NCBI GenBank assembly: GCA_003507655.1
Contig: DNUZ01000006.1
Coordinates: 1-38,803 of the forward strand
Direction of reading: 5' to 3'
DNA length: 38,803 bases
DNA from: Lachnospiraceae bacterium
GTDB lineage: Bacteria; Bacillota; Clostridia; Lachnospirales; Lachnospiraceae
Shown: piece by piece, positions 1 to 38,803 of the stretch
Position numbering within the stretch: position 1 is the first letter of the stretch
How the letters are laid out: each line of letters starts with the position of its first letter
Translations under genes and position numbers: made by a program
Notes under the pieces: generated by a model
The model's input: only the letters and a program-made list of their open reading frames with translations
Told to the model about the DNA's origin: nothing
Databases searched by the model: none

Positions 1-107
1 CTAAGATTTACTAATTTTCTCCCAAAGTCACAAAAGCAGTCCCGGTTTTGTGCAAGTTGCCAGCCACTAAGTTGTGAGCCGCCTTCTGACACCCTGATCC
101 TATAGAG

Positions 108-131
108 TAAAAAAGGCACGCAAAGCGTGCC
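108..131 (-). terminator. Rho-independent terminator, minus strand
   Basis: A perfect 7-bp stem (GGCACGC/GCGTGCC, 115-131) with a 3-nt loop is followed on the minus strand by six T residues. No obvious minus-strand gene lies just upstream, so what it terminates is unclear. Confidence 0.55.
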
Positions 132-180
132 ATACAGAACAAAATAGTTTGTGGCTTTTGCATATAGGAGCATCGGTCAC

Positions 181-210
181 AAAAAAATAGAAAATCAGAG
201 GATTTTCTAT
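181..210 (-). terminator. Terminator-like hairpin, minus strand
   Basis: A perfect 10-bp stem (ATAGAAAATC pairing with GATTTTCTAT, 187-210) with a 4-nt loop is followed on the minus strand by a T-run. It is AT-rich and therefore weaker than the hairpin at 115-131. No gene was identified that it would serve. Confidence 0.4.
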
Positions 211-327
211 CGAATCCCTAGTTTTGTTTAGAGACAGGATGGTCACGAACTGTCTTATGCAATTATTTTTTACGAGGGATATTATAGACGGTGGTCGCAA
301 ATTTGTCAATAAAAAAACAAAATCTTA

Positions 328-336
328 TGTTATACT
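328..336 (+). promoter_or_regulatory. Extended -10 promoter element
   Basis: TGTTATACT has the TGn extension plus a TATACT -10 hexamer, 35 bases before the start codon at 371. There is no good -35 at 17-bp spacing; a TTGTCA lies 22 bp upstream. Confidence 0.4.
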
Positions 337-370
337 AAGAAAGATAAGAGGCAATGAACGGAGAGAATGT

Positions 371-469
371 ATGAAAAAGAGAGATTTTCTGATCTTAAGC
401 ATCATTATTGTAGCTGCCATCGTGTTAGGAGCACTCTGTGGCAGGCTGGTATTGAACCGGGTTGTATGA
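371..469 (+). CDS. Small single-pass membrane peptide (32 aa)
   Basis: A 32-residue peptide with start MKKRDF, a hydrophobic segment of about 18 residues (positions 8-25) and a short basic tail. The ATG at 371 follows a GGAGAG ribosome site at 360-365. Its stop codon overlaps the start of the next gene (ATGA at 466-469), so the two are probably translationally coupled. I recognise no family. It could be a membrane microprotein or a leader peptide governing translation of the esterase. Reading the esterase from an upstream in-frame start at 367 would make this frame a shadow, but the ribosome site and overlap favour two genes. Confidence 0.5.
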   Translation: MKKRDFLILSIIIVAAIVLGALCGRLVLNRVV

Positions 470-1395
470 AAAAAATATTAAAATATCTGCTGTTTGTTCT
501 GACATTCTGTGTCGTCTTTTTTATCAGTTTTAAAATCAATATCCATCGGTTAGAATTTGCTCCTATGAAGCTGATGGAAACAGAGTGGGATGACAGTGTC
601 GGAACGGTTTATGTGGATTTAGATTATGAGAATGAAAACGGAAATACCTACAATCTGTATGTTCCGGCAAATCTGGACAAAGAAAAAGAACAGTATCTGA
701 TCTTATATATCCACGGTGGAAGTTTTAATTCCGGTGCTAAAGGTGATGGAGATATCTGGTGCAGATATTATGCGTCAAAGGGATATCTTACGGCAAGTGT
801 AGATTATACGCTGCAGAACCAGGGAAAAGAGGCATCTTTATTTCTGATGAATGAAGAAATCGAAAATGCAGTAAAAGCCATTAAAAAAGAGACAGAAGAA
901 TTGGGATACCGGGTCACCGGCATGGCAGCCAGTGGAGTGTCTGCGGGCGGAACACTGGCGATGAATCTGGCTTATGGTGGCAATTCTGCCATACCGGTCA
1001 GATTTGTATTTGAGTTGGCAGCACCGACTTATTTTGTGGCAGAGGACTGGGGCAGTCTGATGAAATCGGACAATTTAGGATCAGAAGAAGAATTTTACCG
1101 GATGATGACCGGAAAGGAACTGAGTGCGCAGGAATACCGGCAGGAAATAAAAAAAATATCACCGACATGTTTGGTCGGTGAGGATTCCGTACCGACACTG
1201 ATCGGGTACGGGCTGAAAGACCACTGTGTTCCGGCAGATCAGAAAGAATACCTGATCGATGCATTGGAAAAGAATGGGGTATCGTATGATTATGTCGAGT
1301 TCCCACATTCAAATCATCTGTTATATGGAGATTTGGACAAAATGCAGACATTTATGGATTTATCCTTGGAATACTGCAAAAAATATTTTCAATAG
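466..1395 (+). CDS. Membrane-anchored or secreted alpha/beta hydrolase (esterase)
   Basis: This 309-aa protein starts with MKKILKYLLFVLTF, a hydrophobic N-terminal segment acting as signal or anchor, so the catalytic domain is probably outside the membrane. The domain has the hormone-sensitive-lipase/BD-FAE type oxyanion motif HGG (H83-G85), the nucleophile elbow G157-V-S159-A-G161, and acid and base candidates D252 (LKDHCVP) and H284 (SNHLL; H281 is the alternative). Substrate cannot be read from sequence; short acyl or acetyl esters of carbohydrates are plausible for the family. The ATG at 466 overlaps the stop of the 32-aa peptide. A start at 367 would put about 33 unusual residues before the signal segment, so I prefer 466. 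Confidence 0.8.
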   Translation: MKKILKYLLFVLTFCVVFFISFKINIHRLEFAPMKLMETEWDDSVGTVYVDLDYENENGNTYNLYVPANLDKEKEQYLILYIHGGSFNSGAKGDGDIWCRYYASKGYLTASVDYTLQNQGKEASLFLMNEEIENAVKAIKKETEELGYRVTGMAASGVSAGGTLAMNLAYGGNSAIPVRFVFELAAPTYFVAEDWGSLMKSDNLGSEEEFYRMMTGKELSAQEYRQEIKKISPTCLVGEDSVPTLIGYGLKDHCVPADQKEYLIDALEKNGVSYDYVEFPHSNHLLYGDLDKMQTFMDLSLEYCKKYFQ

Positions 1396-1441
1396 AAAAA
1401 AGCAGGATTGTAGAAAGATACAAAAGGAGTAGTAAGTTACA

Positions 1442-2785
1442 ATGGAAGAAAAAGCATTAGCAGGCGACTTTACGCAGGGAAGTATTGCGAATAAGCTGAT
1501 ACGTTTTATGATACCGATCTTAGGAGCATTGGTATTGCAGGCAATGTATGGAGCGGTGGACCTTTTAGTAGTCGGACAGTTTGGAACAGATGCCGGGATC
1601 TCGGCAGTATCGACAGGAAGTAATGTCATTAATCTGGTGACATTCGTAATTTCCGAGCTGACGATGGGTGTGACGGTTTTGATCGGACGTTATTTAGGAG
1701 AGAACAGAAATGAACGGATCGGAAAAGTCATCGGTGGTGCGATCGTATTTTTTGCCATTATGGCTGCGGTACTGATGGTATTACTGCTGGCATTTGCCCC
1801 GCAGTTTGCCTCCTGGCTGAATGCCCCAAAAGAAGCGTATGATCTGACCGTTACTTATATCAGGATCTGCGGAGCGGGTATCTTATTCGTAGTAGCATAT
1901 AATGTGATCAGCGGAATTTTTCGTGGACTTGGAAATTCCAGACTGCCGTTGATCTTTGTGGCGATCGCATGTGTGGTCAATATTGTAGGGGATTTAGTCT
2001 TTGTAGCCGTTTTTAAAATGAATGTGGCAGGTGCGGCATTAGCGACGATCTTAGCGCAGCTTGTCAGTGTGGTCATGTCCCTGGCAATTATAAAAAAACA
2101 GCAGTTTCCGTTTCATTTTTCCAAAAAGGATATCTGCTTTACTTCCGAGATCCGCAACTTTTTAAAAGTGGGATTCCCAATCGCATTACAGGAATTTTTG
2201 ACAAACATCTCATTTTTGATCCTGTGTGCGATCATCAACGGAATGGGATTAGAGGCATCTTCCGGCTATGGAATTGCACAGAAGGTAGTATCGTTTATCA
2301 TGCTGATCCCATCCTCACTGATGCAGTCCATGTCAGCTTTTGTGGCACAGAATGTCGGAGCAGGAAAAGAGGACCGGGCAAGAAAAGCAATGCGTACCGG
2401 AATGTTGTTAGGAGTCACGATCGGAATCTTTGTATCGGCACTCAGTTTTTTCAGAGGCGATATTCCATCCGCACTCTTTACAGGAAATCAGGCATTCATA
2501 GCAAGATCGGCAGAGTACCTGAAGGGATTTGCCCCGGAAGCGATCCTGACCTGTCTGGTATTCAGTTATATCGGGTATTTTAACGGACATGGAAAGACAA
2601 TCCCGGTTATGGTACAGGGGATCAGCGCATCCTTTTTAGTGCGTGTCCCGCTTTCTTATCTGTTCAGTATACAAAAAGGTGCGACCTTAACAACGATCGG
2701 TTATGCCGTTCCATTGGCATCCGTTTACGGGATCATCTTTTTTACAATATGTTATCTGGTATTTTTAAGAAAAATGAAGAAGTGA
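1442..2785 (+). CDS. MATE family efflux transporter
   Basis: This 447-aa integral membrane protein has about 12 hydrophobic segments in two homologous halves, the size and layout of MATE (multidrug and toxin extrusion) antiporters. Those export cationic or drug-like compounds using Na+ or H+ gradients. The N-terminus (FTQGSIANKLIRFMIPILGALVLQAMYGAVDLLVVGQ) is typical of the DinF/NorM-like Firmicute group. It starts 46 bases after the esterase, behind an AAGGAG site, and probably shares its transcript. A hairpin shared with the convergent DtxR-family gene follows. The substrate is unknown. Confidence 0.9.
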   Translation: MEEKALAGDFTQGSIANKLIRFMIPILGALVLQAMYGAVDLLVVGQFGTDAGISAVSTGSNVINLVTFVISELTMGVTVLIGRYLGENRNERIGKVIGGAIVFFAIMAAVLMVLLLAFAPQFASWLNAPKEAYDLTVTYIRICGAGILFVVAYNVISGIFRGLGNSRLPLIFVAIACVVNIVGDLVFVAVFKMNVAGAALATILAQLVSVVMSLAIIKKQQFPFHFSKKDICFTSEIRNFLKVGFPIALQEFLTNISFLILCAIINGMGLEASSGYGIAQKVVSFIMLIPSSLMQSMSAFVAQNVGAGKEDRARKAMRTGMLLGVTIGIFVSALSFFRGDIPSALFTGNQAFIARSAEYLKGFAPEAILTCLVFSYIGYFNGHGKTIPVMVQGISASFLVRVPLSYLFSIQKGATLTTIGYAVPLASVYGIIFFTICYLVFLRKMKK

Positions 2786-2821
2786 AAAAAGAACGCCACA
2801 TCCTAACCGATGTGGCGTTTA
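2785..2821. terminator. Bidirectional terminator between MATE gene and DtxR-family gene
   Basis: An 11-bp perfect stem (AACGCCACATC with GATGTGGCGTT, 2792-2819) encloses a 6-nt loop. On the minus strand it is followed by six T residues; on the plus strand by only a short TTT. The stop codon of the minus-strand gene (2803-2805) lies in the loop, so the last codons form one side of the stem. Confidence 0.85.
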
Positions 2822-3162
2822 ATTGCGTCAAAACTTTCTTTACTGATGACATGTTCCATCTTGCATGCATCCTGTGCAGCGATTTCTTTATCCACGCCAA
2901 GCGTCTCTAACCAGGTAGAGAGCAGAGTGTGACGTTCATAGATCATTTCTGCAATTTCCATTCCACTGTCTGTCAAAGTGATAAAACCGGAATCCGATAC
3001 AAGAATATATCCGTTTTCGCGCAGGTTCTTCATTGCAACGCTGACGCTTGATTTCTTAAATCCCATCTCATTGGCGATATCTACAGACCGGACAACCGGA
3101 AGGGAATGGCTGAGAACTAAGATCGTTTCTAAATAGTTTTCTGCTGATTCGTTCATTGTCAT
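2803..3162 (-). CDS. DtxR/MntR-family metal-dependent transcriptional repressor
   Basis: A 119-aa regulator: an N-terminal winged helix (about residues 5-65, with SVDIANEMGFKKSSVSVAMKNL as recognition region) and a metal-binding dimerisation part. There is no C-terminal SH3-like domain, as in short MntR/IdeR relatives. The ligand region reads ERH and C-K-M-E-H near residues 75 and 103-107. A Cys-x-x-Glu-His arrangement is closer to iron-type DtxR/IdeR than to Mn-type MntR, as I recall those families. Start chosen at 3162: the AGGAGG at 3173-3178 is 8 bases upstream. A start at 3180 would overlap that site, and 3156 is an alternative. It is divergent from feoA, so it probably controls the feo genes and perhaps itself. 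Confidence 0.85.
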   Translation of the reverse strand: MTMNESAENYLETILVLSHSLPVVRSVDIANEMGFKKSSVSVAMKNLRENGYILVSDSGFITLTDSGMEIAEMIYERHTLLSTWLETLGVDKEIAAQDACKMEHVISKESFDAIKRHIG

Positions 3163-3187
3163 GTGCAAAACCCTCCTCATTTGATAT

Positions 3188-3217
3188 ATTATAGCATACC
3201 TTAAGGTAGTTAATCAA
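3188..3217 (-). promoter_or_regulatory. Promoter and palindromic operator of the DtxR-family gene
   Basis: On the minus strand TTGATT (3217-3212) and TATAAT (3193-3188, with a TG extension) are 18 bp apart. A perfect 12-bp palindrome, TACCTTAAGGTA (3197-3208), fills the spacer. CCTTAAGG-centred sites resemble operators of some MntR/DtxR relatives, so autoregulation is plausible. Confidence 0.5.
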
Positions 3218-3252
3218 ACTTACTTTTTGAGAAAAAGTTATCAATAAAGTTC

Positions 3253-3281
3253 TTGACAACTAATGATAGTTAGCATATACT
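3253..3281 (+). promoter_or_regulatory. Near-consensus promoter of feoAA
   Basis: TTGACA (3253-3258) and TATACT (3276-3281) are separated by exactly 17 bp, predicting a start near 3288. The operator GTTAG-N6-CTAAC (3269-3284) covers the -10, as expected for repression. Confidence 0.75.
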
Positions 3282-3284
3282 AAC
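3269..3284. promoter_or_regulatory. Inverted-repeat operator GTTAG-N6-CTAAC (site 1, feoAA)
   Basis: A perfect 5-6-5 inverted repeat overlaps the -10 of the feoAA promoter. An additional AACTA/TAGTT pair lies directly upstream at 3258-3271 and shares a half-site. The same 5-6-5 palindrome occurs at 3813-3828 and 6862-6877. The likely binder is the adjacent DtxR-family repressor, but this is inferred from position only. Confidence 0.6.
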
Positions 3285-3295
3285 ATCAAAATAAA

Positions 3296-3310
3296 TGAAA
3301 ATCATTATCA
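3296..3310. promoter_or_regulatory. Fur-box-like 7-1-7 palindrome
   Basis: TGAAAAT-C-ATTATCA differs by one base from the 7-1-7 consensus of Fur/PerR sites. It lies just downstream of the predicted transcription start of feoAA, a position suited to repression. It implies that a conventional Fur-type regulator also acts here. Confidence 0.55.
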
Positions 3311-3337
3311 ATTAGTCTTACAGAAAAGGAAAAGAGG

Positions 3338-3556
3338 ATGATGAGTATGCCATTAACGATGGTGCCGACAGGCGAACCAAATGTAATCAAAAAAATTGGT
3401 GGAAAAGAGGAAACAAGAAGATTCCTTGAGAATCTTGGTTTCGTAACCGGAGGAATGGTTACGGTCGTATCTGAGATTGGCGGCAACATGATTGTGAATG
3501 TAAAAGATTCCAGAGTCGCAATCGGAAAGGATATGGCAAATAAAATCTTAGTGTAA
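3338..3556 (+). CDS. feoA: FeoA family protein (first copy)
   Basis: A 72-aa SH3-like FeoA protein of the Feo ferrous iron uptake system, acting in the cytoplasm with FeoB. It has the beta-rich sequence TRRFLENLGFVTGGMVTVVSEIGGNMIVNVKDSRVAIGKDMANKILV. It belongs to the subgroup starting MPLTMVPTGEPN that is common in tandem feoA pairs of Lachnospiraceae. Possible starts are 3338, 3341 and 3347; AAGGA at 3326-3330 suits 3338, AGAGG at 3333-3337 suits 3347. The second feoA follows after 15 bases. Confidence 0.85.
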   Translation: MMSMPLTMVPTGEPNVIKKIGGKEETRRFLENLGFVTGGMVTVVSEIGGNMIVNVKDSRVAIGKDMANKILV

Positions 3557-3571
3557 GAAAGAGGAGTGAAC

Positions 3572-3796
3572 ATGGCAACTTTAAGGGATGTACCGTGTGG
3601 AAAAACGGTCAAAGTCAAAAAACTTGCCGGAGAAGGTCCGGTAAAAAGACGTATCATGGATATGGGAATCACAAAAGGTGTGGACGTATATGTCCGTAAG
3701 GTAGCACCATTAGGTGATCCGGTGGAAGTTACCGTAAGAGGTTACGAATTATCTTTGCGAAAAGCAGACGCAGAAATGATCGAAGTTGAGGGCTAA
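3572..3796 (+). CDS. feoA: FeoA family protein (second copy)
   Basis: A 74-aa canonical FeoA: CGKTVKVKKLAGEGPVKRRIMDMGITKGVDVYVRKVAPLGDPVEVTVRGYELSLRKADAEMIEV, with the usual R-R-x-x-D-M-G core and the P-hinge before VEV. The protein is thought to bind FeoB and modulate its transport or GTPase activity. ATG at 3572 is preceded by GAGGAG at 3561-3566; the in-frame GTG at 3566 overlaps that site and is unlikely to be used. feoB follows after 108 bases that carry a second operator, so it may have extra promoter input. Confidence 0.9.
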   Translation: MATLRDVPCGKTVKVKKLAGEGPVKRRIMDMGITKGVDVYVRKVAPLGDPVEVTVRGYELSLRKADAEMIEVEG

Positions 3797-3812
3797 ATTT
3801 TTTTGCCCATAG

Positions 3813-3828
3813 GTTAGTAAAAACTAAC
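3813..3828. promoter_or_regulatory. Inverted-repeat operator GTTAG-N6-CTAAC (site 2, feoB)
   Basis: A perfect copy of the 5-6-5 palindrome, 77 bases before feoB in the 108-base feoA-feoB gap. I cannot place a clear promoter around it; TTGCCC at 3803-3808 with TAACAA at 3825-3830 is a weak candidate. Confidence 0.6.
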
Positions 3829-3904
3829 AAATAATAGTTAAAACCAACAGAAATCAGGCATAACCAATCGCAATGAGATAAAATAGGAAAAGGAGTTTTA
3901 GAGA

Positions 3905-6058
3905 ATGGCAGTAAAAATTGCGTTAGCGGGTAACCCGAACAGCGGAAAAACAACATTGTTCAACGCATTGACAGGTTCTAACCAGTTCGTTGGAAACTGG
4001 CCGGGTGTAACCGTAGAGAAAAAAGAAGGAAAATTAAAAGGTCATAAGGATGTTGTTATCATGGACCTTCCGGGTATCTACTCTTTGTCACCATATACAT
4101 TAGAAGAAGTAGTGGCAAGAAATTACCTGATCAATGAGAGACCGGATGTGATCTTAAACATCGTAGACGGTACAAATATCGAAAGAAACTTGTATCTTAG
4201 CACACAGTTGATGGAACTTGGTATTCCGGTCATTATGGCAGTCAACATGATGGATGTCGTAGAGAAAAACGGTGATAAGATACATATCAATAAGTTAAGT
4301 GAAAAACTCGGTTGTGAAGTCGTTGAGATCTCTGCATTAAAAGGCACGGGAATTTCAAAGGCAGCAGAAAAAGCAGTCGCATTAGCTCAGAAAAAGACAG
4401 CAAATGCAAGAGTACACGAGTTTGACGCTGTAGTGGAAAAAGCAGTTGAAGATGTAGAGAACAGACTTGACAGCGGTGTTCCACAGGAGCAGAAACGTTT
4501 CTTTGCCATCAAATTATTAGAGAAAGATGACAAGATCCAGGAGCAGATGAAAGTAGTTCCGGATGTTTCTGACATCATCAAACAGTTAGAGGACAGCTTA
4601 GATGATGATACCGAGAGTATTATCACAAATGAGCGTTATGTATACATTTCTTCCATTATTGGAGATTGCTGTACAAAGAATAAAAAATCAGAACTGTCCG
4701 TATCGGATAAGATTGACAGAATTGTAACAAACAGATGGGCAGCATTACCGATCTTTGCAGCAGTTATGTTTGTTGTATACTATGTATCCGTTACAACAGT
4801 CGGAGCACTTCTTACCGACTGGACCAATGATACACTCTTTGGTGAGTGGATCGTTCCGGGTGTTACAAGCGCATTAGAGAGTATTCACTGTGCAGACTGG
4901 CTTACAAGCCTGATCGCAGACGGAGTAGTCGGCGGAGTTGGAGCAGTTCTTGGATTCGTTCCACAGATGTTAGTACTGTTCATTTTCCTTGCATTCTTAG
5001 AGTCCTGTGGATACATGGCGAGAGTTGCATTTATCATGGACAGAATTTTCCGTAAATTCGGACTTTCCGGTAAATCCTTTATCCCGATGCTGATCGGTAG
5101 CGGATGTGGAGTTCCTGGTGTTATGGCTTCCCGTACCATCGAGAACGACAGAGACCGTAAGATGACCGTTATGACCACAACCTTCGTTCCTTGTGGCGCA
5201 AAACTTCCGATCATTGCATTGATCGCAGGAGCATTCTTCGATAATGCAGGATGGGTTTCCTGGAGTGCATACTTCGTAGGAATCGCAGCAATCATTTGCT
5301 CAGGTATTATTTTAAAGAAAACAAAAATGTTCGCAGGAGAGCCTGCACCATTCGTAATGGAGCTTCCGGCATACCATATGCCAACTGTTGGAAATGTACT
5401 CCGCAGCATGTGGGAGCGTGGATGGTCCTTCATTAAAAAAGCAGGAACAATCATTTTACTTTCTACCATCATACTCTGGTTCTTACAGGGATTCGGCTGG
5501 GTAGACGGCAGCTTCACAATGTTAGAAGCAGAGCAGTTAGACGACAGTATCTTAGCAGCAATCGGTGGCGTGATCGCACCAATCTTTGCACCACTTGGCT
5601 GGGGTAACTGGAAAATGGCAGTCGCAGCAGTAACAGGACTGATCGCAAAAGAGAACGTAGTAGCAACCTTCGGTGTACTCTTTGGATTTGCAGAAGTTGC
5701 AGAAGACGGAGCAGAGATCTGGGGAACACTGGCAACAACCATGACAGCAGTAGCAGCATACTCCTTCTTGGTATTCAACCTCTTATGCGCACCTTGCTTC
5801 GCAGCTATGGGAGCGATCAAACGTGAGATGAACAATACAAAATGGTTCTGGTTTGCAATCGGATATCAGACACTCTTAGCATATGTCGTATCACTTTGTG
5901 TATACCAGATCGGTACATTAGTTACAACCGGAGCATTCGGAGTAGGAACTGTTGTTGCATTCTTATTCATCATCGGATTCATTTATCTGCTGTTCAGACC
6001 ATACAAAGAGAGTGAGACCTTAGAGGTTCACATGAAAGGAATGGCAGGAGCAAAATAG
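3905..6058 (+). CDS. feoB: Ferrous iron transporter FeoB
   Basis: A 717-aa inner-membrane Fe2+ transporter. The N-terminal G-protein domain shows G1 G9-NPNSGKT-T17, the G2/G3 region (NWPGVTVEKKEG, DLPGIYS), G4 NMMD and the G5 SALKG. It is followed by the helical GDI region (about residues 170-270) and a C-terminal membrane domain with two Gate regions. Conserved Cys residues lie in SGCGVPGVM and VPCGAKLPI. Length and order are those of full-length bacterial FeoB. SD AAGGAG precedes the ATG. The FeoB-associated peptide and a Fur-like gene follow closely, so this is one operon. Iron-dependent repression through the upstream palindrome is inferred. Confidence 0.97.
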   Translation: MAVKIALAGNPNSGKTTLFNALTGSNQFVGNWPGVTVEKKEGKLKGHKDVVIMDLPGIYSLSPYTLEEVVARNYLINERPDVILNIVDGTNIERNLYLSTQLMELGIPVIMAVNMMDVVEKNGDKIHINKLSEKLGCEVVEISALKGTGISKAAEKAVALAQKKTANARVHEFDAVVEKAVEDVENRLDSGVPQEQKRFFAIKLLEKDDKIQEQMKVVPDVSDIIKQLEDSLDDDTESIITNERYVYISSIIGDCCTKNKKSELSVSDKIDRIVTNRWAALPIFAAVMFVVYYVSVTTVGALLTDWTNDTLFGEWIVPGVTSALESIHCADWLTSLIADGVVGGVGAVLGFVPQMLVLFIFLAFLESCGYMARVAFIMDRIFRKFGLSGKSFIPMLIGSGCGVPGVMASRTIENDRDRKMTVMTTTFVPCGAKLPIIALIAGAFFDNAGWVSWSAYFVGIAAIICSGIILKKTKMFAGEPAPFVMELPAYHMPTVGNVLRSMWERGWSFIKKAGTIILLSTIILWFLQGFGWVDGSFTMLEAEQLDDSILAAIGGVIAPIFAPLGWGNWKMAVAAVTGLIAKENVVATFGVLFGFAEVAEDGAEIWGTLATTMTAVAAYSFLVFNLLCAPCFAAMGAIKREMNNTKWFWFAIGYQTLLAYVVSLCVYQIGTLVTTGAFGVGTVVAFLFIIGFIYLLFRPYKESETLEVHMKGMAGAK

Positions 6059-6105
6059 TAACAGACAACAATTCATCACAGAACGTGTAACAGGAGGCGC
6101 ATGAT

Positions 6106-6249
6106 ATGGGAACAGTGATAGTAGGGCTTGCATTAGCAACAGTTGTAGGATTAGTTATCAGAAGTATGGTAAAAGACAAAAAGGCAGGAAAATCCTTACA
6201 GTGCGGATGTGACTGCGAACACTGCGGAGGACATTGTTCACATGAATAA
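6106..6249 (+). CDS. FeoB-associated Cys-rich membrane protein (47 aa)
   Basis: A 47-residue peptide with one N-terminal transmembrane segment (about residues 3-21), a basic stretch (VKDKKAGK) and a Cys/His-rich tail with C33, C35, C37, C40, C44, H39, H43 and H46. This is the layout of the FeoB-associated Cys-rich family, which follows feoB in many Clostridia and may take the place of FeoC or donate/accept iron at the transporter. AGGAGG at 6092-6097 is 8 bases before the ATG. Its stop codon overlaps the start of the Fur-like gene. Confidence 0.85.
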   Translation: MGTVIVGLALATVVGLVIRSMVKDKKAGKSLQCGCDCEHCGGHCSHE

Positions 6250-6697
6250 AGAGGTTAGAAATTACCGCAGGACTAAGATGCAGAAAGAGCATATTGTTGA
6301 GACTTTGCGGGAAAAAGGATGCCGAATTACAAAACAGCGCCTGATGTTGATAGACATCATCTTAGAAGAAGAATGCCAGAGCTGCAAAGAGATTTATTAT
6401 AAAGCAGTGAAGGCAGATGCAAAAATCGGAACGGCAACGGTCTACCGGATGGTAAATACCTTAGAGGAGATCGGAGCCATTACCAGAAACAGCATGTATC
6501 AGATTGCCTGTGCAAGGGAATGTGAAATAGAGGATGCCTGCACGGTAGAGTTAGACGATGATACGATTTATCATCTTTCTGCAAAAAAATGGAACACTGT
6601 GGTACGCGAAGGATTAAAAGCGTGTGGCTACATGGACACACAGAATATCCGGGCTGTAACCGTCAGACAGTGTGAATGTGCAGGGGAATTCTCCTAG
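6242..6697 (+). CDS. Fur-like transcriptional regulator lacking the usual metal-binding region
   Basis: A 151-aa protein. Residues about 13-95 are a Fur-type winged helix (GCRITKQRLMLIDIIL, IYYKAVKADAKIGTATVYRMVNTLEEIGAI). After the wing, the His-rich metal site of Fur/PerR (HHHDH followed by two Cys-x-x-Cys pairs) is missing. Instead there is a short tail with many cysteines (ACARECEIEDAC, KACGY, QCEC); the protein has nine Cys in all. ATG at 6242 overlaps the preceding stop, indicating coupling; MQKEH at 6278 is an alternative start. Operon position suggests control of iron uptake. How it would sense metal, if it does, is unclear. Confidence 0.8.
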   Translation: MNKEVRNYRRTKMQKEHIVETLREKGCRITKQRLMLIDIILEEECQSCKEIYYKAVKADAKIGTATVYRMVNTLEEIGAITRNSMYQIACARECEIEDACTVELDDDTIYHLSAKKWNTVVREGLKACGYMDTQNIRAVTVRQCECAGEFS

Positions 6698-6720
6698 TAA
6701 AAAAGAACCAAATAAAGAAT

Positions 6721-6765
6721 AAGGCTGCCGTATCTGTGGTAATCACAGATGCGGCAGCCTTTTTG
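6721..6765 (+). terminator. Rho-independent terminator of the feo operon
   Basis: An 18-bp stem, perfect except for one G-T pair (6721-6738 with 6744-6761), has a 5-nt loop and ends in a run of T residues. Confidence 0.92.
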
Positions 6766-6824
6766 GTATTAGAAAATAATTTTTGGTTTATACTTTTATT
6801 GAGAAAAACTCCCCATTAAAGGAC

Positions 6825-6853
6825 TTGATTTTTTTACGAAAGTTAGATAATAT
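6825..6853 (+). promoter_or_regulatory. Promoter of DUF3793-flavodoxin operon
   Basis: TTGATT (6825-6830) and TAATAT (6848-6853) are 17 bp apart. The shared operator lies immediately downstream at 6862-6877, over the expected transcription start. Confidence 0.6.
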
Positions 6854-6861
6854 GTACTCAA

Positions 6862-6877
6862 GTTAGAAATAACTAAC
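6862..6877. promoter_or_regulatory. Inverted-repeat operator GTTAG-N6-CTAAC (site 3, DUF3793-flavodoxin)
   Basis: A perfect third copy of the 5-6-5 palindrome (GTTAG, AAATAA, CTAAC), placed just after the -10. An additional GTTAG half-site is at 6842-6846. It links the flavodoxin genes to the same regulator as the feo genes. Confidence 0.6.
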
Positions 6878-6893
6878 TAAGAAGGGAGACGGA

Positions 6894-7475
6894 ATGAGCA
6901 AAGAAGTATTTCAGTTGGTTGGAGAAATGGACCGCGAAGATTTGCAGACACAGCTTGCACTCCAGTGTGCACCGCTTTTAATGGGAATTAAAATGTCAAA
7001 TCTTCTGATCGTACCAAACCGGAATGTGTTAGATGTCTATGAACTGTTCAAAGATACCTATATCAGTGTGGAACTGATCTACATGTCAGAACAGAAGACA
7101 ATGTTTTTACTCTACCGCAGGGAAGAACTGGATATTTATCTTGAGTCAGCAACGACGAAAGAGGTCATGGAACTTTTCGGATACCGGGGAATGACACCTG
7201 TTGAAATACGAAGAGAGCTGATTCACAGATATGAAAAATATGCGGAAGGAAACGGTATGTTCCCACATGAGATGGGCGTGCTGTTAGGATATCCGACAGA
7301 AGATGTTCTGGGATTTATTGAAAACCAGGGTAAAAATTATCTCTATGCGGGATACTGGAAAGTATATGGAAACCTCATGGAGACCAAAGCTCTTTTTGAA
7401 GAGTACAACAAAGCTAAGGAACATGTGATCACAATGGTATCACAGGGAATAGAAATAAGGAGGATTTTAAAATGA
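6894..7475 (+). CDS. DUF3793 family protein
   Basis: A 193-aa soluble protein of the DUF3793 family, recognised from FPHEMGVLLGYPTEDVLGFIENQGKNYLYAGYWKVYG near residues 122-160. These proteins are frequent beside feo and flavodoxin genes in Clostridia, and their function is unknown. There is a single cysteine (LALQCAPLLMG) in the N-terminal part. It starts behind a GGGAG site, and its TGA overlaps the ATG of the flavodoxin gene (7472-7475), so the two are coupled. The upstream iron-type operator suggests expression when iron is scarce. It might help flavodoxin maturation or substitution for ferredoxin, which is inference. Confidence 0.85.
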   Translation: MSKEVFQLVGEMDREDLQTQLALQCAPLLMGIKMSNLLIVPNRNVLDVYELFKDTYISVELIYMSEQKTMFLLYRREELDIYLESATTKEVMELFGYRGMTPVEIRRELIHRYEKYAEGNGMFPHEMGVLLGYPTEDVLGFIENQGKNYLYAGYWKVYGNLMETKALFEEYNKAKEHVITMVSQGIEIRRILK

Positions 7476-7903
7476 GCAAGATTACAGTAGCATACTGGTC
7501 AGGAACAGGTAACACAGAGGCAATGGCAGAGGCAGTAGGAGAAGGAATCAAAGCAGCAGGAAAAGAATGTGCGGTTGTTTCCATTTCAGATATCTCTGCA
7601 TCTGATTTAGAGGGAGAGACATCTTTTGCACTCGGATGCCCGGCAATGGGAGCAGAAGTATTAGAAGAAGGCGAGATGGAGCCTTTCGTAGAAGAAGTAG
7701 AAAAATTTGCAAAAGGAAAAAATATTGCACTGTTCGGTTCTTACGGCTGGGGCGATGGTGAATGGATGCGTGAATGGGAATCCAGAATGTTAGATGCAGG
7801 CGCAAACGTATTAAACAGAGAAGGACTTATCTGCCATGAGACACCGGATGATGATGCATTAGAAGATTGCAGAAGTCTTGGAAAACAGTTGGCATCTTTA
7901 TAA
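7472..7903 (+). CDS. Flavodoxin
   Basis: A 143-aa short-chain flavodoxin. The FMN phosphate loop S-G-T-G-N-T-E is at residues 10-16; the other flavin-contact loops are GCPAMGAEVLEE (about 55-66) and SYGWGDGEW (about 89-97). It is a soluble one-electron carrier able to replace ferredoxin. Candidate electron donor in this window: the pyruvate oxidoreductase at 27360. AGGAGG at 7459-7464 precedes the ATG, which overlaps the DUF3793 stop. Induction under iron limitation is typical of flavodoxins and fits the upstream operator. Confidence 0.93.
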   Translation: MSKITVAYWSGTGNTEAMAEAVGEGIKAAGKECAVVSISDISASDLEGETSFALGCPAMGAEVLEEGEMEPFVEEVEKFAKGKNIALFGSYGWGDGEWMREWESRMLDAGANVLNREGLICHETPDDDALEDCRSLGKQLASL

Positions 7904-7917
7904 GGAGATGATTTTTA

Positions 7918-8196
7918 ATGAGCGTAGTAATTGTCGGAGGCCATGACCGTATGGTACAGCAGTATAAGCAGGTCTGCAAAGCGCATCGCTGCAAAGCAAA
8001 GGTGTTTACAAAAAAAGCAGGCAATCTCGGAAACCAGATCGGAAGTCCGGATGCCATTATTATTTTTACAAATACCGTATCGCATCAGATGGTAAAATCA
8101 GCAGTGACCGAAGCAGAAAAGGCAAATGCAGATGTAATCCGCTGCCATACGAGCAGTAAAAGTGCATTAAACGATATTCTTGAAAAATTAAAATAA
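7918..8196 (+). CDS. DUF2325 domain-containing protein
   Basis: A 92-aa protein made up of the DUF2325 fold: MSVVIVGGHDRM at the N-terminus, a basic middle, then SPDAIIIFTNTVSHQMVKSAV and a C-terminal helix. The glycine-rich N-terminus resembles a nucleotide or phosphate loop, but no catalytic role is known to me. It follows flavodoxin by 14 bases behind AAGGAGATG and is probably the last gene of that operon. I see no hairpin terminator after it; the next 68 bases lead into the leuA promoter. Confidence 0.85.
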   Translation: MSVVIVGGHDRMVQQYKQVCKAHRCKAKVFTKKAGNLGNQIGSPDAIIIFTNTVSHQMVKSAVTEAEKANADVIRCHTSSKSALNDILEKLK

Positions 8197-8223
8197 GTCA
8201 ATGTAAGTGATTAAATTTAATCA

Positions 8224-8252
8224 TTCTCAAACACGCATTTTTATGGTAGGAT
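8224..8252 (+). promoter_or_regulatory. Putative promoter of the leuA leader
   Basis: TTCTCA (8224-8229) and TAGGAT (8247-8252) are 17 bp apart. Both hexamers are imperfect, but the position just before the T-box leader is right. Confidence 0.4.
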
Positions 8253-8261
8253 GGGTACATG

Positions 8262-8577
8262 GTAAAAAGCTGTGAAGAGGAATAGTAACTGCCCATCATT
8301 TTTCCAGAAAGCTGTCGGAGGATGCGAGACAGCAAAATGCGGACGGTGAACTCGCCTTGAAGCTGCGGACTGAACAGGTCAGTAAAGCCTCAGTAACAGA
8401 AGAACAAATCTTTGTTACAGCTTAACAGACAGTAGGTTTCGCCGGAAGCCCACCGTTAAAGGGGAACGGCATGATAGTGCCAAAGAGAGCGTACTGATTA
8501 CAGTACGAAGTAGAGTGGTAACGCGAAAGAATAATCTTCCGTCTCTACACCGCGAGGTGTCGGGACGGATTTTTTTG
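8262..8577 (+). ncRNA. T-box leader RNA (leucine type) with terminator
   Basis: The leader has the T-box landmarks: a 5' GAAGAGGAATAGTAAC segment, hairpins with internal loops, the conserved AGAGTGGTAACGCG (8512-8525) whose TGGT can pair with the tRNA 3' end, and an intrinsic terminator (8538-8577) ending in seven T. A GTACTG/CAGTAC hairpin (8491-8506) precedes the T-box sequence. A CTT triplet at 8356-8358, before GAAGCTGCGGACTGAAC, is my best candidate for the specifier and would read leucine; CTC at 8351-8353 also would. Uncharged tRNA-Leu should therefore permit transcription into leuA. Confidence 0.88.
8538..8577 (+). terminator. T-box terminator
   Basis: The stem TCCGTC/GACGGA continues through TACACC/GGTGT with a GCGA loop and is followed by seven T residues. 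It competes with the antiterminator containing AGAGTGGTAACGCG. Confidence 0.85.
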
Positions 8578-8580
8578 TGT

Positions 8581-8706
8581 AAAGATTAAGAGGCAGAATT
8601 GTATTCAACCACAGAGTTCCGTGGATTGCACAAGGAAAACTGGAATATTTCATTTGTATAATCCACCAGATATAATTTAAAATACAATTCTGACATCTGA
8701 ATCTTT
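8581..8706 (+). repeat. Structured element between T-box terminator and leuA
   Basis: Nested inverted repeats occupy this stretch: AAAGATT (8581-8587) with AATCTTT (8700-8706); a perfect 12-bp pair CAGAATTGTATT (8594-8605) with AATACAATTCTG (8681-8692); and GTGGATT (8621-8627) with AATCCAC (8660-8666). The innermost loop (8628-8659) is closely similar to 25343-25374 in the tenI/ABC-F palindrome: about 27 of 32 bases agree, including GCACAAGGAAA and ATTTGTAT. It is either a second regulatory RNA structure in the leuA leader or a small MITE-like insertion. Confidence 0.6.
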
Positions 8707-8736
8707 AGAGAGAGTTCAATATAGGAGGATATCATC

Positions 8737-10734
8737 ATGGAACATGTACAAAAATATGAAAGACAATACTTTATGCCACCGGTCTGCGAATATGACTGGG
8801 TCAAAAAAGATTACATTGATAAAGCACCGATCTGGTGTTCCGTCGACTTAAGAGACGGAAACCAGGCATTGATCGAGCCAATGAGCTTAGAAGAAAAATT
8901 GGAATTTTTCGAGATGTTAGTAAAGATCGGCTTCAAAGAGATCGAAGTCGGATTCCCGGCAGCATCCGAGACAGAATATGATTTTATGCGGGCGCTGATC
9001 GACCGCAATATGATACCGGACGATGTGACCGTTCAGGTCTTAACACAGGCAAGAGAGCATATCATCCGTAAGACCTTCGAGGCAGTCAAAGGTGCGCCAC
9101 ATGCCGTAATACATCTGTACAACTCCACTTCCGTAGCACAGCGTGAGCAGGTATTTAAAAAGAGCAAAGAAGAAATCTTACAGATCGCAGTTGACGGAGC
9201 AAAACTTTTAAAGACACTTGCAGATGAGACCGAGGGTAATTTTTCCTTCCAGTACAGCCCGGAGAGTTTTCCGGGAACAGAAGTGGACTATGCAGTGGAT
9301 GTCTGCAATGCCGTGTTAGATGTCTGGAAACCGGATGCAGCAAATAAAGCGATCATCAACATACCGACCACAGTAGAAAATGCAATGCCGCATGTATTTG
9401 CCACTCAGGTAGAATACATCAACAAACATCTGAAATATCGTGACGGAGTGATCCTCTGTCTGCATCCGCACAACGACCGCGGCTGCGGAGTCAGTGATGC
9501 AGAGCTTGGAATCCTTGCAGGAGCCGAGCGTATCGAGGGAACCCTGTTTGGAAACGGTGAGCGTACCGGAAACGTAGATATCATCACACTTGCCATGAAT
9601 ATGTTTTCACACGGAGTCGATCCGGGACTGGATTTCAGCAATATGACAAAGATCCGTGAAACGTATGAGAGACTGACCAGAATGCATGTAGATCCTCGTC
9701 AGCCGTATGCCGGAGATTTGGTATTCACTGCATTTTCCGGTTCACATCAGGATGCGATCGCCAAAGGAATGGCTTGCTTAAAAGATAAAGAACATAACAA
9801 ATGGACCGTTCCATATCTGCCGATCGACCCGATGGATGTCGGACGTACTTATGATGCAGATGTGATCCGTATCAACAGCCAGTCCGGAAAGGGCGGAGTC
9901 AACTACATCTTAAAACAGAACTTTGGAATCTCACTGCCCGAAAAAATGCGTGAGGAAGTCGGCTATGCAGTTAAACATGTTTCAGATGAAGAGCACAAAG
10001 AACTTTCACCACAGTGGGTATATGATATCTTTGAAGATCATTATGTAAATCACACACCATATTTCTGTATTTCCGAGTGCAGCTTTGCACAGGTAGACGG
10101 GATCATGGCAGAGGCAACGATCAACTGCGGAGACAAGAGTGCAGTGGTAGATGCAAACGGAAACGGACGTTTAGATGCAGTCAGCAATGCCATCAAGCAG
10201 TATTTTGGGATCAGCTATGAACTTTCCGTATACGAAGAACATGCACTTTCCCATGGTTCCTCCTCAAAGGCAGTTGCCTATGTAGGGATCACCTGTAATG
10301 GAAAATCCTACTGGGGCGCAGGAATGGACGAAGATATCATCAAAGCATCTATCCATGCACTGACCGTTGCAGTCAACAAACTGCCACAGATACAGTCCGA
10401 TGAAAAATGCTTAGATGAGCGCCTGGTAGCAATGATGAATTATATGCAGACGAACTACCAGACCGTTACCTTAGAGGGAATGGCACAGCAGTTCCACCTG
10501 TCAACACCATATATTTCCAAATATATCAAAGAAAAATCAGGAAAAACTTTTGGAGAACAGGTGATAGCGATCCGCATGAAACGTGCAAAGACACTTTTGA
10601 AAAACGGAAACATGACTGTAGAGAATATCTCCCATGCAGTCGGTTATCAGAATGTGGAGAATTTCAGCCGCCAGTTTAAAAAGAATTTTCAGATGACACC
10701 GGTGCAGTACCGCAACCAGAACCGTGTTTCTTAA
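8737..10734 (+). CDS. leuA: 2-isopropylmalate synthase fused to a C-terminal AraC-type DNA-binding domain
   Basis: A 665-aa protein. Residues 1 to about 555 are a LeuA2-type 2-isopropylmalate synthase (acetyl-CoA + 2-oxoisovalerate, first step of leucine synthesis): catalytic R39-D40 in DLRDGNQA, metal ligands H243 and H245 in HPHNDRG, and the GNGERTGN segment. The C-terminal leucine-binding regulatory domain is at about 440-555. Residues about 562-660 are a complete AraC/XylS double helix-turn-helix ([41 protein letters not shown]). One uninterrupted frame covers both parts. AGGAGG precedes the ATG. A T-box and a second structured element lie upstream. The fused protein may sense leucine and bind DNA; this is inference. 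Confidence 0.93.
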
Positions 10735-10827
10735 ACCTTTTTAAAGATTTTGTGATTTCATGGAAAAACTGAGAAAAATGTGTTAAATTATGAACGGTAA
10801 AAATCCGAACAGAGGAGGAGTGAAATC

Positions 10828-11223
10828 ATGGCAGGAAAAAGAAAGAAGAAAAAAGGTCTTATCGTACTCATCGTTGTATTAGTCATTTTAGTAGCAGCAA
10901 TCTGGGCAGGCAAAACGTTTGTCTATGACAAGGCAAAGGAAAAAGTAACGTCAGCCGTTGCGGAAAAGATGATAGAGGAACAGGTGCAAAATGACTCTAC
11001 AGGTCAGTTGCAAAACGCACAGGATATTTATAATTCCATGAGCGAAGAGGATAAGCAGACGGTCAATGATATGATAGAGAGCAAGGTATCGCCACAGACC
11101 ATTTCAGATGTCAGCAAATATGCAAAAGATCAGGACAAAGAAGGTTTGAAACAGTACGTCAAAGAGAAGTTTACCGAGAGCGAGATCCGGCAGATGAAAG
11201 ACCTCTATAACAAATACAAATAG
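10828..11223 (+). CDS. Hypothetical N-terminally anchored protein
   Basis: A 131-aa protein with a basic start (MAGKRKKKKG), one transmembrane segment (about residues 10-28) and a mainly helical, charged extracytoplasmic part (residues 30-131) rich in Lys, Glu and Asp. No family recognised. It has its own GAGGAG site. A strong bidirectional hairpin follows. It is likely a single-gene unit. Confidence 0.65.
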   Translation: MAGKRKKKKGLIVLIVVLVILVAAIWAGKTFVYDKAKEKVTSAVAEKMIEEQVQNDSTGQLQNAQDIYNSMSEEDKQTVNDMIESKVSPQTISDVSKYAKDQDKEGLKQYVKEKFTESEIRQMKDLYNKYK

Positions 11224-11270
11224 AGAAACAGAAATAAGTATCAAAGAAAAACATCAAAAAATATAAAAGA

Positions 11271-11321
11271 AAAATCCTCATAAAACAGAGACATAAGATC
11301 AAACTGTTTTATGGGGATTTT
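11271..11321. terminator. Bidirectional terminator
   Basis: An 18-bp stem (11271-11288 with 11304-11321, one G-T pair) encloses a 15-nt loop. On the minus strand it is followed by a T-rich tract; on the plus strand by TTTTCGTTATTT. It separates two convergent genes. Confidence 0.8.
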
Positions 11322-11347
11322 CGTTATTTAGATCCTTGCATGGAAGA

Positions 11348-11938
11348 TCAGAAATCTTTTCTCGATTCCAACGCCTCCCGGAAACTCGGATGACAGTTCT
11401 CATTTTTCATGATCTCTTTTCCACGTTCCATATTGCAGGTGATCCCGGCAAGTCTTGAGCAGTCAAAACCAATGCGGTCAGAAAAACGGGAATAGTAGAT
11501 GTGGAACACAGGTTCTGTTCCGGCAAAGAATTCCGACCACGAACCGGTAGAAGCAATACACTTAAAAATCTTTGTTAAGCATTTGTCAATCTCATCACTC
11601 ATATCCATGCCTTCCACTTCTTTGGAAAAGTGGTCAAAAAAGCAGGCAGCTAATTCAAACGCAATGGCAGAGGTATTTGCCTCCGATAAGGATTGCAGGA
11701 TCGCAAGGCGCAAAGCCTCTAACTCCACAGCTTCTTCAGATTCATTTTTTGAGCGGTAATTTGTGACGCAGTCATTATCCACCCTGGCATAGATGTCGAT
11801 CAGCTCATCAATGGAAAAAGTGCCCATGCCATAGGCACGGTTGAATACATCATCAAATCTGCCCTCGCGGTTAGCTTCTAATAATTCCTCAATAAATTCT
11901 TCATATTGTTCTGTATTATCTACAAATTCATCAAACAT
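11348..11938 (-). CDS. Hypothetical acidic soluble protein
   Basis: A 196-aa, mostly helical protein with an acidic N-terminus (MFDEFVDNTEQYEEFIEEL) and no membrane segment. Five cysteines are scattered through it (e.g. CVTNY, AACFFD, FKCIAS, DCSRLAGITC). The start is well supported by AAGGAGG seven bases before the ATG on the minus strand. I recognise no family, and it is alone on its strand between two unrelated plus-strand genes. Confidence 0.65.
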   Translation of the reverse strand: MFDEFVDNTEQYEEFIEELLEANREGRFDDVFNRAYGMGTFSIDELIDIYARVDNDCVTNYRSKNESEEAVELEALRLAILQSLSEANTSAIAFELAACFFDHFSKEVEGMDMSDEIDKCLTKIFKCIASTGSWSEFFAGTEPVFHIYYSRFSDRIGFDCSRLAGITCNMERGKEIMKNENCHPSFREALESRKDF

Positions 11939-12071
11939 AAGAAACCTCCTTCGTACATAAAAAACATTATAAAGGAAACCGTACCTTTTTAAAAGATAGA
12001 ATTTGCATATTGCATTTCGGAACGCATTTTTTTATACTGAAAGCAAGAGGTTTTGTACAAAGGAGAGAACG

Positions 12072-12686
12072 ATGGAACAATTACAGGAAACCTATGAAGC
12101 AGGCGGATTTGTATTTCGGACAAAAAAAGAAGCAGAGCTTGCACAGCGTGAGATAGAAGGAACGAAATATCTGCGTCAAAAACTCGATATGGAGAATCCG
12201 AACGCAGTCTTTTCCATATATCAGAATCTGATCGAACAGGATTTATTTGAAACACCGGTCGGTTATTGCTTTTTAAAGGAACTCAGAGATTATCTGCTGA
12301 TGATCCCGGCAATTTCAAATGAGGAGGTTTTAGCAATTCCCATCCGGTATCCGCAGACAGAGGAAGAAGAGAAAAAGCAGAAGAAAGAGCAGAAAAAAGA
12401 AGAACAGCGAAAAGAGCGGCAGAAGGAAAAAGAAAAGGCAAAAAACAGAAAAGAACAAAAAAAAGAAGGAAAGAATTATAAGGGACGTTGTCAGTTCTTT
12501 ATGGTCACATCCCTGATTCTCTTGATTTCTGTTGTGTCCATGATGCTGTTAGCGGCAACCTCCGACAATGTAAATATTTTAAATTATGAGAATAAACTGA
12601 TCGACAAATATTCTTCCTGGGAGCAGGAATTAGAAGAACGAGAGCAGGCAGTCAAAGAGCAGGAACAGGCATTAGAGGAAAAATAG
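12072..12686 (+). CDS. Hypothetical membrane protein with highly charged linker
   Basis: A 204-aa protein. Residues 1-95 form a compact cytosolic domain (AGGFVFRTKKEAELAQREIEGTKYLRQKL, then FLKELRDYLL). Residues about 96-140 are almost entirely Lys, Glu, Gln and Arg, a likely single helix. One transmembrane segment follows (about 141-162), then an outside coiled coil ending QELEEREQAVKEQEQALEEK. ATG at 12072 is chosen because AGGAGA lies just upstream; an earlier in-frame ATG at 12003 has no ribosome site. It precedes a two-component system by 82 bases with an apparent separate -10, so a functional link is uncertain. Confidence 0.65.
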   Translation: MEQLQETYEAGGFVFRTKKEAELAQREIEGTKYLRQKLDMENPNAVFSIYQNLIEQDLFETPVGYCFLKELRDYLLMIPAISNEEVLAIPIRYPQTEEEEKKQKKEQKKEEQRKERQKEKEKAKNRKEQKKEGKNYKGRCQFFMVTSLILLISVVSMMLLAATSDNVNILNYENKLIDKYSSWEQELEEREQAVKEQEQALEEK

Positions 12687-12768
12687 TACGATCAGCAGCT
12701 GTTTCACATTTTTAACATAATTCTTTTTTATAATAAGCATACTACTAAGAATATCAGGAGGCAGGATC

Positions 12769-13443
12769 ATGGAACGCTTAAAAATACTGGTTGTGGACGA
12801 TGAGAGCCGCATGAGAAAACTGGTCAGGGATTTTTTGGTAAAAAAGGATTTTGAAGTATTAGAAGCCGGCGATGGCGAAGAAGCGCTGGATGTCTTTTAT
12901 AATGAAAAAAATATAGCACTGGTCATTTTAGATGTAATGATGCCAAAGATCAATGGCTGGGATGTGTGCAGGGAAATCCGTGAGAATTCCAAGGTGCCGA
13001 TCATCATGTTAACGGCAAAAGGCGCAGAGAATGATGAACTGCTCGGATTTGAGTTGGGTGTGGACGAGTATATTTCAAAACCATTCAGCCCGAAAATATT
13101 AGTTGCAAGAGTGGAAGCCATTCTTCGCAGGGCAAATAAATACAGTGCAAACGATACAATCGAATTTGAAGGGATCGTTGTGGACAAGGCGGCACATCAG
13201 GTCACCGTGGACGGAAAACCAATCGAATTAAGCTATAAGGAATTTGAACTGCTGACCTATTTTGTGGAAAATGCAGGAATAGCGCTATCGAGAGAAAAGA
13301 TTTTGAATAACGTATGGAACTATGACTATTTTGGAGATGCAAGAACGATCGATACCCATGTAAAAAAACTGAGAAGCAAGTTAGGCGACAAGGGCGAATA
13401 TATCAAGACCGTCTGGGGTATGGGATACAAGCTCGAAGTATAA
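12769..13443 (+). CDS. OmpR-family response regulator
   Basis: A 224-aa protein: receiver domain (about residues 4-118) with acidic pocket D10-D11, phospho-acceptor D55 in LVILDVMMPK, the Thr of MLTAKG and the Lys of SKPF; then a winged-helix OmpR/PhoB DNA-binding domain (about 128-222, ending DTHVKKLRSKLGDKGEYIKTVWGMGYKLEV). It pairs with the histidine kinase that begins 13 bases later. TATAAT at 12729-12734 may be its -10. Target genes are unknown; the lipoprotein gene downstream is a candidate by position. Confidence 0.93.
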   Translation: MERLKILVVDDESRMRKLVRDFLVKKDFEVLEAGDGEEALDVFYNEKNIALVILDVMMPKINGWDVCREIRENSKVPIIMLTAKGAENDELLGFELGVDEYISKPFSPKILVARVEAILRRANKYSANDTIEFEGIVVDKAAHQVTVDGKPIELSYKEFELLTYFVENAGIALSREKILNNVWNYDYFGDARTIDTHVKKLRSKLGDKGEYIKTVWGMGYKLEV

Positions 13444-13456
13444 AGGCGGAAGCGGT

Positions 13457-14947
13457 ATGAAGAAAAAATATTCAATTACGAGAAACATAGCATATACGAT
13501 GATAGGGATGGTAACCGGCACAGTATTACTGTGCTGGTTTTTGAATAGCACCTTTTTGGAGTCTTTTTATACCGTCAATAAAGAAAATGCCTTATTAGAA
13601 GGTTTTCACACGATCGATAAAGCGGTCATCAACGACACTTTTGAAAGTGATGAATTCGACATTGCTTTTGAACGGATCTGCAGCAATGGAAACATCTCGA
13701 TACTGGTGTTGAGTCCGGATGCACAGGTATTGCGTTCTTCGGCGGGCAATAGTGAAAAATTAAAAAATCAGTTCTATGGGGCATTATATGAAAGTTCCAA
13801 TAAGCATGCATCCGAGGTCATCAAGACAACGGATAACTACATCATCGAAAAACAGCAGGACAGCCGGTTAGAAGCCGATTATCTGGTGCTGTGGGGGACT
13901 TTAGAAGACGGCAATCTGGTATTAATGCGTACCGCATTGGCAAGTATCAAAGAGAGCGTTATGATCGCCAATGAATTCTTAGCATATGTTGCGGTCATGG
14001 CAACGGTCTGCTGTGCCATTCTGGCAATCTTTGTCAGCCGTCGGATCACGGGACCGATCCTGCAGCTTACAAAAATCTCAAAAAGAATGGCAGAGCTGGA
14101 TTTTGATGCAAAATATAAGCCGAACAAACGCCAGAATGAGGTGGATGAGTTAGGCGAACATATGAATATGCTGTCAGCCACGTTAGAGACTACTATTTCA
14201 GAATTAAAGAGTGCGAACAACGAACTGAAAAAAGACATAGAGAAAAAAGAAGAGATCGACCGGATGCGCAAAGAATTCCTATCCAATGTATCCCATGAAT
14301 TAAAGACGCCATTAGCACTGATACAGGGATATGCGGAAGGACTTCAGGAGTGTATTAATGATGACGAAGAGAGCAGGGATTTTTATTGCGAAGTCATTAT
14401 GGATGAAGCCGATAAGATGAATCAGATGGTCAAAAAACTCCTGACGCTGAACCAGTTAGAGTTTGGCAATGACACCCTGACCATGGAGAGGTTTGATCTG
14501 ACCGAATTAGTTAAAGGTGTAGTAACCTCTTCGGGGATTTTATTAAAACAAAAAGAGATTACCGTAACTTATCCGGAAGAGTCCGTCTGTGTCTGGGCAG
14601 ATGAATTTAAAGTCGAAGAAGTCATGACAAATTATTTGAGCAATGCGATCAACCATGCGGATTTTGAAAAACGCATAGAGATCACTTACGAGAAAAAAGA
14701 GGACAGTGTCAGAGTCTGCGTATTCAATACCGGAAATCAGATCCCGGAAGAAGATCTGCCAAATATCTGGGACAAGTTTTACAAAGTGGATAAGGCAAGA
14801 ACCAGAGAGTACGGGGGCAGCGGTATCGGGCTTTCCATCGTCAAAGCGATCATGGAATCCCACCACCGGGAATGTGGAGCAAAGAACCGGGAAAATGGTG
14901 TGGAATTCTGGTTTGAATTAGACAGGGATTGTGCGAATAATAGTTGA
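13457..14947 (+). CDS. Sensor histidine kinase (HAMP-HisKA-HATPase)
   Basis: A 496-aa membrane kinase. Transmembrane segment 1 (about residues 10-32) and segment 2 (about 170-195) enclose an extracytoplasmic sensor of about 135 residues. A HAMP domain follows (about 196-250, RRITGPILQLTKISKRMAELD), then HisKA with phospho-accepting H280 in SNVSHELKTPLALIQGYAEGL. The HATPase domain has N-box YLSNAINHA and G-box GSGIGLSIVKAI. It is expressed with the response regulator 13 bases upstream. The sensor region shows no familiar domain, so the signal is unknown. Confidence 0.93.
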   Translation: MKKKYSITRNIAYTMIGMVTGTVLLCWFLNSTFLESFYTVNKENALLEGFHTIDKAVINDTFESDEFDIAFERICSNGNISILVLSPDAQVLRSSAGNSEKLKNQFYGALYESSNKHASEVIKTTDNYIIEKQQDSRLEADYLVLWGTLEDGNLVLMRTALASIKESVMIANEFLAYVAVMATVCCAILAIFVSRRITGPILQLTKISKRMAELDFDAKYKPNKRQNEVDELGEHMNMLSATLETTISELKSANNELKKDIEKKEEIDRMRKEFLSNVSHELKTPLALIQGYAEGLQECINDDEESRDFYCEVIMDEADKMNQMVKKLLTLNQLEFGNDTLTMERFDLTELVKGVVTSSGILLKQKEITVTYPEESVCVWADEFKVEEVMTNYLSNAINHADFEKRIEITYEKKEDSVRVCVFNTGNQIPEEDLPNIWDKFYKVDKARTREYGGSGIGLSIVKAIMESHHRECGAKNRENGVEFWFELDRDCANNS

Positions 14948-15007
14948 TAAGTTGTAAAAAATCTGTTAACATCATAAGAAGAGAGATACGATTTTAAGGA
15001 GAGGATC

Positions 15008-15730
15008 ATGGGACGGAAAAAAGGACTGGTCAGTATATTGCTCTGCGGAGTCATGCTATCGACTGCGGGATGTGGAACAAAGCCATATGATCTGTCAAGC
15101 GAAGAACAGGAGAAGGTTGCAGCCTATGCAGCACATGTTGTAACCAGATATAATGACAGACAGGATGAAGGACTTATCAAGATCCAGCAGGAGGATCTTT
15201 CAAAAGAAGATACAACAGAGTCTAAGGAACAACAGACTGATACAAAGGACAAGCAGGAGACTTCAGCGGACCCTGCAAAGAATACAACTGCAGATGCAGA
15301 AAAACCAAAGACAGAAACAGTATCTTTGCGACAGGCATTAAAGTTAGAAGATGGACTGGATGCGTCATTTGAAAACTATGATGTGACAGATTCCTATGTA
15401 GAGTCAGATTATTTTGCCATGAATGCAACAGCCGGAAAGACATTTCTGGTAGTACATGTTAATCTGAAAGCAACAGGCGGGGATATCGAATGTGATATGC
15501 TCAAAAAGAATCTGAAATACAGAGTCGTGATCAACGGCGACAAGACAGTTGCCGCACAGACCAGCATTCTTTTGAATGATTTGGGAACCTATCAGGGAAC
15601 GATCGCAGGAGGCAGCGCACAGGAATGTGTACTCCTGTTTGAAACAGAAAAACAGAATGTAGAAAATATTACTTCTTTACAGTTAAAAGTATCGGATGGA
15701 AGCACATCAACTGTTTCCGAATTGCAATGA
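15008..15730 (+). CDS. Lipoprotein with DUF4352/DUF5067-like domain
   Basis: A 240-aa secreted lipoprotein. The signal peptide ends in a lipobox STAG-C22. A low-complexity Lys/Glu/Thr/Asp linker follows (about residues 58-100), then a beta-sandwich-type C-terminal domain (about 105-240) containing VESDYFAMNATAGKTFLVVHVNLKATGG, which resembles the immunoglobulin-like DUF4352/DUF5067 families found on Firmicute lipoproteins. AAGGAGAGG lies before the ATG. It follows the two-component genes by 60 bases and may be read through from them. Confidence 0.75.
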   Translation: MGRKKGLVSILLCGVMLSTAGCGTKPYDLSSEEQEKVAAYAAHVVTRYNDRQDEGLIKIQQEDLSKEDTTESKEQQTDTKDKQETSADPAKNTTADAEKPKTETVSLRQALKLEDGLDASFENYDVTDSYVESDYFAMNATAGKTFLVVHVNLKATGGDIECDMLKKNLKYRVVINGDKTVAAQTSILLNDLGTYQGTIAGGSAQECVLLFETEKQNVENITSLQLKVSDGSTSTVSELQ

Positions 15731-15793
15731 TTACAGAAATTACAAAAAAGAATGAGCTTTTTCGGAAAAAATCGTGCAAATTATCTGAATGTC

Positions 15794-15802
15794 TGATATA
15801 AT
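15794..15802 (+). promoter_or_regulatory. Extended -10 promoter of cheV
   Basis: TGATATAAT is an extended -10 (TGn plus a perfect TATAAT), 40 bases upstream of the cheV start. The -35 region is poor, as is common for extended -10 promoters. No sigma-28 type site was seen. Confidence 0.5.
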
Positions 15803-15841
15803 GTGAATAAGTATAGTGAGCAACTCGAGAGGAGAACGGAT

Positions 15842-16750
15842 ATGGATACAAATATTCTATTAGAGAACGGAACAAATGAGTTGGAAGTGTTGGAATTTAC
15901 ACTGGGCAAGAATCATTATGGAATTAACGTTGCCAAAATCCGTGAGATTTTGTCATATCAGCCGGTCACACCGATTCCAAATGCAAATCCTAGTGTTGAA
16001 GGAATCTTTATGCCGCGTGATGTTATGATTACGGTTATTAATTTAAAGCATTGCTTAGGATTATCAGACAGCACGGTAACCGATGAAGGATTATTGATCA
16101 TTACAAATTTTAATAAGTTAAATATTGCATTTCATGTAGATGAAGTAATCGGTATTCACAGAGTATCATGGGCAGATATCATCAAACCGGATTCTACCGT
16201 AAATGCAGAGAACAACGGAGTATCAACCGGTGTGATCAAATTAGAGGATAAGTTAGTCATTATCTTAGACTTCGAGAAGATTGTGACAGACATCAGTCCG
16301 GAGACGGGACTTAAGGTATCCGATATTGATAACTTAGGAGAAAGAGAGAGATGTGATTCTCCGATCCTGATCGCAGAGGATTCTCCATTACTGAGTAAAC
16401 TGATCACAGACTGTCTGAAAAAATCAGGATATACTAATCTGATCGTTACCATGAACGGACAGGAAGCATGGGATAAGCTGACAGAATTCCAGAGAAACGG
16501 AACAGCATTAGAAGATGTACACTGTGTCATTACGGATATTGAGATGCCATTGATGGATGGACACCGTCTGACCAAGCTGATCAAAGAGGATGATGAGTTG
16601 AAGAAGATTCCGGTTGTTATCTTCTCATCCTTGGTAAATGAGGAAATGCGTAGAAAAGGCGAGGCATTAGGAGCCGATGCACAGTTAACAAAACCAGAGA
16701 TAGGTCATTTAGTGGAAGCTATCGACCGTTTGATCGATCAGTCCAGATAG
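15842..16750 (+). CDS. cheV: Chemotaxis protein CheV
   Basis: A 302-aa coupling protein: an N-terminal CheW-like domain (about residues 14-160) linking receptors to the kinase CheA, and a C-terminal receiver domain (about 175-300) with acidic pair E-D in ILIAEDSPL and phospho-acceptor D232 in CVITDIEMPLMDG; the lysine is in LTKPE. Phosphorylation is thought to tune adaptation. Start 15842 follows GGAGAA; the upstream in-frame ATG at 15803 coincides with the -10 and is excluded. Presence implies a motile, chemotactic cell. No other che or flagellar operon lies nearby. Confidence 0.93.
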   Translation: MDTNILLENGTNELEVLEFTLGKNHYGINVAKIREILSYQPVTPIPNANPSVEGIFMPRDVMITVINLKHCLGLSDSTVTDEGLLIITNFNKLNIAFHVDEVIGIHRVSWADIIKPDSTVNAENNGVSTGVIKLEDKLVIILDFEKIVTDISPETGLKVSDIDNLGERERCDSPILIAEDSPLLSKLITDCLKKSGYTNLIVTMNGQEAWDKLTEFQRNGTALEDVHCVITDIEMPLMDGHRLTKLIKEDDELKKIPVVIFSSLVNEEMRRKGEALGADAQLTKPEIGHLVEAIDRLIDQSR

Positions 16751-16774
16751 TAATTCAATAAAGTTAGAATGAAA

Positions 16775-16805
16775 AAGGGATGTGATGATTGTCACATCCC
16801 TTAAT
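16775..16805 (+). terminator. Hairpin after cheV
   Basis: An 11-bp perfect stem (16775-16785 with 16792-16802) with a 6-nt loop. The following T-run is short (TTAATAA), so termination may be partial. Confidence 0.55.
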
Positions 16806-16828
16806 AAGTACAGTGAGGTGAAGTTCCA

Positions 16829-18505
16829 ATGGCGAATACAGAAGATTATTTAGACAGCCTGCTCAATAGCATTAATAATACCAATATGTCAGGGAAAAAG
16901 TCGAAGTCATATTCAGGCAGCGACCCGTATGATAATGCCAGTGAAGCATTCCGGAAATTTGAGCGTGAACAGGAATACAAACGGGAACAGCGCAAAAAGA
17001 GGGAAGAGGAACAGCGTTTTTTACAGGAATTTGAAGGCGAGTTAGAACAGGAAGATGTGGATGATTTTCTGCGTCAGTTTGAATTAGAGTTAGCAGAGGA
17101 AGAAGAGAATGAAGCTAATGAGTCCGTCAATACACAGAGTTCTGTAGATGAAAATGCAGGAAATGTTGCAGATGCGGTCAGTGATGCAGTCGAAAACAGC
17201 ACCGCGGGCAGCAGTGCTACAAGTGAACAGACTGTATCGAGTGACACACAGGCAGCAGCACAGGTGGATAATGCAGAGTTTTTTGAAAACTTAGAAGAGA
17301 TTGTATCCGATGCATCCGCAAATGATACCGATCAGGGCACACCACAGGGAACTTCTAAACAGGGAGAGATGTCAGGCGTTTCTGATGAGGGAGCAGCACA
17401 GGAAGCACAAAGTTCCGAGCCGGAGTATGCCGAAGAGGAGCCGATCGGAGAACTTGACAGTGCAAATGCTGATCTGTTAGAGCTTTTAAATGGGGTAGAG
17501 GGTGATGCAGACCTTTCCGAGATCGGAGACCTCTTAAATGCAGACTCTAATGATATTACATTACAGGAAACCGGAGCGGCATATGATGAAGGTGTAAAAG
17601 CAGCCTCTTCGGGCAGTGCAGCCACAGGTACGAAAGAAAAAGCGGATGACGAAAAGAAAAAGTCCAAGAAAAAGAAAGGTTTCTTTGCAAAGTTAGCAGC
17701 AACCTTATTTGGAGAGGAAGAAGAATCCACAGATGTAGAGCATGTAGAGGTTCCGGAAAGTCAGGATTTAGAGAATATCTCCGATGAAAATCTTCAGATT
17801 CTGAAAGAATTAGAGGCCGCAGAGCAGGCAGGAGCTGCAAAAGAGGATAAGAAACAGGCAAAAAAGGACAAGAAGAAAGCCAAGAAAGAGAAGAAAGAAA
17901 AAGAGCCAAAGGAAAAGAAACCAAGAAAGAAGCGGGAAAAGAAGGTGAAGGAGCCAAAACCGGAAGAGCTGGACAATACGCCTCCACTTCCGAAAAAGCC
18001 GGTCATTTTAATCTTTTTAATGGCATTTTCAATTCTTGCATTAGTCCTTTTGATGATGAAACTGAGTGGAAAGAATTCTTACATAGACACTGCAAAACAG
18101 GCCATGGACAATGGCGAATATGTAGAAGCATATGAACAGCTGAGCGGACTGAATTTAAAGGGAAATGATCAGAAACTCTATAAAGAGGTGTCCACGATGG
18201 CAGCCGTGCAGGAACAGTATCAGGCATACCTTACCCTGATGGGAGCTGATAAGTATGATCTCGCACTGGATGCGTTAGTCAGAGGTATCGGACGCTATGA
18301 CAAGGGACTTGATAATGCTAAGAAATACGGTAGAGAGGGTGAGATGAACCACCTGAAAGATCAGTTAGAAGAAGCCTTAGACCAGCAGTTTGGAATGAGC
18401 ACGGACGATGCACGAAAGCTCTATAAGATCAAAGACCGTGAAGAATACAGCAAAGAGATTCAAAAGATCATCCAGAAAATGAATTTAGGACAGGAAGAAA
18501 AATGA
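16829..18505 (+). CDS. Large acidic membrane protein with C-terminal helical repeat region
   Basis: A 558-aa protein of unknown family. Residues 1-260 are strongly acidic and low in complexity (Glu, Asp, Ala, Ser, Gln), with a coiled region near 45-90. Residues about 335-385 are Lys/Glu-rich and very basic. One transmembrane segment lies at about 391-412. The C-terminal 145 residues are helical and TPR-like (AKQAMDNGEYVEAYEQL; YDLALDALVRGI). The basic stretch next to the membrane predicts N-terminus in, C-terminus out. The stop overlaps hisH by ATGA (18502-18505), so it is translated together with histidine genes for no obvious reason. Confidence 0.75.
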   Translation: MANTEDYLDSLLNSINNTNMSGKKSKSYSGSDPYDNASEAFRKFEREQEYKREQRKKREEEQRFLQEFEGELEQEDVDDFLRQFELELAEEEENEANESVNTQSSVDENAGNVADAVSDAVENSTAGSSATSEQTVSSDTQAAAQVDNAEFFENLEEIVSDASANDTDQGTPQGTSKQGEMSGVSDEGAAQEAQSSEPEYAEEEPIGELDSANADLLELLNGVEGDADLSEIGDLLNADSNDITLQETGAAYDEGVKAASSGSAATGTKEKADDEKKKSKKKKGFFAKLAATLFGEEEESTDVEHVEVPESQDLENISDENLQILKELEAAEQAGAAKEDKKQAKKDKKKAKKEKKEKEPKEKKPRKKREKKVKEPKPEELDNTPPLPKKPVILIFLMAFSILALVLLMMKLSGKNSYIDTAKQAMDNGEYVEAYEQLSGLNLKGNDQKLYKEVSTMAAVQEQYQAYLTLMGADKYDLALDALVRGIGRYDKGLDNAKKYGREGEMNHLKDQLEEALDQQFGMSTDDARKLYKIKDREEYSKEIQKIIQKMNLGQEEK

Positions 18506-19122
18506 TAGCGATCATAGACTACGATGCAGGTAATTTAAAGAGTGTGGAAAAGGCATTGGCAGCAGTGGGACAGGAGAGTGTGATCACAAGAGATTTTCAG
18601 ACGATCCTGTCGGCAGATAAGGTCATCCTTCCGGGAGTCGGAGCCTTTTCGGATGCCATGCATAATCTGAAGAAATATGACTTAGATCAGGTGATCCGCG
18701 AAGTGGCAGAAAAAAAGATACCGTTACTCGGTATCTGCCTCGGACTCCAGCTTTTATTTGAAGAGAGTGAGGAAAGTCCGGGTGTAGAAGGACTTCACCT
18801 TTTAGATGGAAAAATCCTTCGGATACCGGATAAGGAAGGTTTGAAGATTCCGCATATCGGTTGGAATTCCCTGAATTTACAGAATCAGGGAAGGCTTTTT
18901 GAAGGAATCGAACAGCAGCCATATGTCTATTTTGTACATTCTTATTATTTAAAAGCCGCAGAGCCTGCCATTGTAAAAGCGACAACGGAGTACAGTACCA
19001 TGATCGATGCTTCCGTAGAAAAAGATAATATTTTTGCATGTCAGTTCCATCCGGAAAAGAGCAGTACGGTAGGGCTTAAAATGCTTAAAAATTTTGCAAA
19101 TCTGCAGGGAGGTCAGGACTGA
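18502..19122 (+). CDS. hisH: Imidazole glycerol phosphate synthase, glutaminase subunit HisH
   Basis: A 206-aa class I glutamine amidotransferase that feeds ammonia to HisF in histidine synthesis. The catalytic triad is C79 (GICLGLQ), H183 and E185 (QFHPEKSS). The [10 protein letters not shown] oxyanion-side motif is present. It overlaps the upstream membrane-protein gene by ATGA and the downstream hisF by one base (TGATG), so the three are coupled. The rest of the his operon is not in the window. Confidence 0.96.
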
Positions 19123-19883
19123 TGTTTACGAAGAGAATCATTCCCTGCTTGGATGTGAATAACGGAAGAGTTGTAAAGGGAATCAATTTTGTTAATTTAA
19201 GAGATGCCGGAGATCCGGTAGAGGTTGCGGCAGCCTATGATAAAGCAGGAGCAGATGAAGTAGTATTTTTAGATATTACGGCAACTTCTGATGCAAGAGA
19301 GACCGTTGTGGATATGGTTCGCAAGGTTGCGGAAAAGGTATTTATACCATTTACGGTAGGCGGCGGTATTCGTACCGTGGAAGATTTTAAGGTGCTTTTG
19401 CGGGAAGGTGCGGATAAAATTTCCATCAATTCTTCTGCAATCAACAATCCGCGGCTGATCAGTGATGCGGCAGATAAATTCGGCAGCCAGTGCGTGGTAG
19501 TAGCAATTGATGCAGGAAAAAGAGCCGACGGTTCCGGCTGGAATATCTATAAAAACGGCGGAAGGATCGATGTCGGCATGGATGCCGTGGAATGGGCAAT
19601 GCAGGCAGATCGGTTAGGAGCCGGTGAGATCCTTTTAACCAGTATGGACTGTGACGGAACAAAAGCAGGCTATGACATCGAATTGACACGTCAGATTGCA
19701 GAAAATGTTTCGATTCCGGTCATTGCATCGGGTGGTGCGGGAACCAAAGAACATTTTTATGAGGCACTGACAGACGGAAAAGCAGATGCAGCACTTGCCG
19801 CTTCTCTTTTCCACTATAAAGAATTAGAGATTATGGATTTAAAAAATTATTTAGCAGATAAAGGTATACCGGTGAGGAGATAA
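19122..19883 (+). CDS. hisF: Imidazole glycerol phosphate synthase, cyclase subunit HisF
   Basis: A 253-aa (beta/alpha)8 barrel that uses ammonia from HisH to convert PRFAR to imidazole glycerol phosphate and AICAR. Catalytic D11 ([10 protein letters not shown]) and D130 (VAIDAGKR) are both at their usual positions. Phosphate-binding segments GGGIRT and ASGGAGT are present. Full length, directly coupled to hisH. ung follows after 4 bases. Confidence 0.97.
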
Positions 19884-19887
19884 TGCT

Positions 19888-20574
19888 ATGGCAATGATCA
19901 CGAATGACTGGCTGCCTGCTTTGCAGGAGGAGTTTAAAAAGCCATATTATAAAGAGTTATACCAATTTGTACAAAAAGAATACAGTACCGCGGTGGTATA
20001 TCCTCCGGCGGACGATATTTTCAATGCACTTCATCTGACACCGTTAAAAGATGTCAAGGTGCTGATTTTAGGGCAGGACCCATATCACAACGTGGGGCAG
20101 GCACATGGATTGTGCTTTTCGGTAAAACCGGACGTGGACATTCCACCTTCTTTAGAGAACATCTATAAAGAATTGCAGGAGGATTTAGGATGTTATATCC
20201 CGGATAACGGTTATCTGGTCAAATGGGCAGAGCAGGGAGTGCTGATGCTCAATACGGTATTGACAGTGCGGGCGCATCAGGCAAATTCCCATCAGGGAAG
20301 AGGCTGGGAACAGTTTACGGATGCGATCATCCATGCCGTGAATGCACAGGACCGTCCGATCGTCTATATGCTCTGGGGCAGACCGGCACAGAGTAAGATA
20401 CCGATGCTGACCAATCCGAAGCATCTGATCTTAAAAGCACCACATCCAAGTCCGTTATCGGCATACCGTGGATTTTTTGGCTGTAAGCATTTCAGCCAGG
20501 CAAATGAGTTCTTAAAAGAGCATGGGATCGAACCGATCGACTGGCAGATTGAGAACAAAAAGCAGGAAAAATAA
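19888..20574 (+). CDS. ung: Uracil-DNA glycosylase (family 1)
   Basis: A 228-aa base-excision repair enzyme removing uracil from DNA. The water-activating loop has D64 in GQDPYHNVGQAHGL, the same number as in E. coli; the leucine-intercalation loop HPSPLSAYRGF carries H186. The Asn and Phe of the uracil pocket (CFSV, MLNTVLTV) are conserved. It starts 4 bases after hisF and so is the last gene of the run beginning at 16829. No hairpin terminator follows, but a new consensus promoter does. Confidence 0.97.
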   Translation: MAMITNDWLPALQEEFKKPYYKELYQFVQKEYSTAVVYPPADDIFNALHLTPLKDVKVLILGQDPYHNVGQAHGLCFSVKPDVDIPPSLENIYKELQEDLGCYIPDNGYLVKWAEQGVLMLNTVLTVRAHQANSHQGRGWEQFTDAIIHAVNAQDRPIVYMLWGRPAQSKIPMLTNPKHLILKAPHPSPLSAYRGFFGCKHFSQANEFLKEHGIEPIDWQIENKKQEK

Positions 20575-20584
20575 AGATATTTAC

Positions 20585-20613
20585 TTGTAAATATTAACAA
20601 TCAGGGCTATAAT
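20585..20613 (+). promoter_or_regulatory. Promoter of the FliD-like gene
   Basis: TTGTAA (20585-20590) and a perfect TATAAT (20608-20613) are 17 bp apart. This is a vegetative-type promoter, not a flagellar sigma-28 one. The transcript would have a leader of about 60 bases. Confidence 0.7.
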
Positions 20614-20681
20614 GACGATATAGAGAATAGGAAGACTAGGTAGAACACGGATGTTCAGATTAATTTCAAAGGAGTGATATT

Positions 20682-21404
20682 ATGGCAGGATTATTCGGAA
20701 GTAACAGTTCATTTGGCGTGAGCAGTTTATTTGGTAACAATTCATCATCTGTATTGAGTGACTGGGCCTTTATCCGCAGCGGCACATATAAGAAGCTGAT
20801 GAAGGCTTATTATGGTCAGGATAAGACCACCAAATCTGCAACAGAAAGTGCTAAGACAAATAAGACGAAAACAACAGCAGAGCGTGTCCAGACTGAGATC
20901 GAGACAAGTGCAACAGATTTAAAGAAATCTACAGATGCACTGATGGCAACCGGCACGAAATCTTTGTTTAAAACGACAGAGACAAAGGGCGAGGACGGTA
21001 AGGTAACAAAGACCTATGACACAGATAAGATTTACAAAGCAGTCAGCCGGTTTGTAAAAGATTATAATGATCTGATTGATACTACAAACAAGAGCAGTGT
21101 CAGCGGTGTAAAGAATAACGTACGCAGCCTGACAGCTACGACAAACGGTAATGAGACATTGCTAAAGGCAGTCGGAATCACGGTCAAAGCAGATAACAAG
21201 CTGTCTATTGATGAAGATACCTTTAAGAAAGCAGATATGTCAAAGGTGGAGGCACTGTTTAAGGGAAATACCTCTTATGGATATCAGGTAGGGCTCAGAA
21301 CATCTTTGATCGACTATTATGCAGGCAGAGAAGCAGATACTTATAATAAGTATGGCAGCTACAGCACTGCAAATACAGGAACAAATTTTAACAGCTGGTT
21401 CTAA
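20682..21404 (+). CDS. FliD C-terminal-like protein, truncated relative to hook-associated protein 2
   Basis: A 240-aa protein. The N-terminal 30 residues are Ser/Gly/Asn/Phe-rich (GLFGSNSSFGVSSLFG). Residues about 30-110 form a Lys/Thr-rich helical region. Residues about 120-220 resemble the FliD C-terminus: AVSRFVKDYNDLIDTTNK, then LLKAVGITVKADNKLSIDEDTFKKADMSKVEALF. Full FliD is over 400 aa and has an N-terminal D0 coiled part that is absent here. It could be a surface, capping or adhesion protein derived from the flagellar cap, or a secreted filament accessory. GGAG site before ATG. It is monocistronic by context. Confidence 0.7.
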   Translation: MAGLFGSNSSFGVSSLFGNNSSSVLSDWAFIRSGTYKKLMKAYYGQDKTTKSATESAKTNKTKTTAERVQTEIETSATDLKKSTDALMATGTKSLFKTTETKGEDGKVTKTYDTDKIYKAVSRFVKDYNDLIDTTNKSSVSGVKNNVRSLTATTNGNETLLKAVGITVKADNKLSIDEDTFKKADMSKVEALFKGNTSYGYQVGLRTSLIDYYAGREADTYNKYGSYSTANTGTNFNSWF

Positions 21405-21431
21405 GTAACAGCGGGATAAAAACAGAATAGA

Positions 21432-21517
21432 ACAACGGGAGCTTGTGTTACAGGCTGAGAGGAAGGTAGAACCTTCGACCGATGACCTGATTTGGATAAT
21501 GCCAACGTAGGGATGTT
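21432..21517 (+). ncRNA. TPP riboswitch (THI element)
   Basis: The conserved thi-box pieces are present in order: ACGGGAGC, CAGGCTGAGAGG, CCGATGACCTGATTTGGATAATGCCAACGTAGGGA split between 21479 and 21513. A variable hairpin (GAAGGT/ACCTTC) lies in between. The terminator at 21546-21581 supplies the expression platform, so thiamine pyrophosphate should cause premature termination before thiS. Confidence 0.95.
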
Positions 21518-21545
21518 TAGGAAATTATGTTTTCGTATTTCATAG

Positions 21546-21581
21546 ACGGAAAGTTATCAAATCGGTAGCTTTCCGTTTTTT
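21546..21581 (+). terminator. Riboswitch-controlled terminator
   Basis: The stem ACGGAAAGTTA (21546-21556) pairs with TAGCTTTCCGT (21566-21576), with one G-T pair and a 9-nt loop, followed by six T. It lies 30 bases after the TPP aptamer and about 100 bases before thiS. Confidence 0.88.
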
Positions 21582-21684
21582 GGTTTGCAAAAAATTATTT
21601 ATATAAATATTTTTTAATAAAACTCCATGAGAATATCGTTCAAAGAAAGAATTCTTTGAAAAGAACAGGAAGTGAGGGAATAAA

Positions 21685-21879
21685 ATGGTAAAGATCAATG
21701 GAGAGAGTCTGGAGATAGCAGGCAGAACAATTGCACAATATATAGCAACAACAAGCTATGATATCCGGCGGATCGCGATAGAGTGCAATGGAGAAATTGT
21801 GCCAAAAGCAGTGTATGAAACAAAAATATTGCAGGATGGCGACATTGTGGAAGTAGTCAGTTTTGTAGGAGGTGGCTGA
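21685..21879 (+). CDS. thiS: Sulfur carrier protein ThiS
   Basis: A 64-aa ubiquitin-like sulfur carrier ending in Gly-Gly-Gly. The C-terminal Gly is adenylated by ThiF and converted to thiocarboxylate, which donates sulfur to the thiazole. Sequence features include ITCNGEIVPK-like IECNGEIVPKAVYET and DGDIVEVVSFVGGG. It is the first gene after the TPP riboswitch. The region coding its last glycines doubles as the ribosome site for thiF. Confidence 0.94.
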   Translation: MVKINGESLEIAGRTIAQYIATTSYDIRRIAIECNGEIVPKAVYETKILQDGDIVEVVSFVGGG

Positions 21880-21880
21880 T

Positions 21881-22516
21881 TTGATACCGACAAAAGAAGA
21901 GATGAGACAGGCCTTAGAAAAACGGCAGGGCAAAGAGCTGCAGCAGCGTTTTTTTGCAGCAACCGTTGCCATCTGCGGACTTGGCGGCTTAGGGTCGAAT
22001 ATTGCAATATCCCTTGCAAGAGCAGGAGTTGGAAAACTGATTCTGATCGATTTTGACAAAGTGGATGTTACAAATCTGCACAGGCAGCAATATAAGGCAT
22101 CACAGATTGGAAGATATAAGACAGAAGCACTATCCGAAAATTTAAAAGAAATTGCACCCTATGTAGAGCTTGAAACACATACTACCCGCATGACAGAGCA
22201 GAATGTTGTGGAATTATTAAAAGAGGCAGATGTGATCTGTGAGGCTTTTGATGATGCACAGGCAAAGGCAATGCTGACCAATTCGGTATTGGAGAATTTT
22301 CCACAGAAATATTTTGTGGCGGCTTCCGGGATGGCTGGCATCGGCAGTGCAAACAGTATTAGAACCAGACAGATCACAAAACGGTTTTATCTGTGCGGGG
22401 ATGGAGTCAGCGACGTGGGAGATGACATTGGACTTGTCTCCTCGCGTGTGATGCTCTGCGCAGCACATGAGGCGCATATGGTCTTACGGATATTAGCAGA
22501 AGAATTTGAAGTATAA
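21881..22516 (+). CDS. thiF: ThiS adenylyltransferase ThiF
   Basis: A 211-aa E1-like enzyme that adenylates the ThiS C-terminus. The nucleotide-binding motif [11 protein letters not shown] is at about residues 33-43, with D-x-D/V-x-N-L-x-R-Q ([13 protein letters not shown]) after it. It is the short clostridial form, without the extended C-terminal rhodanese part. I choose the TTG at 21881: AGGAGGTG at 21867-21874 sits six bases before it, giving the family-typical start MIPTKEEM. The in-frame GTG at 21872 overlaps that site. Confidence 0.9.
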
Positions 22517-22532
22517 AGAAAGAGGTACGAAC

Positions 22533-23303
22533 ATGGATAACGATAAACTTGTCATTGGCGGACATGAGTTCCGGTCACGATTTATTCTCGGCTCAGGAAA
22601 ATATTCTTTAAACCTGATCGAAGCAGCGATTAAAGATGCAGGAGCAGAGATCATTACACTTGCCGTTCGAAGGGCAAATACAAAGGAGCAGGAAAATATC
22701 TTGGATTTTATTCCAAAGGGAGTTACATTGCTTCCGAATACCAGTGGCGCAAGAGATGCAAAAGAAGCAGTCCGCATTGCCAGACTTGCGAGAGAGTTAG
22801 GCTGTGGTGATTTTGTCAAAGTAGAGATCATGCGGGATTCTAAATATCTGTTGCCGGATAACCAGGAGACGATCCGGGCAACAGAAATTTTAGCAAAGGA
22901 AGGATTTGTGGTCATGCCATATATGTATCCGGATCTGAATGCTGCCCGTGATCTTGTCAATGCCGGAGCGGCTGCGGTTATGCCGCTTGCATCCCCAATC
23001 GGTTCTAATAAAGGACTTGCAACAAAAGAATTTATTCAGATCCTGATCGATGAGATCGAACTTCCGATCATTGTGGATGCCGGTATTGGAAAACCTTCAC
23101 AGGCATGCGAAGCAATGGAAATGGGTGCTGCTGCAATTATGGCAAACACGGCACTTGCGACAGCCGGAAATCTTCCGATGATGGCATCGGCGTTTAAAGA
23201 TGCGATCGAAGCAGGACGTAAAGCCTATTTAGCGGGACTTGGAAGAGTCTTAACAAGAGGTGCAGCCGCATCTGACCCGTTGACAGGTTTTCTGCGTGAT
23301 TAG
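22533..23303 (+). CDS. thiG: Thiazole synthase ThiG
   Basis: A 256-aa TIM-barrel enzyme that assembles the thiazole phosphate from deoxyxylulose 5-phosphate, the dehydroglycine from ThiH and ThiS thiocarboxylate. The imine-forming lysine lies in DFVKVEIM (about residue 97). Phosphate-binding segments [19 protein letters not shown] and NTALATA are near the C-terminus. ATG at 22533 follows AGAGGT and begins [10 protein letters not shown]; an in-frame ATG at 22506 lies inside thiF and is unlikely. Confidence 0.96.
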
Positions 23304-23315
23304 GAGGGAAAGATT

Positions 23316-24569
23316 TTGGAAAATCAGTTTTTTGTAGATTCAGAATATTTGTCAAAAGAAGCCTTAGAGCGGAAACACCGTTTAGAAACAGACCCGTCTT
23401 TTCGCAAAAACCATATGGAGTACCTGCCGGGAATGGAGCAGATTGATTCTAATGTCTGTTCCGATGTGATGGGACAGGTGCAGACTTATGATTATGAAAA
23501 ATATACGGCAAAAGATGTGCGGGCAGCATTAGAGCATGCAACCTGTACGGTAGAGGATTTTAAAGCGTTATTATCCCCGGCGGCAGAGCCTTTTTTAGAG
23601 CAGATGGCAGAACGGGCGAGATTAGAGACCGGGAAACATTTTGGCAACACGGTATATCTGTTTACCCCTTTATATATAGCAAATTATTGTGAAAATTATT
23701 GCGTTTACTGCGGTTTTAACTGTTATAACCATATCAGCCGCATGAAGCTCAGTATGGAGCAGATTGAACATGAGATGCAGGTCATTGCAGACAGCGGAAT
23801 GGAAGAGATCCTGATCCTGACCGGAGAGAGCAGGAGTAAGAGTGATGTGGCTTACATAGGAGAAGCCTGTAAGTTAGCAAGAAAATATTTCCGCATGGTG
23901 GGACTTGAAATTTATCCGGTCAATACGGAGGAGTACCGTTATCTTCACGAGTGCGGAGCAGATTATGTCACTGTCTTTCAGGAAACATACGATGCAAAAA
24001 AATATGAAACCCTGCACTTAGCAGGACACAAACGTGTATGGCCCTACCGCTTTGACGCACAGGAGAGGGCATTGATGGGGGGGATGCGTGGAGTTGCATT
24101 TTCAGCACTGTTAGGACTTTCGGATTTTCGTAAAGATGCGCTTGCAAGTGCACTGCATGTATACTATTTGCAGCGTAAATATCCGCATGCAGAAATGTCC
24201 TTATCCTGTCCGAGACTTCGTCCGATCATCAATAACGATAAGATCAATCCATTGGATGTGCATGAAAAGCAGCTTTGCCAGATCCTCTGTGCGTATCGTA
24301 TTTTTTTGCCGTTTGTGGGAATTACGGTATCTTCCCGTGAGAGTGCAGAATTCCGTAACGGAATTGTGAAGATCGCAGCAACAAAAGTCTCCGCGGGAGT
24401 TTCTACCGGCATCGGAGACCATGAGAGCAAATACAGTGGAAAGGAGACAGGCTGTAAACAGGGCGATGAGCAGTTTGAGATTGACGACAGCCGAAGCCTT
24501 GAGAAAATGTATCAGGATATGTCCGGGGAAGGTTTGCAGCCTGTGCTGAATGATTATCTCTATGTCTGA
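23316..24569 (+). CDS. thiH: 2-iminoacetate synthase ThiH (radical SAM tyrosine lyase)
   Basis: A 417-aa radical SAM enzyme that cleaves tyrosine to p-cresol and dehydroglycine, the nitrogen-carbon unit for the thiazole. The [4Fe-4S] cysteines C125-x3-C129-x2-C132 (CENYCVYC) are present. The ThiH/BATS C-terminal region follows. The start is TTG at 23316, preceded by AGGAGGG. It needs low-potential reductant, fitting the anaerobic lifestyle; flavodoxin or ferredoxin would supply it. tenI overlaps its 3' end. Confidence 0.96.
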   Translation: MENQFFVDSEYLSKEALERKHRLETDPSFRKNHMEYLPGMEQIDSNVCSDVMGQVQTYDYEKYTAKDVRAALEHATCTVEDFKALLSPAAEPFLEQMAERARLETGKHFGNTVYLFTPLYIANYCENYCVYCGFNCYNHISRMKLSMEQIEHEMQVIADSGMEEILILTGESRSKSDVAYIGEACKLARKYFRMVGLEIYPVNTEEYRYLHECGADYVTVFQETYDAKKYETLHLAGHKRVWPYRFDAQERALMGGMRGVAFSALLGLSDFRKDALASALHVYYLQRKYPHAEMSLSCPRLRPIINNDKINPLDVHEKQLCQILCAYRIFLPFVGITVSSRESAEFRNGIVKIAATKVSAGVSTGIGDHESKYSGKETGCKQGDEQFEIDDSRSLEKMYQDMSGEGLQPVLNDYLYV

Positions 24570-25161
24570 TATCTTATGTGTTACAAACCGTAGTCTTTGT
24601 AAAGAGGATTTCCTTGTTCGGATTGAAAAGATTGCCAAAACAGAAGCAGCAGGGATCATTTTGCGGGAAAAAGACCTGAGCGAAGAGGAATATCAGGCAT
24701 TGGCAGAAAAGATACTTACCATATGTCAAAAACAAAAAATGCAATGCATATTGCACACACACAAAAAAGTTGCAAGAAAACTTGCATACAATGCCATACA
24801 TCTGCCGATGCCAATACTTCGCACTCTGCCGGAAAAAGAACGGGATGCATTTCAAATACTCGGAGCCTCCTGCCATTCCTTAGAAGAAGCAGTGGAAGCA
24901 GAAAAACTTGGCTGTACCTATATAACGGCAGGTCATATCTATGAAACCGATTGTAAGAAAGGCTTGCCCGGAAGAGGCATAGGATTTTTAAAAAAAATCT
25001 GTGAAACTGTTTCCATACCGGTGTATGCTATTGGTGGAATCAATCCGGAAAATATCTGCGAAGTAAAAAAAGCAGGGGCAGCCGGCGGTTGTATCATGAG
25101 TGGATGGATGCAGTGTGAAGATGTGCGGGAATATCTGAAATGCTTAAAGCATGATAAGTAA
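24562..25161 (+). CDS. tenI: Thiazole tautomerase TenI (ThiE-like fold)
   Basis: A 199-aa TIM-barrel protein of the ThiE/TenI superfamily. The segment GHIYETDCKKGLPGRG, then IPVYAIGGINPENI, matches TenI rather than ThiE; the His of GHIY corresponds to the catalytic His I recall for Bacillus TenI. TenI speeds aromatisation of the thiazole product of ThiG. ThiE-type pyrophosphate-binding residues are not evident, so thiamine phosphate synthase activity is unlikely. No clear ribosome site; the start at 24562 overlaps the thiH stop and suggests coupling (24550 is an alternative). It is last in the thi operon. Confidence 0.85.
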   Translation: MSDILCVTNRSLCKEDFLVRIEKIAKTEAAGIILREKDLSEEEYQALAEKILTICQKQKMQCILHTHKKVARKLAYNAIHLPMPILRTLPEKERDAFQILGASCHSLEEAVEAEKLGCTYITAGHIYETDCKKGLPGRGIGFLKKICETVSIPVYAIGGINPENICEVKKAGAAGGCIMSGWMQCEDVREYLKCLKHDK

Positions 25162-25195
25162 ATAATACAAGCAGCTCCCCGGTCAGATAGGATTC

Positions 25196-25411
25196 AAAAA
25201 CATTTTTTCTTCTGACAACAAATTACAACGATACAAATCAAATATGGAAAGTTTCTTTTTGTGCAATGGAGATGAAACTTAAGAAAGCGTGAAGTCCACT
25301 GGCTTCACGCTTTCTGCTTTATAAGGTTCATCGGAATGTTATGCACAAGGAAACTTGGAATAATTGATTTGTATCATAGCCAAGTTGTATCAATCAGTTT
25401 TTAATGTTTTT
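25196..25411. repeat. 216-bp imperfect palindrome between tenI and the ABC-F gene
   Basis: The two halves are inverted copies of each other. From the outside in, the paired blocks are: AAAAACATT (25196) with AATGTTTTT (25403); CTGA with TCAG; TACAAC with GTTGTA; GATACAAATCAA (25230) with TTGATTTGTATC (25364); AAGTTTC with GAAACTT; TTGTGCA with TGCACAA; GATGAAACTTA (25271) with TAAGGTTCATC (25322); and AGAAAGCGTGAAG with CTTCACGCTTTCT. The centre is at 25295-25302. Unpaired GGA faces GGA at two places. It fills the space between convergent genes. It is probably MITE-like or a large bidirectional terminator. Its right arm is related to 8615-8660. Confidence 0.75.
25282..25320. terminator. Central hairpin of the palindrome, bidirectional terminator
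   Basis: A 13-bp perfect stem (25282-25294 with 25303-25315) has an 8-nt loop. T-rich sequence follows on both strands but is interrupted (TTTCTGCTTT), so termination may also depend on the larger palindrome. Confidence 0.7.
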
Positions 25412-27052
25412 CTAATTATCATTCTCATCATCCGATGACATCGAATACACCTGACGTTTTCTTGCCATCTCATCACTTTCAAGATACTCGTCATAAGTTG
25501 TAATCTTGTCAATGATAGTACCGTTTGGAAGGATTTCCATAATACGGTTCGCAGAGGTCTGCACGATCTGGTGGTCTCTGGATGCAAAGAGCAGTACACC
25601 AGGGAACTTGATCAGACCATTGTTCAAAGCAGTAATGGATTCCATGTCTAAGTGGTCGGTCGGCTCATCTAAGATGAGGACATTAGAAGCCTCGATCATC
25701 ATACGGGAGAGCAGTACACGGACCTTCTCACCACCGGAAAGTACACGCATTTTTTTCACACCGTCATCTCCGGCAAATAACATTCTGCCTAAGAAACCGC
25801 GGACATAGGTAGCATCCTTAATCTCAGAGAACTGTGTCAGCCAGTCAACAATTGCTAAATCTGTATCAAAGATTTCCGTATTGTCTTTTGGGAAATAGGA
25901 CTGTGAGGTTGTCACGCCCCATTTATAGGTTCCCTCATCCGGTTCCATTTCTCCGGTTAAAATCTTAAAGAGAACCGTCTTTGCAAATTCATTTCCACCG
26001 ACAAAAGCAATCTTATCATCATGTCCGACAATAAAGGAAATATTATCCAATACTTTTTCGCCGTCAATTGTTTTGCTCAATCCTTCCACAGTCAGAACTT
26101 CGTTGCCGATTTCACGCTCCGGACGGAAGTCAATATAAGGATATTTTCTGCTCGAAGGCTTGATTTCATCCAACTGGATTTTTTCAAGAGCCTTCTTTCT
26201 GGAGGTAGCCTGTTTGGATTTAGAAGCATTTGCGGAGAAACGGGAGATAAATTCCTGTAACTCTTTGATTTTTTCTTCCTTCTTTTTATTGGCTTCCTTC
26301 ATCTGTTTCATTAAAAGCTGGCTGGACTCATACCAGAAATCATAGTTACCGGCATAGAGCTGGATTTTTCCATAATCAATATCAGCAGTATGGGTGCAGA
26401 CCTTATTCAGGAAATAACGGTCATGGGAAACTACGATTACCGTATTTTCAAAATTAATCAAAAATTCCTCTAACCATGCAATGGCATCCAGATCCAAGTG
26501 GTTCGTCGGCTCATCTAAGAGCAGAATGTCAGGATTGCCGAAAAGTGCCTGTGCGAGGAGTACCTTGACCTTGAGAGCACCCGGAAGCTCAGACATCATA
26601 GAATAGTGGTTCTCAGTAGGAATACCAAGACCGTTTAACAGCATAGCAGCATCGGATTCAGCATTCCAGCCGTCCATTTCCGCAAACTCTGCTTCAAGTT
26701 CGCTGGCACGGATGCCGTCCTCATCAGAAAAATCTTCTTTCGCATAAATTGCATCTTTTTCCTTCATAATGTCATAAAGACGCTGATTTCCCATGATAAC
26801 GGTATCTAAAACCGTAAACGCATCATATTTAAAATGATCCTGCTGTAAGAAGCTCAGGCGCTGTCCCGGAGTAATAACGATATCTCCGCTGGTCGGCTCT
26901 AACTGACCGGAAAGAATTTTTAAAAAAGTGGACTTTCCTGCACCGTTCGCACCAATCATACCGTAGCAGTTGCCCTCGGTAAATTTAATATTGACATCTT
27001 CAAATAAGGCTTTTTTCCCCAGCCTTAAGGTAATGTTGTTTGCACTTATCAT
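25412..27052 (-). CDS. ABC-F family ATPase (YkpA/YbiT type)
   Basis: A 546-aa soluble protein with two ATPase domains joined by a linker (about residues 245-325, EANKKKEEKIKELQEFISRFSANASKSKQATSRKKAL) that contacts tRNA on the ribosome in this family. Domain 1 has a normal Walker A (GANGAGKST) and Walker B (LLLDEPTNHLD), but the signature reads LPGALKVKV. Domain 2 has a normal signature (VLSGGEKVRV), but its Walker A reads GGNEFAKT and the H-loop SRDHQ. So one composite site looks intact and the other degenerate. Start at 27052 (MISANNITLRLG) with AAAGG upstream; the longer frame to 27166 adds no recognisable sequence. Confidence 0.93.
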   Translation of the reverse strand: MISANNITLRLGKKALFEDVNIKFTEGNCYGMIGANGAGKSTFLKILSGQLEPTSGDIVITPGQRLSFLQQDHFKYDAFTVLDTVIMGNQRLYDIMKEKDAIYAKEDFSDEDGIRASELEAEFAEMDGWNAESDAAMLLNGLGIPTENHYSMMSELPGALKVKVLLAQALFGNPDILLLDEPTNHLDLDAIAWLEEFLINFENTVIVVSHDRYFLNKVCTHTADIDYGKIQLYAGNYDFWYESSQLLMKQMKEANKKKEEKIKELQEFISRFSANASKSKQATSRKKALEKIQLDEIKPSSRKYPYIDFRPEREIGNEVLTVEGLSKTIDGEKVLDNISFIVGHDDKIAFVGGNEFAKTVLFKILTGEMEPDEGTYKWGVTTSQSYFPKDNTEIFDTDLAIVDWLTQFSEIKDATYVRGFLGRMLFAGDDGVKKMRVLSGGEKVRVLLSRMMIEASNVLILDEPTDHLDMESITALNNGLIKFPGVLLFASRDHQIVQTSANRIMEILPNGTIIDKITTYDEYLESDEMARKRQVYSMSSDDENDN

Positions 27053-27100
27053 AAGATATAACCTTTCTATATAATGTGTTCTTTTTCCTAATCCTTTAAT

Positions 27101-27128
27101 ATTGTAACGTAAAATCCGTATTTTGCAA
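27101..27128 (-). promoter_or_regulatory. Promoter of the ABC-F gene
   Basis: On the minus strand TTGCAA (27128-27123) and TACAAT (27106-27101) are 16 bp apart. The leader would be about 40 bases. Confidence 0.6.
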
Positions 27129-27159
27129 GTTTTTTCGTGGAAAACAGGGCGGTTTCTAT

Positions 27160-27179
27160 AGAACACCTGTCCGTGTTCT
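27160..27179. promoter_or_regulatory. Inverted repeat AGAACAC-N6-GTGTTCT
   Basis: A perfect 7-6-7 inverted repeat in the intergenic region between the divergent ABC-F and pyruvate oxidoreductase genes. GTGTTCT occurs once more at 27076-27082 in the ABC-F leader. It could be an operator; no regulator is identified. Confidence 0.4.
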
Positions 27180-27221
27180 TGATTTTAAACAAAAATATCT
27201 TTAGGAATTCGGGGAAAACTA

Positions 27222-27258
27222 TTGATTTTTTGGACAAATTTCATTATATTACTATATT
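27222..27258 (+). promoter_or_regulatory. Promoter(s) of the pyruvate:ferredoxin oxidoreductase gene
   Basis: Two overlapping promoters with 17-bp spacing are visible: TTGATT (27222-27227) with TATATT (27245-27250), and TTGGAC (27230-27235) with TATATT (27253-27258). Either gives a leader of about 95-105 bases. Confidence 0.6.
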
Positions 27259-27359
27259 AGAGACATTGTGAAAACATTGTCAAGAATTTGGTTCTTTACC
27301 ATACCAGAAGTATGGTACCAGTCACACTGGGATACACAAAAATAGGAGGAAAAAGTATC

Positions 27360-30300
27360 ATGAAACGATCAATGAAAACTATGGATGGTAACCATGCAGC
27401 AGCTCATGCTTCATATGCATACACAGATGTTGCAGCTATCTATCCGATTACTCCATCTTCCGTAATGGCAGAAGCTACGGACGAATGGGCAACACAGGGA
27501 AGAAAGAACATCTTCGGACAGACCGTACAGGTAACAGAGATGCAGTCTGAGGCAGGTGCAGCAGGTACTGTACATGGTTCCTTAACAGCAGGTGCTCTTA
27601 CAACTACTTACACAGCTTCCCAGGGATTATTATTAATGATTCCTAACCTTTACAAAATTGCTGGTGAAGGACTTCCGGGTGTATTCAATGTGTCCGCACG
27701 TTGTGTAGCAACCCACGCATTAAACATTTTTGGTGATCATTCAGACGTTTACGCCTGTCGTCAGACCGGTGCTGCAATGCTCTGTGAATCATCCGTACAG
27801 GAAGTAATGGACTTAACTCCTGTTGCTCACTGTGCAGCATTAGAAGGAAAACTTCCTTTCATCAACTTCTTTGATGGATTCCGTACATCTCACGAAATTC
27901 AGAAGATTGAGACATGGGATTACGAAGATTTAAAAGACATGGTAGACATGAACGCAATTGACGAGTTCAGAAAAGGAGCTTTAAATCCAAATCATCCATG
28001 CCAGTTAGGTTCTGCTCAGAACCCTGACATCTTCTTCCAGACAAGAGAGTCATGTAACTCCACATACGATGCAATGCCTGCAATCGTACAGAAATACATG
28101 GACAAAGTAAACGAGAAGATTGGTACAGATTATAAATTATTCAACTACTACGGAGCTGCTGATGCTGAGAAGATCATCATCGCTATGGGTTCTGTATGTG
28201 ATACAATCGACGAGACAATCGACTACTTAATGGCAAGAGGCGAGAAAGTCGGAGTTGTAAAAGTACGTCTTTACAGACCATTCTGCAAAGAAGCTTTAAT
28301 CGAGGCAATTCCTGACACAGTAAAATCTATCGCAGTATTAGACAGAACAAAAGAGCCTGGTTCTCTTGGCGAGCCGTTATACTTAGACGTAGTAGCAGCA
28401 TTAAAGGGAAGCAAGTTCGATTCTGTTAAGATTACAAGCGGACGTTACGGTTTAGGTTCTAAAGATACAACACCTGGACAGATTATCGCTGTATACAACA
28501 ACACAGAAAAAGAAAGATTTACAATCGGTATCTACGATGATGTAACAAACCTTTCTCTTGAAGTAAAAGAAGATCCTGTTACAACACCGGAAGGAACCAT
28601 CAACTGTAAATTCTGGGGTCTTGGTGCTGACGGTACTGTTGGTGCTAACAAGAACTCCATCAAGATCATTGGTGATAACACAGACATGTATGCTCAGGCA
28701 TATTTTGACTATGACTCCAAAAAATCCGGTGGTGTTACAATGTCTCACTTACGTTTTGGTAAGAAGGCAATCAAGTCTACTTACTTAATCAAACAGGCAA
28801 ACTTTGTAGCATGCCATAACCCATCTTATGTTCGTAAGTACAACATGGTTCAGGAATTAGTACCGGGCGGAACATTCTTACTGAACTGCTCATGGTCACC
28901 GGAAGAGTTAGAGACACACTTACCTGGACAGGTTAAGAGATATATCGCAGAGAACGATATCCAGTTCTATACCATCGACGGTATCAAGATCGGTAAAGAA
29001 ATCGGACTTGGCGGACGTATCAATACCGTACTTCAGTCTGCATTCTTCAAATTAGCAGCAATCATCCCAGAGGAGACTGCAATTGAGTTAATGAAGGCAG
29101 CAGCAAAAGCTACTTATGGTAAAAAAGGTGATAAGATTGTACAGATGAACTACGATGCAATCGATGCCGGAGCAACAGGCGTTGTTAAAATTGACGTACC
29201 TGCAAGCTGGAAAGATGCAAAAGACGAGAGCTTTGCACAGACAGCAACCGGAGACAGAAAAGACGTTGTAGATTTCGTTAACGATATCCAGATTCCTGTA
29301 AACGCTCAGGAAGGAAATAAGATTCCTGTATCTGTAGTTAAGACATACGAGCATGGCCAGACACCATCCGGTGCATCTGCATTTGAGAAACGTGGTATTG
29401 CAGTAGACGTTCCGGTATGGAATTCTGCAAACTGTATCCAGTGTAACATCTGTTCTTATGTATGTCCTCACGCAGTTATCCGTCCGGTTGCTATGACCGA
29501 GGAAGAGGCTGCTAAGGCTCCGGAAGGAATGCAGATGAAAGACATGAACGGAATGCCTGGATACAAATTCTCCATCACAGTATCAGCTCTTGACTGTACA
29601 GGATGTGGTTCTTGTGTAAACGTATGTCCTGGTATGAAGGGTGAAAAGGCAATCTCTATGGCTAACTGCGAAGAGAACGTAGGCGAGCAGAAGTACTTCG
29701 ACTATGGTGTAACCTTAGATCCAAAACCGGAAGTTGTAGAGAAATTCAAAGAAGCAACTGTAAAAGGTTCTCAGTTCAAACAGCCATTACTTGAGTTCTC
29801 AGGAGCTTGTGGTGGATGTGGAGAGACACCTTACGCAAAATTAATCACTCAGTTATTTGGTGATAGAATGTACATTGCAAACGCAACAGGATGTTCTTCT
29901 ATCTGGGGTAACTCCTCACCTTCTACACCATACACAGTAAACGAAAAAGGACATGGTCCTGCATGGTCTAACTCCTTATTCGAGGATGCTGCTGAGTTTG
30001 GTTATGGTATGTTATTAGGACACAAAGCTATCAGAGCTAAATTACAGTCCAAAGTAGAAGCATTAGTTGCAGATGGTAAAAACGCAGATGTAAAAGCTGC
30101 CGGACAGGAATGGTTAGATACCTTCAACAGCGGTGTAACAAATGGTGCTGCAACAGATAAATTAGTAGCTGCATTAGAGGCTTGCGGATGTGACGCTTCC
30201 AAAGATATCCTTGCTGAAAAAGATTTCTTAGCTAAGAAATCCCAGTGGATCTTCGGTGGTGACGGTTGGGCATACGATATCGGATTCGGTGGAGTTGACC

Positions 30301-30899
30301 ATGTATTAGCAAGCGGACAGGATGTAAACATCATGGTATTCGATACAGAGGTTTACTCTAACACAGGTGGACAGTCCTCAAAGGCTACACCAACAGGTGC
30401 AATCGCACAGTTCGCAGCAGGCGGTAAAGAAGTGAAGAAGAAAGACTTAGCTTCTATCGCAATGAGCTATGGTTATGTATATGTTGCACAGATCGCAATG
30501 GGTGCTGATTACAACCAGTGTGTAAAAGCAATTGCAGAAGCTGAAGCATATCCGGGACCATCATTAGTAATCGCTTACGCTCCATGTATCAACCACGGTA
30601 TCAAAGTTGGTATGAGCAAAGCTCAGACAGAGGAGAAATTAGCTGTTGAGGCTGGTTACTGGCATACATTCCGTTACAACCCAGCTCTGAAAGCAGAAGG
30701 AAAAGCTGCATTCTCCTTAGACAGCAAAGCTCCTACAGGAGATTACAAAGCATTCTTAAACGGAGAGGTTCGTTACAACGCATTAGCAAGATTCAACCCA
30801 GAAAGAGCAGAAGAATTATTTGCAAAATCTGAAGAGACAGCAAAAGAGCGTTATGAATACCTCAACAAACTTATTACCTTATATGGTGGCGAGAACTAA
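27360..30899 (+). CDS. nifJ: Pyruvate:ferredoxin (flavodoxin) oxidoreductase
   Basis: A 1179-aa one-chain enzyme that oxidises pyruvate to acetyl-CoA and CO2 and reduces ferredoxin or flavodoxin; central to butyrate/acetate fermentation. Domain order: pyrimidine-binding transketolase-like domain with YPITPSSVMAE, transketolase C domain, CoA-binding gamma region with GCGGRI-like GLGGRINT, two [4Fe-4S] clusters (C692, C695, C698, C702; C746, C749, C752, C756), then the TPP-pyrophosphate domain with the proximal-cluster cysteines (GACGGCGETPY, CSSIWG) and GDGWAYD (D968). ATG at 27360 follows AGGAGG; the upstream in-frame start at 27288 lacks a site. Confidence 0.97.
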   Translation: MKRSMKTMDGNHAAAHASYAYTDVAAIYPITPSSVMAEATDEWATQGRKNIFGQTVQVTEMQSEAGAAGTVHGSLTAGALTTTYTASQGLLLMIPNLYKIAGEGLPGVFNVSARCVATHALNIFGDHSDVYACRQTGAAMLCESSVQEVMDLTPVAHCAALEGKLPFINFFDGFRTSHEIQKIETWDYEDLKDMVDMNAIDEFRKGALNPNHPCQLGSAQNPDIFFQTRESCNSTYDAMPAIVQKYMDKVNEKIGTDYKLFNYYGAADAEKIIIAMGSVCDTIDETIDYLMARGEKVGVVKVRLYRPFCKEALIEAIPDTVKSIAVLDRTKEPGSLGEPLYLDVVAALKGSKFDSVKITSGRYGLGSKDTTPGQIIAVYNNTEKERFTIGIYDDVTNLSLEVKEDPVTTPEGTINCKFWGLGADGTVGANKNSIKIIGDNTDMYAQAYFDYDSKKSGGVTMSHLRFGKKAIKSTYLIKQANFVACHNPSYVRKYNMVQELVPGGTFLLNCSWSPEELETHLPGQVKRYIAENDIQFYTIDGIKIGKEIGLGGRINTVLQSAFFKLAAIIPEETAIELMKAAAKATYGKKGDKIVQMNYDAIDAGATGVVKIDVPASWKDAKDESFAQTATGDRKDVVDFVNDIQIPVNAQEGNKIPVSVVKTYEHGQTPSGASAFEKRGIAVDVPVWNSANCIQCNICSYVCPHAVIRPVAMTEEEAAKAPEGMQMKDMNGMPGYKFSITVSALDCTGCGSCVNVCPGMKGEKAISMANCEENVGEQKYFDYGVTLDPKPEVVEKFKEATVKGSQFKQPLLEFSGACGGCGETPYAKLITQLFGDRMYIANATGCSSIWGNSSPSTPYTVNEKGHGPAWSNSLFEDAAEFGYGMLLGHKAIRAKLQSKVEALVADGKNADVKAAGQEWLDTFNSGVTNGAATDKLVAALEACGCDASKDILAEKDFLAKKSQWIFGGDGWAYDIGFGGVDHVLASGQDVNIMVFDTEVYSNTGGQSSKATPTGAIAQFAAGGKEVKKKDLASIAMSYGYVYVAQIAMGADYNQCVKAIAEAEAYPGPSLVIAYAPCINHGIKVGMSKAQTEEKLAVEAGYWHTFRYNPALKAEGKAAFSLDSKAPTGDYKAFLNGEVRYNALARFNPERAEELFAKSEETAKERYEYLNKLITLYGGEN

Positions 30900-30916
30900 G
30901 ATCGTTTCATAAACTA

Positions 30917-30958
30917 AAAGAAAGGAAGCAGTGGACGTAAGTCTGCTGCTTTCTTTTT
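30917..30958 (+). terminator. Terminator of the pyruvate oxidoreductase gene
   Basis: AAAGAAAG pairs with CTTTCTTT and GCAG with CTGC across a small bulge, and the 3' side ends in TTTCTTTTT. Confidence 0.7.
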
Positions 30959-31002
30959 GCTGTTAAGGGCAATCCCGTTGAAATGCTCAACATAGAGGTC
31001 CT

Positions 31003-31203
31003 TTGCGATGGATATGTCAGCTTGTGTTAGAGATCATCCTTGGTTTCAAGGTGCCGAAGGTCAGTGTGCATGTGGAACACAGTATTCTGATCAGTTCCGA
31101 TTTCAGAAGCGTCCGTTTAGATGTTTACGCAAGCGATGAACTGAAAGTTGGCTATGATATTGAGACACAGAACGAAGATGCAGGGAATCTTGCAAAGATG
31201 TAG
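31003..31203 (+). pseudogene. Fragment of Rpn-family recombination-promoting nuclease/putative transposase
   Basis: The translated stretch LVLEIILGFKVPKVSVHVEH, then SDFRSVRLDVYASDELKVGYDIETQNEDAGNLAKM, matches the catalytic part of Rpn/PD-(D/E)XK proteins (LDV and E-x-Q core). The frame has only a TTG start inside the domain, in-frame stops just upstream (30964, 30979), and ends at 31201-31203 before the RYY motif and the C-terminal two thirds. No ribosome site is seen. It is therefore a decayed remnant. Confidence 0.65.
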
Positions 31204-31286
31204 GTGGGATTTTGTCATCCGATCAATCAAAGCAGTCAAATCGAATCATGACAGGGAGCTTACCATGGAAAGATTTCAAAAGAGGC

Positions 31287-31358
31287 GGTATGTTCCGCTT
31301 AGTAATCTAACAGATTCAAAAAAATGGGTATGTTCCGGTCAACAATCTAACAGTTTTA
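31287..31358. repeat. Direct repeat, two copies with 40-bp period
   Basis: Both copies share GGTATGTTCCG, then five differing bases, then AATCTAACAG followed by an A-rich tail. Two copies only, so this is not a CRISPR array; it may belong to the decayed element next to it. Confidence 0.6.
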
Positions 31359-31489
31359 AAAACACCCAAAATATCAAAAGTATCGTAAAAATTCACAAAT
31401 ATTCAAAAATTCACAGAAAAGAACAGGACAGGAGTCTGTCTAAGACAAAACACGATCAGGTACTTTTTGGGACAATCAGGTAGACAGAC

Positions 31490-31517
31490 TTGACGTTTTT
31501 CAGTATCTTAGTAATAA
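31490..31517 (+). promoter_or_regulatory. Promoter of the GT8 gene
   Basis: TTGACG (31490-31495) and TAATAA (31512-31517) are 16 bp apart. The right arm of the 10-bp inverted repeat (31481-31490) abuts the -35. Confidence 0.5.
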
Positions 31518-31619
31518 TAAAAATAATACAAAAATACAAACACAAGCCGTAGCATATCCATATTCAGACATATATTTATTATTTTTGCGGCTATGTAGAA
31601 AATGAACGAGGAACAGAGT

Positions 31620-32498
31620 ATGCAGCCAATCCAGCAGGCCTTTGAGCCGGTTTCCATATGCTTTGCAAGTGATGACAACTATGCACCCTATCTGAAAGTT
31701 GCCATTTATTCCCTGTTATGTAACCGTAACAGGGAGCGAAGCTATGATATTATCATTTTACATAAGAGAATTTCAAAAGAACATCAGGGAGAGATATTAG
31801 GATTAGTGGATGGAAAATCCGGTGTGTCCATCCGTTTTGTTAATGTGGTCGAAGCAGACCGTGAATTGCAGTCAGACGTTGGGTGTTATTATGCCGTAGA
31901 GACGAATTATCGTCTGTTGCTTTTTTCAAAGCTGTTTCAAAACTACAGGCGGATGCTGTATTTAGACTGTGACATTATTGTAACAGGAGATGTAGGAGAG
32001 TTATTTGATGTGGATTTGGAAGGAAAATCTGCAGCAGGCGTGGAAGATGTGGGATTTCGCTGGCTTGCCTATACCAAAAGAGCGATTTTTTTAGATCATA
32101 AACCATATAATGTCCTGAATTATTGTACGGATGTGTTGGGGATGAAGGACCCGGGCAGCTATGTCAATGCGGGGGTGCTGTTGCTTGATTTAGAAAAATG
32201 CAGACAAAAAGTTTCTTTTCGGGACGTTGTAGAGACATTGCACAGCAGGAATTTTTTCTATAACGATCAGGATGTATTAAATATTCTGTTAGAAGGAAAC
32301 ATCAAACAGGTGGACTGCAAGTGGAATTATATGAATAATATTGCATTTTATTTAGAATGTGACCGGAAGGAATTCCGTGAGCTGTATCTGGATCTATACA
32401 GGGAGGATTACCGTATCATCCATTATATCAGTGCTAAAAAGCCGTGGAATGGAGAAGTACCGATGGGAGAAGTCTGGCAGAAATATGCGGATGAATGA
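31620..32498 (+). CDS. Glycosyltransferase family 8 protein
   Basis: A 292-aa GT-A fold retaining glycosyltransferase, related to LgtC/GspA-type enzymes that add galactose or glucose from UDP-sugars. Features: N-terminal ICFASDDNYAPYLKVAIYSLL, the metal-binding D-x-D in YLDCDIIVTGDVGELF, the YVNAGVLLLDLEKCR segment, and FFYNDQDVLNILLEG; the C-terminal region has IIHYISAKKPW. No signal or membrane segment. ATG at 31620 is favoured by GAGGA about seven bases upstream; ATG at 31602 (six codons earlier) has no ribosome site. Acceptor and pathway unknown. Confidence 0.88.
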   Translation: MQPIQQAFEPVSICFASDDNYAPYLKVAIYSLLCNRNRERSYDIIILHKRISKEHQGEILGLVDGKSGVSIRFVNVVEADRELQSDVGCYYAVETNYRLLLFSKLFQNYRRMLYLDCDIIVTGDVGELFDVDLEGKSAAGVEDVGFRWLAYTKRAIFLDHKPYNVLNYCTDVLGMKDPGSYVNAGVLLLDLEKCRQKVSFRDVVETLHSRNFFYNDQDVLNILLEGNIKQVDCKWNYMNNIAFYLECDRKEFRELYLDLYREDYRIIHYISAKKPWNGEVPMGEVWQKYADE

Positions 32499-32604
32499 AA
32501 GGGTTAAGTCGAAATTCGTTAAATCTTGTGCATCTTTGTGAGTAGACAACCTCTCTATTAAATGATAAAATAGTCGCAGAATGTAAATTCGGGAGGAGTC
32601 TGTG

Positions 32605-33228
32605 ATGCGGCTTTTTAGACAGAAAAAACAGCAGATAAGCCGTAAGAGAGAAATACGGAACGAGAGTAAGGAGAAGAACATGGACGATTTTTTGTTAAAA
32701 CAGATTGATGAATTTAGAGATAAGGCACAGCAGTTGCAGGATTTGATTAATACAAAAGAAACCAAAGTCAGAGAGTTACAGTTGTTAGTAGATGAACGTG
32801 AGAGTAAGGCAACAAAGCTTCAGATGGAGTTGGATGAGCGCCAGAGAGAAGCCGATTCTTTAGTTGGTAACGTAGAAGAACAGGTTGATAAACTGATCAA
32901 AAAAATCGAAGTACAGCAAAACGACAATACAGAGGACATCAAGAATGCATTGGATGGAATGTCTCAGGACTTTGGTCAGATGACAAAAGAGCTGACCGGA
33001 GCACAGCAGGAGATTTCTGAGAAGATACATACGGAAAATGTAAAATGTTACCGCAATATACAGGGCTTAATGCAGGAATTTGCGGAGAAGATGGAAAAAG
33101 TAGATTTAGCGGATGAGAGCATGAAATCCATCAAGCATTTCTTCGGATGGACGATTGGACTTTTAGTATGTAATCTTGCAGCACTTGCAGGAGTGATTCT
33201 GTATTTTGCAGGAGTATTTTCTTTTTAG
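32605..33228 (+). CDS. Tail-anchored coiled-coil protein
   Basis: A 207-aa protein: basic N-terminus, a long heptad-like helix (about residues 30-110, with ELQLLVDERESKATKLQMELDERQ), a second helical stretch, and a single C-terminal membrane segment (about residues 182-204), so the bulk is probably cytosolic. Two starts each have a ribosome site: ATG 32605 (GGAGGAG, 32592-32598) and ATG 32680 (AAGGAGA, 32668-32674; start MDDFLLKQID). The shorter form lacks the Arg/Lys-rich N-terminus. It has an extended -10 (TGATAAAAT) near 32563. The pyrophosphatase gene follows after 19 bases. No family recognised. Confidence 0.7.
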   Translation: MRLFRQKKQQISRKREIRNESKEKNMDDFLLKQIDEFRDKAQQLQDLINTKETKVRELQLLVDERESKATKLQMELDERQREADSLVGNVEEQVDKLIKKIEVQQNDNTEDIKNALDGMSQDFGQMTKELTGAQQEISEKIHTENVKCYRNIQGLMQEFAEKMEKVDLADESMKSIKHFFGWTIGLLVCNLAALAGVILYFAGVFSF

Positions 33229-33247
33229 TTTTTAGAAGAGAGATCAG

Positions 33248-34924
33248 GTGAGGTTAGAATTGGATTATCAACAGGAAAATAATGTATGGGTTATCGGACA
33301 TAAGAATCCGGATACGGATTCGATCTGTGCGGCAATCTGTTATGCAAATTTGAAAAACCGTCTTCAGGACGGTTTTCATTACATTCCCAAAAGGGCAGGG
33401 AGTATCAATGAGGAGACAAAGTATGTGCTGCAGCATTTTGGCGTAGAGCCGCCGGAGTATGCAGAAGATGCGGGTGCACAGGTAAAGGATATTGCATTTC
33501 GCAGAACTGCCGGTGTCAGCGGACATATTTCCTTAAAAAAAGCATGGGAACTGATGAAAACAGAAAATGTGATGACACTTGCCGTTACCAGTGCTTCAGA
33601 CAAGTTAGAGGGACTGATCATTACCGGTGATATTGCAGAGTCCTATATGGATGTCTATGACAACCATATCTTATCCCGTGCAAGAACCCAGTATAAAAAT
33701 ATCGTAGAGACTTTGAATGGCACGCTTTTAGCCGGAAATGAGCATGCCTATTTTTTGCGTGGAAAAGTAGTGGTAGCAACCGGAAGCCGGGATGTGATAG
33801 AAGAGTGCATCGAAAGTGATGATCTTGTCATTGTAGGTGACCGGGATGAAACCCATATCTGTGCATTAGAGGAAAATGCAAGCTGTATGGTTGTGACCGG
33901 TGGGACACAGGTGTCTACACAGGTACTTGAGATGGCAAACCGGAGAGATTGTGTCGTGATCATCACGCCATACGATACCTTTACGGCAGCACGTCTGATC
34001 AATCAGAGCATGCCGATCAAATATTTTATGAAAAAAGAAAATTTTGTTACGTTTGATATTGACGATTATGTCGATGAAGTGCGGGAAGTGATGTCGAAAA
34101 AACGACATCGTGATTTTCCGGTATTAGATGACCAGAGAAGATATTTAGGAATGGTTTCGAGACGTAACCTTTTGAATATGCACAAGAAAAAACTGATCTT
34201 AGTGGATCACAATGAGAAGTCACAGGCAATTGACGGAATCGAGGGAGCTGAAATCTTAGAAATCATTGATCATCACAGATTAGGAAGTCTTGAAACCATG
34301 TCGCCGGTATTTTTCCGGAATCAGCCGTTAGGCTGCACATCCACGATCGTCTATCAGATGTATTGTGAGTCAGGAATTGAAATCGAAGAAAAAATTGCAG
34401 GACTTTTATTATCCGCAATTCTTTCAGACACTCTGATGTTCCGTTCCCCAACCTGTACGAAGGCGGACCATGAGGCAGCGAGAGCTTTAGCCGCGATTGC
34501 AAAAGTAGATATTGTGGATTTGGCAGACAGAATGTTCCGTGCGGGCTGCGACTTTGCATCCAAGACAGTGGATGAGATTTTTTATCAGGACTTTAAGACC
34601 TTCCATGCAGGCGATACTGCATTTGGTGTGGCGCAGATCAGTGCAGTCAGCAGAGAGGAACTGAGCGGCATCAAAGAGAAGATACATGATTATATGAATC
34701 AGGTGATGTCCGATAAAAAAGTGGATATGGTTTTCGTTATGCTGACAGATATTTTGAATGAATCGACAGAACTGTTGTGCTGTGGCAAGGATGCAGTGGA
34801 ATTAGCGACCGGTGCTTATCATTTGCCGGCAGATGACTACAGCCTGATGTTACCGGGTGTGGTTTCAAGAAAGAAACAGTTGATCCCAAGTCTGATCACG
34901 GCAATGCAGCAGGAAGATCAGTAA
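33248..34924 (+). CDS. Manganese-dependent inorganic pyrophosphatase with CBS and DRTGG domains
   Basis: A 558-aa family II (DHH) pyrophosphatase. Metal ligands are in GHKNPDTDS (about residue 16-24), LVDHNE and EIIDHHRLG; the DHHA2 part forms the C-terminus. Between the first DHH segments is a regulatory insert, CBS1 - DRTGG - CBS2 (about residues 70-305), which in this class binds adenine nucleotides and adjusts activity to energy state. The GTG at 33248 is the longest start; a TTG at 33260 has the better-placed AGGTGAGG site. It hydrolyses PPi in the cytosol. Probably co-transcribed with the coiled-coil gene. Confidence 0.9.
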   Translation: MRLELDYQQENNVWVIGHKNPDTDSICAAICYANLKNRLQDGFHYIPKRAGSINEETKYVLQHFGVEPPEYAEDAGAQVKDIAFRRTAGVSGHISLKKAWELMKTENVMTLAVTSASDKLEGLIITGDIAESYMDVYDNHILSRARTQYKNIVETLNGTLLAGNEHAYFLRGKVVVATGSRDVIEECIESDDLVIVGDRDETHICALEENASCMVVTGGTQVSTQVLEMANRRDCVVIITPYDTFTAARLINQSMPIKYFMKKENFVTFDIDDYVDEVREVMSKKRHRDFPVLDDQRRYLGMVSRRNLLNMHKKKLILVDHNEKSQAIDGIEGAEILEIIDHHRLGSLETMSPVFFRNQPLGCTSTIVYQMYCESGIEIEEKIAGLLLSAILSDTLMFRSPTCTKADHEAARALAAIAKVDIVDLADRMFRAGCDFASKTVDEIFYQDFKTFHAGDTAFGVAQISAVSREELSGIKEKIHDYMNQVMSDKKVDMVFVMLTDILNESTELLCCGKDAVELATGAYHLPADDYSLMLPGVVSRKKQLIPSLITAMQQEDQ

Positions 34925-34966
34925 GCGGAATAATATACGAAAGTATGGAAGGCAAGGAGAGTTAAG

Positions 34967-35551
34967 ATGGGAAAACAGGTCTGGAAACCGGGAAATATGC
35001 TTTATCCTCTTCCGGTAGTCATGGTCAGTGTGCGTGACAGGGACGGACAGGACAATATCATTACCGTGGCATGGGCCGGAACGGTCTGCACCAATCCGCC
35101 AATGGTATCCATTTCCGTGCGTCCGGAGCGTCATTCCTACCGAATGATAAAGGAAAGCGGAGAATTTGTGATCAATCTGGTAACGGAGCAGTTAGTAAAG
35201 GCTGCTGATTATTGCGGTGTCCGTTCCGGAAGAGATGTAGATAAATTTAAGGAAATGCGTTTAGAAAAAGCGGAGGCAGAAAAAATTCATGCACCAATGA
35301 TCTTAAACAGTCCGGTCAATATCGAATGTAAGGTGACAGAGTGCAAAGAATTAGGTTCTCATCATATGTTCTTTGCCACCGTAGAGGCAGTTCACATAGA
35401 TGAGGATTATCTGAATGAAAAAGGAAAGTTCTGTTTGAATGATACAGGACTGGTCACCTATTCCCACGGAGAATATTTTTTACTGGGAAAAAAGGTGGGA
35501 AGTTTCGGGTATTCAGTTCAAAAGAAAAAGAAGAAGAAAAGAAAAAAGTAA
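34967..35551 (+). CDS. Flavin reductase-like, FMN-binding split-barrel protein
   Basis: A 194-aa protein of the flavin reductase (FlaRed) family, with PLPVVMVSVRDRDGQDNIITVAWAGTVCTNPPMVSISVRPERHSY at the N-terminus as FMN-binding region and GVRSGRDVDKF in the middle. It probably binds FMN and transfers electrons, cytosolic; the redox partner is unknown. The last eleven residues are almost all Lys/Arg (VQKKKKKKRKK). The DNA coding this tail makes a T-rich tract on the opposite strand, just where the convergent DUF4364 gene ends. AAGGAGAG ribosome site. Confidence 0.87.
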   Translation: MGKQVWKPGNMLYPLPVVMVSVRDRDGQDNIITVAWAGTVCTNPPMVSISVRPERHSYRMIKESGEFVINLVTEQLVKAADYCGVRSGRDVDKFKEMRLEKAEAEKIHAPMILNSPVNIECKVTECKELGSHHMFFATVEAVHIDEDYLNEKGKFCLNDTGLVTYSHGEYFLLGKKVGSFGYSVQKKKKKKRKK

Positions 35552-35552
35552 A

Positions 35553-36068
35553 TTATTTTACTAACATATCCATCAGGCAGGCATAGACCTCCGGGGACTG
35601 TTCCTGCCAGTTTTTGCAGACGGCTTCTGCCATTTCGGTATTTTTGACTGTTAAAGTCAGATCAATGACCGGAATATTTTTTTGTCTGAGCTGGCAATGT
35701 ACCGCATAGTTATGCTGCGGAGTGCGGTAGTAATCGGCACTGATGTCGGCTTCTTTTTTCATTTCGATCTGATTCTGGGAAAAATACTCGCAGATATCCT
35801 GACGGATCGCTTCTGAAATTTTATCCTCAAAGAAATCCAAGGTTTCACGTCCGGATGCAGTGATCCGGTAATTGGTGTTATTGTGTGTGGATTCGGCAAC
35901 GATCAGCTCCGAATCTAACAGGTCATTTAATACCTGCTGTATCGTAAAGTAGGTGGTGTATTCCTTATCTAAAAAGAAATTGGAAATCTTAGTGTTCCCA
36001 AGTGGGAAGTCTACCTGGGAGAGCATATATAAAATAATTAATTTGTAAATCGTAATTGGTTCAGCCAT
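35553..36068 (-). CDS. DUF4364 family protein
   Basis: A 171-aa protein of the DUF4364 family: N-terminal winged-helix-like part (about residues 1-75, LIILYMLSQVDFPLGNTKISNFFLDKEYTTYFTIQQVLNDLLDSELI), then a mixed alpha/beta C-terminal half with LRQKNIPVIDLTLTVKN. It looks like a DNA-binding or regulatory protein; function unknown. It is second on the minus strand behind the radical SAM gene, 29 bases apart. Its stop is separated by one base from that of the convergent flavin-reductase-like gene. Confidence 0.85.
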   Translation of the reverse strand: MAEPITIYKLIILYMLSQVDFPLGNTKISNFFLDKEYTTYFTIQQVLNDLLDSELIVAESTHNNTNYRITASGRETLDFFEDKISEAIRQDICEYFSQNQIEMKKEADISADYYRTPQHNYAVHCQLRQKNIPVIDLTLTVKNTEMAEAVCKNWQEQSPEVYACLMDMLVK

Positions 36069-36097
36069 ATCTTATCTCTATCCTTATTTATATAATT

Positions 36098-37030
36098 TTA
36101 TCTGTTTTCAGCCAGTCGTCCCTGAAAGGTATCGCGTTCTTTCAGACGGCGGTGAATGGTATTTAAAACGCATCTTTTTTTCGTACTCCATAGCGGAGCG
36201 ATCAGTAAATCTTTTGGCCCGTCACCGGTCAGCCGGTGTATTACAATATCCTGCGAAAGATATTCTAAGCAGTCGATCACAAGTTCCACATATTCTTCCA
36301 TAGAAAAGACAGGAAAACCGGTATTCTGGTAATAGTCTGCTAAATCTGTCCCTTTTAAAACGTGCAAAAGTTGTAATTTCACACCGGACACAGGAAGTTT
36401 GGAGATCGCTTTTACGGATTCTAAGATCATAGCCCGGTCTTCACCCGGAAGCCCTAAGATCAGGTGGGTGATGACGGGGATGTGAAGCTGATGCAGTTTT
36501 TCCACAGCGTCAGTAAAACATTTATAATCATAACCACGCCGGATAAATGCTGCGGTCTTAGGATGGATTGTCTGCAAACCGAGTTCGATCCAGACGGGTT
36601 TTATCTGATTCAGTTCATCTAAAAGTTCTAATACATCGTCATTCAGACAATCCGGTCTTGTGGCGATCGAAAGTGCCACAATGTCAGGATGCATCAAAGC
36701 CTCCGTAAAGATTTTTCTTAAATAAGAGACCGGTGCATAGGTGTTGGTATATGCCTGAAAATAGGCAATGAAACGTTTACACGGAAATTTTCCTAAAAGC
36801 TGCTGTTTTCCATATGCGATCTGTTCCGTAATGGAAAGACTGACCGGAGCTGCAAAGTCCCCGGAGCCGCCCGCAGAGCAGAAAATACAGCCGCGTGTGT
36901 CCAGACTGCCATCACGGTTAGGGCAGGTCATGCCGCCGTTTAAGGAAATCCGGTAGATTTTTTCACCAAAAGTATTTTTTAAATAGTAATCAAAAGAATA
37001 ATAACGTTTTTCATTCCAAAATTTTTGCAT
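36098..37030 (-). CDS. Radical SAM protein, TIGR01212 (YhcC-like) family
   Basis: A 310-aa radical SAM protein. The cluster cysteines lie in CPNRDGSLDTRGCIFCS (C36, C48, C51), and the SAM barrel includes SIATRPDCL, WIELGLQT and HLILGLPGE. The family start W-N-E-K-R-Y-Y-S-F-D-Y-Y-L-K-N-T-F-G is at the N-terminus, so the ATG at 37030 must be near the true start. The substrate is unknown, although the family resembles Elp3-like and tRNA/nucleoside-modifying enzymes. The promoter places the transcription start only a few bases before the ATG, with no ribosome site, implying a leaderless mRNA. Confidence 0.9.
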   Translation of the reverse strand: MQKFWNEKRYYSFDYYLKNTFGEKIYRISLNGGMTCPNRDGSLDTRGCIFCSAGGSGDFAAPVSLSITEQIAYGKQQLLGKFPCKRFIAYFQAYTNTYAPVSYLRKIFTEALMHPDIVALSIATRPDCLNDDVLELLDELNQIKPVWIELGLQTIHPKTAAFIRRGYDYKCFTDAVEKLHQLHIPVITHLILGLPGEDRAMILESVKAISKLPVSGVKLQLLHVLKGTDLADYYQNTGFPVFSMEEYVELVIDCLEYLSQDIVIHRLTGDGPKDLLIAPLWSTKKRCVLNTIHRRLKERDTFQGRLAENR

Positions 37031-37039
37031 GATGATGTT

Positions 37040-37068
37040 ATCATAGCATTATTGGGTAAGATTTTCAA
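37040..37068 (-). promoter_or_regulatory. Promoter of the radical SAM gene
   Basis: On the minus strand TTGAAA (37068-37063) and TATGAT (37045-37040) are exactly 17 bp apart. The predicted start near 37033 is about three bases before the start codon. Confidence 0.65.
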
Positions 37069-37087
37069 GGTGAGTACAACAGGGGGT

Positions 37088-37115
37088 TTTACTTTTGGAA
37101 AAATTAGTGTATAAT
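37088..37115 (+). promoter_or_regulatory. Promoter of rho
   Basis: A perfect TATAAT (37110-37115) has TTTACT (37088-37093) 16 bp upstream. The leader is about 55 bases. Confidence 0.6.
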
Positions 37116-37177
37116 GGCGTTATCACAAATCATTGTGCCATTTCGGCATTGATCCCTATAGATTAAGGAGAAAAAGC

Positions 37178-38614
37178 ATGAGAGAAAAATATGAGAGTCT
37201 GTCAGTGGCTGTATTGCGTGATTTAGCGAAGTCCAGAGGTATTGCTAAAGTATCGACAATGAAAAAAGCAGAGTTGATCGAGGCCATGGTAGCAGAAGAT
37301 GAAAAGGCTCAGCCGGCATCCGAAGATGCAAAAAATATAGATGAGAAAAAGAAAGAAATTACAGAAGAAAAAAATGAGAGCAGACAGCACAGATATCCGC
37401 GTCAGCAGAATGGACAGTATCATGAGAACCGCAAAAATGACGGACGTGATCACAATTTGCAGAACGAAGTGGATATGTCCTTAGACAGTGGGATTACCAC
37501 CGAGGGAATCTTAGAGGTTATGCCGGATGGATATGGATTTATCCGTTGTGAGAATTATCTGCCGGGAGATGGAGATGTCTATGTTTCTCCAACGCAGATC
37601 CGCAGATTTAATTTAAAGACCGGAGATATCGTCTGTGGCAATACAAGAATTAAGACGCAGGGAGAAAAATTTTCTGCCTTATTATATGTGCGTTCCGTCA
37701 ATGGGTATCATCCGTCCGAAGCACAGAAGAGAACCGGTTTTGAAAATCTGACACCGATCTTTCCAAATGAAAGGATCCGTTTAGAGTACGGCAGAGGTGT
37801 CAACATGGCAATGCGTATTGTCGATCTGGTATCCCCGATCGGTAAAGGACAAAGAGGTATGATCGTGTCTCCGCCAAAAGCAGGTAAGACAACACTGTTA
37901 AAAGCGGTTGCAAAATCCATTGTCCACAGCAATCCGAATATGCATGTGATCATCCTGCTGATCGATGAACGTCCGGAAGAGGTTACCGATATCAAGGAGG
38001 CAATTCAGGGTGAAAATGTGGAAGTTATCTACTCTACCTTTGATGAGCTTCCGGAGCATCATAAGAGAGTATCGGAGATGGTAGTAGAACGTGCCAAAAG
38101 ACTGGTAGAGCATCATCAGGATGTTACGATCTTATTAGATTCCATTACAAGATTAGCAAGAGCTTATAACTTAGTCGTACCACCAAGCGGAAGAACATTA
38201 TCCGGTGGACTTGATCCGGCAGCACTGCATATGCCAAAACGTTTCTTTGGTGCGGCGCGAAATATGAGAGAGGGTGGAAGCCTGACGATCTTAGCGACAG
38301 CACTGGTAGATACGGGCAGCAAGATGGATGATGTTATTTACGAGGAATTTAAAGGTACCGGTAATATGGAACTTGTCTTAGACCGTAAACTGTCAGAAAA
38401 ACGTGTATTCCCGGCAATTGATATTGTAAAATCAGGAACAAGAAGAGAAGATCTGCTGTTAGATAAAGAAGAATTAGAAGCGGTTGGTATCATGCGAAAA
38501 GCAATTAACGGTATGCGTACGGATGAGGCAGTGGAAAATATCCTGAATATGTTTGCGAGAACAAGAGACAACCAGGAATTTATCCATATGGTGAAAAAGA
38601 ACCGGATCCTGTAA
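37178..38614 (+). CDS. rho: Transcription termination factor Rho
   Basis: A 478-aa RNA-dependent ATPase/helicase. Domains: SAP-like Rho_N (residues 1-45, [30 protein letters not shown]), a hydrophilic insertion rich in Lys, Glu, Asn, Gln and Arg (about 47-110), the cold-shock RNA-binding fold ([16 protein letters not shown], about 113-185), then the hexameric ATPase with Walker A PPKAGKTT, Walker [18 protein letters not shown] and the R-loop [23 protein letters not shown]. Start 37178 follows AAGGAG; a longer frame from 37133 has no site. It is followed by rpmE, an order common in Clostridia. Confidence 0.97.
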
Positions 38615-38663
38615 AAAGATACAAAAAAAGTGCAGGAAACCGTAAGAATTTTCGGAACAGGAC

Positions 38664-38692
38664 TTGCATAACGATTATACTTATGGTACAAT
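38664..38692 (+). promoter_or_regulatory. Promoter of rpmE
   Basis: TTGCAT (38664-38669) and TACAAT (38687-38692) are 17 bp apart. The leader of about 85 bases contains a perfect 8-bp inverted repeat TATAGTTT-GT-AAACTATA (38715-38732), which could be an operator or part of a ribosomal-protein leader. Confidence 0.6.
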
Positions 38693-38784
38693 TAATAAGC
38701 TGTTTATCGGGATGTATAGTTTGTAAACTATAAAACAGAATAAAGTGAAATAAATGATATAAAATGATTGATGAGGTGAAAGAC

Positions 38785-38803
38785 ATGAGAGAAGGAATCC
38801 ATC
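38785..38803 (+). CDS. rpmE: 50S ribosomal protein L31 (5' end only)
   Basis: Only the first six codons and one base are inside the window: ATG at 38785 after GAGGTG, reading MREGIH. This is the usual beginning of L31, and rpmE is often next to rho in Firmicutes. The rest lies beyond the window, so zinc-type cysteines cannot be checked. Confidence 0.75.

Follow-up and report, generated by a model that had tools for sequence, protein, structure and literature searches.

LeuA-AraC, encoded on a contig from a Lachnospiraceae bacterium, is likely, on sequence evidence, to be a working 2-isopropylmalate synthase that also acts as transcription factor for the gene encoding it, that is, a trigger enzyme with a single target. 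The window, by which we mean the whole stretch of 38,803 nucleotides that was analysed, carries the gene downstream of its predicted control elements (Table 1). Comparison with related genes shows an AraC domain placed after the leucine domain with a linker of ∼11 residues, and a 38-bp predicted operator (O1) that abuts the −35 position. One chain unites an entire enzyme with a full DNA-binding domain, and a conserved predicted site is found in the promoters, the latter as an association. Because this upstream site appears together with the DNA-binding tail, the enzyme probably regulates its own synthesis. The autoregulation of leuA probably takes the form of leucine-gated activation, for which we infer the DNA binding, the ligand and the sign.

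Table 1. Features of the leuA-araC locus (positions in the window).
Feature	Position	Strand	Basis or remark
Predicted operator O1 of LeuA-AraC, 38 bp	8188..8225	+	PWM, pattern search
Extended −10 TGGTAGGAT; −10 hexamer 8247-8252	8244..8252	+	18 bp after O1, as in most relatives
T-box leader RF00230, 110.9 bits (gathering score 93)	8263..8549	+	Rfam
T-box specifier codon CTC (Leu) in GAACTCGCC	8351..8353	+	by eye
leuA-araC fusion gene, 665 aa	8737..10734	+	single ORF
HMGL-like catalytic TIM barrel, residues 31-308	8827..9660	+	LRDGNQ, HPHNDRG, GNGERTGN blocks intact
IPMS_D2 post-catalytic domain, residues 327-393	9715..9915	+	domain match
LeuA_dimer allosteric (leucine) domain, residues 423-549	10003..10383	+	domain match
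Short variable linker, residues 550-560	10384..10416	+	conservation table
AraC-type double HTH, residues 561-665 (HTH_18 582-661)	10417..10731	+	domain match, conservation, fold

The first-pass annotation had described one frame coding for a full LeuA with its leucine domain, followed by both AraC helix-turn-helix (HTH) units, and domain, subfamily and fold matches confirm that the product is a full 2-isopropylmalate synthase and then a full two-HTH AraC domain. The PRK03739 subfamily match is full-length, with 801.7 bits over residues 5–548 (curated cut-off 455). In 73 LeuA sequences, residues R39, D40, H243, H245 and N279, which were aligned to 1SR9 and which we take to be catalytic or metal-binding, are invariant; the catalytic blocks and the leucine-domain residues G475, G477 and Y499 do not vary either. 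The match to the Mycobacterium tuberculosis enzyme (1SR9, 3FIG) stops at the leucine domain, as that protein is without the HTH. The C-terminal part scores 69 bits with HTH_18 (Pfam cut-off 33.6) and 43.7 bits with HTH_AraC (cut-off 26.6). AraC was absent among the matches listed for the whole-protein model in fold matching because the TIM barrel took up the list; when the HTH was modelled by itself, its predicted structure was a seven-helix double HTH of the AraC/XylS type. In contrast to Escherichia coli AraC and the AraC/XylS family, the sensor of LeuA-AraC would be an entire catalytic enzyme that includes a LeuA_dimer domain rather than a cupin.

Residues Y592, S594, G602, F605, E641, F643, R645 and F647 are identical in all 89 fused proteins compared, and H642 is kept in 98% of them, the window protein having an asparagine at this position. 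Degradation of the recognition helices across the clade, which would have spoken against a regulatory role, is ruled out by this conservation. The HTH domain evolves faster than LeuA (mean p-distance 0.37 vs 0.25), as might be expected of a vestigial or merely structural tail. We regard such a tail as very improbable, since the recognition helices are invariant, the operator tracks the domain, and the HTH is intact even where the frame has shifted (see below).

Twenty loci were found in the scanned contigs of named genomes, of which 18, all with Lachnospiraceae or Eubacterium names, have the HTH (partial in L019) and two, L017 and L020, are without it. Within the family of Roseburia inulinivorans (G001), a LeuA match (E≤1e-40) is present in 277 of 298 genomes and the full fusion in at least 76 of the 298 among matches listed down to about 810 bits, to which very divergent fusions may add more. 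This recurrence rules out an assembly artefact, the case in which the HTH would be missing from close homologues. A single LeuA match at E≤1e-40 is present in 68 of the 76 fusion genomes; therefore, a genome with the fusion usually has no other leuA of this type. In a phylum-wide sample of 398 genomes, 100 have a LeuA match and 4 the fusion. Database names for carriers of the fusion include Dorea longicatena and Konateibacter massiliensis.

The comparisons below use 89 fused and 18 unfused genes, a set that omits identical proteins (duplicates among L021–L028, L047, L116 and L121) and the partial L019. Of the 18 first called unfused, L159 and L164 are frame-split, and L029 and L030 belong to a second LeuA type within fused genomes, leaving 14 truly unfused leuA genes, or 16 when the second type is counted. 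The unfused genes are not a random draw: they comprise the nearest ones to the query along with L017, L020 and the two second-type genes. Among the 89 fused genes, distances of the HTH part correlate with those of the LeuA part (Mantel r 0.74, 0 of 999 permutations). The fused and unfused labels are patchy on the tree, which was built by a quick method and has 41 of its 110 inner branches open; its count of 9 label changes is slightly too high because P0128, which ends in a truncated HTH, was labelled unfused, and the starred branches force at least 7 changes. This patchiness suggests one old fusion followed by repeated losses or transfers. A database protein, P0006, has a C-terminal 125 residues identical to those of the window protein at an overall identity of about 77%, for which domain exchange and a metagenome chimera are alternative explanations.

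The putative operator was first spotted as a shared block on reading the upstream regions of fused leuA genes. Its aligned consensus, TTAAAATAnATCAA-n6-TGATTAAATTTA(A)TCA-TT, lies just upstream of the fused leuA promoter, and its half-sites are tandem repeats about 22–23 bp apart, with a palindrome too in the Roseburia group (by eye). O1 of the window contains the perfect palindrome TGATTAAATTTAATCA at 8208–8223, the only match at up to 3 mismatches within the 38.8 kb (0.59 expected); the position weight matrix (PWM) score of O1 is 41.5, and nothing elsewhere in the window exceeds 6. Leave-one-out PWM scores are above 12 at 74 of 89 fused leuA upstreams and at none of the 16 truly unfused ones, where the top score is −5.7 (Fisher 1e-10, kinship ignored), and 83 of the 89 fused upstreams beat the maximum of 267 shuffles. 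Fifteen of the 89 score 12 or less, and six (L013, L014, L053, L143, L152 and L156) score no higher than shuffles; whole-locus scans of operator-less fused genes (L013, L014, and L221 for L053) found no operator site. A genome-wide search with a laxer pattern, allowing 0–2 mismatches, detected a leuA site in every one of 16 fused genomes and no site at all in 16 unfused genomes. Matches at exactly 3 mismatches number 6 off leuA in the fused genomes, 4 in the unfused genomes and 3 in the reversed control and are therefore at chance level.

The site could instead be bound by another leucine regulator, with the HTH of LeuA serving something else. The presence of O1-like sites at ilvB, leuB and leuC (see below) shows O1 to be part of some branched-chain circuit, and its binding by LeuA-AraC is itself a prediction. 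We consider another regulator improbable, as O1 is missing from all 16 true unfused leuA upstreams, some of them beside or within fused clades, and the 16 unfused genomes hold no copy at 0–2 mismatches. The operator was not found at the unfused L160, L163, L168 and L170, which neighbor or sit inside fused clades, a pattern that joint loss of domain and site would predict; upstream of L163 and L170, neither operator nor T-box was found.

Two apparently unfused genes have the operator, L159 (score 41.8) and L164 (score 20.0). They are not true exceptions, because an intact HTH follows directly after the leuA stop in another frame. In L159 (G058), the HTH beyond the frame difference is 66% identical to that of the window and has its own ATG ahead. 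In L164 (G071), the intact HTH lies in the −1 frame after the stop at the 3′ end of leuA (minus strand, about 2697–3050) and is 46% identical to that of the window; a run of eight A stands 13 nt ahead of the leuA stop. Upstream of the first HTH, its frame offers no start codon of the ATG, GTG or TTG type. The plain LeuA of G071 (P0122) is seen in 8 contigs. On these features of its sequence, L164 is a candidate for programmed frameshifting or transcript slippage.

Variation of the right half-site can be compared with that of residue 590, which adjoins the first recognition helix. Where the right half-site (operator columns 31–37) reads AATCAT, residue 590 is E, T or A in 21 of 25 fused genes; where it reads TCACT, the residue is K in 35 of 37. 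Positions that separate the two classes equally well number 15 of 116 in the C-terminal part vs 22 of 549 in LeuA, with kinship left in.

The spacing between operator and promoter is conserved. In 63 of 75 genes, an extended −10 element (TGnTAnnnT) starts exactly 18 bp past the 38-mer; the background frequency of the element is 0.0024 per bp. The −35 position overlaps the final two operator bases and is poor, with 2–4 mismatches to TTGACA in 66 of 74 genes. A site upstream of a degenerate −35 with an extended −10 is the usual layout for activators of the AraC type. Judged by the operator position and the weak −35, the sign of regulation would be activation.

A PutA-like autorepressor, in which LeuA-AraC binds O1 and blocks polymerase when leucine (or the enzyme) is plentiful, is to be weighed against activation. 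Contact of O1 with the −35 position suits a repressor too. Moreover, some relatives have a weaker second copy of the operator, O2, which lies over the start region, downstream of O1 by about 74 bp. O2 exceeds the 95% null in 35 of 76 genes, where about 4 are expected (17 of 76 in the reverse direction at the same threshold), and in 25 of the 35 it is 73–76 bp from O1, about seven helical turns. However, O2 was not found in the upstream region of the window, and the layout of O1, degenerate −35 and extended −10 is, as noted, that of AraC-type activation. On balance, we view autorepression as rather unlikely and favor the leucine-gated activator.

The window combines O1 with a second, RNA-based element: the order is O1, promoter, T-box, and the T-box begins ten bases after the predicted −10. 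Across the family, Rfam at its gathering score detects a T-box ahead of leuA in 14 of the 85 fused genes scanned (of 89) and in 10 of 14 unfused genes (Fisher 7e-5, kinship ignored). An earlier count by sequence pattern (15 of 89 fused, 10 of 14 unfused) agrees with these numbers; the leuA T-boxes were recounted with Rfam because the pattern had missed all 10 of the 10 ilvB T-boxes found by Rfam. O2 is present in 1 of 14 T-box genes vs 34 of 62 others (Fisher 0.001, kinship ignored). Leaders measure 405–824 bases with T-box and operator and 90–305 bases with the operator alone. It thus seems that the family is trading RNA-based for protein-based control, with both kept in the lineage of the window.

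Other RNA elements were seen in these leaders. Downstream of the T-box terminator and ahead of the leuA start lies a long, near-perfect hairpin (8582–8713 of the window; folding z −2.7); it was not seen by eye in the nearest relative, L001, and is maybe an insertion. In the unfused L162 and L169, a match to the Clostridiales-1 sRNA family (RF01699; 91.2 and 112.9 bits) lies between T-box and leuA. All 10 ilvB loci scanned with Rfam have a T-box leader, and 11 of 15 ilvB upstreams (L350–L364) carry GAAGTAGCC, which from its sequence looks like a valine (GUA) specifier. In G167 and G201, a predicted LeuA-AraC operator precedes the ilvB T-box leader. Elsewhere in the window, a TPP riboswitch (21425–21530, 70.8 bits) stands ahead of a thiamine cluster with ThiG (22506–23303) and a radical-SAM BATS protein (23316–24569). 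A 240-aa ORF (20682–21404) that matches the FliD C-terminal domain is located between a uracil-DNA-glycosylase-like gene and this cluster.

To define the likely targets, a strict operator pattern was applied to 80 fused genomes, giving 48 sites in 44 genomes and 0 in the reversed control. Forty-three of the 48 sites are at leuA, a proportion to be read with the fact that the strict pattern misses weak sites. Three of the others are at ilvB-ilvN (G167), leuB-ilvD (G293) and leuC-leuD (G188), genes named by NCBIfam; the remaining two, near glyA (G004) and before trkA (G062), look like chance or unexplained matches. No strict match was found in 36 of the 80 genomes, part of which have Roseburia-type sites detected by the laxer pattern. 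Directed scans add leuB in G021 (12.0) and ilvB in G201 (12.2). TATAAT stands exactly in the leuA register at 4 of 5 leu/ilv sites vs 29 of 2380 random places. Upstreams of leuC (36 fused, 24 unfused) show no operator difference (p 0.43) and those of leuB (35 fused, 24 unfused) a weak one (p 0.02); the ilvB scan covered fused genomes, where 4 of 29 upstreams are above the shuffle maximum, two of these above 12.

The first-pass annotation had proposed a trigger enzyme that regulates branched-chain amino-acid genes. The idea of a trigger enzyme gains strong comparative support from the conserved recognition helices, the tie between operator and HTH, and the register of operator and promoter. Its proposed range has to be narrowed: given the leuC and leuB comparisons and the few lineages with ilvB, leuB-ilvD or leuC-leuD sites, a general regulator of branched-chain genes is unsupported, and the main target is leuA itself. 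Because leuC is null, leuB weak and off-leuA sites few, the basic regulon appears to be leuA with occasional recruitment of other genes.

In the mechanism that we propose, the LeuA dimer would place its two AraC domains on the two half-sites of O1. At low leucine, LeuA-AraC would assist RNA polymerase where the promoter combines an extended −10 with a poor −35. Binding of leucine in the pocket at the dimer interface, or alternatively 2-isopropylmalate occupancy, would move the HTH pair and turn activation off. The leucine-specifier T-box of the window would add a second control, on transcript elongation, and O2, where present, could serve repression or bridging. Rather than leucine, the signal might be 2-isopropylmalate or the filling of the active site by substrate, such that the protein reports its own flux. 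All catalytic blocks are intact, and 2-isopropylmalate is the ligand of yeast Leu3 according to an excerpt of PMC2930855. On the other hand, the HTH is joined directly to the leucine-binding domain, and the leucine pockets of LeuA lie at the dimer interface (excerpt of PMC11057210). We judge a flux signal somewhat unlikely, and leucine remains our preferred ligand.

Known systems share parts of this arrangement. PutA of E. coli, the best analogue, is likewise a metabolic enzyme with a DNA-binding domain that binds at its own locus; according to the excerpt of PMC8249747 it targets nothing besides its own gene and the divergent putP. PutA differs in being a catabolic proline dehydrogenase and a repressor released by its substrate, whereas LeuA-AraC represents a biosynthetic committed step, has an AraC domain and is probably an activator. 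The DNA-binding domain of PutA is a ribbon-helix-helix. BirA (biotin) and NadR (NAD) are listed as trigger enzymes in the same excerpt (PMC8249747). They also have enzyme and DNA-binding parts in one chain, but differ from LeuA-AraC in being other enzymes with several targets. In both, the DNA-binding part is N-terminal and of a type other than AraC. Yeast Leu3 and the leuA T-box also let the state of the leucine pathway control leucine genes. However, Leu3 is a separate regulator and the T-box is an RNA reading tRNA-Leu, whereas LeuA-AraC is an enzyme with its own DNA-binding domain, accompanied in the window by a T-box.

In listings and abstract openings from the open-access full-text literature (subscription papers and preprints being outside this scope), no LeuA-AraC protein or O1-type operator is described. 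The regulation by LeuA-AraC and its operator are likely, not proven, to be novel. The predicted regulatory role has been overlooked because sources that name the fusion protein call it simply 2-isopropylmalate synthase.

Taken together, the sequences permit a tentative reading in which a whole leucine feedback circuit (enzyme, allosteric leucine sensor and promoter switch) resides in one polypeptide. In a large part of one family, this circuit would have largely replaced the T-box as the control of leuA. Some lineages would have added a second operator for repression; later, the circuit would have been recruited to ilvB, leuB-ilvD and leuC-leuD, and slippage at the eight A of G071 may yield both plain LeuA and LeuA-AraC. 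To our knowledge, trigger enzymes are few and mostly belong to catabolism or cofactor pathways. If our interpretation is true, an enzyme of a committed step in amino-acid synthesis that binds its own operator via an AraC domain would represent a new class. The fusion is present in gut bacteria such as R. inulinivorans and D. longicatena, and the family, with its mix of fused and unfused genes and T-boxes commoner before unfused leuA, offers a natural study of protein replacing RNA control.
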